This document shows positions 1 through 64,000 of a DNA stretch of 64,000 nt, piece by piece; position 1 is the stretch's first letter; each line of letters opens with the position of its first letter. This stretch comes from Anaerosoma tenue. Its GTDB lineage: Bacteria > Actinomycetota > Coriobacteriia > Anaerosomatales > Anaerosomataceae. The notes beneath the pieces were generated by a model, which saw nothing but the letters and a program-made list of their open reading frames with translations, was not told the origin of the DNA and did no database searches. A program made the position numbers and the translations under genes. The stretch covers positions 212,552-276,551 of the forward strand of contig NZ_JALNTY010000002.1 of the NCBI RefSeq assembly GCF_023161965.1. Reading direction: 5' to 3'.

Positions 1-436
1 CCAGCCCGGCCACTTCTGCGGGGACACGAAGCCCCGCTACCACGTCCATGAGCTGCCCCAGCGTCTCCTCGCCTTCGCTCACTACCACGTAGTCCACGTC
101 CGGCTCGCTCGCTACCTCGGCAGGAAGGATGCTCGGGTGCGACCCGCCCATCACGACCGTGATGCCGGCGTCGTGCTCCTTAACCTGCGCGGCGATCGCG
201 CGGGCGTTGGGGTAGGTCTCGGTGAACGTGGAGATCCCCACGACCTGGGGCGAGAACCGGTTCAGCACGAGAGCGACCCGGCGCGGGTTGTAACCGCTGA
301 TGTTGAGGTCGAGGACCTCCACCTCGTGTCCCGCGTCCCGCACGTGTGCGGCGAGATATGCGATACCAAGCGGCGGCGCCACCCGCGCATGCGGGCTCAG
401 CCGGGACACCGGTGCGTTGATAAGCAGAATCCGCAT
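1..436 (-). CDS. B12-binding radical SAM protein, N-terminal part (runs off the window)
   Basis: Reading the minus strand from the ATG at 436 gives about 145 residues that leave the window at base 1 without a stop. The protein starts MRILLINAPVSRLS and continues with PPLGIAYLAAHVRDAGHEV, GISTFTETYPNAR and VMGGSHPSILPAE, then VVSEGEET. This is the pattern of the cobalamin-binding N-terminal domain of BchE-type radical SAM proteins. The radical SAM domain with its CxxxCxxC cluster would lie outside the window, so the class is inferred from the N-terminus only and the substrate cannot be named. No strong Shine-Dalgarno is visible. A hairpin at 456-486 separates it from the upstream aldehyde oxidoreductase operon on the same strand. 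Confidence 0.75.
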   Translation of the reverse strand, partial: MRILLINAPVSRLSPHARVAPPLGIAYLAAHVRDAGHEVEVLDLNISGYNPRRVALVLNRFSPQVVGISTFTETYPNARAIAAQVKEHDAGITVVMGGSHPSILPAEVASEPDVDYVVVSEGEETLGQLMDVVAGLRVPAEVAGL

Positions 437-455
437 CACGGCTCCATCATACGCC

Positions 456-486
456 GGGGGTGCCGCCCGCACCGGACGGCACCCCC
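456..486 (-). terminator. hairpin after the aldehyde oxidoreductase operon
   Basis: A perfect 10-bp inverted repeat (GGGGGTGCCG at 456-465 and its complement at 477-486) with an 11-nt loop lies just past the stop of the gene at 518. There is no T-run, so intrinsic termination is likely but not certain. Confidence 0.6.
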
Positions 487-517
487 GTGGTCGTTCATCG
501 TCCAACTACCGGTGGCC

Positions 518-976
518 CTACTCCACCGCCGCGTCCGCGGCTTCGTGGTCGGCGTCCTCGGCTGCGTTAGCAGCGCGATACACCTCGTCGTACTGGACCA
601 TCCGCTGCCGTACCAGCGAGGCGATAGCCAGGTTCTGGTCGCGATACACGTCCAGACCCTCCAAGTCCCGCTCGACGGCTTCCGCCAGCTCCACGTCACG
701 CACCACATCACGCAGCCAGATGACGAGCTTACCCACGTCCATCCAGTTGAGCGCGCCCTTGAAGCCGTCAGACAGCATCGGCGCATCCCAGCGCGTGCCC
801 AGGACGAATATGGCCATGTCGCGCATGCTGTACATGTCCTTCGCCGAGTTGCCCGCGCTCGGGGTCATCGAGTGACCCACGAACCGCTGATCGTAGTCCA
901 GCTCCCTGAGCCAGTGCGTCACCTGATCGAGCGTCGGTTCAGTGAAGATGGTCTGGCCTGTATCGTCGGACATCAT
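518..976 (-). CDS. small protein of unknown function, last gene of the aldehyde oxidoreductase operon
   Basis: A 152-residue acidic, soluble protein with no signal peptide, membrane segment or cysteine motif that I recognise. The ATG at 976 shares one base with the TGA stop of the upstream AOR gene (TGATG); a GTG at 979 and an ATG at 973 are alternatives. The overlap argues for translational coupling and near-stoichiometric synthesis with the AOR catalytic subunit. In E. coli the ydhYVWXUT operon also places an uncharacterised soluble gene next to an AOR-family gene, so a maturation factor or accessory subunit is a reasonable guess. I do not recognise the family. It ends in an Ala/Asp/Glu-rich tail. 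Confidence 0.8.
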   Translation of the reverse strand: MMSDDTGQTIFTEPTLDQVTHWLRELDYDQRFVGHSMTPSAGNSAKDMYSMRDMAIFVLGTRWDAPMLSDGFKGALNWMDVGKLVIWLRDVVRDVELAEAVERDLEGLDVYRDQNLAIASLVRQRMVQYDEVYRAANAAEDADHEAADAAVE

Positions 977-3042
977 CACGCTCCCAGCTTGCCGTTCTTC
1001 TCGAGCTCATCGGCCACATGGTCGAGGCCCAGTTCGCCCAGCCCGGCGCGGGTCGGCCAACCGCTGTCGGTTGCCCATCCCTCAAGCGCGTAGAAGCGCG
1101 TCTTGGTGTCCTCGAACTTCTCGCGGTCGAGCGTGCGATCGAGACAGATGCCGTACTTCCACTCGCCGTTCTCCTTCACAGGAAGGAAGTATGGGGCCGT
1201 CGTGGGCACGTCGTAGACGTAACCGGAGAAGACCTCCATGTCGCGGTGGCGTCCCTGCAGCGTCCAGATCGCGCGGCCGAGGTTCCAGATCCTGCGGCCC
1301 ATCTCAAGGCTCTCTTCGTACGTGATGTCCTTGCCGGTCACGGCCTTGTACATGCGAATCTCGTACTCGGGTGTCGCTCCCTTGTTATCCTCCGTGTTCA
1401 CGCTCGCGAGCTGCGGCCACGCCCAGTCGCAGAGCAGCATCGACTGGAGCCAGAATCTCCCGTAGTGACGATGCCATGCGACCGCCTTGAGTTTCGGATC
1501 GGCATAGATCCCCTCTTCGCTATAGTCCCAGCCGTCGGGGTCGCCCACGCCGGTGGCCTCGGCAAGCAATTCGACCATACGCTCGGCCGAGAAGTGTGCA
1601 GGCACGCCCAATGCGGCGGTCACGAGCGGCATCCAGTGGACCCACCAGTTCACGCCGTGCTCGTTGATGTCGCGGTCGCCGAAGAGCGAGCCGTAGCTCC
1701 ACTCCACCTCAAGACGCGGATCGTAGTGCTCCTGGAAGCCCCATTGCGGACGGTTGAGCAGACCGCTGGCGATGTCTTCCTCGTAGCGGCCCCACTTGAC
1801 CGCTGCGCGGGTCACGCCGTCCTGCAGGTCGGCGCCGATGTCGGTGCCGTCGGCGATAGCGTGAAGCAGCTTCTCGATGAAGCCGTAGGTGGCGTACTCC
1901 TCCCACGGCAGCTCCGAATGGATCTCCTTGCCGGGGCCGAGGATCCCCATCTTGTAGAGCGAGTGCAGGTAGCTGTGGCCGTTGATGAGGTCGTAGGCGT
2001 TGATGCCAAGCCGGTCGAGAAGCGTGATGGCCGCCATCTGCTCGTTCAGATCGCCGCTGGCCGCCCAGAAGAGGCCCTCAACGCAGATGTCGCCGTTGGC
2101 GAGGCCGCTGGCGAAGTTCATGCGACAGTTCTTGAAGCAGCCCATGCACCCCTGGGGGCGTGCAGGCTGGTTCGCGGTCCAGAGCAGGTGAGCGTACCCC
2201 GGCTGGTTGGTGTTGATGCCGAACAGAGAGGTGCCCTGGCCTGTGAGCGGCTGCTCAACCTTGGGATCATCGACGTTGTATCCGTGGACCTCTTTGAGCT
2301 CAAGACGGATATCCATCAGCGCGGCCGGATCGGCCACCGGCACGCTGCCGGTGCCGATGCAGCTGATCGCCTTCAGGTTCTTCGCGCCAAGGATCCCGCC
2401 GAAGCCGCCCTGGCCGCCGCCGTTGCCGGAGTCGTGAAGCAGACACGCGTTGCGCGTCTGCGCCTCGCCCGCAGGGCCGATACACACCACGGCCGGCTTT
2501 GCCGTGGTACGACCGGAGTCGCGGGTAGAATCCGCGTCCCACCAGTCACGGAAGTCGACGTTGCCTGTGACGATCTTCCATATCTCCTCCTGGGTCTCGT
2601 GTGTATCGAGACCCCAGAGACCGGTGGCGTCTTCGAACGTCACCTTGCCGTTGACGATGTTGATCCATACGGGGGTGTCCGAAGCACCTTGAACAGCCAC
2701 GCCGTCATAGCCCGCATACTTGAGCATCGCAGACCAGCGGCCGCCGAAGTTGGAGCGAGTGAACCACCCGATCGGGTACTGCTGGATGCCGATGCCGGTG
2801 ACCTCGGTGCGGCCCGTCGCCGAAGGCGCGCCCGTCCCGCACATCGGTGACGTCATGAAGCTCACCATGTTGGCCGGGTCGAAGCCGTCGATGGTCTTGT
2901 CGGGCACGCGATCCCAGAAGAGCGCCTGTCCGATACCGTAGCCGCCTCCCCACTCCTCGTACTGGGAGGTGGGGATCTCCTCAGTGGTCTTGTCGGTAAG
3001 ATTCACATACAGGATCTTGCCGACGTATCCGCCTGTTGCCAT
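976..3042 (-). CDS. aldehyde:ferredoxin oxidoreductase family protein (tungsten/molybdenum bis-pterin enzyme)
   Basis: 688 residues, within the usual range for AOR-family catalytic subunits. The N-terminal pterin domain is recognisable from YVGKILYVNLTDKTTEEIP and the segment around residues 95-118 (FTRSNFGGRWSAMLKYAGYD). The [4Fe-4S] ligands read CMGCFKNC (C299, C302, C306), with the distal cysteine at C538 in SMLLCDWAW; the C-terminal RIWNLGRAIWTLQGRHRD is also typical. Family knowledge: these enzymes carry a W- or Mo-bispyranopterin and oxidise aldehydes or reduce acids. The substrate here is unknown. The start has AAGGAGG nine bases upstream. The neighbouring Tat ferredoxin and cytochrome b suggest coupling to the quinone pool, as proposed for the YdhV group, rather than to free ferredoxin alone. 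Confidence 0.93.
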   Translation of the reverse strand: MATGGYVGKILYVNLTDKTTEEIPTSQYEEWGGGYGIGQALFWDRVPDKTIDGFDPANMVSFMTSPMCGTGAPSATGRTEVTGIGIQQYPIGWFTRSNFGGRWSAMLKYAGYDGVAVQGASDTPVWINIVNGKVTFEDATGLWGLDTHETQEEIWKIVTGNVDFRDWWDADSTRDSGRTTAKPAVVCIGPAGEAQTRNACLLHDSGNGGGQGGFGGILGAKNLKAISCIGTGSVPVADPAALMDIRLELKEVHGYNVDDPKVEQPLTGQGTSLFGINTNQPGYAHLLWTANQPARPQGCMGCFKNCRMNFASGLANGDICVEGLFWAASGDLNEQMAAITLLDRLGINAYDLINGHSYLHSLYKMGILGPGKEIHSELPWEEYATYGFIEKLLHAIADGTDIGADLQDGVTRAAVKWGRYEEDIASGLLNRPQWGFQEHYDPRLEVEWSYGSLFGDRDINEHGVNWWVHWMPLVTAALGVPAHFSAERMVELLAEATGVGDPDGWDYSEEGIYADPKLKAVAWHRHYGRFWLQSMLLCDWAWPQLASVNTEDNKGATPEYEIRMYKAVTGKDITYEESLEMGRRIWNLGRAIWTLQGRHRDMEVFSGYVYDVPTTAPYFLPVKENGEWKYGICLDRTLDREKFEDTKTRFYALEGWATDSGWPTRAGLGELGLDHVADELEKNGKLGA

Positions 3043-3102
3043 GTGCCGTGCCTCCTTGTTGAACGCCGTCAGAGACGTTGGGTGGACTGGGAACGATCCG
3101 TC

Positions 3103-3867
3103 TTACTCGGCTGGTGCTGCCGCCGGGGGAACGGGGTTGGTCGGCAGCTCGAAGTCGGCTTCCTTGCCGAAGTCCGTGGTATCGAGTGACAGCCAGCCCC
3201 AGTGGTGGTTGCGGAGATTGGCCATGTAGCCCCACTCCTGCTGCACCGGAACGTCGGTCGTGTACGAGATCGCGCGCATCGGGCAGCTCTCGATACACGC
3301 CTGCTTTCCGCCGGGTCCACCCTCTTCGTTCCAGTAGGGCGTGTTGGCGCACAGGTCGCACTTCTGCGCGTGCTTGTCTTCGTGGTTCCATTGCATGCGC
3401 GACGGGGTGAACGGGCATGCGTACACGCAGCGCTCGCAACCCACGCACTTGCTCTCGTCCACCATGCGCACGTTGCCGTTCTCTTCGCTCACATGGTTGG
3501 CGCCGGTGGGGCAGGCCTCGACACACGCGGGTGCGGGACACTGACGGCACTGCACCTGCTCCATGTCGTACGGGAACTTGCCGAACGGGTTCTTGGTGAC
3601 CTGGATACGGGAGAGCGCGGGGTTCACGCGTCCGTGGTGCACCATCGAGCACGTGAGCATGCAGGTATCACAGCCCGCGCACTTCTTGGTGTCCACCAGG
3701 AGATAGCCCTCCGAGGCCGGCAGCGCCATGACCTGCTCGGGCACGATGAAGCCCTTGACGACGAAGCCGCCGAGCAGCGCGCCGACGCCCACGCCACCCA
3801 GACCGGCGAAGAACTGCCGGCGTGAGTAGCCCTGGCCCTCGGTCGTCTTGATATCGTTGTCCGCCAT
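3103..3867 (-). CDS. Tat-exported four-cluster ferredoxin subunit (HybA/NrfC/YdhY type)
   Basis: 254 residues from the ATG at 3867, which has AAAGGA upstream; an in-frame ATG at 3900 lacks one. A twin-arginine signal (SRRQFFAGLGG, R16-R17) precedes a hydrophobic stretch. Four cysteine groups follow: CAGCDTCMLTC (63-73), CRQCPAPACVEACP, CVGCERCVYACPF, and CDLC...ACIESCP, enough for four [4Fe-4S] clusters. This is the electron-transfer subunit pattern of DMSO-reductase-type and AOR-type membrane complexes. It lies between the cytochrome b gene (35 bp upstream) and the AOR gene (60 bp downstream), so it most likely passes electrons between them. A Tat signal here with a partner that lacks one suggests co-export of a folded complex, or a membrane tether. 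Confidence 0.9.
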   Translation of the reverse strand: MADNDIKTTEGQGYSRRQFFAGLGGVGVGALLGGFVVKGFIVPEQVMALPASEGYLLVDTKKCAGCDTCMLTCSMVHHGRVNPALSRIQVTKNPFGKFPYDMEQVQCRQCPAPACVEACPTGANHVSEENGNVRMVDESKCVGCERCVYACPFTPSRMQWNHEDKHAQKCDLCANTPYWNEEGGPGGKQACIESCPMRAISYTTDVPVQQEWGYMANLRNHHWGWLSLDTTDFGKEADFELPTNPVPPAAAPAE

Positions 3868-3902
3868 GTGGAGATGTCCTTTCAGATATCGTCCGCGCAC
3901 CC

Positions 3903-4751
3903 TTACTCGGGCGCGTCTCCGGTCTTCGTGAGGCGCTTGTACCAGCCGGCGTGCTCCTTCTTGGCCTGCTCCACCGACACGTAGCCGGTGAACATGCTCT
4001 TGAGCACCGGCCAGCTCATCGGCAGGATCGCCGCGAAGAAGACGTGGGCGAGGAAGAAGGCGAGCATCGCGATGGTGGAGACGTCATGCACCAGCGTGGT
4101 GGCGCCCATGAGGCCCGCCGGCATGTCGACCACGTGCGCGAGGGCCTTCAGAAGCCCGGTCACGATGATCAGCACCGTGGAGGCCAGGGCGAGGATGTAG
4201 GCCATCTTCTCGCTCTCGAAGTACTTGTCCTCGGGCGGCATGGTGCAGCTCTTCACGCCCAGGAGGTGTCCGTAGTGGTTCTTCGTGTACTCCCAGAAGT
4301 CCTTGGTCGGCAGGTGCTCCTTGAAACGGTGCGCTGAAAGAAGTGTGTTCGCGCCGTAGTAGAAGGTGCCGAACAGGAACATCACCACGAAGACGAAGTG
4401 CAGGTTCATCATCGCCCAGGTCCACGTGCCGCTTGACACCAGACGCGGGACGAACAGGAACCCGAGCGCGATGCCGGTGACGAGCAGCATCATGGTGCCG
4501 ATGCCGTGCGTCCAGTGCTCGAGGATCGCCGCGCCGTCGTGGCGCAGCACCTTGTCCCCTTCGATTCGCGGGTCCTCTCGACGGGTGAGCCCCGCCGCGA
4601 AGATGCCCACCAGCGGTGCTGCGAAGACCAGCCACCAGCCGGAGTCGAAGAGAAGCTCGGAGCCGTCGGTTGCCGCCACCTGCCAGGCGTAGACCGCTCC
4701 GACCGCGAACACCAGCGCCAGAATGACGCTTGTGAGCGCGCGTTTACTCAT
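3903..4751 (-). CDS. cytochrome b subunit of the aldehyde oxidoreductase complex (formate dehydrogenase gamma-like)
   Basis: 282 residues from the ATG at 4751, preceded by AAGGGG. It has several hydrophobic segments (about residues 5-20, 35-55, 80-105, 115-140, 190-215, 225-255). Candidate heme-b histidines lie in ILEHWTHGIGTMMLLVTGI and MMNLHFVFVVMFLFG, with more near LVHDVSTIAML and FFLAHVFFAAILP. The layout resembles FdnI/YdhU-type b cytochromes that accept electrons from a four-cluster ferredoxin and reduce menaquinone. It is the first gene of the operon; the promoter should lie in the region shared with the divergent gene at 4944. Which quinone it uses cannot be told from sequence. Confidence 0.85.
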   Translation of the reverse strand: MSKRALTSVILALVFAVGAVYAWQVAATDGSELLFDSGWWLVFAAPLVGIFAAGLTRREDPRIEGDKVLRHDGAAILEHWTHGIGTMMLLVTGIALGFLFVPRLVSSGTWTWAMMNLHFVFVVMFLFGTFYYGANTLLSAHRFKEHLPTKDFWEYTKNHYGHLLGVKSCTMPPEDKYFESEKMAYILALASTVLIIVTGLLKALAHVVDMPAGLMGATTLVHDVSTIAMLAFFLAHVFFAAILPMSWPVLKSMFTGYVSVEQAKKEHAGWYKRLTKTGDAPE

Positions 4752-4818
4752 GCGCACACCCCTTCCCCTGATCTCGATTGCAGGCATAGATGTATCTGCC
4801 GGGCCTGCTGCTCCTTAC

Positions 4819-4862
4819 ATTGACCGTCTGGCGACAGTTAGTGTCAATCTCTCAATAGTTGA
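4819..4862. promoter_or_regulatory. divergent promoter/operator region with nested inverted repeats
   Basis: Between the AOR operon and the Fic-like gene, ATTGAC (4819-4824) faces GTCAAT (4843-4848). GACA/TGTC (4833-4836, 4842-4845) is nested inside, and TCAATAGTTGA (4852-4862) is a further palindrome. On the minus strand TTGACA (4842-4847) lies 17 bp from GTCAAT, a plausible -35/-10 pair for the AOR operon. The symmetry suggests one regulator could act on both directions. Confidence 0.4.
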
Positions 4863-4943
4863 TAGTTGGGGGGTTCAACGCGCCTGAGCTGCGCTATAGT
4901 CGGGCTCACAGGGCGTATTCGTGAGGATCGATTGGACCGGCAC

Positions 4944-6281
4944 ATGACCGACACTCCGCTCTACGCGCAACTCAGGCACGCACTCACAGAGGATCCGGAT
5001 ATGGCCCGGCTGCTGAAGCGAGTGACCGCCGCCCATCTCAGCTGGGATGAGTTCCAGGCCATGCCGCTGTCTGGTGAGTTGGGCCGTGAAGCCGTCTGGG
5101 ACCTGATGCGGCTGCTCAACCGTGCGATGGGTATCGAGATCCCGGTCCCGGACCTCGACGGCAACGACTACTGGTATCACCGCACGCACGAGATCGCGGA
5201 CTCGATCGCGCAGATCCAGTGCCTGTGCAGGGCCGACTCCAGCCTGTACCGGAGGCTCACCGCCACGCGCAACACGGCGGTGCTCGTACGCTCCAGGATC
5301 GACGAGACGATCGCGGCCGCCCGGCTCGACGGCCTCGCGATCTCGGCGGAAGACTACGAGGAGATGCTTCGCACCGAACGCGCGCCACACACCGACAATG
5401 AGCTTTTGGTCTACAACACCCTGCGCGCCCTCGACCGGCTCGAGCAGTTGCGCAACGAGCCGTTCTCTCTCGAACTGCTCGTGCATCTCAGGAGTCTGGT
5501 GATCGAGGGTGTGGACATAGATGGCCTCGTGCATACCGAGCAGCGGCTCGGGACCGTCTCGTTCGACTACGCGTCGGGCCGGACCGCCGAGCACGCCAGC
5601 CGGCAGACCAAGTACATCTGCGACTACGCCAACCACCTCAGCGGCGACATGCACGACCACGCCGTCTTCAGGGCTCTGCTGCTGCCCGACCTGTTCCGCT
5701 TCTACCAGCCCCTGCCCAACGTGAACAGCCAGGTAGGCCGTCTCGCGTTCCGCCTGTACACGATCAAGACGGGTCTGCCGGTCCTGGGCCTGCTGCCCCT
5801 TTCGCAGACCAGGCTCGACTGGGAGGATGGCAAGCTGGGGTCGACACTGATATCGCACGGACCTGTCGAGCATGCGGAGGGGCGCAAGCGCAACGGCGTG
5901 GACCTCACGGATTACGCGACCCTCTCCGTTCAGTTGGCGCTCGTGGCGCTGCTTGACCTCAACTGGAAACTCCACGAGCTCGAGCGCGAGGACGCGGAGC
6001 TGCGCGATCTTCTGCAGCGGGATCCCGAGATCAACCACCGGCAGCGCTCCATCCTCGGCAGAGCGCTCAAGAACCCCCAGGCCGAGTTCCGCATCGCGTA
6101 CCACAAGACCACGCATAACGTGGTCTACGCCACAGCGCGGGCCGACCTCCTGGAACTCGCGGAGAAGGGCTATCTCGTGGCCGGAAAGAAGGGCCGGGCG
6201 ATGATCTTCACGCCACGGGAGGGCCTGCGCGAGTTCATCGAGAGCGGCTACCGGGGAGACGAACCCGCCGGTCGCCCCTGA
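4944..6281 (+). CDS. Fic-fold protein with degraded catalytic motif plus C-terminal winged helix
   Basis: 445 residues from the ATG at 4944; the only SD-like sequence is weak, and an in-frame start exists at 4866. Residues about 108-130 (SRIDETIAAARLDGLAIS) align with the region of Fic proteins that normally reads SSxIEG. Around residues 255-266 the sequence QPLPNVNSQVGR sits where HPFxDGNGRxxR is expected, followed by LAFRLYTIKTGLPVLGL, which fits the Fic helix after the motif. The catalytic His is Gln, and the DGNGR core is altered. AMPylation activity by the usual mechanism is therefore unlikely. The last ~100 residues resemble a winged-helix DNA-binding region (NVVYATARADLLELAEKGYL). It may be a regulator derived from a Fic enzyme. 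It is divergent from the AOR operon, but a functional link is only suggested. Confidence 0.7.
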   Translation: MTDTPLYAQLRHALTEDPDMARLLKRVTAAHLSWDEFQAMPLSGELGREAVWDLMRLLNRAMGIEIPVPDLDGNDYWYHRTHEIADSIAQIQCLCRADSSLYRRLTATRNTAVLVRSRIDETIAAARLDGLAISAEDYEEMLRTERAPHTDNELLVYNTLRALDRLEQLRNEPFSLELLVHLRSLVIEGVDIDGLVHTEQRLGTVSFDYASGRTAEHASRQTKYICDYANHLSGDMHDHAVFRALLLPDLFRFYQPLPNVNSQVGRLAFRLYTIKTGLPVLGLLPLSQTRLDWEDGKLGSTLISHGPVEHAEGRKRNGVDLTDYATLSVQLALVALLDLNWKLHELEREDAELRDLLQRDPEINHRQRSILGRALKNPQAEFRIAYHKTTHNVVYATARADLLELAEKGYLVAGKKGRAMIFTPREGLREFIESGYRGDEPAGRP

Positions 6282-6294
6282 GCCCACATGAGGA

Positions 6295-6328
6295 TGAGGC
6301 CTTCCCCGATCGCTCGGGGAAGGCCTCA
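6295..6328 (+). terminator. strong terminator after the Fic-like gene
   Basis: A 13-bp perfect stem, TGAGGCCTTCCCC (6295-6307) with its complement at 6316-6328 and an 8-nt loop, starts 14 bp after the stop. It can serve both strands. From 6329 to 6501 I see no gene or tRNA. Confidence 0.85.
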
Positions 6329-6501
6329 CCAGACGTGAAGTTGGGAGGTCGCGCTACTCGACCATTCGCAGCGGGTGAGGTAAGGGGGTGTGCACCCGCA
6401 CGGTCATGCTGCTTGGCAGGCAGTGCGCTATGGCGCGGACCGCGGTATCCATATCGCGACTCCCAAATCGTCAACCATGTGCGTGCAGCGAGTGTGCTGC
6501 C

Positions 6502-7044
6502 CTACTGCCCGTGGCTCTCAAGATAGTCGAGCACTGCCGCCTGCTCGGCCTCGGTGAGCTCGGCGCCATGCACCGTCATCATCGTCTCAAGGACGTTCTC
6601 CCAGTCGGTGCCCGCGGGCTGCGAGTAGATGTTGGTCATGTCGTGGCACGTGGTGCACTTGCCCTGGATGACCGTCTCGCCCTCGCTCGGGTTGCGCGAC
6701 TCGAGGAACTCGGTGATCGCGGCCTTCTCCTCATCGGTGAGAACGGCGCCGTGAGCGGTCTCCATCGTGGCGATGACGTTGTTCCAGTCGGTCATCTCGG
6801 TCTGGAGGTAGATGCGCGTGACATCGTGGCAGGAGGTGCAGGCGCCTTCGAGGGCGGCCTCGCCGTCAGGAACCTCGGTGGCCGGCCCTTCGGCTTCAGG
6901 ATCCTCGGCGTCCTCCACGGGCTCTTCGGCCGCGGGCTCTTCGCTCGGCTCCTCTTCTGCGGAACAGCCGGTGACGAACACCATGCTCACGGAGAGCATC
7001 GCAACGAGCATCATCATGAGCGACACGCGAAGCAGTTTGTTCAT
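6502..7044 (-). CDS. diheme c-type cytochrome lipoprotein with an internal duplication
   Basis: 180 residues. The signal peptide ends in a lipobox (FVTGC, Cys27), so the protein is probably lipid-anchored outside the membrane. A Glu/Pro-rich linker (about residues 28-62) follows. Two near-identical domains then carry CTSCH (69-73) and CTTCH (130-134), each continuing with DW(N/E)NV, a methionine-rich TM(E/M)T and a helix ending FLES or YLES. Each domain should bind one heme c. The second motif arose by tandem duplication of about 60 residues. The role is extracytoplasmic electron transfer; the partner is unknown. Nearby redox genes include the AOR complex. SD-like GGGAAGGGG lies about 12 bp upstream of the ATG. 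The 5' leader is strongly structured (7101-7163). Confidence 0.92.
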   Translation of the reverse strand: MNKLLRVSLMMMLVAMLSVSMVFVTGCSAEEEPSEEPAAEEPVEDAEDPEAEGPATEVPDGEAALEGACTSCHDVTRIYLQTEMTDWNNVIATMETAHGAVLTDEEKAAITEFLESRNPSEGETVIQGKCTTCHDMTNIYSQPAGTDWENVLETMMTVHGAELTEAEQAAVLDYLESHGQ

Positions 7045-7100
7045 GTTGGATCGGACCCCTTCCCAGGCGGCTCAACGGCCACCTACCCCTACGTTCCCGC

Positions 7101-7163
7101 CCGTCCGGTCTTGGACGGCTGCAGCGCCGGTGCTGCAGAAAGCGTGGCCTCATGCCTCGCTTT
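7101..7163 (-). other. three tandem hairpins in the 5' leader of the cytochrome lipoprotein gene
   Basis: Read 5'-3' on the minus strand: AAAGCG paired across 7163-7139 with an inner GGC/GCC stem, then CTGCAGC/GCTGCAG (7138-7119), then CCGTCC/GGACGG (7118-7101). All stems are perfect apart from one mismatch in the first. A TTGACA at 7201-7206 (minus) could be the -35 element. I cannot match it to a known riboswitch. Confidence 0.45.
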
Positions 7164-7326
7164 GCGTGGTGTCTTCATAGTCGCGGCGGTCCTCGTTGTT
7201 TGTCAATCTGTGAAGAATTGATACTTCCGCACGGATATGCTCTGGGTGGGCACTGAGCGTGTACCGCCAGGGCTCCTCGGGGACGATACGCACTAGGACC
7301 CAACGGGCCACTCGGAGGATGCGCCG

Positions 7327-9348
7327 ATGACGACACACGAACACCACACCGGGAGCGGCTCCCCTTCCGCCCATGATCGCCATGAGGGGCACAGCGCCGC
7401 CATGTTCCGCGACAAGTTCTGGCTGTCGTTCGTGCTTTCGGTGCCAGCGATCGTCTGGTCGGAGATGGTGCAGGACCTCCTCGGCTATACGGCGCCGGAG
7501 TTCCCCGGCTCAGCGTATATCCCCGCGGTCTTTGGCACGATCGTGTTCGTCTACGGCGGCCTCCCCTTCCTGAAGGGCGCGCGGAACGAGCTCGCCGACC
7601 GGCTGCCCGGGATGATGACCCTCATCTCCCTCGCCATCACCGTGGCCTTCGGCTACAGCCTCGCGGTCACGCTCGGCGCGCCGGGGATGGACCTGTGGTG
7701 GGAGCTCGCCACGCTCGTGACGATCATGCTGCTCGGCCACTGGATCGAGATGCGGTCGATCTCGCAGGCCAGCGGCGCGCTCGCCGAACTGGCAAGCCTG
7801 CTGCCGGATGAGGCCGAGAGGATCGGGGCCGACGGGTCCGCCGAGCACGTGGTGGTCTCGGCGCTTGCCACCGGAGACCTCGTGCTCGTGCGGCCCGGGG
7901 CACGCATACCGGCCGACGGCGAGGTGGCCGAGGGCGAGAGCTCCGTGGACGAATCGATGATCACGGGCGAGTCGCGTCACGTGGACAAGGCGCCGGGTGA
8001 CGCGGTGATCGCGGGAACGGTGAACGGCGCCGGGTCGCTCCGGGTGCGCGTGACGCATACGGGCGAGGAGACGGCGCTCGCGGGCATCATGCGGCTCGTG
8101 GCCGGCGCACAGGCGTCGCGCTCACGGGTGCAGGATCTCGCCGACCGTGCGGCGCGTCTGCTCACGTTCGTGGCGATCGGCTCGGCCACGCTCACGGCGA
8201 TCGGCTGGTGGATCGCCGGCGCCGAGTGGTCGTACATCGTGGAGCGCGTGGTGACGGTGCTCGTGATCGCGTGTCCGCACGCGCTGGGGCTGGCGATCCC
8301 GCTCGTGGTGGCGATCTCCACCACGCTCGGCGCGCGTAACGGGCTCCTGGTGCGCGAACGCCGTGGGCTGGAGACGGCACGGCTGCTCGACCTCGTGGTC
8401 TTCGACAAGACCGGCACGCTCACGCTGGCCGAGCACCGCGTGGTGCGCTCCGCGGCGCTGTCGGGCTTCGATGCGGATGAGGCGACCGCCCTTGCTGGCT
8501 CTGCCGAGTCCGACTCGGAGCACCCGATCGCCCGGGCGCTTGCGGCGGCCGCGGAAGAGGCAGGGCAGGCGGTTCCCGCGGCGAGCGGCTTCGAGTCGCT
8601 GCCGGGCCAGGGCGTTCGGGCTCACGTGGACGGGCGCGACGTGGCCGTGGGCGGACCGGCGCTGCTCGAAGCGCTCGGGCTCGCGGTGCCTGCAGGGCTC
8701 GAGGGCGCCGCAGGCGAAGCGCGCGATGCGGGCCTCACAGCGACCTACCTCGTGGTCGACGGCACAGTGACCGCGGTCTTCGCCGTCGGCGACGCGGTGC
8801 GGCCAGAGTCTGCCGAAGCGGTGAAGCGCTTACACGCCATGGGCATCGAGAGCGCCGTCCTCACGGGTGATGCGCAACAGGTGGCCAATGCGGTGGCCGC
8901 CGAACTCGGCATCGAGCGCGTGCTTGCCGAGGTGCTGCCGGCCGACAAGGCCCGAACGATCGAGGATCTGCAAGCCGAGGGCAGGCGCGTGGCGATGGTC
9001 GGGGACGGCGTGAACGACGCCGCCGCCCTCGCGACCGCGGATGTGGGCATCGCGATCGGCGCGGGTACCGAGGTGGCGATCGAGGCGGGCGACATCGTGC
9101 TCGTGCGGTCCGATCCCCGGGACGTGGCCTCGATCGTGTCGCTCTCGCGCGCAACGTACCGGAAGATGGTGCAGAACCTCTGGTGGGCGGCCGGCTACAA
9201 CATCATCGCGATCCCCCTGGCCGCGGGTGTGCTCGCCTGGGCCGGCATCACGCTCTCGCCGGCGGTGGGCGCAGTGCTGATGAGCGCGAGCACGGTGATC
9301 GTGGCCGCCAATGCGCAGTTGTTGAGGCGGTGGCGGCCGGAGGCGTGA
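7327..9348 (+). CDS. copB: CopB-type (P1B-3) copper-translocating P-type ATPase
   Basis: 673 residues. A His-rich N-terminus (HEHHTG, HDRHEGH in the first 22 residues) replaces the CxxC metal-binding domains of CopA. The membrane metal site is CPH (316-318, in IACPHALGLAIP), the P1B-3 signature. The actuator motif TGES, phosphorylation motif DKTGTLT (D360), the HP dipeptide in EHPIAR, and GDGVNDAAAL are all present, so the pump should be active. Family knowledge: P1B-3 ATPases export copper (Cu+ or Cu2+). GGAGG lies upstream of the ATG. No copper chaperone or CopY/CsoR-type gene is adjacent, and I found no recognisable copper operator in 7045-7326. Silver is another possible substrate. Confidence 0.92.
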   Translation: MTTHEHHTGSGSPSAHDRHEGHSAAMFRDKFWLSFVLSVPAIVWSEMVQDLLGYTAPEFPGSAYIPAVFGTIVFVYGGLPFLKGARNELADRLPGMMTLISLAITVAFGYSLAVTLGAPGMDLWWELATLVTIMLLGHWIEMRSISQASGALAELASLLPDEAERIGADGSAEHVVVSALATGDLVLVRPGARIPADGEVAEGESSVDESMITGESRHVDKAPGDAVIAGTVNGAGSLRVRVTHTGEETALAGIMRLVAGAQASRSRVQDLADRAARLLTFVAIGSATLTAIGWWIAGAEWSYIVERVVTVLVIACPHALGLAIPLVVAISTTLGARNGLLVRERRGLETARLLDLVVFDKTGTLTLAEHRVVRSAALSGFDADEATALAGSAESDSEHPIARALAAAAEEAGQAVPAASGFESLPGQGVRAHVDGRDVAVGGPALLEALGLAVPAGLEGAAGEARDAGLTATYLVVDGTVTAVFAVGDAVRPESAEAVKRLHAMGIESAVLTGDAQQVANAVAAELGIERVLAEVLPADKARTIEDLQAEGRRVAMVGDGVNDAAALATADVGIAIGAGTEVAIEAGDIVLVRSDPRDVASIVSLSRATYRKMVQNLWWAAGYNIIAIPLAAGVLAWAGITLSPAVGAVLMSASTVIVAANAQLLRRWRPEA

Positions 9349-9374
9349 GAGGGCGGTGAGGTTGTCGGACATCA

Positions 9375-9413
9375 ATATCACCTCTGTGATATCTATAACG
9401 CTTTCGTTATAAT
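9375..9413 (+). promoter_or_regulatory. promoter with two tandem palindromic operators, probably leaderless
   Basis: ATATCAC-ctct-GTGATAT (9375-9392) and TATAACG-cttt-CGTTATA (9394-9411) are two 7-bp inverted repeats with identical 4-nt spacing. A perfect -10 box TATAAT (9408-9413) overlaps the second. The ATG at 9420 is six bases after the -10, and no SD is present, so transcription should start at or beside the start codon. Confidence 0.8.
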
Positions 9414-9419
9414 CGCAGC

Positions 9420-10004
9420 ATGACAAGCTTGTCTGACATCGGCCCACTACTGGTAGAGACGCGGAGAGCCCTCGGCATCACGCAAGCCGAACTCGGCCAG
9501 CGCCTTGGTGTGTCGCAGCCTCAGGTGACCCGCTGGGAGACTGCCAAGTACCGTAACGTCTCGCTCGAACGCGTGAGCGCGGTCGCGCAGGTACTCGGTG
9601 TGGGGTCGCCGACACCGTTGCCACTCGCAGCCGAGGCGCCCGCCACCTACGAAACCACGCTCCCCGGAGCCGATGCTGACGCGCTCCGCGCACTTGCGCG
9701 AACCCGCGCCCCGGCTGATGCTGTCGCGGCATTCGCCCGGTCGCACGGTATCGAGCGTCTCGAGTTGTTCGGGTCGGTGCTCACGTCTGCGTTCGGGCCT
9801 GAGAGTGACGTGGACGTGCTCGCGACCTACGCCTCCGACCGAGTACCTTCGCTCCTCGAGCTCGCCGACCATGAGACGGAGCTCGCCGCAATCCTCAGGC
9901 GTCCGGTCGACCTGATCACACGCCCGGGCATCGAGCGCAGCGAGAACCCCCGCCGGCGCTCCCGGATACTGAACAGCGTACGGACGCTCTATGCGCGACC
10001 CTGA
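9420..10004 (+). CDS. XRE helix-turn-helix plus MNT nucleotidyltransferase antitoxin
   Basis: 194 residues. Residues ~10-60 form an XRE-type helix-turn-helix (RRALGITQAELGQRLGVSQ, VTRWETAKYRNVSLERV). After a linker, residues ~105-180 form a minimal nucleotidyltransferase with LFGSVLTSAFGPESDVDVL, which supplies the GS and DxD motifs. In HEPN-MNT systems the MNT protein neutralises the HEPN toxin by AMPylating it (established for MntA-HepT). The HTH domain probably lets this protein repress its own promoter through the two palindromes just upstream. The partner toxin gene overlaps by 14 bp but is broken, so this may be an orphan antitoxin. The mRNA looks leaderless. Confidence 0.85.
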   Translation: MTSLSDIGPLLVETRRALGITQAELGQRLGVSQPQVTRWETAKYRNVSLERVSAVAQVLGVGSPTPLPLAAEAPATYETTLPGADADALRALARTRAPADAVAAFARSHGIERLELFGSVLTSAFGPESDVDVLATYASDRVPSLLELADHETELAAILRRPVDLITRPGIERSENPRRRSRILNSVRTLYARP

Positions 10005-10302
10005 GGCATCGTTGATGGATGTCGTGACGTACTCGCGTCGCGCTGTCGACTACCTCGATGGCGTCAGCGCGCAGGGGTTCGCCCTCGACACCGGCGTTCA
10101 GGACCAGGTCATCCGGTGCCTCACGGTGATCGGCGAGGCAGCACGATGCCGGAGCGTTCAGCCCGAACGTGCTCAACATCCCGATGTAGGGCGCGCGGCA
10201 AACGGCCACCTCGTGGCGCGCCCTTCTCGGTGCGCTCTTTCGGCCGCCTTGCCCATGTCAGACCGGCGGTGTAGGGTAGTGCTACCGTCAGTGCTACTGT
10301 AA
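9991..10302 (+). pseudogene. truncated HEPN (DUF86) toxin gene, C-terminal half lost
   Basis: The first ~50 residues match the DUF86 HEPN pattern: MRDPEASLMDVVTYSRRAVD, then DQVIRCLTVIGEAAR. After IGEAAR (about 10146) the similarity stops and the open frame runs through low-quality sequence to 10302. The region that should hold the RNase motif (RNxxxH) is missing. In another frame, bases 10145-10189 encode AGAFSPNVLNIPM followed by TAG, with GC-rich third positions and a hairpin beginning in the stop codon. That looks like the tail of a different gene. A deletion joining two genes is the simplest reading. The product should be inactive. Confidence 0.75.
10188..10224 (+). terminator. hairpin at the deletion scar of the HEPN gene
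   Basis: AGGGCGCGC (10188-10196) pairs with GCGCGCCCT (10216-10224), a 9-bp perfect stem with a 19-nt loop. It begins inside the TAG that ends the out-of-frame coding tail, as expected for a terminator of the lost gene. Confidence 0.6.
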
Positions 10303-10313
10303 GGACTACCGAT
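10278..10313 (+). repeat. three 12-bp tandem repeats, operator of the RHH-PIN module
   Basis: AGTGCTACCGTC, AGTGCTACTGTA and AGGACTACCGAT follow each other without gaps and end inside the ATG at 10312. GGTAGTGCTACC (10275-10286) is also palindromic. Evenly spaced repeats overlapping the SD (AAGGA) fit cooperative binding by a ribbon-helix-helix repressor. Confidence 0.7.
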
Positions 10314-10611
10314 GGGCAAAGCGAACATCTCGTTTCCCGAGGGCATGCTGGAGGAGATCGACCGGCGCGCGGCCGAGGCCGGCACGACCCGCAGCGGCTT
10401 CATCCAGGAGGCCACCTCCGCCTACATCGCCCGGATCGATGAGGATGCTGAGCGCGAAGAGCGCCGAAAGCGCATCGAGCGGGCGCAGGAGCATATGGCC
10501 GAGATCGGCAAGCGCATGCAGCCGGGACCGGATGGTGTGACCATAATCCGGCAGTTCCGTGATGCCCTCCCGGAGTGGCTTACGGATCGCGAGCGTACCG
10601 ACGATGAGTAG
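10312..10611 (+). CDS. ribbon-helix-helix antitoxin of a PIN toxin pair
   Basis: 99 residues. The N-terminal part (KANISFPEGMLEEIDRRAAE, then GTTRSGFIQEATSAYIARI) is a ribbon-helix-helix DNA-binding domain. Residues 44-70 are highly charged and probably helical (EDAEREERRKRIERAQEHM), and the C-terminus should wrap the toxin. The stop lies 8 bp inside the next gene, the usual antitoxin-first overlap that couples translation. Its expected target is the set of 12-bp repeats abutting its own start codon. Functionally it is a VapB-type antitoxin, though the RHH fold is shared by several families. Confidence 0.85.
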   Translation: MGKANISFPEGMLEEIDRRAAEAGTTRSGFIQEATSAYIARIDEDAEREERRKRIERAQEHMAEIGKRMQPGPDGVTIIRQFRDALPEWLTDRERTDDE

Positions 10612-11038
10612 CCCGCTGCGCATCTCCACCGGTCGGCCGGTCGTGATCGACACCTCCGTGGCGTTCAAGTGGTTCGACACCACAGAGCCCGGTGCCGACA
10701 TCGCTGCACAGCTGCTCGATGCGCACGGCCGGGATGAGGTAGCGCTCATCGCGCCTGCGCATCTGCCGATGGAGATCCTGAACATCCCCACGAGCAGACG
10801 CGAGCCAGTCTCACGGATCGAGGAGATCATCGATAGCCTCGCCGACGCCGACCTGCTGATTGCCCCGGTCGACGATGCGCTCCTGATCAGCGCCATCCGC
10901 ATAGCAGAGGCGGAGCGTCTCGCGCTCTACGATGCCGTCTTCATCGCGCTCGCGGCGGCACTCGACGCAGAACTGGTGACCGCCGACCGAAAGCAGGCCG
11001 CCACCGCCTCATGCCGGGTGCGGCTGATCGGCCAGTAA
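10604..11038 (+). CDS. vapC: PIN-domain ribonuclease toxin (VapC family)
   Basis: 144 residues from the ATG at 10604, which overlaps the antitoxin gene by 8 bp. The PIN acidic residues are visible: D16 in VVIDTSVAF, the Glu in LPMEILN, the Asp in YDAVFIALAAAL and the Asp in VTADRK. VapC toxins are Mg2+-dependent endoribonucleases that cut tRNA or rRNA loops; the target here is unknown. All four motif positions are intact, so the toxin is probably active. Five bases separate its stop from that of the convergent GNAT gene, with no room for a terminator. Confidence 0.88.
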   Translation: MSSPLRISTGRPVVIDTSVAFKWFDTTEPGADIAAQLLDAHGRDEVALIAPAHLPMEILNIPTSRREPVSRIEEIIDSLADADLLIAPVDDALLISAIRIAEAERLALYDAVFIALAAALDAELVTADRKQAATASCRVRLIGQ

Positions 11039-11043
11039 GGACC

Positions 11044-11559
11044 TCATCCAATCGCCCGGCGCACGGTGCCGATCCCAAGCCACATGAGCGTCGGCCGCGG
11101 ACGTCTGGCGCCGGTGCCCGCAACCACACCGATCGGACTGAACCCGAAGCGCTCGTAGAAACATACAGCTTCGGGCAGTGCATCCACGATCACGCCCGCA
11201 CATCCCACGCGCTCCGACTCGGCGAGCGCGATCGCAAGAGCCGCGTGTACAAGCTCGCTGCCAAGACCCATCCCCTGCACGCGCTGGTCGACCGCCAGGC
11301 GTGCTATGCGGATGCAGGGAACCTCGGCATAGCCGCCCGGCGGGCGAACCGGCGGCTCGCCACAGGCGATCGACGCGGCCGCCAGCGTGAAGTAGCCGCT
11401 CACACGACGCGTGGCGTCGTCCACCGCTACGTACGTCACGCCGAGGCGATAGCGCGCCTGGTTCTGCCAGGCGTAGCGCCCCAGGAACAGATCGAGTGAG
11501 GGCTCGCCAGAACTGAAGCCTTCCCGGACGTCGGAACGCTCGAGCGACCTAATCGGCAT
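11044..11559 (-). CDS. GNAT acetyltransferase toxin (TacT/AtaT type)
   Basis: 171 residues, the usual size. The GNAT core shows IARLAVDQRVQGMGLGSELV, which contains the acetyl-CoA pyrophosphate loop (Q/RxxGxG/A), then ALPEAVCFYERFGFSPI near the C-terminus with the conserved tyrosine. The gene overlaps the upstream ribbon-helix-helix gene by 11 bp, the arrangement of type II RHH-GNAT modules. Such toxins acetylate the amino group of aminoacyl-tRNA and block translation; which tRNA is used cannot be read from sequence. The N-terminal SSGEPSLDLFLGRYAWQN is typical of the TacT group. Confidence 0.88.
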   Translation of the reverse strand: MPIRSLERSDVREGFSSGEPSLDLFLGRYAWQNQARYRLGVTYVAVDDATRRVSGYFTLAAASIACGEPPVRPPGGYAEVPCIRIARLAVDQRVQGMGLGSELVHAALAIALAESERVGCAGVIVDALPEAVCFYERFGFSPIGVVAGTGARRPRPTLMWLGIGTVRRAIG

Positions 11560-11824
11560 CGGACCGCATGAGCCTGCGGAGAGCGGGCGTCGGCTCGACC
11601 GGACGGTCCATCTCGGCCACGATCCGCTCCCACGATTCCGTATCCACCACTACGCGGTGCGGGATGAGGTACTCGGCCGGCACCTCGTCGAGCGCGTCGA
11701 GGTGCGCCTGGATCGCGTCCTCGATCAGGCGCCCTTTCTTGAGGCCGGTCTCGCGCGCGTACTGGTCAAGCCGCGAACGTGTCGCCTCGCTGATCTGTGC
11801 GGAGATCTGTACGTAGTCGGCCAT
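11549..11824 (-). CDS. ribbon-helix-helix antitoxin of the GNAT toxin
   Basis: 91 residues with GGAGG six bases before the ATG. Residues 4-45 (VQISAQISEATRSRLDQYAR, then KKGRLIEDAIQAHLDAL) form an RHH domain. The C-terminal tail, with WERIVAEMDRPVEPTPALRR, resembles the neutralising peptide of DUF1778-type antitoxins (which typically ends NPALRRL). It lies directly upstream of the GNAT toxin and overlaps it. The likely operator is the palindrome at 11846-11859. This is the third toxin-antitoxin unit in 2.4 kb. Confidence 0.87.
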   Translation of the reverse strand: MADYVQISAQISEATRSRLDQYARETGLKKGRLIEDAIQAHLDALDEVPAEYLIPHRVVVDTESWERIVAEMDRPVEPTPALRRLMRSDAD

Positions 11825-11845
11825 GTCATACCTCCATAGGACAAT

Positions 11846-11859
11846 CTACAAAAATGTAG
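11846..11859 (-). promoter_or_regulatory. palindromic operator upstream of the RHH-GNAT module
   Basis: CTACA-aaaa-TGTAG lies 22 bp upstream of the antitoxin start in an AT-rich patch. Spacing and position fit autoregulation by the RHH antitoxin. Confidence 0.6.
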
Positions 11860-11962
11860 GAGCGGCGGCAACAGGCGGTCACCACATGGCGTCCCGGCTA
11901 CCGAGTCCCTAGACTGAGGTGCAGCGCCACGCCGCCTAGACGAACCTGCGGGGGAGATGTTC

Positions 11963-12931
11963 ATGAACCAGGACTCAAGTGCAGCGACTCACCCCGGAGA
12001 CATCCATCGTCTGCTTCTGTCCGGACCGCTTGCGGAACAGGTCGCCGAGCGGCTTGGCACCGCGTATCCCGGCCTTGAGACGCGCGTCGTCTCCCAGGGG
12101 CCGCCTTCCAGCGACGACCTCGCATGGGCCGACGCATACACCGGCTTCCGCCTGCCTGAAGGCTTCGAGCGGTCGGCGATCGTGTGGGTGCACGCGATGA
12201 TGGCGGGCGTTGATGCGTTGGCGCCGGCTCTGCGCGATCTCCCCCGCCCCGTGCTCCTCACGCGCACCGTGGGCGACATGCCGCGGAAGATGGGGCTCTA
12301 CGTCCTCGCGTACGCGCTCGCCGATGCGCATCACCTGGCCGAGTACCGCGAGCAGCAGGCCGACCGGGTGTGGCGGCCCCTCGACGCACCGCGGACCGGC
12401 GGTGCGCTCGCGACGATCCTCGGCACCGGTGAGATCGGAGCGGGCGTGGCCGAGGCGCTCCAGGGGGCCGGCTTCGACACGTGCGGCGTGAACCGCACCG
12501 GCCACGAGCACCCGGCCTTCTCGCGCGTCGCAGCCGCCACCGACCCGAACGCCGTCCCCCGCGAGACGAACGTGCTCGTGAACACGCTGCCGCTGACGCT
12601 CGAGACCACCGGAAGCATCGGTATGTCCATCTTCGGCAGAGTCGAGGGAGCGCTCTTCATCAATGTGGGACGCGGAGCTTCCGTGGCCATGGACGACCTG
12701 CGGCGAGCGCTCGAGCTCGGCCACCTCCGGCACGCGGTGCTCGACGTGCTGCCTACCGAGCCGCCTCCCGCCGACGCCTGGTACTGGGACCACCCGCAGG
12801 TGACGCTCACGCCGCACATCGCGGCCGTGACCGACGCCGGCGATGTGGCCCGGAGCCTGTCAGCCGCCCTCGACGACCTGCGATCAGGACGCACGCCCGA
12901 AAGCTCCGTCGACCTTGCGCGCGGGTACTAG
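11963..12931 (+). CDS. D-isomer-specific 2-hydroxyacid dehydrogenase
   Basis: 322 residues from the second ATG (11963), which has GGGGGAG six bases upstream; the ATG at 11957 directly abuts that SD. The Rossmann motif is ATILGTGEIGAGVAEALQGAG. The catalytic set is visible as Arg in INVGRGASV, Glu in DVLPTEPPP and His in LTPHIAAVT. The protein should reduce a 2-keto acid with NAD(P)H, as in glyoxylate/hydroxypyruvate reductases; the exact substrate is open. Its stop overlaps the stop of the convergent purB gene (CTAG), leaving no intergenic space. Confidence 0.88.
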   Translation: MNQDSSAATHPGDIHRLLLSGPLAEQVAERLGTAYPGLETRVVSQGPPSSDDLAWADAYTGFRLPEGFERSAIVWVHAMMAGVDALAPALRDLPRPVLLTRTVGDMPRKMGLYVLAYALADAHHLAEYREQQADRVWRPLDAPRTGGALATILGTGEIGAGVAEALQGAGFDTCGVNRTGHEHPAFSRVAAATDPNAVPRETNVLVNTLPLTLETTGSIGMSIFGRVEGALFINVGRGASVAMDDLRRALELGHLRHAVLDVLPTEPPPADAWYWDHPQVTLTPHIAAVTDAGDVARSLSAALDDLRSGRTPESSVDLARGY

Positions 12932-14268
12932 AACTCCAGTCCGCGCACGCGCTCCAGCACCACGTCGGCCCGCGCAAGGAACGCATGCGGGTCGAAGATC
13001 GCGTCGAGTCGCTCGGCCGTGAGCACGCACTCGGAGTCGGCCTCAAGGCGCTCGCGATAGGTGGCGCCCTCGCGCGCGTGCTGGATGTCGTCCCACACGG
13101 CCATCGCGTTCCGCTGCACCACGAGGTACGCGTCCTCGCGCTTCATGCCGGTGTCCACGAGTTCAAGCAGCACGCGGCTTGAGTAGATGAGCCCGCGCGT
13201 CTTCTCGAGGTTCGCGCGCATGACCTCGGGGTAGACCACGAGGCCGTCGAGGATCCACTCGAGCTTGCCGAGGAGGTAGTCGGTGGCGATGAAGCTGTCG
13301 GCGAGCACCACGCGCTCGGCCGAGCTGTGCGAGATGTCGCGCTCGTGCCAGAGCGCCACGTTGTCGAAGCCCACCTGCGCGTTGGCCTTCACCACGCGCG
13401 CAAGCCCGCACACGCGTTCGGCTGTGATCGGGTTGCGCTTGTGCGGCATCGCGCTGGAGCCCTTCTGGCCCTTGGCGAACGGCTCCTCGGCCTCGATGGT
13501 GTCGCTCTTCTGCAGCGCGCGCACCTCGGTGGCGATCCACTCGGCCGTGGCTGCCACCGTGGCCAGCACGGCGAGCACATGCGCGTGACGGTCGCGCGCG
13601 ATCACCTGCGTGGAGGTGGGATCCGGAACGAGGCCGAGCTTCTCGCACACGTACGCCTCCACGTGAGGGTCGATGTTGGAGTAGCTGCCCACCGCTCCGG
13701 AGATCGCGCCCCACGCGCACGAGTACTCGCGCGCCGCGATCAGGCGCTGCTCCGCACGCTTGAGCGCCTGCGCCCAGGCGGCCCACTTCATGCCGAAGTA
13801 CATCGGCTCGGCATGGATGCCGTGCGTGCGGCCCACGCACAGCGTGTCCGCGAACTCCTGCGCCCGTCGCACGCAGATACGGCCGAGGCGGCGGACGTCC
13901 TCGATCACGAGATCCTGCGCCTGCGTCATCTGGTAGCAGAGCGCGGTGTCGCCGAGGTCGCTCGACGTCATGCCGTAGTGCACCCACCGGCTGGGCTTGG
14001 GCTCATCGACGCCAAATCCGGCGTCGATGTGCTCGGCCATGTTGGTGAGGAACGCGATCACGTCGTGATTGAGCGTGGCCTCGAGCTCGTTGATGCGCTC
14101 CACCTCGAAGGCCGCCCGCTGGCGGATCACCGCCACGTCTTCGGCGGGCATCACGCCCAGCTCCACCTGCGCCTCGCAGGCGAGGACCTCGATCTCCTTC
14201 CAGATCTCGAACTTGTTCTCCAGGTCCCAGATCCGGCCCATCTCGGGACGGGTGTAACGCTCGATCAT
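12928..14268 (-). CDS. purB: adenylosuccinate lyase
   Basis: 446 residues from the ATG at 14268 (MIERYTRPEMGRIW), with GAGGAG upstream; the frame stays open to 14637 but that extension is antisense to the ATP-grasp gene. The fumarase/aspartase signature GSSAMPHKRNP is intact, as are TSSDLGDTA and the histidines in GRTHGIHAEP. It cleaves SAICAR and adenylosuccinate in purine synthesis and AMP formation. Length and motifs are normal. purE lies far away in this window (62664), so purine genes are scattered. Convergent with the dehydrogenase gene, sharing CTAG. Confidence 0.96.
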   Translation of the reverse strand: MIERYTRPEMGRIWDLENKFEIWKEIEVLACEAQVELGVMPAEDVAVIRQRAAFEVERINELEATLNHDVIAFLTNMAEHIDAGFGVDEPKPSRWVHYGMTSSDLGDTALCYQMTQAQDLVIEDVRRLGRICVRRAQEFADTLCVGRTHGIHAEPMYFGMKWAAWAQALKRAEQRLIAAREYSCAWGAISGAVGSYSNIDPHVEAYVCEKLGLVPDPTSTQVIARDRHAHVLAVLATVAATAEWIATEVRALQKSDTIEAEEPFAKGQKGSSAMPHKRNPITAERVCGLARVVKANAQVGFDNVALWHERDISHSSAERVVLADSFIATDYLLGKLEWILDGLVVYPEVMRANLEKTRGLIYSSRVLLELVDTGMKREDAYLVVQRNAMAVWDDIQHAREGATYRERLEADSECVLTAERLDAIFDPHAFLARADVVLERVRGLEF

Positions 14269-14350
14269 CCTCGACTCCTCACGCGCGTCGGCGGCCAGTC
14301 CAGGCAACATGTGCGCCGCATGCACATTATCGCCCACGGCGCGTACGGGG

Positions 14351-15526
14351 TCACGCGGTGCCGGCCATGCGCACGTAGGCGGTGAGGTCGGCCCCGAGCA
14401 TCGCCTTGAGTTCCCGCAGGTCCGCCGAGGGGACCTCCGCGAACACGAATCCGAGTACCGGGTAGCGGCGGAAGTCGGTTCGACGCACCTCGATCGGCCG
14501 GGAGAAGCGCGTCTCGAGCGCCTCGTAGTCGACCGACTCGATCGCCTCACGATCGATCGAAGCGGGGATGTCCGCCACGACGACGCCGAAGGTGCTCCCC
14601 CGGTGGCGCTCCAGTATCCGGGGCCAATCGGGCGCAAGCCCCTCCATGAAGCACTCGTAGGGGTCGATGCCGTACGCGTGGAACGCGATGTCGGTCACAC
14701 ACCATCCTGCGAACCGCATCGGGTTGATCTCGATCGGGGCGACGCGACCGCTGGCATCCACACGCAACTCGGCGTGCACCGGGAAATCCCTCAGGCCCGC
14801 CCGCCGGCCTACCTCGGCAAGGAACGCCGTGAACGGCTCCACCCAGCGCTCGATCAACTCCGCCGAGGTGATGTACACACGGTCGCTCACGTCGTCTGCC
14901 GAGGCGAACAGGTGCCCGAGGACGTTGAGCACCACCGGCGCGCCTTCGCTGTCGAAGTACGCGTCAACCGCGAACTCCTCGCCCTCGATCACCTCCTCGA
15001 CGATGAAGCGGTCGAGACCGATGACCGTGTCCGGATACAGCGACGCGAGCGCGGATGCCTCGTCTCGCAGGGCGGCCACGACTCCGGGCCAATCATCGAT
15101 CGAGTCGACCACGTGCACGCCCATGCTGAAGAACCCCACGGCGGGCTTCACCACGAACGGCACACGTACGGACGTCGGATCGAAGCCCTCCAGCTCTTCC
15201 AGGGTGAGACCCGCGTACCGGTAGTCGGGATAGAGGTCGGCGAGCAGGTCGCGAAAGCGGACCTTGTCCTTGAACAGGTCGACGCTCTCGGCAAGCGGCG
15301 TGCCCGAGAGATGCTCCGCGACCCACCCGATCGCGTTCTCGGAGTTCGCGTACAGCCGCGGACGTTCGGCTTCGAGGTAGCGCCGCGCGAAGTCATCGTC
15401 TGACAAGAGCCCGAAGCGCGCGCCGAGCGCCGTTCGTGCGGCGGGCGTGTCGAGCACTGGTGCGCCTGAGCCAGCCACGGCAAGCGCGAGTCTTCGCGAT
15501 ACGTACGGGTCCTCGAGGATGAACAT
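14351..15526 (-). CDS. ATP-grasp domain protein, substrate unknown
   Basis: 391 residues with GGGAG before the ATG. ATP-grasp features include FKDKVRFRDLLADLYPDYRY at about residue 85, VPFVVKPAVGFFSMGV (ATP-binding lysine), FIVEEVIEGEEFAVDAYF and the metal-binding VAPIEINPMRFAG. The N-terminus is not a biotin-carboxylase-type domain. The family includes carboxylate-amine ligases that make dipeptides or modify amino acids; I cannot assign a substrate. The next upstream gene on the same strand ends 9 bp before this start, so the two are probably co-transcribed. Confidence 0.8.
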   Translation of the reverse strand: MFILEDPYVSRRLALAVAGSGAPVLDTPAARTALGARFGLLSDDDFARRYLEAERPRLYANSENAIGWVAEHLSGTPLAESVDLFKDKVRFRDLLADLYPDYRYAGLTLEELEGFDPTSVRVPFVVKPAVGFFSMGVHVVDSIDDWPGVVAALRDEASALASLYPDTVIGLDRFIVEEVIEGEEFAVDAYFDSEGAPVVLNVLGHLFASADDVSDRVYITSAELIERWVEPFTAFLAEVGRRAGLRDFPVHAELRVDASGRVAPIEINPMRFAGWCVTDIAFHAYGIDPYECFMEGLAPDWPRILERHRGSTFGVVVADIPASIDREAIESVDYEALETRFSRPIEVRRTDFRRYPVLGFVFAEVPSADLRELKAMLGADLTAYVRMAGTA

Positions 15527-15535
15527 GGCGACTCC

Positions 15536-15946
15536 CTACCGCTCCCAGAGTTCGCAGCGATACTCGTGGCACAGTGGCGGCCGGTACTCATGCGGCAGCT
15601 GGCATCCATGCTCGGGATGACAGAACTGGCACTTGCGGACGTCCACCCATCCGGGCAACGTTGCGCGGTAGGCCTCTCCCTCGGCTGTGGGCAGGTGACT
15701 CACGCGCGGATCGTGATACGGAACGACCCCGTGCCCGCCGGTCACGTGGCCGGCGCCGTCACGAACGAGCGCCCCGCTGGCAACGAACCGCTCCAACCAC
15801 GACTCGATGTACTCCGGGAGCCACTCCTGTCCGATGTAGTCCCCGTTCTCGTCATGAGCGAGATAGAGGCAGCAGCACAGGCCGCCGCATGCGTGGCAGA
15901 GCTCCCAGTCCTGGGCGCGGGGATCCGGTGATGCTTCGATGGCCAC
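15536..15946 (-). CDS. cysteine-cluster protein (YkgJ-like)
   Basis: About 136 residues. Cysteines cluster at both ends: [13 protein letters not shown] near the N-terminus, and [10 protein letters not shown] followed by [12 protein letters not shown] at the C-terminus. This fits the YkgJ/CxxCxxCC group thought to bind zinc or iron-sulphur; function unknown. The start is uncertain. GTG at 15946 is preferred here although AGGAGG is only two bases upstream; GTG at 15988 or 15994 is possible. Any longer version would run toward the divergent panD promoter, and the open frame to 16363 is only panD antisense. Confidence 0.75.
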
Positions 15947-16048
15947 AGCCTCCTGCCGTTCAGTGCTCGCGAACCCGTACGGTGCCACTTGCACCGCCCA
16001 CCATACCGCGAATGTGGGGGCGCTCGAGAGTACGCACACGCTGCGGCA

Positions 16049-16057
16049 TGCTACAAT
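16049..16057 (+). promoter_or_regulatory. extended -10 promoter of panD
   Basis: TGCTACAAT is an extended -10 element (TGn-TACAAT). It would start transcription about 60 nt before the panD ATG. No good -35 is present, as usual for extended -10 promoters. Confidence 0.5.
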
Positions 16058-16123
16058 TCCACCCCTGAGGCCCGGATCGAGACGCGACCGCTCGCGCGGC
16101 GTGTACCCGAGGGAGCACCAACG

Positions 16124-16504
16124 ATGAAGCGCACCATGCTCGGCGGCAAGATCCACCGCGCCGTCGTCACCCAAGCGAACGTGGACTACGAGGGCAGCGT
16201 CACCGTGGACGAGGACCTGCTCGACGCCGCCGGCATCCTGCCCGGCGAGGTGGTCCACATCTGGGACGTGACCAACGCCGCCCGCCTCACCACCTACACC
16301 ATCGCCGGCCCGCGCGGCAGTGGCGCCGTCTGCGTGAACGGCGCGGCGGCGCACCTCGTACACGAGGGCGACCTGGTGATACTCGGCTCGTACGTGGAGC
16401 TGGAGGATGCCGAGGCTCGAACGTGGATCCCGAAGGCCGTCTTCGTGGATGACGAGAACCGCATCGTGGAGGTACGAGGCGAAGAGGCCTTCCGCGCGAA
16501 CTGA
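16124..16504 (+). CDS. panD: aspartate 1-decarboxylase (pyruvoyl enzyme)
   Basis: 126 residues from [13 protein letters not shown] with GAGGGAG upstream. The self-cleavage site DYEGSVTVD places Gly24-Ser25 exactly where the family cuts to form the pyruvoyl group. K9 and the C-terminal barrel motifs ([27 protein letters not shown]) are conserved. It makes beta-alanine for pantothenate and CoA. No other pan gene is nearby. A 14-bp piece of its 3' end including the stop (16494-16507) is repeated at 16526-16539. Confidence 0.96.
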
Positions 16505-16539
16505 CGCGGCGCGAACAAGCCTGCTGCGCGAACTGACGC
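16494..16539 (+). repeat. direct repeat of the panD stop-codon region
   Basis: GCGCGAACTGACGC occurs at 16494-16507, spanning the panD stop, and again at 16526-16539. It looks like a small local duplication. The rest of 16540-16637 shows nothing recognisable. Confidence 0.5.
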
Positions 16540-16637
16540 ACCGGGGTCACCCGGACACGCGCGCACGACGGCCGCCCCCGCACCGCTTCCACCCGCGGTC
16601 TCCCTCGCGCTCATGCCCCGCTTCCGCTATCATTCCC

Positions 16638-16745
16638 GCCGAAGGGGAGTAGCTGCCCGGTCCCGCACCGGGAGGCAGGCCGTCATCACGGGCGCATCTG
16701 CCCCGGCCCTGCCAACGAGACACCTCGCATGCGAGACCTTCAGGA
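16638..16745 (+). promoter_or_regulatory. yybP-ykoY (Mn2+-sensing) riboswitch
   Basis: Conserved landmarks appear in order: GGGGAGTAGC (from 16644), CCGTCATCACGG (16680-16691) and GCGAGACCTTC (16731-16741). GAAGG (16641-16645) can pair with CCTTC (16737-16741) to close the structure. The element ends about 40 nt before the start of the cation ATPase gene. A -10-like TATCAT lies at 16628-16633. Family knowledge: this class binds Mn2+ and turns on exporters, including P-type ATPases. Confidence 0.85.
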
Positions 16746-16782
16746 ACCGTAGCGTCCTGACCCGTCACGCCCAGGAGGAAGC

Positions 16783-19479
16783 ATGTCGAAACGCACCCCG
16801 CTCGATCCAGCGTCTCTCGATCCCGCGTTCGTGGTGCAAGCGGCGCACACCGTACCCGCCGAGGAGGTGCTCCGGCAGCTCGACGGCACGCCGGACGGGC
16901 TTCGCCCCGACGAGGTGACGCGCCGGCAAGAGGCCGTGGGGCCCAACGAACTCCCCGAAGGTGAGAAGCGCACCATCCCCGCGATGGTGTTCGACCAGTT
17001 CAAGGATTTCCTGATCCTGCTCCTGCTTGGCGCCGCCGTGATCTCCGGCGTTCTCGGCGAGTTGGTCGACACGATCGCCATCCTCGTGATCGTGGTGCTC
17101 AACGCGGTCATCGGCGTGGTCCAGGAATACCGGGCCGAGCGGGCCATGGAGGCGCTGAAGGAGATGGCCTCCGAGACGGCCACGGTGCGGCGGGGCGGCG
17201 AGACCCGGGAGATCCACGCATCCGAACTCACAGTGGGCGACATCGTCCTGCTTGAGGCGGGGCGTATCGTGCCAGCCGACATGCGGCTCATCGATGCTGC
17301 CACCCTCCGCATCGCCGAGGCGGCGCTCACCGGCGAGTCTCTCCCCGTGGAGAAGCATGTTGACCCTGTCCGGGAGGTCGACTCCCCGATCGGTGACCGC
17401 AGCAGCATGGCCTATCGCGGTACGCAAGTGGTGTACGGACGCGGGGTCGCCGTGGTCACCGGCGTGGGGCTCGCCACCGAACTCGGCAAGATCGCCCACC
17501 TCCTCGGCTCCACCGGCGACGTGAAGACACCGCTCCAGAAGCGCCTCGCGCAGTTCAGCAAGCAGCTCGGCATGGCGGCCCTCGGCCTGTGCACGATCGT
17601 CTTCATCGTTGGCGTGGTGCAGGGTGGTGACATCCTCGAGATGTTCCTCACCGCCGTGAGCCTCGCGGTCGCCGCCGTTCCGGAGGCCTTGCCTGCCGTG
17701 GCGACGATATCGCTCGCCCTCGGCGCAAGCCGTCTCGTGAAGACGCACACACTCGTGCGCAAGCTGCCTGCAGTGGAGGCGCTCGGCTCGGTCACCTATA
17801 TATGCACCGACAAGACCGGCACCCTCACGCTCAACCAGATGACGGTGGAGCACCTCGCCTCGGGCGATGCGCAGGCGCTTTCGGCCGACACGCTCGCCAA
17901 CCCGGAAGACGGGGTGAGCTGGCTCGGCAAGGCCCTTGCGCTCTCCAACGACGTGAGCGGACAGAACGACGAGCTCGTGGGCGACCCCACTGAGATCGCC
18001 TTCTACCGCGCCGCAGCACAGAACGGGTTCGATCCGGTTGCGCTGGCGAAGGACCTGCCGCGAGCGGCCGAGGCGCCCTTCGACTCCGACCGGAAGCTGA
18101 TGACCACGGTGCATGAGCTGCCCGGTGGCGGTTACGTGTCGTTCACAAAGGGCGCCGCCGAGGCGATCCTCGAGCGCTCCCGGGACGCGATGATCACGGA
18201 TGGCTCGACCGTGCCGCTGGACGCCGATGCCGCCGCCTCGCTCGTGGATGGATGGTCGGCTGAAGGGCTGCGTGTTCTGGCGTTCGGCATGCGCCGGCTC
18301 GACAAGCTACCGGGCGACGACATCTCCGCCCTGGAGCAGGACCTCTCCCTCATCGGCTACACGGGACTCGTGGATCCGCCGCGCGAAGAAGCGCGACAGG
18401 CTGTGGGCACCTGCAAGACGGCCGGCATCATCCCGGTGATGATCACGGGCGATCACCCGGCTACCGCACTCGCGATAGCAAAGCGGCTCGGCATCGCCGA
18501 CCACAAGGAGCAGATGATCACCGGGACCGAGCTCGACGCACTGTCGCTCGAGGACTTCGAGGGCCGCGTTGAAGGCATCCGTGTCTACGCACGCGTGGCT
18601 CCGGAGCAGAAGCTGAAGATCGTCCAGGCGCTGCAGGACCGCGGCGAATACGTGGCGATGACCGGCGACGGCGTGAACGACGCTCCGGCGCTGGCCACCG
18701 CCGACATCGGGGTCGCTATGGGCATCACCGGCACCGATGTGGCCAAGGAAGCGGCCTCGATGGTGCTGCTCGACGACAACTTCTCATCGATCGTCGGCTC
18801 GGTCCGCGAGGGCCGCCGCATCTTCGACAACATCCGCAAGTTCATCAAGTACACGATGACCTCGAACTCAGGCGAGATCTGGACGATCCTGCTCGCGCCC
18901 TTGCTCGGCATGCCGATCCCGCTGCTGCCGATCCACATCCTGTGGATCAACCTGGTGACCGACGGTCTGCCCGGGCTGGCGTTCGCGAGCGAACCGCACG
19001 AGCGCAGCATCATGGAACGCCCGCCGCGCGCGCCCAAGGAGTCGATCTTCGCCGACGGGCTCGGCACCCACCTCATCTGGGTGGGCTTGCTCATGGGTGG
19101 GGCGTCGCTCTTCATGCAGGCGTGGTCGATGCCCCGGGCGCCCGAGAACCACGACCTGTACTGGCGCACGATGGTCTTCACGGTGCTCTGCCTCTCACAG
19201 ATGGGCCATGCGATGGCGATCCGCTCGGATCGAGAGTCTCTGTTCAAGCTCGGCATCTTCTCAAACAAGCCGATGCTCGGCGCAGTGCTGCTGACCTTCG
19301 TGTTGCAGCTCTCCACCATCTACGTGCCGTTCATGCAGAAGGTCTTCAAGACCGAAGCGCTCTCGCTGCCCGACCTCCTGATCGCTCTCGCACTCTCCAG
19401 CGTGGTCTTCTGGGCGGTCGAGATCGAAAAGGCGGTCAAGCGCGCCCGCGACCGCCGCGGTGATGTGGCTGCCGCGTAG
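16783..19479 (+). CDS. P2-type cation-transporting ATPase, probably a Mn2+ (or Ca2+) exporter
   Basis: 898 residues with AGGAGG upstream. All P-type motifs are present: ALTGESLPV, CTDKTGTLT (D343), MTGDGVNDAPAL. The ion-site helices read AAVPEALPA (TM4 Glu), NSGE (TM5) and HILWINLVTDGLPG (TM6 Asn and Asp), as in P2A pumps. N-terminal and C-terminal (VFWAVEIEKAVKRARDR) regions are of SERCA/PMR1 type, without metal-binding domains. The upstream yybP-ykoY riboswitch points to Mn2+ efflux, as established for L. lactis YoaB, although Ca2+ transport remains possible. It stands alone between the riboswitch and a terminator. Confidence 0.9.
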   Translation: MSKRTPLDPASLDPAFVVQAAHTVPAEEVLRQLDGTPDGLRPDEVTRRQEAVGPNELPEGEKRTIPAMVFDQFKDFLILLLLGAAVISGVLGELVDTIAILVIVVLNAVIGVVQEYRAERAMEALKEMASETATVRRGGETREIHASELTVGDIVLLEAGRIVPADMRLIDAATLRIAEAALTGESLPVEKHVDPVREVDSPIGDRSSMAYRGTQVVYGRGVAVVTGVGLATELGKIAHLLGSTGDVKTPLQKRLAQFSKQLGMAALGLCTIVFIVGVVQGGDILEMFLTAVSLAVAAVPEALPAVATISLALGASRLVKTHTLVRKLPAVEALGSVTYICTDKTGTLTLNQMTVEHLASGDAQALSADTLANPEDGVSWLGKALALSNDVSGQNDELVGDPTEIAFYRAAAQNGFDPVALAKDLPRAAEAPFDSDRKLMTTVHELPGGGYVSFTKGAAEAILERSRDAMITDGSTVPLDADAAASLVDGWSAEGLRVLAFGMRRLDKLPGDDISALEQDLSLIGYTGLVDPPREEARQAVGTCKTAGIIPVMITGDHPATALAIAKRLGIADHKEQMITGTELDALSLEDFEGRVEGIRVYARVAPEQKLKIVQALQDRGEYVAMTGDGVNDAPALATADIGVAMGITGTDVAKEAASMVLLDDNFSSIVGSVREGRRIFDNIRKFIKYTMTSNSGEIWTILLAPLLGMPIPLLPIHILWINLVTDGLPGLAFASEPHERSIMERPPRAPKESIFADGLGTHLIWVGLLMGGASLFMQAWSMPRAPENHDLYWRTMVFTVLCLSQMGHAMAIRSDRESLFKLGIFSNKPMLGAVLLTFVLQLSTIYVPFMQKVFKTEALSLPDLLIALALSSVVFWAVEIEKAVKRARDRRGDVAAA

Positions 19480-19524
19480 GGGTACGTCACGCAGGGATAC
19501 TCGAGGTCACTCGGCCTCGAACCA

Positions 19525-19560
19525 ACGACGCCCCGCCGCTTCCACGCGGTGGGGCGTCGT
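19525..19560. terminator. bidirectional terminator between the cation ATPase and the ABC operon
   Basis: ACGACGCCCC (19525-19534) pairs perfectly with 19551-19560, and inner GCCGC/GCGGT adds pairs. It lies between convergent genes and can serve both. Confidence 0.75.
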
Positions 19561-19595
19561 GCTGCGTGAGCCTCACACGGCCGATGACTCGGGGC

Positions 19596-20441
19596 TCAGA
19601 CGTCCACTCGCTGCAGTGTCCTGACACCGACGATCGCGGAGAGCACGAGCAGCGCGACCCACCACAGCAGGCTCGACCACAGCGGCAGGGGGTCGGTGAC
19701 CACTGCGGCTGAGTGCATCGCCTCAAGCAGCCGGGCCGACGGACTGACCCACGAGTACCACGAGCCATGGATGAACCAACTCAGTATGCGATCGAGCAGT
19801 ACGATGCCGACCGACGCAAGACCCGGCAACCAGCTCACCGGAAACCGCGCGGTGAGCGCGAGGGCGGCCATGCCGATCGCCGTGAACCCGAGTGAGAGGT
19901 AGAGCGACGTGCCGACCTCGCGGACAAGCATGTCCGCGCCCGGGTGTGCCGGCGTGAAGAAGAGCTGGGCCATCGCATCTTGTCCGCCCGTCTCCCCGCG
20001 CGCGAACGCTGACGGCTCGCGCGTCATTTCACCACCCTCGTAGGCAGCCAAGGCCAGAGACGCGCCCAGCACACCCACCTGGAACACCACCGCCGCCAGA
20101 ACCATCGGCACGGCCTTGCCGACCCACCACCGCCACCGATTCCCCGCCCGCGCCATCACCACGTGCGCCAGCCGGGTCTCCCGGTCGCGCGCAAGGCTGT
20201 CGCACGCGATCATCACGAACGTCGTCAGCAGCAGGAAACCAACGAAGAACATGTTGTTCACGAGCGCCGCGTGCGCGTCGAAAACGCTCCAACCCTCGAT
20301 CCCCGTGTTGAAGGCGTGTGACCTGACCTCGTCGGCGGCAAGCTTGCCGACGAGGCCCCACATCGCGACCGCGGCGAACCATCGGCGTGAGAGGAACAGT
20401 CGTGCGAGCTCCATCCGTATCAGCGCCAACGTCTGCTTCAT
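19596..20441 (-). CDS. ABC-2 type permease (second permease of the cluster)
   Basis: 281 residues with about six hydrophobic segments. The pattern MELARLFLSRRWFAAVAMWG, then LARDRETRLAHVVMARAGNR in the first loop, is typical of ABC-2 permeases of the NatB/YhfA kind. The ATG at 20441 shares a base with the TGA of the ATPase gene (TGATG); a GTG at 20444 is an alternative. Like the other permease (21358-22131) it has a loop reading R(A/T)GxRWRW, so the two are probably distant paralogues forming a heterodimer. The substrate may be the small secreted protein encoded at the operon's start, or the complex may give immunity to it (inference). Confidence 0.82.
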   Translation of the reverse strand: MKQTLALIRMELARLFLSRRWFAAVAMWGLVGKLAADEVRSHAFNTGIEGWSVFDAHAALVNNMFFVGFLLLTTFVMIACDSLARDRETRLAHVVMARAGNRWRWWVGKAVPMVLAAVVFQVGVLGASLALAAYEGGEMTREPSAFARGETGGQDAMAQLFFTPAHPGADMLVREVGTSLYLSLGFTAIGMAALALTARFPVSWLPGLASVGIVLLDRILSWFIHGSWYSWVSPSARLLEAMHSAAVVTDPLPLWSSLLWWVALLVLSAIVGVRTLQRVDV

Positions 20442-21361
20442 CACGCACTCACCGACTGCATGTACGCGCGCTCGAGCCCCGCGCTGTCGCGATGGATCGC
20501 CTCGATGCCCACATCGGCCATCACGAGCATCCGCACCGCGTCGGGCACGGCCTCGCGCACCCGGATGCGCATGCGCGTAGGGCCGTCGCTGCCCATGACC
20601 TCGACCGTCTCGACCGATGCCACGCGACCCACGTCCTCGACCGATGCCACCTCCAGCACCATGACAACACTGTCGAGCGTGGCTGCCGGCTCGTACACGT
20701 GCTGTGCACGGCCGTGGTGCAGGAGGATCACCCGGTCGCAGACCGCTTCGACCTCTTGAAGGAGGTGGCTGGTGAGCAGAACGCCCATCCCGTCGACGTC
20801 CGCGAGCTCGCGCACGAGGGAGCGCATCTCCACGATCCCGCGCGGGTCCAGACCGTTAGTGGGTTCGTCGAGGACCACGAGCCGCGGACGCTCACCGATC
20901 GCCTGGGCCAGCGAAAGGCGTTGTCGCATCCCGAGCGAATACGTCCTCACCGGCTTGCCGTCGTGCGGATCGAGCCCCACACGCCTCAGCACATCGGACG
21001 CGGTAGCGGGCTCGACCGCCCCGCGGATACCGAACAGCAGCTCGAGGTTCTTCCTCCCGCTCAAGGTCTCGATGAACATGGGGCGTTCGACCATCAGCCC
21101 CATGAACGGGAGATCGCCGCTCGTGGAACGGACATCACGTCCCAGCACGGAGCCCTCGCCGTTGGACGGTCGGGACATCCCGGACAGGATGCGGATGAGC
21201 GTCGTCTTGCCGGCTCCGTTGGGTCCCACGAGGCCGACCACCTCGCCCGGCCGGATCGTGAGCGTCACATCATCGAGGACCGTCTTGGGCCCGTACGACT
21301 TGCATAGGGCGCGAACGTCCACAAGCGGTGCGCCCGGCACGTCTGTCTGGATACGATTCAT
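20441..21361 (-). CDS. ABC transporter ATP-binding protein
   Basis: 306 residues from the ATG at 21361, which overlaps the upstream permease stop (ATGA). Walker A is GPNGAGKTT, the signature is YSLGMRQRLSLAQ, and Walker B is RLVVLDEPTNGLDPRG followed by the H-loop TSHLLQEVE. The C-terminal ~70 residues are the variable regulatory extension typical of drug/peptide ABC-2 exporters. It energises the two permeases on either side in a tightly overlapping three-gene unit. Confidence 0.95.
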   Translation of the reverse strand: MNRIQTDVPGAPLVDVRALCKSYGPKTVLDDVTLTIRPGEVVGLVGPNGAGKTTLIRILSGMSRPSNGEGSVLGRDVRSTSGDLPFMGLMVERPMFIETLSGRKNLELLFGIRGAVEPATASDVLRRVGLDPHDGKPVRTYSLGMRQRLSLAQAIGERPRLVVLDEPTNGLDPRGIVEMRSLVRELADVDGMGVLLTSHLLQEVEAVCDRVILLHHGRAQHVYEPAATLDSVVMVLEVASVEDVGRVASVETVEVMGSDGPTRMRIRVREAVPDAVRMLVMADVGIEAIHRDSAGLERAYMQSVSA

Positions 21362-22131
21362 CGGTTCTCCCGCGCTCTCAGTAGTAGGTAGGTGGTCACA
21401 GCGCCCACGATGAGGATGGCCGACCAGTACGTCACAGTCGTAAGCGGAGTCGCCCACTCGGCGAAAGAAGACAGCATCCGCGCGCGTTCTCCGGGATTCA
21501 CCGGAGCCGGCAGCGCGAACATGAACGCGAGATAGGCGATCGTGGCCCCCACTTGCGAGACGGTACGACCGGCACCGAGCGCTGCCAGCAGCATCGACGT
21601 CGCGCTCGTAGCCGTGGCCGCCAGCCCGAGGATGAGGACCACGGCAAGGCCCAGCAGGAGCGGCGCCGAGACCGCGAGTCGTTCACCCCAGGGAACCACG
21701 GCACCCGCGTTGGAGGGGTCCCACGGCGCGAAGACGGCAGCCGCAGCGAGCCAGACGACCGCAAGAGCGATCAGCAGCAGCGTGGAGCTGACGTACGCGG
21801 CGCCGAGCTTGGCCGAGAACCACCGCCACCGCGATCCCGCACGGGTGATGAGCAGTGACGCGAGCCCCGACTCGAGATCCTCGGCGAGTGTCCCGCCGAT
21901 GATCATCGGCCAGATGAGGAAGAACGTTCCCGCGCCATCGAGTTCGGTCAACCAGAGCATCGACCCGCTATGTTGCACCACACCATCCACCCCTGCGAGC
22001 ATCAGCAGTTCGCCCCGCCTGGCGAACATCGACGCTACGCCGAACAGGAGCATCACCACGCCGGCGAACACGAAGCGTCGCCGCGTCGTGAGCCGCGCCA
22101 ACTCATGGAGCAGCGCGCCCGGTCCCCTCAT
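21358..22131 (-). CDS. ABC-2 type permease (first permease of the cluster)
   Basis: 257 residues from the ATG at 22131, with GGGGGGAGG upstream; an earlier in-frame start at 22173 would lie inside the intergenic hairpin. About six hydrophobic segments are visible, and the loop EDLESGLASLLITRAGSRWR matches the cytoplasmic loop of ABC-2 permeases. It resembles the other permease gene in layout. The gene follows the secreted-protein gene and a strong hairpin (22147-22170) in the same direction. Confidence 0.82.
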   Translation of the reverse strand: MRGPGALLHELARLTTRRRFVFAGVVMLLFGVASMFARRGELLMLAGVDGVVQHSGSMLWLTELDGAGTFFLIWPMIIGGTLAEDLESGLASLLITRAGSRWRWFSAKLGAAYVSSTLLLIALAVVWLAAAAVFAPWDPSNAGAVVPWGERLAVSAPLLLGLAVVLILGLAATATSATSMLLAALGAGRTVSQVGATIAYLAFMFALPAPVNPGERARMLSSFAEWATPLTTVTYWSAILIVGAVTTYLLLRARENR

Positions 22132-22146
22132 GGAGCCTCCCCCCGG

Positions 22147-22170
22147 TGGGGGCGGCGCGAGCCGCCCCCA
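22147..22170 (-). terminator. GNRA-capped hairpin between the secreted-protein gene and the ABC genes
   Basis: TGGGGGCGGC and its exact complement form a 10-bp stem capped by GCGA (a GNRA tetraloop). There is no U-run. It may terminate only part of the transcripts, protect the upstream mRNA, or lower ABC expression relative to the secreted protein. Confidence 0.65.
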
Positions 22171-22191
22171 CACTGCACAGATTCCGATGCC

Positions 22192-22587
22192 TCAGTAGTT
22201 CCAGACCCATGTGCCCTGGCACAGGATCGTCACGTAGTTGAACAGCGCGGAGTCCATCCGCACCCGCACGTAGCGCGTGCTCGCCGTGGAGTTGTACCAG
22301 AGGTCAACCAGCGGTGCGTAGGCGCCGCCCGGGTAGACCGTCACGGTCGGGCCGATCGCCTGGTAGGACGTGTTGCACACCGCGAAGCGGATCGGCTTGC
22401 CGCCCGAGTACTTGTGCCGCACGCCGAAATCGCGATATGCGCTCACAGCCTTGCTGGATGTGTAGATGTCGGCGCGAAAGCGCGGCGCGATCATGCTGTA
22501 GTTCTGAGTGCTGGCCGCGAACGCCGATGCGGTGCTACCGAACGCCAGCGCAAGCGCGAGCATCGCCACGGTGATGATCTTCTTCAT
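22192..22587 (-). CDS. small secreted protein, bacteriocin-like candidate
   Basis: 131 residues from the ATG at 22587 with GAGGAG upstream; an in-frame GTG at 22656 also has an AGGAGG about 12 bp before it. A clear Sec signal (MKKIITVAMLALALAFGS) ends at AFA|AS, giving a mature protein of about 105 residues. It has two cysteines (AVCNTS and ILCQGT), which could form a disulphide, and ends in GTWVWNY. It is rich in Tyr, Ser and aromatic residues. I do not recognise the family. Its position before a dedicated ABC transporter with two permeases recalls lactococcin-972-type loci, but sequence similarity to that family is not evident to me. Confidence 0.75.
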   Translation of the reverse strand: MKKIITVAMLALALAFGSTASAFAASTQNYSMIAPRFRADIYTSSKAVSAYRDFGVRHKYSGGKPIRFAVCNTSYQAIGPTVTVYPGGAYAPLVDLWYNSTASTRYVRVRMDSALFNYVTILCQGTWVWNY

Positions 22588-22781
22588 CTCGACTCCTCGA
22601 TTCGTCGTTGTCCATGATCGGGAGACCGGGAACTTCGCCATTGCTGCCCGTGACACGCTGATCGTTCACCTCCTCACGCGATCGACGTCTGGCGGCGCAG
22701 CCCCATCGGGGGCCTGAACATACCGGGAGCCTACGACCATGTCCTAAACGGAAACCAAACGCCCGGACGTGGTGCAACACG

Positions 22782-22817
22782 CGAGGCCCCCCGCCGATGT
22801 ACCGGCGGGGGGCCTCG
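22782..22817 (-). terminator. very strong terminator after the lipoprotein gene
   Basis: A 15-bp perfect stem (22782-22796 with 22803-22817, CGAGGCCCCCCGCCG) with a 6-nt loop lies about 20 bp past the stop at 22839. Confidence 0.9.
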
Positions 22818-22838
22818 TCTCACACCACTGTTGCGGGA

Positions 22839-23357
22839 CTACTGCACGCTCAGGATGACGCCTATCTCACTGCCGGTGTCGGTGGTGCCCACCGTCACCG
22901 ATCCTTCCATGCCGTCCTTGTTCGCGCTGACGATCGCCGTCGTGCCACTGTCGTCGGTCATGTTCATGTCGCCGACGATGGTCCAGCCCTCGCCCTCGAA
23001 CTCGGCCTTGTACCATTCGTACACGTCCACCGCGTCATCACCAGAGACCAGGTTCACGTAGAACACCGTGCCGTTGGAGTCCGAAACCTTCGAAGTCGAG
23101 TCAAGGTCGGCGTCCCCGTACATCGGGAAGTCACCCGGGAAATCCGATGGCAGGTCTTCGCCGCCGCCCTCGATCGTCACTTCGCCATCGCCGGTGTCCA
23201 TGGTGACCGAGTCCCCGTCGACCTCCACATCGCCACCCACGATGCCACCCACGATCTCCTCGCTGACCTCCTCAGCGATCTTGTCCTCGATCGCCGAACA
23301 TCCCGCGACCGCGAACGCCAGTGCTACGATCAACGCGCCGATCAGCAAACGCCTCAA
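22839..23357 (-). CDS. lipoprotein, paralogue of the one at 25747 (TTG start)
   Basis: 172 residues. I place the start at TTG 23357 because the signal (RRLLIGALIVALAFAVAGC) then lines up with the ATG-started paralogue (VRRLLIGALVGALALALVGC) and AAGGGGG lies nine bases upstream. The lipobox is AVAGC. The mature part has an acidic strand-rich repeat (GGDVEVDGDSVTMDTGDGEV), a DLPSDFPGDFPMYGDADL segment and a C-terminal domain containing YEWYKAEFEGEGWTI. Both paralogues share FPxDxPxxxDA and the (D/E)W(Y/H)xxE...GW region. Function unknown; probably anchored on the outer face of the membrane. Confidence 0.82.
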   Translation of the reverse strand: MRRLLIGALIVALAFAVAGCSAIEDKIAEEVSEEIVGGIVGGDVEVDGDSVTMDTGDGEVTIEGGGEDLPSDFPGDFPMYGDADLDSTSKVSDSNGTVFYVNLVSGDDAVDVYEWYKAEFEGEGWTIVGDMNMTDDSGTTAIVSANKDGMEGSVTVGTTDTGSEIGVILSVQ

Positions 23358-23483
23358 TATCTTCGACCCCCTTCTTGTGCATACTGTCCGACGAAGCATC
23401 GGCGCGGACATCCACAGCCGTGCTGCGGCCCACATGCCGATGCTCCCGTTTGGGCATATACCCCGCCGAGAGGAGTGCCTCCC

Positions 23484-23951
23484 ATGATGGCAAGCATAAT
23501 GAACATGAAGGCCATGACGGTGGCGTACCTGCCGATGACAGGCTCTTACGACCAGATGCCTGCGGCGTTCGACCGCCTCTACGCCTGGATCGAGGAGCAT
23601 GACCTCAAAGCCACCGGAGCGCCGATCGCCGCGTTCTTCAACATCCCGTCGGAGCCTGACGGGTCCGACGCCCGCTGGGAACTGCTGGTCGCCTTGTCCG
23701 GCGACCCGGCGGACATCGAGCCGGACGAGACCGGTATCGGCGTGAAGCGTGTGGAAGGTATGAAGGTGGTGTCGGCGATCCATATCGGGCCGTACGACAG
23801 CGTGCTTCCCACCTACCAGGCGCTCTGGGCGTGGATGGAGGATCACAGCTACGACCTCGACGGACCCCCGATGGAACGTTACCTCAGCGGCCCCGAGGTC
23901 CCGGCGGATCGAGTCCGCACCGAAGTGCTGATGCCCATCCGTCCGGTATGA
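23484..23951 (+). CDS. GyrI-like small-molecule-binding protein
   Basis: 155 residues, ATG at 23484 or 23487 with GAGAGGAG upstream. The sequence has the two-repeat effector-binding fold seen in GyrI/SbmC and the C-terminus of AraC-type regulators: TVAYLPMTGSYDQMPAAFDR, APIAAFFNIPSEPDG, VKRVEGMKVVSAIHIGPYDS, then YLSGPEVPADRVRTEVLMPI. There is no DNA-binding domain, so it is a stand-alone binding protein. Such proteins bind hydrophobic cations or protect gyrase, and some are hydrolases; which applies here is unknown. It is divergent from the lipoprotein gene. Confidence 0.82.
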   Translation: MMASIMNMKAMTVAYLPMTGSYDQMPAAFDRLYAWIEEHDLKATGAPIAAFFNIPSEPDGSDARWELLVALSGDPADIEPDETGIGVKRVEGMKVVSAIHIGPYDSVLPTYQALWAWMEDHSYDLDGPPMERYLSGPEVPADRVRTEVLMPIRPV

Positions 23952-23996
23952 CGCGCAGGGCCAGTCCGCCCGCTGAAGTGGATCGAGGGTGTACCC

Positions 23997-25124
23997 GTGG
24001 ATGTATCGCCCGCCTCATCGCTCGCGGCACAGGCGCCCCAGGCGACGCTCGACTGGCTCTGCTCGGAGGAGAATCCCGCCGTCGCGGCGCTGACGCTGCG
24101 CGGGCTCCTCGGCGACACCGGCTCTCCACGCGCCGAAGAGATGTGGGCGCGGCGAAACGCCTACGAGCCCGTGAACACGATCCTCGGTCAGATGCGCCCG
24201 GACGGGAGCTGGGACACCCCCGGACGCGACTACCAGAAGTACGGCGGCAACCTCTGGCAGGTGCATTTCCTGGGAGAGCTCTTCGCCGACGGTGACGACG
24301 AGCGCGTGCGGACGGCCGCCTCGTACGCGTTCTCGCGGCAACTGCCGGACGGTTCGTGGTCGTGCAACGGCCGCGTGTCGGCGGCGATCCCGTGCCTCAC
24401 GGCGAACGTGGGCCGCGCTCTGGCGCGCCTCGGCTTCGCGCGCGACGAGCGCATCGCCCGCGCGCTCGGCTACTGCGTGTCTCTCTACGACGCCTTCGGC
24501 TGCCTGACGTGCGGCACCCCCGGGACCGAGGGCCAGCCTCCCGCCGAGTGGGGCGCCTCCACTTCCACGCTGAACGGGTACTGTCACATGCTGGCGCCCA
24601 AACTCCTGCTCTTCCTCGCCGAGGTGCCCCGCGACGTGTGGCCGGAAGGAACGGAGCGGCTGCGGGACGAATGCGTGCGTGTCCTGCGCGAGAAGGAGAT
24701 CTTCCGATCGCTTCCCGGGGAGGCCCGCGAGTTCTTCGACCTCTACTACGGCGCGAAGACCGGTGAGCGTGCGGGATTGCGCGAGCAGTACCTGAAGGGT
24801 CATCCGGTACTGCACCACAAGGACAAGCCGGGCTGGCTGCGGTTCGGCTATCCGCTCTCGTACAACTCGGACGCCCTTGAGGCGCTTCATGCCCTGGCGC
24901 TTCACGGGGAGCCTGCGCGGCCTGAGTATGCACCGGCGTTGGCCGCCGTGCGCTCCGCGGCCGACAGCGAGATGCGATGGAAGCTTCGCAACTCGTTCAA
25001 CGGTAAGATGCGTGCAGATGTGGAAGTGAAGGGTGAGCCGAGCCGATGGGTCACCTGGCGCGCACTCACGGTGCTGCAGCACTATGGGAGTGCGAACGAT
25101 GCGGTCCCTGAGAACGTCTCATGA
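23997..25124 (+). CDS. alpha-alpha toroid protein (prenyltransferase/terpene-cyclase-like repeats), function unknown
   Basis: 375 residues from GTG 23997, with GAGGG about eight bases upstream. Repeats of the QW/toroid type are visible as MRPDGSWDTPGRDYQKYGG and QLPDGSWSCNG. No DxDD (class II cyclase) or prenyltransferase zinc motif is evident, so an enzymatic call is not justified. Several cysteines occur near LGYCVSLYDAFGCLTCG. It may be a toroid-shaped binding or scaffold protein. The next gene (25156) follows by 31 bp on the same strand. Confidence 0.72.
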   Translation: MDVSPASSLAAQAPQATLDWLCSEENPAVAALTLRGLLGDTGSPRAEEMWARRNAYEPVNTILGQMRPDGSWDTPGRDYQKYGGNLWQVHFLGELFADGDDERVRTAASYAFSRQLPDGSWSCNGRVSAAIPCLTANVGRALARLGFARDERIARALGYCVSLYDAFGCLTCGTPGTEGQPPAEWGASTSTLNGYCHMLAPKLLLFLAEVPRDVWPEGTERLRDECVRVLREKEIFRSLPGEAREFFDLYYGAKTGERAGLREQYLKGHPVLHHKDKPGWLRFGYPLSYNSDALEALHALALHGEPARPEYAPALAAVRSAADSEMRWKLRNSFNGKMRADVEVKGEPSRWVTWRALTVLQHYGSANDAVPENVS

Positions 25125-25155
25125 CATGGATATCTCACGAACGAGGAGGTACGCG

Positions 25156-25620
25156 ATGTACGCTCGGATCCTTGCGTTTGCACTCGTGATCGCGCTTGGC
25201 GCTGCGATGGTGGGCTGCGCGACACAGGATGCCGCCGAACCCGATGACACACCCGAGACGAATGCGCCCGGCGCCCCGGTGGATGACGGCACTGATGAGG
25301 CCGCCGACGAGTCCGGGGAACTGCGTCTCGCCAACGGCCTCTACGACCAGGCTGATGGCTCCGTGATGGTCCTCGGCACGCTCGAGTGGGTAGACCTGGA
25401 GGGCGGCTTCTATGCCGTGACCGGGGCGCCCGGCGACGGTGGCACGATCGCCGTTGTGGCCAACGCCGACGAATTCGCGAGCGAGCTCGAAGAGCTCACC
25501 GGCTCCACGGTGTTCATCAACGGCACGCGGTTCGAAGGCGCGTCCATCCGGATGGCCGGCCCCGAAGTGGTGATCGACTCGATCGAGAAGATCGACGACA
25601 CGCCGGGCGCCGCCGAGTAG
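25156..25620 (+). CDS. small lipoprotein of unknown function
   Basis: 154 residues from the ATG at 25156, which has GAGGAGG six bases upstream; an earlier ATG lies within the upstream gene's end. The signal ends with the lipobox MVGC (Cys21). An acidic, Pro-rich linker follows (about residues 28-55), then a compact domain with DGSVMVLGTLEWVDLEGGF, TIAVVANADEFASELEELTG and STVFINGTRF. Probably a surface-anchored beta-rich domain. It is likely co-transcribed with the toroid gene and ends at the strong terminator 25641-25675. Confidence 0.8.
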   Translation: MYARILAFALVIALGAAMVGCATQDAAEPDDTPETNAPGAPVDDGTDEAADESGELRLANGLYDQADGSVMVLGTLEWVDLEGGFYAVTGAPGDGGTIAVVANADEFASELEELTGSTVFINGTRFEGASIRMAGPEVVIDSIEKIDDTPGAAE

Positions 25621-25640
25621 CGATCCTGCGCGGCGAATCA

Positions 25641-25675
25641 AGAAGGGGCCCGGGCAGAACGCCCGGGCCCCTTCT
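25641..25675. terminator. strong bidirectional terminator
   Basis: A 15-bp perfect stem (AGAAGGGGCCCGGGC and complement, 5-nt loop), ending in TTCT on the plus strand. It lies between convergent lipoprotein genes. Confidence 0.92.
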
Positions 25676-25746
25676 GTGCGCGAGCGGCGACGAGCCTCGC
25701 AAGCGACGCATCAAGCACAAGCGCCTGGAGCGGTAGCAGTCCGTGC

Positions 25747-26259
25747 CTATGGGGTTTCGCGCGCCGCGATACTGACCTCTGAGCCGTCGTCGGACTCATT
25801 GACGTTGATGTACAACTGCATCGAACCCTTGGTGGCCTCAAGCCCCATGAACTCGCCGTCATCGGTGGTCATCTGCAGCTCGTCCCCGATCGCCCAGCCG
25901 CTTGACGATAGTTCGTCAACATGCCAGTCGTACACGGCGGCCACGCTATCGTCGACATAGAGATCCGCATAGTGCTCGGAGCCTGCATCCGCGACGATAC
26001 TGCTCGATGACGAGACCTCAGCGTCGGGATGGATGGGGATGTCCGAGGGGAAGTTATTGCCCAGTTCGCCGTCGCCTCCGCCGAACGTGATATCTCCATC
26101 ATCCGTACTGATGGTCACGTTCTCATCGTCCACATCAACATCTCCGCCAACAGCAGATCCGGCCACCTCCTCGGCAGCCGTATCCGAACCGCCACTGCAG
26201 CCGACGAGGGCGAGCGCGAGCGCACCCACAAGCGCGCCGATCAGCAATCGTCTGACCAT
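25747..26259 (-). CDS. lipoprotein, paralogue of the one at 22839
   Basis: 170 residues from the ATG at 26259 with AAAGGAGG upstream. The signal VRRLLIGALVGALALALVGC carries a lipobox at LVGC. The mature part repeats the plan of the paralogue: an acidic strand-rich segment (GGDVDVDDENVTISTDDGDI), NNFPSDIPIHPDAEV, then a C-terminal domain with YDWHVDELSSSGWAIG. Identity between the two is clearest in the signal and the first half. Function unknown. The two copies flank a 2.1-kb group of plus-strand genes. Confidence 0.82.
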   Translation of the reverse strand: MVRRLLIGALVGALALALVGCSGGSDTAAEEVAGSAVGGDVDVDDENVTISTDDGDITFGGGDGELGNNFPSDIPIHPDAEVSSSSSIVADAGSEHYADLYVDDSVAAVYDWHVDELSSSGWAIGDELQMTTDDGEFMGLEATKGSMQLYINVNESDDGSEVSIAARETP

Positions 26260-26358
26260 GCCGTCCTCCTTTCCTGCGAACATGCCTACTCACGGGTACC
26301 GTTCCAGCCCGGACAACGTTTCCCTGCCTCATAGCCGAGCGGGCCTTCTACCAGGCAT

Positions 26359-29595
<3,237 letters not shown>

Positions 29596-29649
29596 GGTCA
29601 CTCCTCAGGTTTGGACGCAGTTCGATACATTCTAGCGCATACTGCGGTA

Positions 29650-30417
29650 TCAGAGGCGGACCGGTATCCCCCGCTCGGCAAGGTACTCCTTCACCTGCGC
29701 CACCGTGAACGTACGGAAGTGGAACACCGACGCCGCCAGCAGCGCCGATGCATGCCCCTTCTTCACACCATCGTAGAAGTGCTCGAGTTCGCCGGCCCCG
29801 CCGGACGCGATCACCGGCAGGTCCACGGCGTCAGCGATCGCACGGGTGAACTCGAGGTCGTAGCCGGCAAGCGTACCGTCGCCGTCCATGCTGGTGGGAA
29901 GCAGCGTGCCCGCGCCCAGACCCTCGCAGCGGGTAGCCCACTCCACGCAGTCGATCCCGGTCCCCTTCTGCCCGCCGCTCACGACCACCTCGAAGCCTGA
30001 GGGCATCTCCTCGTTGCGGCGTCCGTCGATCGCCACCACGACCCGGTCGGAACCCCAGTCGTCGGCGGCTTCGGCGATCAGGTCGGGGCGGGCCACGGCC
30101 GCGCTGTTGACCGAGACCTTGGCGACCCCCACTTCGAAGAGCGCGTCGAAATCCGAGAGTTCTCTCACGCCACCGCCCACCGTGAGGGGCACTTCTCCGA
30201 GAGCCCCGACGACCTCGCGCGCCCAGGCGATGCGCGTGCTGCGGCCCTCCACTGTTGCGGCGATATCGAGCATCGCCACCTCGTCGGCTCCAGCCTCCCG
30301 ATAGAAGGCGGCGTTCTCAACGGGATCGCCCGCGTCACGAAGATCCACGAAGTTGACGCCCTTCACAACGCGGCCGTCCTTCATATCGAGGCACGGGATG
30401 ATGTTGACTGGCTCCAC
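29650..30417 (-). CDS. hisF: imidazole glycerol phosphate synthase subunit HisF
   Basis: 255 residues from GTG 30417, with GGAGGGGG five bases upstream; the open frame starts at a TTG inside that SD. The TIM barrel signatures are complete: IIPCLDMKDGRVVKGVNF (catalytic Asp11-equivalent), GADEVAMLDI, LTVGGGVRE, KVSVNSAAV, VVVAIDGRR, LPTSMDGDGT (catalytic Asp130-equivalent) and VIASGGAGE. It is the cyclase half of the HisFH synthase; hisH is not nearby. hisG is 24 kb away. Confidence 0.96.
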   Translation of the reverse strand: MEPVNIIPCLDMKDGRVVKGVNFVDLRDAGDPVENAAFYREAGADEVAMLDIAATVEGRSTRIAWAREVVGALGEVPLTVGGGVRELSDFDALFEVGVAKVSVNSAAVARPDLIAEAADDWGSDRVVVAIDGRRNEEMPSGFEVVVSGGQKGTGIDCVEWATRCEGLGAGTLLPTSMDGDGTLAGYDLEFTRAIADAVDLPVIASGGAGELEHFYDGVKKGHASALLAASVFHFRTFTVAQVKEYLAERGIPVRL

Positions 30418-30484
30418 GGGAACCCCCTCCAAGCGGCGACGGTTGTGGGCATTCTACCGCACGTGCCACGCGGCCCCTCGCTGG

Positions 30485-31372
30485 TCACGCCCCCTGCGCC
30501 GACGACTCCTCACGAACGCTCGCGAGCACGAAGAATGCGATGACCCCCGACGCCAGAGTAGCCACCGAGAACAGCACAAAGGGCGCAAGGTCCAGCTGCC
30601 CCTCCACGATCCAGGCGGACACGAGCATGGCCACGATGGCACCCGACATCGTCACGCCTTTGACCGAGAAGACCGCCGCGAGCAGGTAGCCCACCGGCTT
30701 CCGCAACCACGCGAACACCGCGGTGGCCAGCGCCAGCGGCACGATGATGCCGAGGTCGAGCGCCTGCACCGCAAGCGTGGGCGTGCCCAGCAATCCCGCA
30801 CCGGCTAGGTCGCCCGAAAGGCCTGTCGCGATCCTCGGCACCCACATCGCGACGAGCTGCAGAGCCATCACGCCGCTGAAGACGGCCATCGAGCGACGCG
30901 GGAACCTCTCCGAGAAGCGTGCAGGCAGGGAGCGCAGATCGATCGTGCTCACGATCCAGATGAGCGCGATGAAGCTCAGCGGGTAGAGCGCGATGAACGC
31001 CGGAAAGAGCGGCCCCAGCGCCCAGAAGACCGCGTACATCAGGTACTGATACACCAGATAGCCGAGGATGCCGGCCGCCAACAGACGCCCCTTGAGCGAC
31101 CCGCGCGCAACGAACGGGACCGCGATGAGCAGCGCTGGAGCCGCGGCGAACAGGGTCAGCGCATCCCAGCCCACACCCTCGGCCACCACCCGCTCAGCGT
31201 TGTAGGCGTACACGCCGTCGGTGACGTACTCGAACTCCTCGCCTCGGATGCTCGTTGCCTGCTCCGTTGCGCCGCTGCCGCGTGCGAACACGCCGATGGC
31301 AGCGGTCACTCCCGCTCCGAGCGCGATGACAAGACAGAGAGCGGCTATGCCGCGAAAGGTGTGCGCCGACAT
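30485..31372 (-). CDS. integral membrane protein of unknown function
   Basis: 295 residues from the ATG at 31372, which shares a base with the flavodoxin stop (TGATG). The first segment is a signal anchor. An extracytoplasmic loop (~residues 30-65) follows, then about seven more hydrophobic helices. No transport or enzyme motif is recognisable. It is the third gene of a TetR-flavodoxin-membrane protein operon and so is probably induced together with the flavodoxin. Function unknown. Confidence 0.8.
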   Translation of the reverse strand: MSAHTFRGIAALCLVIALGAGVTAAIGVFARGSGATEQATSIRGEEFEYVTDGVYAYNAERVVAEGVGWDALTLFAAAPALLIAVPFVARGSLKGRLLAAGILGYLVYQYLMYAVFWALGPLFPAFIALYPLSFIALIWIVSTIDLRSLPARFSERFPRRSMAVFSGVMALQLVAMWVPRIATGLSGDLAGAGLLGTPTLAVQALDLGIIVPLALATAVFAWLRKPVGYLLAAVFSVKGVTMSGAIVAMLVSAWIVEGQLDLAPFVLFSVATLASGVIAFFVLASVREESSAQGA

Positions 31373-31875
31373 CACAGACCCATCCGCTCTGCCACGCCGC
31401 GGGTCCACTCGGCAACGGCTTCGTAGTCTCGGAAGTCACCCTGCGGCGCCTTCATCGCCTTCATGATGAGTCGCTCGGGGAGCGAGAACGCTTTGGGCTC
31501 GTTCATGCCGGCGAAGAGGCCGATATCGATCGGCGTGATGCCGGTCTCCGCCAGCAGCGGGTCGGTGTAGGCGCGCACTTCATCCGCTTTGTCGGGGTCG
31601 CTCGCTATGGTCAGGCAGGCGGTGAACATCGCCACGGGCCGGGACGTGAGCGCCTCGGCATGAGCGGTCACCCATTCCTTCACGGCGCCGTGCCAACTGC
31701 CCGCGCGGACTCCGCTCCCCACGATCACAGCACGGTAGCCGGAGGGCCCCGGAGCCTTCTCCACGGAATGGACGTCCGCTGTGAGACCCGCCTCAACGAG
31801 GATGGCGCCGATCTGCTCGGCGATACCGGCGGTACACCCTGTCTTCGTTCCGTATACGACCAACACGTCACTCAT
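31372..31875 (-). CDS. flavodoxin-domain protein
   Basis: 167 residues from the ATG at 31875 with AAGGAG upstream. The FMN-binding loop is VVYGTKTGCTAGIAEQIG; VIVGSGVRAGSWHGAVKEWV supplies the second flavin loop. The overall pattern matches the HemG-like/flavodoxin_5 group. It is cytoplasmic (no signal), unlike the related protein at 46116. The gene lies 4 bp after the TetR gene and overlaps the membrane-protein gene, so it is probably part of the regulon of that TetR. The redox partner is unknown. Confidence 0.87.
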   Translation of the reverse strand: MSDVLVVYGTKTGCTAGIAEQIGAILVEAGLTADVHSVEKAPGPSGYRAVIVGSGVRAGSWHGAVKEWVTAHAEALTSRPVAMFTACLTIASDPDKADEVRAYTDPLLAETGITPIDIGLFAGMNEPKAFSLPERLIMKAMKAPQGDFRDYEAVAEWTRGVAERMGL

Positions 31876-31879
31876 GTCG

Positions 31880-32482
31880 TCACTCCTTGTCCGCCGAGGC
31901 TCCCGACCAGAAGATGTCGAAAAGCTGCTCGATCCCTGCATCCGTCTGAACATCGGCGGGCACATCCGCCGCACCCATCACCTGCCGGTACATCACGTAG
32001 CTCGAGGTGAGGCCGAAGAACGCCTCCGCCATCACGCGGGGGTCGACGTCGTCCCTGAGCTCACCGGCACGCTGCTGCTCGGCCATGTACTCGGCCAGCC
32101 CGGCCAGGTTCTCGGGAACGCCCGCACCAAGCACCTCGGCCACCTCGGGAACCGACGCGGCGTCGAACGCCAGGCGCATCGCCATGCCGCCGTCTTCCAG
32201 CGCGCCCGCGATCTCCATGCGCGCGAAGCCGAGCAGGGTGCTTTGTACGTCGCCCGAGGGGGGCGCAGCCGCGGCGGCGCGCCCCGCCTGCCGGCGGGCC
32301 ATCCGCTCGCCCAGGGCCCTCAGCACGCCGATCTTGTTCTCGAAGCGGCGGAAGAGGGTCACCTCGTTCACGCCGGCGCGCTCGGCGATCGCCCGTGTGG
32401 TGGTGGACGCGTAGCCGTAGGTGGCGAACAGCTCGGATGCCGCGTCGAGGATCCGCTCGGCTGTGTCCTGCGTGCGCGCCAT
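31880..32482 (-). CDS. TetR-family transcriptional regulator
   Basis: 200 residues. The N-terminal helix-turn-helix reads AERILDAASELFATYGYAST, then TRAIAERAGVNEVTLFRRFE, a standard TetR DNA-binding domain. The C-terminal ligand domain is not assignable. It is the first gene of an operon with the flavodoxin and the membrane protein, and probably represses it through the palindrome at 32504-32519. The ligand is unknown. Confidence 0.92.
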   Translation of the reverse strand: MARTQDTAERILDAASELFATYGYASTTTRAIAERAGVNEVTLFRRFENKIGVLRALGERMARRQAGRAAAAAPPSGDVQSTLLGFARMEIAGALEDGGMAMRLAFDAASVPEVAEVLGAGVPENLAGLAEYMAEQQRAGELRDDVDPRVMAEAFFGLTSSYVMYRQVMGAADVPADVQTDAGIEQLFDIFWSGASADKE

Positions 32483-32503
32483 GATGTCCTTCCCATGAAG
32501 TCA

Positions 32504-32519
32504 GCAAGTGCTTACTTGC
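32504..32519 (-). promoter_or_regulatory. TetR operator
   Basis: GCAAGT-gctt-ACTTGC is a 6-bp inverted repeat 22 bp before the TetR start codon. TetR repressors often bind such sites over their own promoter. Confidence 0.65.
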
Positions 32520-32576
32520 ATCGTAGGGACGGAGCAGCCATCTGTCAAGCGCCTGCATCAAGAGGAAGGGCAGCCG

Positions 32577-33968
32577 CTACGCGGTGATGACCTCGATGTC
32601 GGGCTCCTCGTCCCAATCGGTCACCGGCGGCTCGGCCTCCATGCGGTGGAACAAGTGCCGGAACAGCAGGACGCCGATGAGACCGGCGGCCACGTTGGCA
32701 GCGAACGCCGCCCACCACACGCCGCCCAGCCCGAACAGCGTGGAGCCTACGTATGCGAGCGGCACGTACAGGACGAACATCCGTAGCACCGACAGGACCA
32801 TCGAGTACACCGCGCGGTGGAGCGCATTGAGGGCGTTGGTGATGGTGACGAGACCGCCGAGCAGCGCATAGCTGGGGAAGACGATCGTCATGTAGGCCAT
32901 CACCGTGTCCACAACGGCCGGATCGTCGTTGAAGATCGACGCGATGCCCCGGCCGCCCACGAGCGAGAGAAGCCAGACGAACGCCCCCCACCCTGCCGCC
33001 ATGGCAAGCGCCACCTTGACGGCCCGGCTGACGCGGGGCTTCTTGCCGGCGCCCCAGTTCTGCCCCACGAACGGCACCAGCGCTGCGCCGAGAGCGTTGA
33101 TCACCATCACGGCGAACATCTCCAGGCGGCCCGCCACGCCGAACCCGGCAACCGCTGCCACGCCGTAGGCGGCGACGATCGAGGTGATCACGCCAGTGGA
33201 GACAGGGGTGATCAGCTGCGTGATGGCCGCAGGCAGGCCCACCGAGAGCACGTGCCGCCACGACGCGAGGATGTCACGTACGCCCATCCGCACGCGGGTG
33301 ATGATGCCCCTGCGGCGCAACACCACCAATGCAACGGTGAGGGCGCACGTCTGCGATATGACCGTGGCGATCGCCGCGCCACGCAGCCCGTATGCGGGGA
33401 CCGGACCGAGCCCGAAGATGAAGAGCGGGTCGAGCAACACGTTGATGGTGAGCGCCGTGAGCATGATCTTGGCGGGCGTCTTCGTGTCGCCGGTGGCCCG
33501 CAGGCTGCTGTTGCCGTTCTGGGGAACCACGATGAGCGGCAGGCCGAGGAACCACACCGACATGTACGCGTACACGTGGTCGAGCACCACGCCCTCGGCG
33601 CCAAGGAGGCCGAACAGCGGCCGGATGCTCAGGAGTCCCACGACAGCCATCGTGGTGGCCACGGTGATGCCGAGGAGGATCGAACTGAGAGCAAGGCGAC
33701 GGACGCCCTCGGTGTCACGCTGGCCTATCGCCTTCGACACGACCGCAGTGGTGCCCATCCCGATCCCGAGGCTGATCGAGTTCACGGCCATCACCACCGG
33801 GAGCGTGAACCCCATCGCGGCGAGCGGCTCGGTGCCCAGGCGCCCAACGTAGAAGGTATCCACAAGGTTGAACCCGACCATCGCGAACATCGCGATCACC
33901 ATGGGCGTGGTGAGCCGCACGAGCGTCTTCGCTACGGGTCCCTCCACCAGGCGTGCGTCGTGCTGCAT
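32577..33968 (-). CDS. MATE-family multidrug/cation antiporter
   Basis: 463 residues with about 12 hydrophobic segments in two similar halves. MATE patterns include TTPMVIAMFAMVGFNLVDTF, ISLGIGMGTTAVVSKAIGQR and LPAAITQLITPVSTGVITSI. The start ATG shares a base with the stop of the MarR gene upstream (TGATG). Family members export drugs or flavins using Na+ or H+; the substrate is unknown. Co-transcription with a MarR regulator suggests induction by its substrate. Confidence 0.92.
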   Translation of the reverse strand: MQHDARLVEGPVAKTLVRLTTPMVIAMFAMVGFNLVDTFYVGRLGTEPLAAMGFTLPVVMAVNSISLGIGMGTTAVVSKAIGQRDTEGVRRLALSSILLGITVATTMAVVGLLSIRPLFGLLGAEGVVLDHVYAYMSVWFLGLPLIVVPQNGNSSLRATGDTKTPAKIMLTALTINVLLDPLFIFGLGPVPAYGLRGAAIATVISQTCALTVALVVLRRRGIITRVRMGVRDILASWRHVLSVGLPAAITQLITPVSTGVITSIVAAYGVAAVAGFGVAGRLEMFAVMVINALGAALVPFVGQNWGAGKKPRVSRAVKVALAMAAGWGAFVWLLSLVGGRGIASIFNDDPAVVDTVMAYMTIVFPSYALLGGLVTITNALNALHRAVYSMVLSVLRMFVLYVPLAYVGSTLFGLGGVWWAAFAANVAAGLIGVLLFRHLFHRMEAEPPVTDWDEEPDIEVITA

Positions 33969-34423
33969 CAGCCGATCACCTTGCAGTCCTCATCGAGCAG
34001 CGCGGTGGCGTTGTCTGCCATACGCTGCAGCAGTCGTTCCGCCAGTGTCTGCTCCTCGGCCGAGAGGTCGGCGATGAGCGCGTCGTTCCAGGTGCGGACG
34101 ACCTCCTGGAACTCGGCCACAACGGTCCGGCCGGACGCCGTGAGATCGAGCAGGCGCACCCGTCCGTCGGCGGGATCGGGCCGCCTCTGCACGTAGCCAA
34201 GCTCCACGAGACGGCGCACCGCGTGCGCCGCGCCACCCTTGTCGATGTCCACGTATGCCCTGAGGTCTTCCTGGCGGGACCCCGGGTGCTCGGCGAGGAA
34301 CGAGAGCATCCTCGTCTGCGTGAAGCTCAGGCCTTGCGCGCGCAGCTGTCGCTCGAAGTACATGTGCGTGCGGCGCGACAGTGTTGCCACGAGCCGGGTG
34401 ATGGGGTTGTGGTAGCAGTGCAT
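33968..34423 (-). CDS. MarR-family regulator of the MATE exporter
   Basis: 151 residues from the ATG at 34423, preceded by GGAGG. The winged helix shows LSFTQTRMLSFLAEHPGSRQ, then DIDKGGAAHAVRRLVELGYV and RRPDPADGRVRLLDLTASG, the MarR wing. Earlier in-frame starts lie in the promoter. It should bind the palindrome at 34479-34494, which overlaps the -35 element of its own promoter. Confidence 0.92.
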   Translation of the reverse strand: MHCYHNPITRLVATLSRRTHMYFERQLRAQGLSFTQTRMLSFLAEHPGSRQEDLRAYVDIDKGGAAHAVRRLVELGYVQRRPDPADGRVRLLDLTASGRTVVAEFQEVVRTWNDALIADLSAEEQTLAERLLQRMADNATALLDEDCKVIG

Positions 34424-34463
34424 CGATCCTCCGTGCGCGGACAGCCTCATAGGCAGGCACCGC

Positions 34464-34494
34464 AGTCTACGCCTCACAAGTTGCGTGTGCAACT
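34464..34494 (-). promoter_or_regulatory. promoter and MarR operator of the marR-MATE operon
   Basis: On the minus strand TTGCAC (34487-34492), a 17-bp spacer and TAGACT (34464-34469) form a good promoter. AGTTGC-gtgt-GCAACT (34479-34494) covers the -35, as expected for autorepression. Confidence 0.75.
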
Positions 34495-34526
34495 ATTTTC
34501 GAAGCATCGACACGCCATGCGCACGC

Positions 34527-35159
34527 TCAGGCAGGCACGGGCCTCGGCGAGTAGTCCTCGACGAAGAACCCACGCCACGTCCTGGGCTTCCCGCCCCCGC
34601 GCTCTTCCACCGCTGCGGACGGGTCCAGCGGGACCTCGAGCACCACGTCATCACGCAAGGGACGATTGGGGTCGTAGATGCGCACCACCACGTCGTCCTC
34701 CCGGAAGTCGGCGGCGTACGCGAGCACCTGGTGGTTGCGCGCGATATGCGGGAGGCCGAGACCGCTCACCAGACCGAGGGGCGCGGGACGGCCGCTCCGC
34801 AGCAGGTCGAACAGGGTCAGCAACGACTGCCGAGTTGCCGCTCCCACTCCCAGCGGACCCCCTGACGGCAGGTATGTGAACCGTGCGAATCGTGCGATGT
34901 TGGCCCCCGGCAGCACCACGATGCTGTCCAGTTGCCGCCGCCAGATCCATCGTGCGAGCGGCGAGTCGTGCTCCGGGAGCGTGCGGTCGTGCGAGCCTGG
35001 CGGCAGCGGCGCCCCCGCCACGAACGCATCGAGCGCGGCGAACACCATGCCTCCGCACCTTCCACGCGACGCGATCACGCCAAGCACCACGTCGCGCCAT
35101 GTGTTGGCGAACCCGAAGCCGTCCTTCGATGGCAGGAAACCCGTATCGAGATACATCAT
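34527..35159 (-). CDS. possible papain-like (C39-type) peptidase domain protein
   Basis: 210 residues, no signal. Possible catalytic residues follow a papain-like order: Cys35 in SRGRCGGMVFAALDAF, a His in IARNHQVLAYAADF and an Asp in VVRIYDPNRPL. The N-terminal FLPSKDGFGFANTWRD precedes the cysteine. I infer a C39-like fold from this spacing only; no transporter or leader peptide is next to it. The SD is weak. The protein could instead be an inactive family member or an unrelated hydrolase. Confidence 0.6.
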   Translation of the reverse strand: MMYLDTGFLPSKDGFGFANTWRDVVLGVIASRGRCGGMVFAALDAFVAGAPLPPGSHDRTLPEHDSPLARWIWRRQLDSIVVLPGANIARFARFTYLPSGGPLGVGAATRQSLLTLFDLLRSGRPAPLGLVSGLGLPHIARNHQVLAYAADFREDDVVVRIYDPNRPLRDDVVLEVPLDPSAAVEERGGGKPRTWRGFFVEDYSPRPVPA

Positions 35160-35211
35160 GGCCGCCTGTCGTGATGGGTCTGAGTGTCTTCGATGATACC
35201 GTCAGATCCGC

Positions 35212-35427
35212 TCATCGGACCCTCACGCTGTCGGGCACGTGGTAGTCGGCGTGGTATCGGCCGACACGACCGACTCCGGCCTCGTGCCGCTCCCGGCGTA
35301 CGACGCTGAGACGTGCTGCGGCGCGGCTCAGGTACGCAGCGAGCGTGTCGCGCGCGTGAGAAGCCAGGCCGGTGATATCGACGGTGTAGTGCTGGCGCTC
35401 GAAGACGCCGGTGGTGGATTCGAACAT
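35212..35427 (-). CDS. small basic protein of unknown function
   Basis: 71 residues with a strong SD (GGGGAGGG) about eight bases before the ATG and codon use like its neighbours. The middle (LAAYLSRAAARLSVVRRERHE) is probably an amphipathic helix. It lies 45 bp after a 26-codon gene that also has a strong SD, and both follow the promoter at 35596-35630. No family recognised. Confidence 0.65.
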   Translation of the reverse strand: MFESTTGVFERQHYTVDITGLASHARDTLAAYLSRAAARLSVVRRERHEAGVGRVGRYHADYHVPDSVRVR

Positions 35428-35472
35428 CGCGGGGTCCCTCCCCTTACAGGGTGCCCGCGACGTGAGGTGATC

Positions 35473-35553
35473 TCAGGCGGCGCGGCACACCGGAATACGG
35501 ACGTGCACAGACTGCGGGGCGATCGGGGCCCCTGGCTCACTCGGCTTGATCAT
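35473..35553 (-). CDS. 26-residue small ORF with strong SD
   Basis: The ATG at 35553 has AAGGAGGG eight bases upstream and reads MIKPSEPGAPIAPQ, ending PVCRAA before TGA. It is the first reading frame downstream of a convincing promoter and precedes the 71-residue gene. It may be a leader peptide or a real small protein. Pro-rich composition argues against a membrane peptide. Confidence 0.5.
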   Translation of the reverse strand: MIKPSEPGAPIAPQSVHVRIPVCRAA

Positions 35554-35595
35554 CTGACGTCCCTCCTTCCGGTCGCGCTTCCAGCTCCTGACAAC

Positions 35596-35630
35596 GGCAT
35601 GCATCATAGCATGCCGATCCTGCATAGCAA
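35596..35630 (-). promoter_or_regulatory. promoter with a palindrome centred on the -10 box
   Basis: On the minus strand TTGCTA (35625-35630), a 16-bp spacer and TATGAT (35603-35608) are close to consensus. GGCATGC and GCATGCC (35596-35602, 35609-35615) flank the -10 as a perfect 7-bp inverted repeat, so a repressor could cover the -10 element exactly. Confidence 0.75.
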
Positions 35631-35647
35631 GACACAGGCTGGAGTCC

Positions 35648-36496
35648 CTACAGAACGAACTCCCCCCGTGCCACCACCACGGCGCTTCCGGCCACCTCTA
35701 CGCGAGCGATCGTGTCGCCGCCACCCTCGGCGCGTGCATACAGCGTGCTGGGGCGAAGGATCTCGGCGCCCTGGGCGATCGTGATCTCGTCACCCCATGC
35801 GATCAGTCCATGCCGCGCGAGATGCACGGCCAACGGACCTGCCGCCGAACCGGTGGCCGGATCCTCGATCACGCCGAGCTCGGGGCCGAACATCCTCGTC
35901 TTCACGCGGTCGCCCTGCACAGAGAAGACGCTCACCCCCGTGGGCCCCAGGAGCCTGCCGAGCGCCCCGGCGTCGGGTGCGAGCGCAGCCACCTCCGCCT
36001 CCGTCTCCACCATCACGTAGATGTGCGGCGTGCCGTTGTCGTAACGCTCGACCGGCAACAGCGAACCCGGGACACCGAGCGCCTCGAAGAGCGGGGCGGT
36101 CTGCGTGTAGGGCTCGATCGTGGGGATCGGCTGCTCCATCCTGCCGAAGACGATCTCGGCGCCCTCGCGCTCGAGCGCTACGGGCACGGTACCCCGGGCG
36201 GTCTCGATCCTGAGCACCGTCCTCTGCAGCGGTCCCGCAACCACGAATGCCGTGCCAAGCGTAGGATGGCCTGCAAATGGCAGCTCCCGCGCCGGCGTGA
36301 AGATCCGCATCCGGATGTCACCGTCGTCCTCCGCCGGAAGCACGAACGTGCACTCGGAGAAGTGCATCTCGCGCGCAAGCATCTGCATCTCGTCGGCCGA
36401 GAGCCCTGTGGCGTTGGTGAACACACCGAGCTGGTTGCCGGTGTACGGCGTGTCAGTGAAGACGTCAACGATGACGAAGCGGTACATTCGGGACAT
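35648..36496 (-). CDS. PhzF-family isomerase/epimerase-like protein
   Basis: 282 residues from the ATG at 36496 with GGAAGGA upstream. The PhzF signature pieces are in order: VDVFTDTPYTGNQLGVF, the catalytic Glu48 in HFSECTFV, ELPFAGHPTLGTAFV and EDPATGSAAGPLAVHL. Family members isomerise or epimerise diverse small acids; DapF shares the fold. Length is typical. No phenazine genes are nearby, so the substrate is unknown. It is divergent from the TspO-like gene. Confidence 0.92.
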   Translation of the reverse strand: MSRMYRFVIVDVFTDTPYTGNQLGVFTNATGLSADEMQMLAREMHFSECTFVLPAEDDGDIRMRIFTPARELPFAGHPTLGTAFVVAGPLQRTVLRIETARGTVPVALEREGAEIVFGRMEQPIPTIEPYTQTAPLFEALGVPGSLLPVERYDNGTPHIYVMVETEAEVAALAPDAGALGRLLGPTGVSVFSVQGDRVKTRMFGPELGVIEDPATGSAAGPLAVHLARHGLIAWGDEITIAQGAEILRPSTLYARAEGGGDTIARVEVAGSAVVVARGEFVL

Positions 36497-36618
36497 GGCG
36501 TTCCTTCCGGGGATACACCTACAGAGGGCGTCACGAGCCTGCATCGCATCCGATGATAACGAGTCACGCAAGGAGGCGCGCCGGATCCGGTGCACCTCAG
36601 TTGAGCAAGGAGATGCCG

Positions 36619-37005
36619 ATGAACTGGTATGCGGAGCTCGCCAAGCCCACCTGGGCGCCACCGGCGCCGGTCTTCGGCATCGTGTGGAGCATCCTGTACC
36701 CCATCATCATCGTGGCGTACGGCTACGTCATCTACCGCATCGCGCGCGGCGAGTTCCCAGCGGCGCTGCTCGTGCCGATACTTCTGAACGTGGCCTCCAA
36801 CGTGGTCTTCACGCCGATCCAGTTCGGTCTGCGCAATCTCTGGCTTGCCGAGGTCGACATCATCATCGTGCTCGCAACCATCGTCTGGTCGATGATCGCG
36901 ATCTGGCCGCACAGCCGCTGGGCGTCCCTCGCGCTCACCCCCTACCTCGTGTGGGTGACGATCGCAACGGCGCTCCAATCGAGCATCACGTGGTTGAACC
37001 GTTGA
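36619..37005 (+). CDS. TspO/MBR-family membrane protein lacking the first helix
   Basis: 128 residues from the ATG at 36619 with AAGGAG six bases upstream. It opens directly with WYAELAKPTWAPPAPVFGIV, the loop that follows TM1 in TspO proteins. Four hydrophobic helices then follow (WSILYPIIIVAYGYVI, LLVPILLNVASNVVF, VDIIIVLATIVWSMIAI, LTPYLVWVTIATALQ). TspO binds porphyrins and cholesterol-like ligands in other organisms; what it does here is unknown. The stop overlaps the start of arsS, so the genes are probably co-translated. Confidence 0.85.
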   Translation: MNWYAELAKPTWAPPAPVFGIVWSILYPIIIVAYGYVIYRIARGEFPAALLVPILLNVASNVVFTPIQFGLRNLWLAEVDIIIVLATIVWSMIAIWPHSRWASLALTPYLVWVTIATALQSSITWLNR

Positions 37006-37958
37006 GGACCGCTACGGATATCTCCCCGGCCACTCTAGAACGCAGCATCGCTGCGGTACGGCCTGAGGCGCTCTACGCCGAACGGATCGATCTGCTGCAG
37101 GTGAACCTCGGCCGGCGCTGCAACAGCTCGTGCACGCACTGTCACCAGTCATGCTCGCCGTCGTGTACTGAGGCTATGGACGAACCCACGCTGGACGCCG
37201 TATCGCGGATCGCCCGTGAGGTGCGGCCCGCGCTGGTGGACATCACCGGCGGCTCACCGGAGCTCCACCCGGGTCTGCCGGCGCTGGTATCCCGGCTCCG
37301 CTCGGCGGACCTCCGCACCCAGGTGCGCACCAACCTGACGGCGCTCCTCGAGCCGGAGGCCGAGGGCGTCATCGATCACCTCGCCGGGGCGGGCGTCCAG
37401 CTGCTTGCCTCCCTGCCGGCACTCACTGCCGAGGGATACGCCTGCCAGCGAGGCGACCGCTTGCAGACCGCGTTGTCGGTCCTCGAACGTCTGAACGACG
37501 CGGGCTGGGCGCGTTCCGACAACCTTCGTCTCGATCTGTCGGTGGACTCGAGCGGCTACGGCGCCGACTGCTCCGAGTGCGAACTCACCGCCCGGTACCG
37601 CGCCGCCCTGACCGACGACCTCGGCATCCACTTCAACGACCTGGTGCTCATCACCACCATGCCCATCGGTCGCTTCCGGGCCGCTCTGGAGCGGCGCGGC
37701 GAGTACGAGGCCTACCTCAGCGGACTCGCCGAGCGATTCAACCCCGCTACCGTGGCGGGCCTCTCGTGCCGGACAGCGATCGAGATCGCCTGGGACGGAA
37801 CCCTCTCAGACTGCGACTTCAACCTGGCAGCAGGACTGCGCACAGCCGAGGGAGAACCAGCGCACATATCCGAGTTCGACACGGAGCGTCTCGCTCGACG
37901 CCGCATCCGGTTCGCGCCGCACTGCTGGGCGTGCACGGCGGGTGCGGGCTCGGGTTGA
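36990..37958 (+). CDS. arsS: ArsS-like radical SAM protein (arsenosugar biosynthesis)
   Basis: 322 residues if translation starts at GTG 36990; TTG 37002, which overlaps the tspO stop, is an alternative, and neither has a clear SD. The radical SAM cluster is CNSSCTHCHQ (C44, C48, C51), with further cysteines in SCSPSCTE, in the position ArsS proteins use (HCHVxAxPxRxE). Downstream come VDITGGSPEL, a Gly-rich segment, and a C-terminal cysteine-rich region (CSECEL, CRTAIEIAWDG, CDFNLAAGL, HCWACTAGAGSG) like the family's DUF3641 domain. ArsS couples the 5'-deoxyadenosyl group to dimethylarsinous species. arsM is not in the window. Confidence 0.85.
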   Translation: MVEPLRTATDISPATLERSIAAVRPEALYAERIDLLQVNLGRRCNSSCTHCHQSCSPSCTEAMDEPTLDAVSRIAREVRPALVDITGGSPELHPGLPALVSRLRSADLRTQVRTNLTALLEPEAEGVIDHLAGAGVQLLASLPALTAEGYACQRGDRLQTALSVLERLNDAGWARSDNLRLDLSVDSSGYGADCSECELTARYRAALTDDLGIHFNDLVLITTMPIGRFRAALERRGEYEAYLSGLAERFNPATVAGLSCRTAIEIAWDGTLSDCDFNLAAGLRTAEGEPAHISEFDTERLARRRIRFAPHCWACTAGAGSG

Positions 37959-37972
37959 CACGGAACGCTCCT

Positions 37973-39313
37973 GTGACCCGGTCGGGACACACCGTGCGAC
38001 CCCGGCTCATCGTCATGACGCGCAACCCGGCGCTCGGGCGCGTCAAGAGCCGCATAGCCAAGGAGCTCGGCGACGCGACGGCGCTCGCAGTGCACCGCGA
38101 GCTTGCCGAGCACGTTATCAGGCGTGCCCGCGCCATCGAGATCGCTGGCGCAGTCGATCTGGAGATCAGGCTTGCTGATGGCGCCGCCGCTGCCGGCAGA
38201 CGCTGGCTGGGTCGTGGGTTCAGGGTGCGCGCTCAGGGCGAAGGCACACTGGGAGACAGACTCGCGGAAGCCGTGAGAACGGCGATCTCGGAGGGCGCTC
38301 CTGCGGCGATCGCGATCGGCTCGGACTGCCCGGACGTGGGCGGGACGATAGTGCATGCAGCGATTGCCGAGCTCGTCAGGACCCCGCTCGTGCTCGGGCC
38401 GGCCGAGGACGGCGGCTACTATCTTGTAGGCGTGCGCGCGGACGTGGCTGACTCGGTGACGTCCGCGCTGTTCGGAGACATCCCCTGGGGTACGTCGCAG
38501 GTGCTCGCGGTCACGCTGGCACGGCTCTCCGCACTCGGCATGACCCCGGCGCTGCTGCCGACACTCGCCGATGTCGACCGACCGGAGGATGCGCGCCTCT
38601 GGGAGGCCCGACGTCTCGAGGAGCGCACCAGCCGCCCTCGCACGAGCGTGGTCATACCGAGCCTGGACGAGGAGGGGGTCATCGCGCGAGCGGTGCAGAG
38701 CGCCCGCGCATCGGGCGCGCACGAGGTCATCGTCGCCGACGGCGGAAGCGCGGATGCAACAGTGGCACGGGCCGAGGGAGCAGGCGCAACGGTTGTGCGT
38801 ACACCGCGAGGCAGAGCGCAACAGATGAACGCCGGTGCCGCACTGGCATCTGGCGACGTGCTGCTCTTCTTGCACGCCGATACAATGCTCCCTGCAAACG
38901 CATGCGCGCTCATCGCCGATGCGCTCGGCGATCCCCGTGCGGTAGGCGGGGCGTTCGGCTACTCGGCGGGGAGTGCGTCAGACCGGCTCGACCGGCTCAT
39001 CTCGGCGATAGGCCAGCTCCGCTACACGGTGTTCCGCCTACCCTATGGTGACCAGGCGATCTTCGTGCGACGCACCGTGTTCGAGGATCTCGGCGGCTTC
39101 CCGGAGCTGCCCGTGATGGAGGACTACGAGTTCGCGCTCAGGCTCAAGCGGCTCGGTGGCCTGGTTCGCACACCGGGAGCCATCCGCACCTCGACGCGTG
39201 CGTGGCGCGAGCGCGGGCTCCTCGCCGTCACCGTCCGCGACATGGCAACGATCGCAGGCTATCGGCTGGGGGTCGACCCGGCGCGGCTGGCGCGGTGGCG
39301 GAGCGCGATCTGA
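37973..39313 (+). CDS. fused two-domain glycosyltransferase of the arsenosugar type (TIGR04282 + TIGR04283)
   Basis: 446 residues from GTG 37973; GTG 37994 (reading RPRLIVMTRNP) fits the family start better, and neither has a strong SD. The N-terminal ~210 residues (LIVMTRNPALGRVKSRIAKE, IAIGSDCPDVGG, LVLGPAEDGGYYLVG) match the DUF2064/TIGR04282 nucleotidyltransferase-like group. The C-terminal ~220 residues (TSVVIPSLDEEGVIARAVQS, LFLHADTMLP, VMEDYEFALRLKRLGG) are a GT2-fold transferase of the TIGR04283 group. In other genomes these are usually separate genes next to arsS. A fusion argues they act in sequence. Confidence 0.87.
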   Translation: MTRSGHTVRPRLIVMTRNPALGRVKSRIAKELGDATALAVHRELAEHVIRRARAIEIAGAVDLEIRLADGAAAAGRRWLGRGFRVRAQGEGTLGDRLAEAVRTAISEGAPAAIAIGSDCPDVGGTIVHAAIAELVRTPLVLGPAEDGGYYLVGVRADVADSVTSALFGDIPWGTSQVLAVTLARLSALGMTPALLPTLADVDRPEDARLWEARRLEERTSRPRTSVVIPSLDEEGVIARAVQSARASGAHEVIVADGGSADATVARAEGAGATVVRTPRGRAQQMNAGAALASGDVLLFLHADTMLPANACALIADALGDPRAVGGAFGYSAGSASDRLDRLISAIGQLRYTVFRLPYGDQAIFVRRTVFEDLGGFPELPVMEDYEFALRLKRLGGLVRTPGAIRTSTRAWRERGLLAVTVRDMATIAGYRLGVDPARLARWRSAI

Positions 39314-39398
39314 CGCGAAAGGCCTGCCGTCACGCGCACGTTACCGGGTCCGGGAGTACACTGTCGGGGCTCATCCCGAGAACCGAAAGGACCCCCGC

Positions 39399-41051
39399 GT
39401 GAAACCCGCGATCATCGAAGCATGGGTTGCCGGCCTGTTCCGCAAGCAGCACTGGTTGCCCAACGCCGCCGCCGGTGTCGTGGTGGGTGTTGTGGCCATA
39501 CCGCTCGCGATGGCGTTTGCGATCGCCGCCGGCGCCAAGCCGGAGCAGGGGCTCTACACCGCCATCATCGCGGGGCTCGTGGTGACGCTGTTCGGCGGCA
39601 GCCGCGTTCAGATCGCCGGCCCTACGGGTGCGTTCGCCGTTCTGCTTGCGGGCGTGACCGCGCGTCATGGGATCGGCGGACTCCAGGTGGTGACGCTGCT
39701 CGCCGGCGCGATCCTCGTGATCTTCGGCCTCGCGCGTCTGGGCAGCGTGATCAAGTACATCCCCGAATCGGTCGTGCTGGGTTTCACTGCAGGGATCGCC
39801 GTGGTCATCTGGGTCGGGCAATGGCCCAACTTCTTCGGGCTGCCCACCCCCACGAGCGAGCACTTCGCAGGTAAGGTCATGCAGATGGTCCAAGCGCTCC
39901 CATCGCTCGATCCCGCCACCACGCTCCTCGGGGTCGTCAGCGTGGTCGTGATCGCCCTGTGGCCCAGGATCCCTGCGCTCGGCAAGATCCCGGGCCCGCT
40001 CGTGGCGCTCGTATGTGGCACGGTGTTCGTAGCCCTGGCACACCCCGAGGGCGTCGCCACGATCGGATCGGCGTTCGGCGGTCTGCCGGGTGGCCTGCCA
40101 TCCCCCGGGTTGCCGGACTTCGCCTGGAGCGATGTACCGCAACTCGTACGCCCTGCCTTTGCGATCGCGTTGCTGGGAGCGATCGAATCGCTCCTCTCGG
40201 CAACGGTGGCCGATGGCATGACGGGCACGAAGCACGACTCCAACCAGGAACTCCTCGGCCAGGGAGCCGCCAACATGGCGGCGGCGCTGTTTGGCGGCTT
40301 TGCCGCCACGGGCGCCATAGCGCGTACGGCCACGAACATCCGGCACGGAGGGAACAGCCCGATCGCCGGCGTCTTCCACGTGCTTACGGTGATGCTGGTG
40401 CTGGTGGCGCTCGCACCGCTGGCGGCATACGTGCCGCTCGCCACTCTGGCCGCGATCCTGTTCGTGGTGGCATTCAACATGAGCGAGGTCGGCCGCATCA
40501 TCCGCATCGCGCGACGCGCCCCCCGCTCCGACGTAGCGGTAATGCTCATCACCCTCGTCCTCACGATCTTCGCCGATCTCGTGATTGCCGTGGAGGTGGG
40601 GGTGATCCTGGCGCTGCTGAACTTCTTCCGACGCATGACGGCGGCCGTCGGCGTGACCGAGATGCCGTCCGGGTCCACCCCGGAGGCCGAGACCGTTCCG
40701 GCCTTCAGGGACGTGCTCGTGTTCACGATCGACGGGCCGTTCTTCTTCGGCGCGGTCGACCAGTTCGAGTCGGCCCTCCTCCACACCAACACCGAACCCA
40801 GGGCCGTGATCGTGAGCATGGAGAACGTGCCCTTCATCGATCTCACGGCACTGGCGAGTCTGCAGGAGACCATGGACCGGCTTCGCAAGCATGAGGTAAT
40901 CGTGGCGTTGTGCTGCACGAAGCCGAAAGTGGCCGAGCGCATCGAGAACGCCGGTATCGCCGAGGGGTTGCCGCTTCCCGTGACCGCTTCACTCGAAGAA
41001 GCGCTCCGGACGGTGGGCGAGCGCACCGTCTCCCGCGACGGCCTACGGTAG
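39399..41051 (+). CDS. SulP-family anion transporter with STAS domain
   Basis: 550 residues from GTG 39399, with GAAAGGA upstream. The transmembrane part (about residues 1-430) shows SulP patterns [39 protein letters not shown] and QIAGPTGAF. The C-terminal ~110 residues are a STAS domain ([33 protein letters not shown]), with Thr where many have the regulated Ser. SulP proteins carry sulphate, bicarbonate or dicarboxylates; the substrate is open. A -10-like TAGAAT for rubrerythrin overlaps its stop. Confidence 0.92.
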
Positions 41052-41107
41052 AATACAGGTTCGGCCCCGGGCCGGACCGCACCGTCCCCGACAGAAAGGA
41101 GCCCGCT

Positions 41108-41683
41108 GTGGCAAGCCTCAAAGGCACCCGCACCGAGCAGAACCTGCTGAAGTCGTTCGCCGGCGAGAGCCAGGCGCGCACGCGCTACACGTACTTCTCG
41201 AGCGTGGCCAAGAAGGAGGGCTACGAGCAGATCGCGGCCATCTTCATGGAGACCGCCGAGAACGAGAAGGAGCACGCCAAGGTGTTCTTCAAGTACCTCG
41301 AGGGCGGCATGGTGGAGATCACCGCCATGTACCCGGCCGGCGTCATCGGCACCACCGCGGAGAACCTGCTCGCGGCCGCCGACGGCGAGCGCGAGGAGTG
41401 GGGCGAGCTGTATCCCGAGTTCGCAAAGGTCGCCGAGGAAGAGGGCTTCCCGGAGATCGCGCACTCGTTCCGCGAGATCGCCGAGGTGGAGGAAGCGCAC
41501 GAGGCCCGCTACCGCAAGCTGCTCAGCAATGTGGAGAGCGGCACCGTCTTCAAGCGCGACACGGTCGTGCGCTGGAAGTGCCGCAACTGCGGCTACATCC
41601 ATGAGGGTCCCGAGGCCCCCGAAGAGTGCCCGGCGTGCGCGCATCCGCAGGCGCACTACGAGCTGTTCGTCGAGACGTACTAG
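41108..41683 (+). CDS. rbr: rubrerythrin
   Basis: 191 residues from GTG 41108 with AAAGGAG upstream. The ferritin-like diiron domain carries [19 protein letters not shown] and [10 protein letters not shown], which supply the carboxylate and His ligands. The C-terminal rubredoxin domain has [10 protein letters not shown] and [13 protein letters not shown]. Rubrerythrin reduces hydrogen peroxide in anaerobes, with rubredoxin or NADH-dependent reductants. It is closed by a strong terminator and may share the upstream promoter inside the SulP gene. Confidence 0.96.
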
Positions 41684-41713
41684 ACGACACTCGCGGCTTA
41701 TCCTGAGTGAGCT

Positions 41714-41749
41714 GACAGCCCGCCCGGGCAGTATCCCGGGCGGGCTGTC
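41714..41749. terminator. strong terminator between rubrerythrin and the WD40 gene
   Basis: A 15-bp perfect stem (41714-41728 and 41735-41749, GACAGCCCGCCCGGG and complement) with a 6-nt loop, between convergent genes. Confidence 0.92.
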
Positions 41750-41754
41750 TCACT

Positions 41755-42807
41755 TCACAGGTCCCAGACCTGGACGACGCCGTCGCCGCCCGCAGTGCCG
41801 AAGAACTGCGAACCACTCGAGGTGACGAGCACACGGCCATCCGCCGACAGAGCGCAGTCGGTCACATCGGCCACCGCGAGACGCCGCAGCACCTCGAGGC
41901 GCTCAAGGTCCCACACGGTCACCGACTCGGCGCGCGCGCCCAGACACGCGGTCACACCAAGCGGCCGATCCCGCGCCACCGCGCACGCGACCGTCACACC
42001 GTCGAGGGCTATCCTCTCAGGTTGGGCCGAGCCCGTCGTCATCGGCCGTACCAGCGCATCGCTCCCCTGCGCGAAGATCCCGTGCGTGCAACCTGCTGCG
42101 ATCACGGACCCCGGACGGTCCAGACCTCTCGAGCGATCGTGAGCGTTGAGCGGGATGACGTCGGCCGGGCGAGCGCGCTCTGAACGCCGTGGACGCCGCA
42201 CAGAAACCTCGCCGTCAGGGCCGACCGCCGCCACAGCGCCTCCGTCAGGACGGAGCGCGAGTTGCCGCGTCCGCTCCAGACACTCGCCGAGCTCCACCAG
42301 CGTGCCGTCCGCAAGCTCGAAGTCGCCCCAGACCACGCGACCGCGCGGTAGTGCGAACCAGATCCGGATGCGTTCCTCCGCCTCGTCGATCCGGCACGCC
42401 TGCGCCCACGCATCATCGTCGTCCGAGTAGATCCAGCCCACGCAGGCGAGTTGCTCGCGGATCGATGGGTCCCACTCGGCACTGTTCGCAAGGTTCCACA
42501 CCGTGACGAACTCGCTCCACACGTGAACGAGAAGGCGTCCGTCTTCCGAGAAGCCGAGCGCACGCGTGCCGATGTCGGTGCCGGCGCTCCATGCGGCGAT
42601 CTCCCGCTCCACAGGATCCCGGCCGACGGTCGCCGGGCCGGGCACCTCCGGTGTCCCGAGCTTCCAGAGAAGGCCGCCAGTGTTCGCGTCCCACACACGG
42701 ACAGCTACGTCCTCACCCCCGGAGGCCACGAGGCTGCCGTCGGCAGAGACCGCGCATGCGTCCACAGATCCGAGATGCCCGCGGAGTGTCAGGCGCGGTG
42801 CTGTCAC
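41755..42807 (-). CDS. WD40-repeat protein
   Basis: 350 residues if translation starts at GTG 42807, placing the first WD repeat (LTLRGHLGSVDACAVSADGS, ending VAVRVWD) near the N-terminus; the open frame begins at TTG 42876. Further repeats are visible, ending in FVTVWNL, VTVWDLERL and GVVQVWDL, so about six or seven blades are likely. No signal, kinase or other domain is attached. Such stand-alone bacterial beta propellers are usually scaffolds. A -10-like TACAAT lies near 42880 on the minus strand. Confidence 0.82.
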   Translation of the reverse strand: MTAPRLTLRGHLGSVDACAVSADGSLVASGGEDVAVRVWDANTGGLLWKLGTPEVPGPATVGRDPVEREIAAWSAGTDIGTRALGFSEDGRLLVHVWSEFVTVWNLANSAEWDPSIREQLACVGWIYSDDDDAWAQACRIDEAEERIRIWFALPRGRVVWGDFELADGTLVELGECLERTRQLALRPDGGAVAAVGPDGEVSVRRPRRSERARPADVIPLNAHDRSRGLDRPGSVIAAGCTHGIFAQGSDALVRPMTTGSAQPERIALDGVTVACAVARDRPLGVTACLGARAESVTVWDLERLEVLRRLAVADVTDCALSADGRVLVTSSGSQFFGTAGGDGVVQVWDL

Positions 42808-42939
42808 CTGCGCACCCTGGGTACGTGGATCGGGACGTAGTCTCGCATGAGAGCCCTTCCCGAGGCCGACTCGCAATCATTGTAGCCGAGGAGCTGGCTG
42901 CGCGGCTCGAGCGTGCTGGACACGGCGGGGTGGTGGTCA

Positions 42940-43042
42940 AAGCGCTCCATTTGCGAAGCCGGGTTCGCGCGGATGGATGACAGGGAGTGACCTAAGCGCT
43001 CCATTTGCGAAGCTCGAGCGCGTGGTCACTCCCTGTCATCCA
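42940..43042. repeat. direct plus inverted repeat cluster after typA
   Basis: AAGCGCTCCATTTGCGAAGC occurs at 42940-42959 and 42994-43013. The second copy sits in the loop of a 19-bp perfect inverted repeat (42974-42992 with 43024-43042, starting TGGATGACAGGGAGTGACC). GCGCT/AGCGC inside the loop can add a second stem. It begins 3 bp after the typA stop, so it may end typA transcription, but it is longer and more repetitive than a normal terminator. Confidence 0.7.
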
Positions 43043-43044
43043 CC

Positions 43045-44853
<1,809 letters not shown>

Positions 44854-45005
44854 GGGTGCTCGGGTCTCCAAAGGGTCGTGTTAAGAAGCGGTACAGAGTA
44901 CCACGCCGAGGGCGTATGGCGCACGTATGGAGCAACAGGCCGGGCACGGGCCGTAGGCCACCGCCACCCTCCGGCTCTCACTTGCGATGAGGCGTGGCCA
45001 GCTTC

Positions 45006-45070
45006 TATTGAAAGATCATCTGTCGTCGTTGATAGATTGACTTTCAATATATATAGATTTACTTTCAATA
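45006..45070 (+). promoter_or_regulatory. AT-rich promoter with repeated operator of the second MNT/HEPN pair
   Basis: TAGATT(G/T)ACTTTCAATA is repeated at 45033-45049 and 45054-45070 with one mismatch, a 21-bp period. An inverted TATTGAAAG lies at 45006-45014. TTGATA (45029-45034) and TATAGA (45052-45057) form a 17-bp-spaced promoter. The start codon at 45072 is only a few bases downstream, so the mRNA has almost no leader. Confidence 0.75.
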
Positions 45071-45071
45071 C

Positions 45072-45698
45072 ATGAGACCTACCTACACCATCGAAGACCT
45101 CCTTGGATCGCGCAGCCGTATTGCGGTGCTGCGCGTGCTTCATGGCGTCGAAGTTCCACTGAACACCTCGCAGATCGCAGTCCGGGCGAAGTTGTCTCAC
45201 GTGGCGGCGGCCTCCGTGCTCTCAGACTTCGTCTCGATGGGCGTGGTCTTCAGCAGTCCCGCTGGCCGCGCGACGGTGCACTGGCTGAATCGCGAGAGTG
45301 TCTACGTTGAGAACATGCTCCAACCGCTCTTCCAGGCCGAGCGCAACGTGCCAGATGATCTCGTCGATGATCTCGCCTGGGTATTCCAGGACGAGGCCAT
45401 CTCGGTGGTTCTCTTCGGCAGCTACGCTCGCGGTGATCAGGCCCCGGGCAGTGACGTTGATGTGGCGCTCGTTGCAGAAGGTCCGGACGAGAAGTCGACA
45501 CTGGAATCGGCGATCGCTGATCACGCATCGGAGTTCCGAAACAGGTTTGGCGCACCGCTATCCGCACTGACCTATACACGCCGGGAGGCCGCGGCGCTCT
45601 GGGACACCAGCCCCCACCTCGCCGAGTCGTTGTGCCGCGACGGTCTCGTCGTTTCTGGCTTGAGCCCATGGGACTGGTGCGATCATGCCGAAGAATGA
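45072..45698 (+). CDS. winged-helix plus MNT nucleotidyltransferase antitoxin
   Basis: 208 residues. The N-terminal ~80 residues form a winged helix (YTIEDLLGSRSRIAVLRVL, NTSQIAVRAKLSHVAAASVL). The middle carries the MNT motif VVLFGSYARGDQAPGSDVDV. It overlaps the next, HEPN-domain gene by 14 bp. No SD; the start sits just after an AT-rich promoter with repeats that this protein probably binds. AT-rich flanks against a GC-rich background suggest acquisition by transfer. Family knowledge: MNT antitoxins AMPylate or sequester HEPN toxins. Confidence 0.85.
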   Translation: MRPTYTIEDLLGSRSRIAVLRVLHGVEVPLNTSQIAVRAKLSHVAAASVLSDFVSMGVVFSSPAGRATVHWLNRESVYVENMLQPLFQAERNVPDDLVDDLAWVFQDEAISVVLFGSYARGDQAPGSDVDVALVAEGPDEKSTLESAIADHASEFRNRFGAPLSALTYTRREAAALWDTSPHLAESLCRDGLVVSGLSPWDWCDHAEE

Positions 45699-46098
45699 CA
45701 ACGTCCGATCGACTCCTCGGAGTGATGCGCGCGCAGCGCTCAGCAAGTGCCAGGAGTTCACGAACACGGCGCAAACAGCACTTGCCGATCAAAAATGGAA
45801 CGCTGCGGGCCTGAACGCGATTCACGCAGGAATCGCTGCGGCAGATGCCGCTCTGATAGCGTCGGCGGGGCTCCGGAGTGCGTCACAAGACCACAGCTCG
45901 GTGGTATCACTGCTGGAACGCCAGGTACCCGAATTCGATGCCTCCCAGCGTCGACAACTTGCAGGGTTGCTGAAGATGAAGAATCAGGTGGCGTATGAGC
46001 AGCGGCTCCTCACGTACGTCGAGGCTCGCCAACTGGTCGATCAGGCGATGCGACTCACCAGATGGGCCGAGGGCGTGGTGAGCGAACACCTGACGTGA
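45685..46098 (+). CDS. HEPN-domain protein, partner of the MNT antitoxin
   Basis: 137 residues, helical throughout: LADQKWNAAGLNAIHAGIAA, ADAALIASAGLRSASQDHSS, then LLKMKNQVAYEQRLLTYVEA. HEPN toxins normally carry RNxxxH at the position where this protein reads KNQVAY, so the standard RNase pair is not present there. It may be a non-nuclease HEPN of the archaeal type with NxVxYE in this place. The overlap with the antitoxin gene supports a functional pair even if the activity differs from HepT. Confidence 0.8.
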   Translation: MPKNDNVRSTPRSDARAALSKCQEFTNTAQTALADQKWNAAGLNAIHAGIAAADAALIASAGLRSASQDHSSVVSLLERQVPEFDASQRRQLAGLLKMKNQVAYEQRLLTYVEARQLVDQAMRLTRWAEGVVSEHLT

Positions 46099-46115
46099 TC
46101 GCCCGCTTCGTCTGC

Positions 46116-46775
46116 CTACAGATCCAGACCCTCCGCCCACGTTTCGATCTTGCCCCAGTCCCGCGCGTCGCCTTCAGCCGTGCCGCCGAACGTCTTGAAC
46201 GCCCAGCGGGCGATGGACGAGGTGTCGTCGGCGGTCGGTCCCGTGCCGAGAAAGAACCCCTCGGCCACCGGCGTCACCGTGGCCCGCACCTTGTCGAGAT
46301 ACGCCAGCCGCTTTCGCGTCTGCTTCTCGTCGCTGCCGCCGTTCATGCTGTGCACGCAGAACACGGCTGTCGGGGTATCGCGGAGCGCTCCGGCGTTGGA
46401 TTCGAGCCAGCTCACCGCCTCGGGAAGCCATGCGGCGCCGTTGATGGCGCTGCCCACCACCACCGCGTCGTAGCCGCCGGGCGACGGCTTCTCCCGCAGC
46501 GGCTTGACGTCGACCACGCAGCCGCGCTCGCTGAGCGTACGCCCGATCGCCTCGGCCACACCCGTCGTCGACCCCGTACGGGTCGCATAACCCACAAGTA
46601 CCCGCTTGGACATCCCGGTCTCCTCCCCGAATGTGAACGATGGCGTATCGATGGCCGGTCCTTCCGCCCTCTCGATTTCCGCAGACGCGCATCCAGCCGT
46701 GAGCGCGACCGCGGTGATCGCACCGGCACACGCTCCCACTCGCACGAACTCCCGGCGCTCCATCATCGGCCCCAT
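46116..46775 (-). CDS. Tat-lipoprotein flavodoxin-domain protein
   Basis: 219 residues. MERREFVRVGACAGAITAVA followed by LTAGC is a twin-arginine signal ending in a lipobox, so the folded flavoprotein should be exported and lipid-anchored. The flavodoxin part starts at about residue 55: VLVGYATRTGSTTGVAEAIG, VVVGSAINGAAWLPEAVSWL. It is HemG-like and related to the cytoplasmic copy at 31372. GAGGAG lies seven bases before the ATG. Export of a flavodoxin is unusual because flavodoxins normally work in the cytoplasm. It is divergent from a TetR gene with two operators between them. Confidence 0.87.
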   Translation of the reverse strand: MGPMMERREFVRVGACAGAITAVALTAGCASAEIERAEGPAIDTPSFTFGEETGMSKRVLVGYATRTGSTTGVAEAIGRTLSERGCVVDVKPLREKPSPGGYDAVVVGSAINGAAWLPEAVSWLESNAGALRDTPTAVFCVHSMNGGSDEKQTRKRLAYLDKVRATVTPVAEGFFLGTGPTADDTSSIARWAFKTFGGTAEGDARDWGKIETWAEGLDL

Positions 46776-46812
46776 CGAACGGCTCCTCGCATCCCGACCT
46801 TCATCGTGCTAA

Positions 46813-46861
46813 CCTAACGGTGTTAGGCTTCATGCGCAGTATGCTACCTAACACTGTTAGG
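46813..46861. promoter_or_regulatory. two TetR operators between the flavodoxin and tetR genes
   Basis: CCTAAC-ggt-GTTAGG (46813-46827) and CCTAAC-act-GTTAGG (46847-46861) are two perfect 15-bp palindromes with the same half-sites, centred 34 bp apart. The position between divergent genes fits repression of both by the TetR protein encoded at 46892. Confidence 0.88.
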
Positions 46862-46891
46862 GTCAAGTCCCGTTTTCGAGGAGTCCTCGCC

Positions 46892-47470
46892 GTGGTCACA
46901 CCGAAGAAGCGCACCACCCCCCTCACCAAAGACGAGCTCTTCGCCACGGCACTGGCAATCGCTGACGCAGAGGGACTCGATGCGCTCTCGATGCGCCGGC
47001 TCGCCGCAGAGGTGGGCGTAGAGGCCGCCTCGCTCTACCACCACCTCCCCAACAAGGACGCGCTCCTCAACGGGATCCTGGTTCGCATGCGCTCGGAGAT
47101 GCGCATCCCCGATCCACTGCCCGAGGACTGGAGGGAGCTGCTGCTCGCGATCTTCGCCGAGTACCAGCGCGTGCTGTCGGCCCACCCCAACCTCACCCCT
47201 CTTGCGGGCAGACGGGTGGAGACCGACCCGGACAGCGGCCTGGTCTTCCTCACGCAACTCGGCTTCAGCGACAACGACGCCGTGGAACTCTGGCAGTCGA
47301 TGATCGCGCTGGTGACCGGGTTCTCGGTCTTCGGCTCGTCATACGCCGAGAGCGACGTGAGCGACCTTCCGACGGATCTCGCCCTGCGCATGAGCGACTG
47401 GCGCGATGAGACCTGCGTGCGGTCGCTCAGGATGCTGATCGACGCCTATGACGTCGCGCGCACCGGGTAG
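46892..47470 (+). CDS. TetR-family regulator
   Basis: 192 residues from GTG 46892, with GAGGAG eight bases upstream; the open frame starts at 46820 inside the first operator and cannot be the true start. The DNA-binding domain is ELFATALAIADAEGLDALSM, then RRLAAEVGVEAASLYHHLPN. The C-terminal region resembles TetR_C, as in tetracycline repressor relatives. It should bind the two palindromes upstream. The effector is unknown; a redox or quinone signal would fit the regulated flavodoxin. Confidence 0.92.
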   Translation: MVTPKKRTTPLTKDELFATALAIADAEGLDALSMRRLAAEVGVEAASLYHHLPNKDALLNGILVRMRSEMRIPDPLPEDWRELLLAIFAEYQRVLSAHPNLTPLAGRRVETDPDSGLVFLTQLGFSDNDAVELWQSMIALVTGFSVFGSSYAESDVSDLPTDLALRMSDWRDETCVRSLRMLIDAYDVARTG

Positions 47471-47502
47471 ACGCGGTCAGTCCGCAGGCGTCTCCTGACA
47501 CA

Positions 47503-47719
47503 GAGAGGGCCGCCGGTTGCCCGACGACCCTCTCCCATCGCTGCGTCAGACAGCGACTTCGTCCTGGTTTGCAGGAACGCGTAGCGTCGGGCCATCTCGG
47601 CCCGCTCACCCGCCGTCCTACGAGGTGGACACCTCCGCAGCGATGCTGTTACTACTCAACGCTGGATCACCTCCTCGTGGTCACGGCACGCCGGATCGCG
47701 TCCTGGGGCGTTCGCCCGT
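47503..47719 (-). ncRNA. candidate structured noncoding RNA
   Basis: The interval 47471-47823 has no convincing gene. On the minus strand TATGAT (47726-47731) is a -10 box. The predicted RNA contains a short GGGCG/CGCCC hairpin, AGGAGGTGATCCAGC (47675-47661, complementary to the 16S rRNA tail), and a domain closed by CATCGCTGCG/CGCAGCGATG (47645-47636 and 47545-47536). Inside that domain are hairpins GAGGTG/CACCTC, CGGGCC/GGCCCG and TCCTG/CAGGA. It ends in GAGAGGG/CCCTCTC (47534-47503). No minus-strand gene follows at once. The stems also exist on the plus strand, so strand is uncertain. Confidence 0.45.
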
Positions 47720-47811
47720 ACCCCCATCATAGCGAGCGGCGTGCCGAAGTGCAGCCCTCGCTTCGCATGGCGCGGCCGGCACATCGCCCCGCACCGTCCG
47801 CCCGGCAGTGG

Positions 47812-47817
47812 CATACT
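47812..47817 (+). promoter_or_regulatory. -10 box of a probable leaderless MBL-fold gene
   Basis: CATACT ends six bases before the ATG at 47824, and no SD is present. The same six-base gap occurs before the leaderless gene at 9420. Confidence 0.55.
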
Positions 47818-47823
47818 GTCCCC

Positions 47824-48681
47824 ATGCCTTCCGTACCAGACACCGCCACCCGCCTGTCCGGCGACACCTATGTGGTGCCGGGGCTGACCAACGCCGGCTA
47901 CGTAGCAGGTCTCGGGATCGACACGTCCGAGAACGAGGCCGCCTACGCGGGCGTGGCCCTCGACACCCTCGCGATCACGCACGGTCATGCCGACCACTTC
48001 TCGATCGCGCATATCCTGCGGGATGCCGGCGCTCGCGTGATCGCCGCTCGCGACGACGCCGCGATGGTGGAGAACCCCGACATCAACATCCGCGGGATGT
48101 TCAGCTGGGCCAAGCCGAGCGACAAGATGACCACCAAGCTCTTCCGCGGTATCGGCTGCGCGGTGGACGGTCACGTGGAGGACTTCAACGACCACCGCGC
48201 CGTAGCGATCCCCCTCCCCGGCCACACCCTCGGCCACCACGGGTTCCTCACCGCCGACGGCGTGCTCTTCACCGGCGACGCTCTCTACATCCGCGACCTG
48301 TGGGAGCAGCACCCGCTCCCGTACGCGATCGACCCTGGCATGGTGGTCGCCTCGCTCGAACGCATACGCTCGGTGGACTGCACGTGGATCGTGCCCGCGC
48401 ACGGGCGTCCCGTCAGTCGCGATGAGGCCGAGGAGCACATCGACTTCCACATCACGCAGGTGCGTCGCACCGCCGAGATGCTGCTGCACGGCCTGCGAAA
48501 CGGCATGACCACCGAGGGCGCTGTGGCGTTCATCTCCCGCGAGCTCGGCCTGCCTGAGAACCAGGCGGTCTACTGGCTCGCAGTCACCGATGTGAAGGGT
48601 TACCTCGGCGAACTGCTGGACCGTGGGCTGATCGAGTTCTCCGTGCGCGACCACGTGGGTTGGTGGCAGACGATCGCGTGA
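47824..48681 (+). CDS. metallo-beta-lactamase-fold hydrolase
   Basis: 285 residues. Zinc ligands are present in order: THGHADHF, PLPGHTLGHH, FTGDALY and VPAHGRPV. A C-terminal helical extension (about residues 205-285) ends in a winged-helix-like segment (YLGELLDRGLIEFSVRD). The family includes glyoxalase II-like and lactonase-like hydrolases; the substrate is unknown. The transcript is probably leaderless. It is convergent with the K+/H+ antiporter gene. Confidence 0.87.
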   Translation: MPSVPDTATRLSGDTYVVPGLTNAGYVAGLGIDTSENEAAYAGVALDTLAITHGHADHFSIAHILRDAGARVIAARDDAAMVENPDINIRGMFSWAKPSDKMTTKLFRGIGCAVDGHVEDFNDHRAVAIPLPGHTLGHHGFLTADGVLFTGDALYIRDLWEQHPLPYAIDPGMVVASLERIRSVDCTWIVPAHGRPVSRDEAEEHIDFHITQVRRTAEMLLHGLRNGMTTEGAVAFISRELGLPENQAVYWLAVTDVKGYLGELLDRGLIEFSVRDHVGWWQTIA

Positions 48682-48698
48682 CAGCGATCGACGCCCGC

Positions 48699-50183
48699 CT
48701 AGAGATCGCAGCGGGCCGCGCAGCAGACATGCGGTCGCATCGCCTCGATCATCTCGACCGTCCCGAGCAGGTGCAGTTCGTCGCCCCCGGCAAGCACGGT
48801 CGTCCCGCCGGGGATGAAGTACCGGCCTTCGCGCCGCATGAGGATCACCAGCGGCATGTGCGGCCCGCCCACATCGAGGAGATGACTCCCGTCGGCGAAC
48901 GAGCCGGGCTCCACGTGCAGGCGTGCGATCATCATCCCCGTTGCGGCATCCCCGTCGATCTCTATGGGCAGCCGCTCAACGCGCTCGACCGGGACATCCA
49001 CCCTGAGCAGGCGTGCCATCAGGCCAGCCGTGGGTCCCTGGATCAGCACCGAGAAGACCACGACGAAGAACACGGTGTTGAATATGGATCCCGCGGTCTC
49101 CAGGCCTGCGACCATCGGGAACGTTGCCAGGATGATCGGCGCGGCGCCCCGTAGCCCCACCCACGACACCATGACCCTCTCACGGAGTGAGAAGTCCGAT
49201 CCGAGGAGGAGCGCCATCACCGCAAGCGGGCGCGCCATAAGCATGAGCACAGCCGAGATCGCGAGCCCGGGCACAGCGTGCTCGAGCAGCTCGGAGGGGA
49301 AGACGAGCAGTCCGAGGATCAGGAACATCACGATCTGCATCAGCCACGCAACGCCCTCATGGAAGCGGAGCAGGCTCCGGCGGTGCGCGAACACGCGCCC
49401 GGCCATCGCAAGCCCCGCCATGTAGGCCGCCATGAAGCCGCTCGTGCCGACGATCTCGGCCACCCCGAACACCACGCCGGCCGCGGCGAGCGTCAGCACC
49501 GGATACAGGCCGTCATGCTCGAGATCGATGCGGTTGAGAATCCGCACAAGGAGGACACCCGACAGCCAGCCTATCGCGCCGCCACCCGCAAGTCGTAGCA
49601 GGTACGACAGGGGGACGAGCGCGCCCACGGGAGCATCGCCAGCGGCGAACGCCACCAGTGTGACCACGAGGAACACAGCAGTGGGATCGTTGCTCGCCGA
49701 CTCGAACTCGATGAGCGTCCGGAGTCTCGGTGGCAGCCCGACGTCCCTCGAGCGGAGGACGGAGAAGACCGCTGCCGCGTCTGTGGATGAGAGGATGGCG
49801 CCGAGCAGGAGTCCCTCGGTCAACGGTATGTCGAGGACCACCACGCAGAACGCGCCCACCACTCCCGCCGTGACCATAACCCCGACGGTCGCGAGCAGCG
49901 CCCCCCTCACAGCCACTGTGCGTGAGAGGTTCTTGAGGTCGGTCTGCAGCCCGCCGTCGAAGAGGATCAGGAAGAGCGCCACCGAGCCTGCCGCCATCGC
50001 GGCAAGCGGGCTGTCGAACGGTATCCCGCCGGGACCCTCGGAGCCGGCAAGCATGCCGGTCACGAGGAAGAGCAGCAACGCTGGTATGCCGAATCGCGAT
50101 GAGAGCTTGCTCGCCAACACGCCGGCGACCAGGAGGGCAGCGCTCACCAGGATCGGTGCGACCGTCGCTCCGTTGATGGCCAC
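48699..50183 (-). CDS. K+/H+ or Na+/H+ antiporter of the NhaP2/CvrA type with RCK_C domain
   Basis: 494 residues with about 12-13 helices. CPA1 motifs include LFLILFDGGLQTDLKNL, GAILSSTDAAAVFSVLRS, ESASNDPTAVFLV (the ion-site ND) and WVGLRGAAPIILATFP. The C-terminal ~100 residues form an RCK_C/TrkA_C-type domain (GDAATGMMIARLHVEPGSF, GGTTVLAGGDELHLLGTVEM). GTG 50183 is taken as start, but it overlaps the AAGGAG sequence, so the real start may lie elsewhere. The protein should exchange K+ or Na+ for H+ and help with pH or osmotic balance. Confidence 0.92.
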   Translation of the reverse strand: MAINGATVAPILVSAALLVAGVLASKLSSRFGIPALLLFLVTGMLAGSEGPGGIPFDSPLAAMAAGSVALFLILFDGGLQTDLKNLSRTVAVRGALLATVGVMVTAGVVGAFCVVVLDIPLTEGLLLGAILSSTDAAAVFSVLRSRDVGLPPRLRTLIEFESASNDPTAVFLVVTLVAFAAGDAPVGALVPLSYLLRLAGGGAIGWLSGVLLVRILNRIDLEHDGLYPVLTLAAAGVVFGVAEIVGTSGFMAAYMAGLAMAGRVFAHRRSLLRFHEGVAWLMQIVMFLILGLLVFPSELLEHAVPGLAISAVLMLMARPLAVMALLLGSDFSLRERVMVSWVGLRGAAPIILATFPMVAGLETAGSIFNTVFFVVVFSVLIQGPTAGLMARLLRVDVPVERVERLPIEIDGDAATGMMIARLHVEPGSFADGSHLLDVGGPHMPLVILMRREGRYFIPGGTTVLAGGDELHLLGTVEMIEAMRPHVCCAARCDL

Positions 50184-50303
50184 TCCTTGTCACGGCCGCT
50201 TCCGCAGGACTCGCCGCCCGCAGAGCGGCCGGGCGCCGCATGTACGGCCTCTGATAGGGTACCTTCTCGTAGGATACCAAGCGCACACGAGGAGCGCCGA
50301 CCG

Positions 50304-50459
50304 CTGAGCCCGTTCGTATTCATAGTGATCGAACAAGCGCGGAAGGCCGCCCAGGGCAAGATCACGCCCAAGGAACGTGCCCGCCTGCGTAAGCTGCAGG
50401 CCGCCCGGCGCTTCGCTCGCAAGCACCAGCGACGTGCGCGTATGAGCACGAGAGACTGA
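50304..50459 (+). CDS. small basic protein, possible CTG start
   Basis: 51 residues if translation starts at CTG 50304, which has GAGGAG nine bases upstream; GTG 50325 would give 44 residues but has no SD. The sequence begins LSPFVFIVIEQARKAAQG and continues with KERARLRKLQAARRFARKHQ, a strongly basic amphipathic helix. A short hydrophobic N-terminus plus a basic helix suggests a membrane- or nucleic-acid-associated peptide. No family recognised. Codon use is like its neighbours. Confidence 0.6.
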   Translation: MSPFVFIVIEQARKAAQGKITPKERARLRKLQAARRFARKHQRRARMSTRD

Positions 50460-50591
50460 GCCCGGGGAGCGTTGGCGCACGCGACTCCGATGTTTGGCTC
50501 ACCCCTTGCACGGTGTTACCCTGTTAGGGTTCGCTAACCCGCCTCGCCGGTACGGGGCTGCACTCATCGCTCCACACAAGGAGGCACGGCT

Positions 50592-51779
50592 ATGGCCCAC
50601 GTTCGCTCGCTGTTCTTCGACGGTCCGCTTTCCGAAGCCGAGAACAAGGCGCTCAAGTGCGCCGAACTCGGCAGGCCGAGCGACATCATCTGGAACATCA
50701 CCAACCGCTGCAACCTGCGGTGCAACCACTGCTACATGTCAGCGGATGCGCACGTCCTTCCCGAGGAGCTTTCGGATGAAGAGACGATCGACATCGTCCG
50801 CCGCATGGGCGAGGCGGGAGTGCCGGTGGTGTTCCTCTCCGGCGGCGAGCCGATGATGCGGCCCAATTTCTGGGAGATACTCGCCGAGGTGAACAAGCAG
50901 GGCGTGCGCCCCACGATCTCCACCAACTGCACGATGATCGACGAGGCCGCCGCCAAGCGCCTCAAGGAGTACGGCGTGCGGTGGATCGCGACTTCCATGT
51001 ACGGCCCGGCCCAGTTCCACGACGAGATGGTGGGCGTTCCCGGAACGCACACGCGGGTGCTCCGCGCGATCAAGGCGCTCCGTGCCGAGGGCGTAGGCGT
51101 GGTGCTCAAGACCGCGCTCTCGGTGGATACCTGGCCGCACATCTTCGACATCATCCAGATGGCCAAGAACAACGACTGCGGCATGATCTACATCTGCGAC
51201 CTCATCACGTCAGGCCGCAGCGAAGGCGAGGACGACTCGCGGGTGACGGTGGAGCAGTGGCGGGAACTCGCCGACTTCATCGTCGAGGACATGCTGGACC
51301 CCGATCTCAAGTTCGAGTACGACGTGGGCGCCCTCCCCTCGGTGATCCCCTACATCGCCGAGCGGTTCATCGAGCGCGGCGTGGACGTGAGCAAGGGTCT
51401 TGAGCGCCTCAAGATCATGAGCGCCTGCCCTGTGGGCAAGGGACACATGAACCTGAGCTCGGAAGGGAACATCATGCCCTGCCAGTTCGCACAGGACTGG
51501 ACCGTGGGCAACATCCGCGAGATGAGCTTTGCCGAGGCCACCGAGGCGTTGTATGAGATCGACCTGCAGGAGTCCGGAGGCATCTGCGCGCCGGAGAACT
51601 GCGAGTACTCGCGCATCTGCCGTGGCTGCCGCGCGAAGGCGTGGCAGCGTGAGGGCGACTATATGGCCGAGGACCTCACCTGCATACTCCACCCCGAGAG
51701 GGCACGGACGATACCGGTGCAGCGGCTTGCGGGCAAATCGCCTGCGGCCCCGTGCGCCGTCCCCGGCGGCTGCGGATAA
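50592..51779 (+). CDS. radical SAM/SPASM-domain protein (AhbC/AhbD/NirJ-like)
   Basis: 395 residues with AAGGAGG upstream of the ATG. The cluster motif is CNLRCNHCY (C40, C44, C47), followed by FLSGGEPMMRP. The C-terminal SPASM region has ACPVGKGHMNLSSEGNIMPC, then CEYSRICRGCRAKAW, which would bind auxiliary [4Fe-4S] clusters. Similar proteins act in alternative heme synthesis (AhbC/AhbD), heme d1 (NirJ) or peptide modification. No precursor peptide is nearby. The last residues (CAVPGGCG) add a cysteine-rich tail. Confidence 0.87.
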   Translation: MAHVRSLFFDGPLSEAENKALKCAELGRPSDIIWNITNRCNLRCNHCYMSADAHVLPEELSDEETIDIVRRMGEAGVPVVFLSGGEPMMRPNFWEILAEVNKQGVRPTISTNCTMIDEAAAKRLKEYGVRWIATSMYGPAQFHDEMVGVPGTHTRVLRAIKALRAEGVGVVLKTALSVDTWPHIFDIIQMAKNNDCGMIYICDLITSGRSEGEDDSRVTVEQWRELADFIVEDMLDPDLKFEYDVGALPSVIPYIAERFIERGVDVSKGLERLKIMSACPVGKGHMNLSSEGNIMPCQFAQDWTVGNIREMSFAEATEALYEIDLQESGGICAPENCEYSRICRGCRAKAWQREGDYMAEDLTCILHPERARTIPVQRLAGKSPAAPCAVPGGCG

Positions 51780-51845
51780 GGCAGGCGCACAACCCTACTC
51801 GCTCCTATATCGGTCCGCTCAGTAACGTGGGAGGGGCTTCGAGCG

Positions 51846-52436
51846 TTGTCCCTACCGAAACGGAGAGACGTGTCTGCGGTGACCGACCGGCGTCTGGCCC
51901 GGCTCGTCCGTCGCGCGTGCGACGGAGACCCCCGGGCGTTCGGCCGCCTCTACGACGAGTATGCCGACCGCGTCTACGCGTTCGTCCGCTCCAGGACGGA
52001 TTCGTCACACGACGCTGAGGACATCACCGCCGCCGTCTTCCTGAAGGCATGGGAGGCGATCGGCTCCTACGACGACCGGGGACTGCCGTTCTCGGCATGG
52101 CTGTTCCGTATAGCCCGGAACGCCGTGGTTGACGAGTACCGGCGCGGCGCTCGGCGGCCGATACCCACCGAAGAAGCGGTGGAGCCGGAGGAAGCGGATG
52201 AGGGCCCGGATGTAGCCGTGATCGCGGCAGCCGATGCCGCGCGAGTACGGGAAGCGGTGAGGGCGCTCACCGAGGAGCAGGCTCTGGTGATCGCGCTCCG
52301 GTTCTGGTGGGACATGAGCATCAAAGAGACGGCACAGACGCTCGGCAAGAACGAGAACGCGATCAAGGCGCTGCAGCACCGGGCAGTGAGATCGCTGGCA
52401 CGGATGCTCGAAGAGGGCGACGACGATGGCGCGTAG
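51846..52436 (+). CDS. ECF-type RNA polymerase sigma factor
   Basis: 196 residues from TTG 51846, with GGGAGGGG nine bases upstream; GTG 51870 or 51879 are alternatives. Region 2 reads FGRLYDEYADRVYAFVRSRT, then DITAAVFLKAWEAIGSYD. Region 4 reads ALTEEQALVIALRFWWDMSI, then KETAQTLGKNENAIKALQHR. It overlaps the downstream DUF5667 gene by 11 bp, which probably encodes its membrane regulator. Confidence 0.92.
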   Translation: MSLPKRRDVSAVTDRRLARLVRRACDGDPRAFGRLYDEYADRVYAFVRSRTDSSHDAEDITAAVFLKAWEAIGSYDDRGLPFSAWLFRIARNAVVDEYRRGARRPIPTEEAVEPEEADEGPDVAVIAAADAARVREAVRALTEEQALVIALRFWWDMSIKETAQTLGKNENAIKALQHRAVRSLARMLEEGDDDGA

Positions 52437-53160
52437 GAACGACAACAGCACAGACAGGCTGGCCGACGCGATGGCCCGCTCGGCAGAGACCATGCCAGAC
52501 GAGGCCCGCGAGCGGGTCCGGGCGCGCGTCATGCACGACGTGCGCGCCGATTCGCACCTTGGCCTGATCGCCATCATGTCTCACCGCCTCGCCGTAGCGG
52601 TGACCGCATTCGCGGTACTCACGAGTGGCGTCGCCTACGCGGCCGAGCGGTCGGTGCCTGGCGATCTCCTCTACCAGATCAAGCGGGGAGCCGAGACCGC
52701 TCTCGTGGCCGTGCTTCCGCCCGGCGGACTCGAGAACCGTGTGCTTGTCCGTTTGGCCGAGAGGCGTGCGGGCGAAGCCGCACGGCTCGCCACCGAGGGC
52801 GCGACCGGCGTGGTCGTGGACGAGGCCATCGGCCAGTTGCGCGAAGCCCTGCGCGAAGCGACCTCGGCTGAGGGTCCGCTCGACGAGGCTGACTTGCAGC
52901 GGATCCGCAAGCGCGGCGCGGATGCGCCTTACGCGGCACGCAAGGCGATCGATGACGCCGTTGCAACGTCCGGCAGCGGGCAGGAGTCTGGCGGCGGACA
53001 GGATGGATCGGGCGGGGCCACCGGCACGGGCTCTCAGAAGCAGGGTCCGGTGGAAGATAGCGGCGCCCAGAACGGGTCGCAGGACGCCGGGCAGGCCTCT
53101 GATCCCACGTCATCCGGCGAGCCGTCCGGCGAGACGAGCGGAACGGCTACCGGGCGGTGA
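52426..53160 (+). CDS. DUF5667 membrane protein, probable anti-sigma partner
   Basis: 244 residues. A cytoplasmic N-terminus (about 50 residues) precedes one membrane segment (LAVAVTAFAVLTSGVAYA). The extracytoplasmic part begins ERSVPGDLLYQIKRGAETAL, the DUF5667 pattern of actinobacterial proteins paired with ECF sigma factors. After a helical region comes a Gly/Ser-rich, low-complexity tail (about residues 185-244). Overlap with the sigma gene supports a regulatory pair; no ASD/zinc motif is seen, so the mechanism is unknown. Confidence 0.82.
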   Translation: MARRNDNSTDRLADAMARSAETMPDEARERVRARVMHDVRADSHLGLIAIMSHRLAVAVTAFAVLTSGVAYAAERSVPGDLLYQIKRGAETALVAVLPPGGLENRVLVRLAERRAGEAARLATEGATGVVVDEAIGQLREALREATSAEGPLDEADLQRIRKRGADAPYAARKAIDDAVATSGSGQESGGGQDGSGGATGTGSQKQGPVEDSGAQNGSQDAGQASDPTSSGEPSGETSGTATGR

Positions 53161-53282
53161 GCCGTGCATCGATAGCGGGCAGACCACTTGTCGCTTGAGT
53201 GCGCTCCACCCGTAACCCGTCGTACGCAATGCTCGTTTCCCTGGATGTGTCACCCGTGTCCCAGAGTGTGAAGAGGTGCCCG

Positions 53283-53654
53283 ATGAGGAAGTGGACGATA
53301 GCGTTCATCGCTTCGGTCTGTGTAGTGATGCTGGTTGCGGCTCCTGCGCTCGCCGCCGAGCAGGCCAAGACCCAGAGTCAGGATCGTGTGTGTGTCGAGG
53401 ACGGCTCGTGCCCGGAGGAGTGCGTGCAGACCCAGACGCAAACCCAGACGCGCATCCAGCTTAAGAGCCAGGTGCAGACATCCACCGTCGAGCCACTGAA
53501 GGCTCAGCCGCAACCCATGGTCCAGACGCACGTGCGCGTGCAACTGCGGATCGGCAACGGAGACTCCGAGAACGCCCCCGAGTGGGCGAAGAAGACCGCG
53601 TGCGAGAACAAGAGGATCCTCAAGCACGCGGCACTCAACCTGGGCAGTGACTGA
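53283..53654 (+). CDS. small secreted Gln/Thr-rich protein
   Basis: 123 residues from the ATG at 53283 with AGAGG upstream. The signal peptide (KWTIAFIASVCVVMLVAAPA) is cleaved near ALA|AEQ. The mature protein has CVEDGSCPEECV, then the repeat QTQTQTQTRIQLKSQVQTST, and a C-terminal segment with a further cysteine in KKTACENKRILKHA. It is the third gene after the ECF sigma and DUF5667 genes and may be a target of that system. Function unknown. Confidence 0.78.
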   Translation: MRKWTIAFIASVCVVMLVAAPALAAEQAKTQSQDRVCVEDGSCPEECVQTQTQTQTRIQLKSQVQTSTVEPLKAQPQPMVQTHVRVQLRIGNGDSENAPEWAKKTACENKRILKHAALNLGSD

Positions 53655-53684
53655 GGTCGATTCCCCCCGATATCAGTCCCGCCG

Positions 53685-53713
53685 GAAGGGCGTCCGCATC
53701 GCGGGCGCCCTTC
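53685..53713 (+). terminator. terminator after the ECF operon
   Basis: GAAGGGCGTCCGC (53685-53697) pairs with 53701-53713 with one G-U pair and a 3-nt loop, followed by TGAAC. Confidence 0.85.
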
Positions 53714-53762
53714 TGAACACCCGGGGAGAAGCAACGGCACGCACGGGTCTTCTACCGGGCGG

Positions 53763-54338
53763 TCATTCGCGGCCGACCGCCTTGCCCACGCTGTACGCAT
53801 CGGCCACCTTCCCGCCCAGCCTCCGGTACTCCCGCGAACCGGCGATGTACACGAGCGGATCGAGCGCCGCCACGTCGACCTTGCCCCCGGTCTCGTCGAG
53901 CACCGCCTCCTCGGCATGGCTCTCCACGACCTCCGCGATCAGCAGCACATGGCTGCCGAGTTCGACCTCCTGCACCACCCGGCACTCCATCTGGTACGGG
54001 CACTCCACGATACGCGGCGCCTCCACCAGGGATGACGGCTCGAGCGTCCAGCCGCTCTCGGCGAACTTGTCCCGATCGCGACCAGAGGTCGTGCCGAAGA
54101 AGTCCACCACTGCGGCGTCGCTCGCGCGTGGGGCGTTGACGGTGAGCGTACCGGAGATACGTATGAGCTCGAGCGTCCGGCGGCTCTCGCGCAGGGCGAT
54201 CGCCAACCGGGGTGGCGCTGTGGCGCAGATGCCTATCCAGGCCACTGCGCACGCGTCAGCCTCGTCTATGGAGCCGCCGCATACGAGCGGCACCGGCATG
54301 GGGTAGAGCCGGTCGCTTGGCCCAAGCCGCTTCTTCAT
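53763..54338 (-). CDS. flavin reductase-like FMN-binding protein (flavoredoxin type)
   Basis: 191 residues with GGGGAGG upstream of the ATG. The split-barrel flavin domain is recognised from YPMPVPLVCGGSIDEADACA, AWIGICATAPPRLAIALRES, TLTVNAPRASDAAVVDFFG and ECRVVQEVELGSHVLLIAEV. Family members bind FMN and transfer electrons or reduce flavins in anaerobes. The partner is unknown. It follows hisG on the same strand after 36 bp and may be co-transcribed by read-through. Confidence 0.87.
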   Translation of the reverse strand: MKKRLGPSDRLYPMPVPLVCGGSIDEADACAVAWIGICATAPPRLAIALRESRRTLELIRISGTLTVNAPRASDAAVVDFFGTTSGRDRDKFAESGWTLEPSSLVEAPRIVECPYQMECRVVQEVELGSHVLLIAEVVESHAEEAVLDETGGKVDVAALDPLVYIAGSREYRRLGGKVADAYSVGKAVGRE

Positions 54339-54374
54339 GAGAACCTCCCCGTCAGCGGGACCGCCTCGCGACGG

Positions 54375-55247
54375 TCAGCGCACGATCTTGGTGATCGGCA
54401 CTTCGAGTATATCCTCGGCGCCCGCCGACTTGAGGCGCGGGATGAGGATGTTCACGGTCGCCTTGTCGGCCACGGTGGTGATCTCGTAGTCGCTGGATCC
54501 GTACAGCCGGTTCACTGTGGGCCGCTTCATCGCGGGCAACTGCGCGATCACCTCGTCCATGCGGTCCTCGGCAACGTTCATGGACAGCAGCACGCGGCCG
54601 CGCGCCTCGATCACTCCGAGCAGCAGCGTACGCACCTCTTCGATCGCCTGCCGCTTCTCGGGGTCCTCCCACGCCGACCGGCTTGCGAGAAGCCGGGTGG
54701 TCGACTCGAGGATGACCTCGACGATACGAAGTCCGTTCTGCCTGAGGGTCGAGCCGGTCTCCGTGAGGTCCACGAGCGCGTCCATCAACTCGGGGACCTT
54801 CGCCTCGGTGGCCCCGTAGCTGAACTGCACATCGACCGGGATGCCCAGGCGCTCGAAGAACGCGCGTGTCACGTTGGGGAACTCGGTGGTGATCCTGCTC
54901 CCCGGCGGTATGTCCGCGGCGGTGCCCACCGGCGAATCATCGCAGACCGCGAGCACCATCTTCACCACACCCGCGCCGGTCTTCGCGTAGGGCAGCTCGG
55001 CGACCTCCACGACGTCGGCGCCGGTCTCGGTAACCCAGTCGTGCCCCGAGATGCCGAGGTCGAAGTGCCCGTCGGCCACGTAGATGGGTATCTCCTGAGG
55101 CCGCAGCACCTTCACCCGGGTGATGCGCGGGTCGTCGATCGTGGGGTTGTACGCCCTGCTGGACTTGCGTACCGGCAGGTCCGCTTCCGCGAACAGCAGC
55201 AGCGTCTGGTCTTCCAGGCTCCCCTTGGGCAGCGCGATCGACAGCAT
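54375..55247 (-). CDS. hisG: ATP phosphoribosyltransferase, long form
   Basis: 290 residues from the ATG at 55247 with GAGGAG upstream. The catalytic part starts MLSIALPKGSLEDQTLLLFA and contains DLGISGHDWVTETGADV and the PRPP motif ALVDLTETGSTLRQNGL. The C-terminal ~75 residues form the regulatory HisG_C domain (KATVNILIPRLKSAGAEDIL), so HisZ is not needed. It catalyses the first step of histidine synthesis and is feedback inhibited by histidine. Confidence 0.96.
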   Translation of the reverse strand: MLSIALPKGSLEDQTLLLFAEADLPVRKSSRAYNPTIDDPRITRVKVLRPQEIPIYVADGHFDLGISGHDWVTETGADVVEVAELPYAKTGAGVVKMVLAVCDDSPVGTAADIPPGSRITTEFPNVTRAFFERLGIPVDVQFSYGATEAKVPELMDALVDLTETGSTLRQNGLRIVEVILESTTRLLASRSAWEDPEKRQAIEEVRTLLLGVIEARGRVLLSMNVAEDRMDEVIAQLPAMKRPTVNRLYGSSDYEITTVADKATVNILIPRLKSAGAEDILEVPITKIVR

Positions 55248-55323
55248 GGTCTCTCCTCGGACGTCGGGCCGTTCAAACACTGTATCACGCCGCTGTGATG
55301 GAGTGACCGGGGCACGAACACGC

Positions 55324-55352
55324 TTGACAGGGGGTGGCCCCAAGCCGACACT
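55324..55352 (+). promoter_or_regulatory. promoter of the 75-residue/membrane protein pair
   Basis: A consensus TTGACA (55324-55329) with 17-bp spacing to GACACT (55347-55352). It is about 100 bp upstream of the ATG at 55454. Confidence 0.55.
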
Positions 55353-55453
55353 CGCTTTGGTCGTGCCAGCGGGAGCCGTGTGGTCGGGGGGCTGCAGCTT
55401 GTCTGCCGTCCGATCATCGGCTGCCGGAACTGACATCGAGAACGGGGGGATCG

Positions 55454-55681
55454 ATGGCGACACTACGAGAGCGTGTCATCGCGGCGCTCAGTCCGTACGT
55501 GGGACCCATGGTGGCCGACACGTGCGTGAGAGGGACAGCCCTCTCCATCGGAAAGACAGCGGACGAGCTCACCAACGAGGACCTGCCGGCACTGGAGTCA
55601 AGCATGCGCCGGCTACTCGGCCCAGTGGCGCCGGCAACCGTCATCGACGACCTGCTTCAGCAGCTGGAAAGGGGGAACTGA
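55454..55681 (+). CDS. 75-residue helical protein of unknown function
   Basis: 75 residues with GGGGGG just upstream of the ATG. The sequence (ERVIAALSPYVGPMVADTCV, LSIGKTADELTNEDLPALES, then LLQQLERGN) should be all-helical and soluble. Its TGA overlaps the next start (TGATG), so it is coupled to the membrane protein at 55681. A small cytoplasmic partner of a sensor or transporter would fit. No family recognised. Confidence 0.72.
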   Translation: MATLRERVIAALSPYVGPMVADTCVRGTALSIGKTADELTNEDLPALESSMRRLLGPVAPATVIDDLLQQLERGN

Positions 55682-56508
55682 TGGCTTCTCCCGCACGCAA
55701 GAGCAGCGTCATCGCTCCGGCCACCTACATCGGCGCGGGCGTGCTGATCGCCCTGGCAGCCGTGTACTCGTTCCTTAGCGTCCTGATGTATGACGACGCA
55801 CTCAGCGACGCCGCGTATGCGGCATCCTACTGGTTCGGAACCCTTCTGCAGGTGCTCTTTGCGGTGATCATCATCACCGTCGCAGTACGCATCGGCACCA
55901 GGCAGAGCGTAGGGAAGCAGTGGCTCCTCATCGGTCTGGGTGTCGCCTCGTTCGCCGCAGGCGACATCATCTGGACGATTATCGAGCTCCACCTGGGCAA
56001 GGACCCGTACCCCAGTCTGGCCGACCCGTTCTACGTGCTGCAGTACGGCTTGTTCCTCGCGGCCGTGGTCCTCGCCATACGCTCCTACCGGCAGCTCACG
56101 CCGATCCGCACGCCGGTCATCATCGCGGGTATCGTCACGCTCCTGGCGGGAGCAGCGGTGTACGCGGGACTGCTCGCGCCGTACATCTTCCCGGCAGGGA
56201 CGGCCGAGCTCGGCTTCTGGGGATTGGTGGTAAGCACCCTCTATCCGCTGGGCGACGTGTTCTTCATGTTCGGGCCCGCACTCGCGCTCGCACTCGTGAT
56301 CAGACAGCTTGGCGCCGGCCGTCTGGGATGGCCATGGTGGGTGGTCGCGCTCGGCGCGTTCGTGTTCGCGGTCACCGATGCGGGCTACTCATACGCCGAC
56401 TGGGCGGGCATCGGACTGACATCCACGCTCGAGATGGGATGGATCGCCGCCAACCTGATCTTCGCGATCGCGGCTCTCGTAGCCCGGGACGTCTACCGCG
56501 TACGATAG
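55681..56508 (+). CDS. membrane protein with about eight helices, function unknown
   Basis: 275 residues. Hydrophobic segments begin with YIGAGVLIALAAVYSFL and recur to the C-terminus (MGWIAANLIFAIAALVA). Between them are polar conserved-looking patches such as GDIIWTIIELHLGKDPYPSL, DPFYVLQYG and DAGYSYADWAG. The layout resembles the sensory membrane domains found at the N-terminus of some GGDEF proteins and kinases, here without an output domain. It is coupled to the 75-residue gene. Function unknown. Confidence 0.78.
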   Translation: MASPARKSSVIAPATYIGAGVLIALAAVYSFLSVLMYDDALSDAAYAASYWFGTLLQVLFAVIIITVAVRIGTRQSVGKQWLLIGLGVASFAAGDIIWTIIELHLGKDPYPSLADPFYVLQYGLFLAAVVLAIRSYRQLTPIRTPVIIAGIVTLLAGAAVYAGLLAPYIFPAGTAELGFWGLVVSTLYPLGDVFFMFGPALALALVIRQLGAGRLGWPWWVVALGAFVFAVTDAGYSYADWAGIGLTSTLEMGWIAANLIFAIAALVARDVYRVR

Positions 56509-56548
56509 CCTGACGCAGACGACGCGCATCGCCGACACGGGCGCCGGA

Positions 56549-57628
56549 TCACCGGTGCCCGTGTCCTTGTTTGTAGTAGTTCTTGATGGCTCTCGCCTGC
56601 ACCTTGTCCTCGCGCTTCTTCTCCTGACGGGAGCGGACATCGATCTCGGCGTTGACGTGGGCGATCTCCGCCTGGAGCTCCCGGAAGCTCGTCAACCTCC
56701 GTGAGGGCAGATCCCCCCGCTCCACGGCGTCGCGCACGGCGCACCCCGGCTCGTCCTCATGCCGGCAGTCGCGGAACCGGCAGTCCGCGGCGAACTCCTC
56801 GATGTCCGAGAAGGCCTGGGCGAGCCCCTCGGCGGAATCCCACATCCCGACAGCCCGCAGACCGGGCGTATCGATCACCAGACCGCCACCGGGAAGCGGG
56901 ATGAGCTCCCGGGATACGGTCGTGTGGCGGCCCCGGCCGTCCGAGAGCCTCACGTCGCGCGTCGCCCGGATGTCCTCCCCCGCAAGCGCATTCACCAACG
57001 TAGACTTCCCGGAGCCCGACGGTCCGATGAGCGCGATCGTCCCACCTCCCACGAGGTACTCCTGCAGTTCATCGATACCGTCATGATCCACCGTGCTGGT
57101 GACATGCACATCCGCGCCGGGCGCCACCCCCTCGACCGCCGCCCGTGCCGCCCCGGCGTCGGATGAGAGATCCGCCTTCGTGAGGACCACAACGGGCTGC
57201 GCACCGCTGTCCCACACGAGCGCGAGCTCCCGCTCGATGCGCGAGAGGTTAGGCGCGTCGGCCAGCGGGTGTGTCACGAGCACCGTGTCCACGTTGGCCG
57301 CGAGCACCTGCACCCGGGCCGATCTGCCCGGGTCGCGTCGCATGATGGCCGTCATGCGCTCGAGCACGACCTCCACGAGCGGCTCCGACTCATCACCGCC
57401 GAGCAGCACCCAGTCGCCCACTACCGGGAGAGCACCGTCATCGGCGCTCTTGATGAGTCGCGTGGACGGACGCGCGGCCACAAGCGTCTCCCCGGTAGCC
57501 ACGAACGCCATGCCTCGGTCTGAACGTACGACGCGCCCGAGCCTCATGTGCGACGGATGCACCGCGGCGAGCGCGGTCACGGCCGGCGTGAGGCCGAATG
57601 CGTGCAGATCGGGATGTGCCGTGCTCAT
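56549..57628 (-). CDS. rsgA: ribosome small-subunit-dependent GTPase RsgA
   Basis: 359 residues; ATG overlaps the kinase stop (ATGA). The circularly permuted G motifs appear as VVLTKADL (G4), GPSGSGKSTLVNAL (G1) and DTPGLRAVGM (G3). The zinc site is CRFRDCRHEDEPGC with the flanking His. An N-terminal OB-fold region precedes the GTPase domain. The C-terminal tail is Lys/Arg-rich (KKREDKVQARAIKNYYKQGH). RsgA helps mature the 30S subunit. Confidence 0.96.
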   Translation of the reverse strand: MSTAHPDLHAFGLTPAVTALAAVHPSHMRLGRVVRSDRGMAFVATGETLVAARPSTRLIKSADDGALPVVGDWVLLGGDESEPLVEVVLERMTAIMRRDPGRSARVQVLAANVDTVLVTHPLADAPNLSRIERELALVWDSGAQPVVVLTKADLSSDAGAARAAVEGVAPGADVHVTSTVDHDGIDELQEYLVGGGTIALIGPSGSGKSTLVNALAGEDIRATRDVRLSDGRGRHTTVSRELIPLPGGGLVIDTPGLRAVGMWDSAEGLAQAFSDIEEFAADCRFRDCRHEDEPGCAVRDAVERGDLPSRRLTSFRELQAEIAHVNAEIDVRSRQEKKREDKVQARAIKNYYKQGHGHR

Positions 57629-59082
57629 GAGCTCCCGCCCGCCGGATCCTCATCGTGCGGTTCAGCGTCGAGCGGCACGTGGATGGAGAATCTCGATCCT
57701 TGCCCCACAGCGCTCTCGAGCGTGATCTCATAGCCAAGCAGGTGGCACAGCTCGCGACAGATGGCCAGGCCGAGACCGGTCCCATGGGCGGTCCCGCCAA
57801 GATCCACCTGCTCGAACGGCTCGAAGATACGCTTCTGGTCCTCGGGTGCGATGCCCACACCGGTGTCCGCAACGCGGACCGTCGCGCCATCGGAGCCCCC
57901 GCTGACCGAGACCGTGACGGTGCCGCCCGGATCGGTGAACTTGATCGCGTTGGTGACGAGGTTGCGCACGACCTGGCCGAGCTTGTCGGCATCCGTGGTG
58001 ACCAGAAGACCCTCATCACACACGCAATCGAGCCCGATGAACCGCTCGGCAGCGATCACATCCATAGGAGCGACGACCTTCCGCACTGTAGTGCCGAGGT
58101 CGACGGATGCAAGCGTGATCCCACTGCGGCCCGACTCGATCCGCGCGAGGTCGAGCGCGTTGTCCACGAGCCCGAGCAGCTGCTGCCCCGACTGGCGCAC
58201 GAAGTCGAGCTGCCTCCGCTGCTCCTGGTTCAGGGCGCCGGGCAGCCCTTGGAGCAGCACATCAGTGAAGCCCAGGATTGAGTTCAGGGGGGTGCGGAGC
58301 TCGTGGCTCATGTTGGCCAGCATGCGCTGGTTCGAGATGTTCGCGCGCTGGAGCTGGCGGTTCGCTTCGAGCAGCTCGCCCGTGCGACGATCCACCTGCT
58401 GCTCCAGCTCCCACCGGTATCGCTCGAGCTCCCGCTCAGCGGCGACCCGATCGGTGATGTCCTGGAATACCACCACCGCGCGCGCCGCTCCGTCGACCGG
58501 ATCGCCGAGCGGCGTAGCGCTGACCGCGTACCAGGCGCCCTCGGGCGCAGCGAATCCCCTGTAGCGGATCCCGCGAACAGGAGCGGACGCCACGATCGCG
58601 GTCAGGTCGGCGGCCACCGCCTCAGGGGCCTGCACGGGGAACGACGGGGCCGGCAGGCCCAGCACGTGCCGCGCCTCATCGTTGGCGAACGACACCGTGC
58701 CGCCTGTCTCGGCCACCACTATGCCGGCGGGAGTGGTCTCCACGACGCTCATCAGCAACTCATGCTCCCTGCGCATCTCGCGCTCGGCGGCCTCCGCCAT
58801 CCGCAGCTGCTCCGCACTCGATCTGCTGTACAGGAGGTACGCGACGAGCGGCACGAACAGGACCTCGGCATAATCCTCGTACTCGTCCAGCACCTGGGTG
58901 ATGCCCGCGTGTTCGAGCACGTTCGAGAGACTGACGAAGATGAGCAGTCCGAGGCCTATGAGCAGCGGGTACTTGAGTCCGCGGCTGATGCCGTCGTCCC
59001 GGGGCGGAGTCGCCGCCAGCAGGACGAACGCCGCGGCGAGGAACACGAGCGCCGTCGCGTCGAACAGGGCGACCGTGCTCAT
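57625..59082 (-). CDS. membrane PAS-domain histidine kinase (orphan)
   Basis: 485 residues. Three hydrophobic segments (about residues 5-90) are followed by a coiled region and a PAS domain (SVVETTPAGIVVAETGGTVS, FANDEARHVLG). The H-box is NMSHELRTPLNSILGF; the ATPase has VRNLVTNAIKFTDPGGTVTV, then DTGVGIAPEDQKRIFEPFEQ. No response regulator is adjacent. Its start overlaps the stop of the 94-residue membrane protein (ATGA) and its stop overlaps rsgA, so it is part of a coupled operon that begins with msrA and msrB. Confidence 0.93.
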   Translation of the reverse strand: MSTVALFDATALVFLAAAFVLLAATPPRDDGISRGLKYPLLIGLGLLIFVSLSNVLEHAGITQVLDEYEDYAEVLFVPLVAYLLYSRSSAEQLRMAEAAEREMRREHELLMSVVETTPAGIVVAETGGTVSFANDEARHVLGLPAPSFPVQAPEAVAADLTAIVASAPVRGIRYRGFAAPEGAWYAVSATPLGDPVDGAARAVVVFQDITDRVAAERELERYRWELEQQVDRRTGELLEANRQLQRANISNQRMLANMSHELRTPLNSILGFTDVLLQGLPGALNQEQRRQLDFVRQSGQQLLGLVDNALDLARIESGRSGITLASVDLGTTVRKVVAPMDVIAAERFIGLDCVCDEGLLVTTDADKLGQVVRNLVTNAIKFTDPGGTVTVSVSGGSDGATVRVADTGVGIAPEDQKRIFEPFEQVDLGGTAHGTGLGLAICRELCHLLGYEITLESAVGQGSRFSIHVPLDAEPHDEDPAGGSS

Positions 59083-59363
59083 CGCTGCTCCGCGACGCGT
59101 GCCCGTGCCGACCTGAACATGCTCAGCGTCCCGCCGAAGAACAGGGCGCCCATCACGGCGTGAGACAGGTGCTCGGCCATGTTGAGCGCCTCAGGAGCGA
59201 TGAAGCCCTCCAGAACGGTGAACACGTATCCCAGGGCGACTACCAGGTACCCGCCGATGAACCACCGCTTGCCCGGGATGTGGATCGCCCTGACGTTCGC
59301 CACCATGATCGGCGTGAGGAAGACGACCATCAGCAGGTCGACGATCTCGCTCTCCTGATACAC
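59079..59363 (-). CDS. 94-residue membrane protein coupled to the histidine kinase
   Basis: 94 residues from GTG 59363 with GAGGG upstream, starting 3 bp after the msrB stop. Three hydrophobic segments are visible (VDLLMVVFLTPIMVANV, GGYLVVALGYVFTVLEGF, LSHAVMGALFFGGTLSMF), with histidines in IHIPGKRW and EHLSHAV that might bind a cofactor. The overlap with the kinase gene suggests a sensory subunit. No family recognised. Confidence 0.72.
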   Translation of the reverse strand: MYQESEIVDLLMVVFLTPIMVANVRAIHIPGKRWFIGGYLVVALGYVFTVLEGFIAPEALNMAEHLSHAVMGALFFGGTLSMFRSARARVAEQR

Positions 59364-59366
59364 GGC

Positions 59367-59771
59367 CTATCCCTCGTCCCGGTTCAAGTCGAGCGCCAGG
59401 GAGTTCATGCAGTACCTGAGACCGGTGGGTTCGGGGCCGTCTTCGAACACGTGGCCCAGGTGCGAGCCGCACCTCGCACAGCGGATCTCCGTACGGGTCA
59501 TACCGTGGCTCGTGTCGGGCAGTTCCTCCACGGCGTCGTCCGAGACAGGGCGGTAGAAGCTCGGCCAGCCGCATCCTGAGTGGTACTTCGTCTCCGACCG
59601 GAACAGCGGATTGCCGCAGGCCCCACAGCGATACACGCCCTCGTCGGCCGTGTCCACGTACTCGCCGCTGAACGGGGGCTCGGTGCCCGACTCCCGCAGC
59701 ACGCGGTACTGATCGGGCGACAGGACGGCCCGCCACTCGCCTTCGTTCCGCTCAAGCTCGTACCGCTTCAT
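59367..59771 (-). CDS. msrB: peptide methionine (R)-S-oxide reductase
   Basis: 134 residues from the ATG at 59771, which overlaps the msrA stop (ATGA). The catalytic Cys is in [10 protein letters not shown], and the zinc cysteines are CGAC and [20 protein letters not shown] supplies the substrate pocket. This MsrB uses Cys, unlike its MsrA partner. It reduces the R epimer of methionine sulphoxide. Confidence 0.96.
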
Positions 59772-60250
59772 ACCGCCGCTCTCCGGGACGTGATCGCACA
59801 CAGGCCGGCAAGCCCGCGCTTCTTGTAGTACTTCTGATGATACTTCTCGGCGAGGTGGAACGGGCCGATCGGCTGGATACGCGTGTGCACGGGACCCAGC
59901 CCGGACTCCACGGCGGAGAGCGACGATTCGGCCGCAGCCCTCTCTTCGTCGTCGGCGTAGAAGATGACGGACGCGTACTGCCGCGGCGGCGGAGAGCCGG
60001 TGGGCCGATGCTGTGCCCAGAACTCCGCGACGAGGTCGCTGTAGCCGATCACAGCAGGGTCGTAGTCGATCTGCACGCACTCGCTGTGATCGCCCATGGA
60101 ACGATACGTGGGATCCGGCGTCGTTCCGCCCGCGTATCCCACACGCGTTGCGAGAACGCCGTCAAGACGCTCGAACCGGGCGTCGGGCTCCCAGAATCAA
60201 CCCAGCGCGAACGTTGCGGTGGCGCGTCCGACGGCGTCACGGTGTCTCAT
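59768..60250 (-). CDS. msrA: peptide methionine (S)-S-oxide reductase, predicted selenoprotein (UGA = Sec18)
   Basis: 160 residues if the in-frame TGA at 60199-60197 is read as selenocysteine. From the ATG at 60250 (GAGAGGAG upstream) the frame reads [30 protein letters not shown] and continues into [20 protein letters not shown], the MsrA core. U takes the place of the catalytic Cys in GCFW. The part after UGA looks complete ([33 protein letters not shown]). A hairpin with a GGU-containing loop follows the UGA. Without readthrough the N-terminus and the active site would be lost. Sec synthesis genes are not in this window. Confidence 0.88.
60166..60199 (-). promoter_or_regulatory. bacterial SECIS-like element of msrA
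   Basis: Starting 13 nt after the UGA, GACGC (60184-60180) pairs with GCGTC (60170-60166) around the loop CCGGTTCGA. Bacterial SECIS hairpins lie at about this distance and have G/U residues in the loop. The stem is short, so its strength needs folding analysis. Confidence 0.65.
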
Positions 60251-60340
60251 CCCGCACTCCTCTCGCCGTCGGTCATGCAAGCAACATCCGCGCCGGAGCG
60301 GCTGGGTCAGCGACGACTCCGCCTGCGGCCGCTCCGCCTG

Positions 60341-61573
60341 CTATCGCTCCAGATGCGGCCGCTCCACCTCGTCGGCAAGCATCTCGAGGAAGAGGCCCAC
60401 ATCTGTGACGATGCCTATGGTCTGGAAGCTACCCCTATCGGCAAGCTTGGTCACCACGGCGGGGTTGATGTCCACGCACACCGTGGTGACGCGCGCCGGG
60501 AGCATGTTCCCCGTGGCGATCGAATGCAGCATCGTCGAGAGCATCACACAAGCGCCGGCCTCCTGGCAGTGGGCGCGCATCACGCGCTGCGCCTCGAGGA
60601 CGTCGGTGATCACGTCGGGCAGCGGTCCGTCGTCACGGATCGATCCGGCCAGCACGTAGGGAGTCCCTGTCTCCACGAGGGTGTGCATGAGGCCGGTGGT
60701 GAGCACGCCCTGCTCCACCGCGCCGCGGATCCCCCCACACCCGCGGATGGTGTTGATAGCGCGCAGGTGGTGCTCGTGGCCTCCGGCGGCGGGACGTCCG
60801 GCGTCCATGGTGATGCCCAGCGAGGTCCCGTAGAGCGCCGACTCGATGTCGTGCGTGGCAACGGCGTTGCCGCCGAACATCACCGAGACGTAGCCGCTCT
60901 TCGCCAGACGGGCGAGATGCTCGGCGGCCCCGGTGTGCACCACCGCAGGGCCCACCACGAAGATGATCTTCTCGCCGCGCGCTCGCACCTTACGAAGCAT
61001 GTGCGCCACGTCGCGGATGACGAGCGCCTTCGGCTTCTCCGATGAGACCTCGGAGTTCATGAACTCGAACTCCTGCTTCTCCCTGGGACGCTCGACAGGC
61101 CGCACACGCACGCCGGTATGGCCGAGCACGACATGCTCGCCTTCGCGCACGTCAGCCATCGCCACGGTACGGGCTGCTCCGTCGGCCACGACGATGCCGA
61201 GGTCCATCTCCGTGCCCGCCACTCCCGTCCAGCGTCCGGCGATACGAACGGCCGTCTCGAGATTCGTGGTCGCGTAGAAGCCCTGCGGGAAGACCCCGTC
61301 TGCGGGGGCCGGGGCGGTGCGCACGTCGTCAGCGTCGACCGGTTCGGCCCCGAGCTGCCCGATCTCGCCGAGGATCGCGTCCAACTGTGCCGCATCGGCA
61401 GCGCGCACCCGCAAGACCGCGATCGACGGGTCGACGTTCGTCCTGCCCACGTCGAACGACAAGGTCTCGAATTCGCCGTCGAGGGCGACGATGTCGTCCA
61501 TGATGCGTGACATGATCCCCGAGTCGATGAGATGACCGGTGATCCTGACGTCCTCGTACGGGCCATGCGGCAT
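60341..61573 (-). CDS. LOR/SDH-type protein, probable ornithine cyclodeaminase (TIGR00300 family)
   Basis: 410 residues from the ATG at 61573, with GGAGG nine bases upstream. The N-terminal ~105 residues match the LOR/SDH region (VRITGHLIDSGIMSRIMDDI). The C-terminal ~250 residues match TIGR00300: KIIFVVGPAVVHTGAAEHLA, GYVSVMFGGNAVATHDIESA, GTSLGITMDAGRPAAGGHEH. The family includes archaeal ornithine cyclodeaminase and the C-terminal domain of cyanobacterial ArgZ/AgrE. So it probably converts ornithine to proline with NAD+; no arginine dihydrolase domain is attached here. Confidence 0.82.
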   Translation of the reverse strand: MPHGPYEDVRITGHLIDSGIMSRIMDDIVALDGEFETLSFDVGRTNVDPSIAVLRVRAADAAQLDAILGEIGQLGAEPVDADDVRTAPAPADGVFPQGFYATTNLETAVRIAGRWTGVAGTEMDLGIVVADGAARTVAMADVREGEHVVLGHTGVRVRPVERPREKQEFEFMNSEVSSEKPKALVIRDVAHMLRKVRARGEKIIFVVGPAVVHTGAAEHLARLAKSGYVSVMFGGNAVATHDIESALYGTSLGITMDAGRPAAGGHEHHLRAINTIRGCGGIRGAVEQGVLTTGLMHTLVETGTPYVLAGSIRDDGPLPDVITDVLEAQRVMRAHCQEAGACVMLSTMLHSIATGNMLPARVTTVCVDINPAVVTKLADRGSFQTIGIVTDVGLFLEMLADEVERPHLER

Positions 61574-61716
61574 GATGCGGACCTCCAACGTAGGGACCGA
61601 GACATGGTGATTATGGTGCATCCGAACCGATGCTGCACTTCGCGCTCGTGAGCACGGCTCCCCACGGGCCTGAAGGGGTACGAACTACGTGTATTCACGA
61701 ACGAAGGATGCCTACG

Positions 61717-62208
61717 ATGCACTCATACAGGACCCGGCCACGCCCCGACCAGGAATCGGCCTGGGAGTATCCACGTCCGCCGCTCGTACAGAAAGCGCCG
61801 CATCGCGTGCAGGTCGTATTCGGCGGCGAGACGATCGCCAGCTCGACCAATGCGCTACGAGTGCTCGAGACCGGCCACGCGCCCGCGTACTACATACCGC
61901 TCGAGGACGTCCGCCCGGGGGTGCTGGCCCCCAGCCCGCGTCTCAGCTACTGCGAGTTCAAGGGCGAGGCCCGGTACTTCCACGTCACGGCGGGCGGACA
62001 GCGGGCTGATGAGGCTGCATGGGCGTATGCGCGCCCTGCCGACGGCTACGACGTGCTTGCGGGACACGTGGCCTTCTTCCCCGGCCTGATGGACCGCTGC
62101 CTCGTGGGCCACGAGGTCGCCTCTGCCCAGCCGGGCAGGTTCCACGGCGGCTGGGTCACCAGCGACGTGGTGGGTCCTTTCATCGGCGAAGCCGGAACAG
62201 ACAGCTGA
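61717..62208 (+). CDS. DUF427 domain protein
   Basis: 163 residues from the ATG at 61717, with GAAGGA eight bases upstream; ATG 61708 is an alternative. The DUF427 pattern is clear: VQVVFGGETIASSTNALRVL, APAYYIPLEDVRPGVL and SYCEFKGEARYFHVTAGGQR, then WAYARPADGYDVLAGHVAFF. The fold is a small beta-tent. The biological role is unknown. It is divergent from the cyclodeaminase gene. Confidence 0.87.
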   Translation: MHSYRTRPRPDQESAWEYPRPPLVQKAPHRVQVVFGGETIASSTNALRVLETGHAPAYYIPLEDVRPGVLAPSPRLSYCEFKGEARYFHVTAGGQRADEAAWAYARPADGYDVLAGHVAFFPGLMDRCLVGHEVASAQPGRFHGGWVTSDVVGPFIGEAGTDS

Positions 62209-62230
62209 TAGCCGCTGCGGTCCGAGGACC

Positions 62231-62671
62231 TCAGGCCGTACGGCGCTCCGAGCGCCGCCGGGCGAGCGTCACGCCGGCCTCCGCCGCCGCGATCGTGAGC
62301 ACCAGCATCGCCGCGAAGTTGTAGCCGCCGAACGCATCGGCGAGGCCCCCGGTGTCTCCCGCGAGTTCGAAGAACCGCGCCTGCCCCGCAGCCAGCGTAA
62401 GGGGCACGAACAGGCCGAACGCCACGTGAGGCAGACCGGACGGGACCGACGTCCCTGCCAGCAGCGAGATCACGAACGCCCCGATGACAGCGACGACGTC
62501 GATCCCTATGAGCACCGTAAGCGCATCGCCTTGTTGGATCGAGGCGCCATCGGCGAACGACAGCGCCATGTCGTAGGCCGCCTCCCCCAGCGGACCGCCC
62601 ACCGCCGCGAAGCCGAGGAAGACCGCCACGATCACCAGGATGAAGGGGACGATGGCCCCCAGCCTACGCAT
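62231..62671 (-). CDS. small membrane protein, unknown function
   Basis: 146 residues from the ATG at 62671, overlapping purE by 8 bp. Four hydrophobic segments are visible (VPFILVIVAVFLGFAAVGG, LIGIDVVAVIGAFVISLLAG, LPHVAFGLFVPLTLAAG, NFAAMLVLTIAAAEAGV). No motif recognised. Coupling to purE may be positional only. Confidence 0.72.
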   Translation of the reverse strand: MRRLGAIVPFILVIVAVFLGFAAVGGPLGEAAYDMALSFADGASIQQGDALTVLIGIDVVAVIGAFVISLLAGTSVPSGLPHVAFGLFVPLTLAAGQARFFELAGDTGGLADAFGGYNFAAMLVLTIAAAEAGVTLARRRSERRTA

Positions 62672-63128
62672 CGGCGAGCGCCGCCTTGTACGCCACGATC
62701 CGATCGCGATACTCGGGTTCGGACACGCCAAGCACCTGGGTCGCAAGGATGGCGGCGTTCTTCGCCCCGTTGATGGCGACGCACGCCACCGGTACACCGG
62801 TGGGCATCTGGACCATCGAGAGCAGCGAGTCGAGCCCGCCGAGGTCCGAAGTCTTCATCGGCACCGTGATGACCGGCAGCGGCGTGTAGGCAGCCACCAC
62901 GCCGCCGAGATGCGCCGCCTTGCCGGCAGCCGCCACGATCACCCGCATGCCCCGATCGGCCGCACCAGCCGCCCAGTCGTGCACCTTGGCCGGCTGCCGA
63001 TGCGCGGACGCGATGAGGAGCTCGTACGGGACCCCGAACTCCTCGAGCTGCGAAGCGCATCCCTGCATCACGTCGAGGTCGCTCTTGGATCCCATGATGA
63101 TGCCCACAAGCGGCGTCTTCTCGGCCAT
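62664..63128 (-). CDS. purE: N5-carboxyaminoimidazole ribonucleotide mutase
   Basis: 154 residues from the ATG at 63128 with GGGAGG upstream. Class I PurE signatures are GIIMGSKSDLDVMQGCA, IASAHRQPAKVHDWA, AAAGKAAHLGGVVAAYT and SLLSMVQMPTGVPVA. It converts N5-CAIR to CAIR in purine synthesis. No purK is adjacent. The gene lies 17 bp after the HemN-like gene. Confidence 0.97.
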   Translation of the reverse strand: MAEKTPLVGIIMGSKSDLDVMQGCASQLEEFGVPYELLIASAHRQPAKVHDWAAGAADRGMRVIVAAAGKAAHLGGVVAAYTPLPVITVPMKTSDLGGLDSLLSMVQMPTGVPVACVAINGAKNAAILATQVLGVSEPEYRDRIVAYKAALADA

Positions 63129-63145
63129 GTCTGCCTCCCTGTATC

Positions 63146-64000
63146 CTACTCGCACCCGTCCGGCGCACCACATCCGCCGGACCCGTCGCCGAACAACAGC
63201 TCGCGCTCGTCCGGTGCCAGCGCCTTGCGAGCGGCGTCTCGCAGGTCGTTCAGTTGTGCGAACATCGTACGCTGCATCACCACCGCCAGGTAGCGGCCCT
63301 TCTCGGTGAGCGTCAACTCCTCCGTGTCGTCGGTGGCGAAGCCGCCGAACACGCGGAAGAACAGCATCTCCAGCGGCAGTCCGCGCTCGACGCTCACACC
63401 GAAGTCTCGCTCGAACGCCTTCTTGTCCAGCCTGAGCCCGAAGAGCGACATGAGGAACCGATAGCGCATGCGGTTCTTCAGACTGCTCGAGGCGCTGCCT
63501 ACCGCCACGGGCATGGTGCCGCGCTCGATGGTCGCCGAGTAGTCGCGCAGCGAGAACGTGGTGAGGTAGATGTCACCGCGCAGGTAGCTGAACGCGCCGC
63601 TGCCGATGCCCACGTACTCCTCGTAGTCCACGATGTACTCGTCGATCATGCCGCCGCCGATCCGCGAGAACGTCCACGCGGTGGAGAGCTCGAAGGTGTC
63701 GGCGAGCTGGTCGACGAGCATCTTGTAAAACCGCGCCTCGCGGTCGTAGTCGACCATGCCCACGGTCCTCTTGAGGCTGGCCTCAACCGAACGCGACGCC
63801 ATGAGCGGGTAGAAGGTCGTCTGGTTGCAGCGGCTCGCCTTGACCATCTCCACGTCGCGCCGGAGGATCTCCTCGGTCTGGCTCGGGAAGTTGAAGATCA
63901 TATCCACGTTGAGCGAGTGGAAGAAGCCCTCCAGCGACTGCAGGCGCTCCAGTATCTCGGCGCCGGAGCCGTACTTGTCGTAGCGATCCATCTCCTTGAG
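63146..64000 (-). CDS. HemN/HemW-like radical SAM protein, C-terminal part (runs off the window)
   Basis: About 285 residues are visible; the frame continues beyond base 64000, and the ATG near 63991 has its AAGGAG directly adjacent, so it is probably internal. The sequence SLNVDMIFNFPSQTEEILRR matches the NxDLIxGLPxQT region of HemN-type proteins. The HemN C-terminal domain follows (YEEYVGIGSGAFSYLRGDIY, GLRLDKKAFERDFGV, EELTLTEKGRYLAVVMQRTM). It ends GDGSGGCGAPDGCE. Coproporphyrinogen dehydrogenase and heme chaperone are both possible; the radical SAM motif is outside the window. Confidence 0.82.
   Translation of the reverse strand, partial: LKEMDRYDKYGSGAEILERLQSLEGFFHSLNVDMIFNFPSQTEEILRRDVEMVKASRCNQTTFYPLMASRSVEASLKRTVGMVDYDREARFYKMLVDQLADTFELSTAWTFSRIGGGMIDEYIVDYEEYVGIGSGAFSYLRGDIYLTTFSLRDYSATIERGTMPVAVGSASSSLKNRMRYRFLMSLFGLRLDKKAFERDFGVSVERGLPLEMLFFRVFGGFATDDTEELTLTEKGRYLAVVMQRTMFAQLNDLRDAARKALAPDERELLFGDGSGGCGAPDGCE

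Follow-up and report, generated by a model that had tools for sequence, protein, structure and literature searches.

Predicted selenocysteine in an ArsS-like protein of Anaerosoma tenue and a SECIS-like hairpin at the junction with a fused glycosyltransferase gene

Genes and neighbours at the TspO–SulP slot

The window, a 64,000-nt stretch of the Anaerosoma tenue genome, holds a TspO-like gene, a gene for an ArsS-family radical SAM protein and a gene for a fused glycosyltransferase, with an anion transporter gene beyond them. Their features are:

36619–37005, + strand: TspO-like gene (128 aa; PF03073, 2.1e-27)
36990–37976, + strand: gene for a predicted ArsS-family radical SAM selenoprotein (TIGR04167 296.4, PF12345 140, PF04055 45.7 bits)
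37956–37958, + strand: in-frame UGA, predicted Sec codon (U323), Cys in canonical ArsS
37973–37990, + strand: SECIS-like hairpin, apical part (loop 21 nt after the UGA; fold z-score)
37973–39313, + strand: fused glycosyltransferase gene (446 aa; GTG start overlaps the ArsS stop as GTGA)
38006–38590, + strand: TIGR04282/DUF2064 domain (CofC-like, GT-A fold; 178.9 bits)
38645–39298, + strand: TIGR04283 glycosyltransferase family 2 domain (212.4 bits)
39399–41051, + strand: SulP/DauA-type anion transporter gene (bounds the variable slot on its other side; given as context)

All three genes are at the positions given in the first-pass annotation and profile matches bear out their identities, but the gene model of ArsS is corrected here: its end lies beyond the first stop codon. 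From the GTG at 36990 the ArsS frame is uninterrupted to the TGA at 37956–37958. With this start the product is 328 aa long, carries the radical SAM cysteines C44, C48 and C51 and has a DUF3641 domain at its C-terminus; a TTG at 37002 is an alternative start. The fused gene most likely begins at the GTG at 37973 and stops at 39313; it could instead start at a TTG at 37955 or a GTG at 37994. The SulP/DauA-type gene scores 496 bits against NF008660, short of the cut-off of 614, and 352.8 bits against TIGR00815.

The TspO-like protein matches PF03073 at 96.1 bits (gathering score 24) and has the W-x-KP-x-W-x-PP signature and the C-terminal P-Y-x-x-W motif of TspO/MBR proteins. However, at 128 aa it has no first transmembrane helix and does not reach the five helices of that family, its alignment beginning at residue 29 or 58 of solved TspO proteins, and its NCBIfam TspO score of 76 bits is below the cut-off of 180. 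Short TspO genes occur in 27 of the 119 relatives searched, and the form without the first helix recurs in many genomes of the order, its length of 128 aa being conserved. The overlap of this gene with arsS, reported in the first-pass annotation, is present in the window but is less firm than it appeared, measuring 4 or 16 nt depending on the ArsS start. In the two nearest relatives (G003 and G016) the TspO stop is closely followed by an ATG for ArsS, the window having ACG at that place, so that no overlap is needed in these genomes.

Comparison of relatives shows what else can lie beside TspO. Two genomes of the same genus without ArsS (G001 and G002) have the order phzF–TspO–SulP; in this genome (G000) and G003 the ArsS–fusion pair lies between TspO and SulP; in G004 and G014 the same slot holds HgcC–ArsM; and in G016 it holds both pairs, with small genes beside them. 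Because occupancy differs among relatives, we regard the slot as variable and TspO as its resident neighbour, probably a bystander that belongs to a conserved phzF–TspO–SulP backbone. It is very unlikely that TspO works together with ArsS, for instance in transport or in sensing oxidative stress. It does lie directly upstream of ArsS in G000, G003 and G016 and beside HgcC–ArsM in G004 and G014, but the common slot explains both arrangements, TspO stays by phzF and SulP in G001 and G002, and in 13 other genomes the ArsS–fusion pair has other neighbours and no adjoining TspO, even though seven of these carry TspO elsewhere. The functional link is thus set aside, and a misleading connection is removed. 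In the slot itself, an HgcC-like AbrB gene directly precedes ArsM at three loci (L154 of G016, 9074–10206; L221; L225). HgcC is an HgcAB-associated protein, and its pairing with ArsM may be of note.

The in-frame UGA and an order-specific ArsS clade

The ArsS frame reaches its first TGA after the tail HCWACTAGAGSG, runs on in frame through five conserved codons (HGTLL) and stops at a second TGA (37974–37976) that overlaps the GTG of the fused gene. Since Cys-bearing ArsS proteins end CTAGAGSSC[GQ]G.., the first TGA sits exactly on the conserved Cys/Sec position, and the window tail CTAGAGSG-U-HGTLL agrees with family tails of the form GSSC[GQ]G... Reading through this codon completes the TIGR04167 profile to 303/303 and raises the score from 287.8 bits, as annotated, to 296.4 bits, which argues that the gene really extends to the second TGA. 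A conserved short tail beyond the Sec TGA, together with the GTGA overlap, is found in most of the 18 members of the clade described below, and the genome encodes selD, selA, selB and tRNA-Sec. With an in-frame UGA aligned to the Cys of homologues, homology downstream of it and SelA, SelB, SelD and tRNA-Sec in the same genome, the window ArsS is very probably a selenoprotein. This is expected rather than new for the family, as TIGR04167 is already among the listed selenoprotein families (PMC9312934, PMC13188914).

We give almost no weight to the alternative that this TGA is a true stop, which would leave ArsS five residues short and the downstream hairpin incidental. UGA normally terminates translation in bacteria, and selenocysteine is predicted here from sequence alone; but the TGA is present in 18/18 clade members with a conserved tail past it, the genome has the selenocysteine machinery, the hairpin has a conserved GGUC loop and changes that preserve its pairs, and the family is a listed one (PMC9312934, PMC13188914). 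The first-pass annotation was right about the identity of arsS and missed both its predicted selenocysteine and the putative placement of the fused gene's start within a SECIS. The selD gene (L242; G000:C4:155460–156377) lies next to selA, selB and tRNA-Sec, has an in-frame TGA of its own and probably encodes a selenoprotein itself.

Profile searches place the radical SAM gene in no other subfamily: TIGR04167 leads by more than 250 bits, although even with the Sec tail the score narrowly misses the curated cut-off of 300 bits, by about 4 bits. By this measure the predicted protein is ArsS-like rather than a certified ArsS. It has the radical SAM and DUF3641 architecture of TIGR04167 proteins, all of their cysteines and the C-terminal Sec/Cys position; the CxxxCxxC motif and the C-terminal Cys/Sec set are kept in 18/18 clade members and in 27/27 other ArsS. 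In a tree of 45 ArsS proteins, however, it falls in an order-specific clade of 18 (support 100/97), all of which carry TGA at the Sec position, whereas the other ArsS of the order carry Cys. These two groups also differ in TIGR04167 score, the Cys types reaching about 367–418 bits and the types with one in-frame TGA 230–304 bits; a Sec-type ArsS of G059, at 351.7 bits, is the exception to this gap. The all-Sec clade varies at about two dozen positions at which the 27 other ArsS compared show little or no variation, among them the M before the C257 column, which is A or S (alignment column numbers; +3 for P0001). This variation and the score 4 bits under the cut-off suggest that the substrate may differ. 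What is marked out is an ArsS clade with UGA in every examined member, tied to one fused transferase. Both forms are found together in G044 and G052, whose ArsS paralogue pairs (L129, L128, L157 and L160) comprise one Cys and one Sec protein; in G052 about 5 kb lie between the Cys-form ArsS and a stand-alone TIGR04283-like gene.

A SECIS-like hairpin across the gene junction

Around the GTGA overlap the RNA is predicted to form a hairpin with a 5' arm, GUGACCC, that holds the GUG start of the fused gene, a GGUC loop (37980–37983) and a 3' arm, GGGACAC, one pair of the window stem being an A–A mismatch. The 42 nt that follow the UGA have a minimum free energy of -13.3 kcal/mol, and the junction fold beats 198 of 200 shuffles (z -2.68). 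Published bacterial SECIS elements are modelled with a loop of 3–9 nt, a G in the first two loop positions, a spacing of 16–37 nt from the UGA and a minimum free energy of -7.5 kcal/mol or lower (PMC13188914); the window hairpin lies within all these limits, with its GGUC loop, 21-nt distance and -13.3 kcal/mol. An Rfam scan of the junction gave no match above threshold and one unrelated sub-threshold match on the other strand.

The hairpin is conserved. All 19 Coriobacteriia-type sequences compared have the GGUC loop, at 21 nt from the UGA in 16 genomes and at 17–20 nt in three more, and all keep 5–7 of the 7 stem pairs, as counted by a script anchored on the loop (an automatic DNA alignment of the SECIS set had misplaced rows). 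In G027, G031, G059 and G112, both sides of the stem have changed in ways that preserve pairing. The constraint extends to the coding sequence. Of the 16 fused genes examined, 15 open with exactly the codons GTG-ACC-CGG-TCG, and variation begins at the fifth codon; the naive synonymous-codon probability of this identity has a log10 of about -22, a figure that does not allow for relatedness. The sixteenth gene, from G027, has AGC CGG TCC and still keeps the stem. Residues 1–6 of the fused protein are predicted by AlphaFold to be disordered, so the protein does not account for this constraint. VTRSG is missing from fused genes without a Sec-ArsS directly upstream (L012, L021–L023), and the Sec-ArsS of G059, which has no fused gene directly downstream, still has the hairpin. 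Taken together, the fixed codons, the disordered N-terminus, the absence of VTRSG elsewhere and the G059 hairpin place the constraint most simply on the RNA, and the predicted GTG start of the fused gene is most simply read as sitting inside the SECIS.

In its apical stem, its G-rich loop and its position 16–37 nt after the UGA the element resembles bacterial SECIS elements of the E. coli fdhF type and the published model (PMC13188914), but here its 5' arm contains the start codon of the following gene, so that it spans an operon junction. We found no account of a SECIS-embedded start, or of a SECIS with translational coupling, in a search of literature available without subscription. One locus in Delongbacteria (L067, 5978–6040), where the fused gene begins about 20 nt after the ArsS Sec TGA inside a weak hairpin, was considered as a second such case and dropped because the fold is weak (-2.6 kcal/mol).

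The codon identity in 15 of the 16 genes points to a possible coupling between selenocysteine decoding and the downstream gene. We infer such coupling of transferase synthesis while recognizing that an overlap of 4 nt between stop and start also arises through ordinary compaction of operons, and that termination at the first UGA, about 15 nt before the GUG, might likewise be followed by a restart at the GUG. A more radical version, in which the SECIS would act as a selenium-dependent gate and expose the start codon solely when ribosomes insert selenocysteine at the UGA, and in which the product would be a glycosylated 5'-deoxyadenosyl compound that does not require arsenic, strikes us as doubtful. 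If it held, the second enzyme would be made only once the first is complete.

The fused transferase and the question of arsenic

Both transferase domains score above cut-off in one gene, the second included: TIGR04282 at 178.9 bits (cut-off 134) over residues 12–206 and TIGR04283 at 212.4 bits (cut-off 182) over residues 225–442 of the same 446-aa frame. The AlphaFold model has two confident domains (mean pLDDT 90.6, pTM 0.88). Its best Foldseek match is 3cgx, a putative nucleotide-diphospho-sugar transferase (E 3.2e-17), which corresponds to the first domain; the CofC-like 2i5e is also listed. WrtF and glucosyl-3-phosphoglycerate synthase (GT2) match by fold and, by sequence profile, match the second domain. 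The protein thus has the domains and family motifs of TIGR04282 and TIGR04283 transferases, but here a single polypeptide carries both.

This fusion is not peculiar to the locus and is not new. A scan of GTDB genomes kept 80 loci, and at 35 of them one open frame encodes both domains; these come from Verrucomicrobia, Planctomycetes, Cyanobacteria, Desulfobacterota, Synergistota and others. A search of literature available without subscription gave no published description of the fusion. A sequencing error was rejected as its origin, the fused frame being intact in many genomes; Burkholderia matches from a plasmid search were two separately annotated genes with identity below 60%. In 18 of 20 genomes with a Sec-ArsS the next gene downstream is the fused one, the surroundings of the pair varying, and direct ArsS–fusion adjacency is found outside the order as well (for example L054, L064 and L067). 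From the fusion, the first-pass annotation had argued for successive action on one intermediate; it is fair to argue from it that both domains serve a single pathway.

The characterised ArsS enzyme acts on methylated arsenic as the acceptor. Neither a PRK11873-type nor an arsenosugar-type ArsM is present in the 99%-complete genome, which has no NF008823 member over cut-off and no NF038099; the candidates were MenG/UbiE and generic methyltransferases and were rejected. The absence of arsM thus holds genome-wide and for both types. NF038099 (AsSugarArsM) is also over cut-off in none of the 71 relatives searched. Within the order Sec-ArsS and ArsM are independent (4/20 against 10/51 over 71 genomes, Fisher p = 1.0). 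Among 41 genomes of other groups, arsenosugar ArsM is present in 6 of 11 with split transferases, mostly within about 2 kb of ArsS, versus 0 of 30 with fused ones (p = 1e-4, without phylogenetic correction). The survey for arsM therefore gave no co-occurrence with the Sec-ArsS clade and, in the tested set, put arsenosugar ArsM with split and never with fused transferases. With the cyanobacterial arsenosugar locus, where AsSugarArsM lies next to ArsS, this genome shares the ArsS family and TIGR04282/04283, but AsSugarArsM is absent here and the transferases are split there. Of the marks of an arsenosugar cluster, TIGR04282 and TIGR04283 are present, and ArsM with ArsS in the genome is not. The label arsenosugar-type is accordingly weakened: the ArsS-like gene and both transferase domains fit it, but the separate all-Sec clade, its relaxed positions and the lack of ArsM do not. 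For fused TIGR04282/04283 genes, the name "arsenosugar biosynthesis" is based on association. At one locus of G059 (L163, 3703–8233) a MerA-like oxidoreductase, a fused transferase, an ArsM-like gene and an opposite-strand Sec-ArsS lie together, and the ArsM-like gene has an in-frame TGA and is similar to ArsM/AhpD-type selenoproteins.

ArsS chemistry is the 5'-deoxyadenosylation of methylated arsenic (PMC12159101), and it is possible for the window ArsS. A complete arsenosugar pathway, in which ArsS would make dimethylarsinoyl adenosine from dimethylarsenite taken up by the cell and the fused enzyme would convert it in two steps to a glyceryl arsenosugar, we consider rather unlikely. The family names and the ArsS chemistry (PMC12159101), the conservation of all radical SAM and C-terminal cysteines, an Acr3 arsenite exporter over cut-off in the genome and the ArsM gene a few genes downstream of the pair in G016 are consistent with it, but the ArsM counts above are not, and about 9 of the 30 fused-gene genomes show no ArsS, most of these being draft assemblies. 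Somewhat more plausible, though still tentative, is that the clade has left arsenic chemistry, adenosylating another nucleophile or organic acceptor for a fused protein that makes an unrelated glycoside. The separate all-Sec clade, the many relaxed canonical invariants, the missing link to ArsM and the fused transferases in genomes without ArsS point this way; the retention of every catalytic and auxiliary cysteine and of many residues of the core, and HgcC–ArsM in the same slot of close relatives and beside the pair in G016, point back towards arsenic.

The reading we prefer, at a probability of roughly 60%, is that an ArsS-type selenoprotein and a fused DUF2064–GT2 transferase form a two-gene module, inserted between resident TspO and SulP genes, with a SECIS at its junction and linked reactions. 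SelB and Sec-tRNA would, with good reason, be expected to read the first ArsS UGA as selenocysteine. As the GUG start is base-paired within the SECIS, ribosomes reading the UGA would open the hairpin, stop at the overlap and restart at the GUG, and transferase synthesis would then track selenium supply. By family, ArsS would place a 5'-deoxyadenosyl group on an acceptor with the help of an Fe–S cluster and SAM. From that product the fused protein would build a glycoside, in which its CofC-like domain may serve for activation and its GT2 domain for the transfer. Since the genome has no ArsM, either the cell would obtain a methylated arsenical from its surroundings or the acceptor is a different compound.

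Collectively, the predicted selenocysteine of ArsS, the order-specific all-Sec clade and the putative SECIS-embedded start are firm additions to the description of this locus. With about 15 to 18 genomes in which the predicted SECIS and a start codon share nucleotides, selenium-controlled translational coupling would be directly testable.
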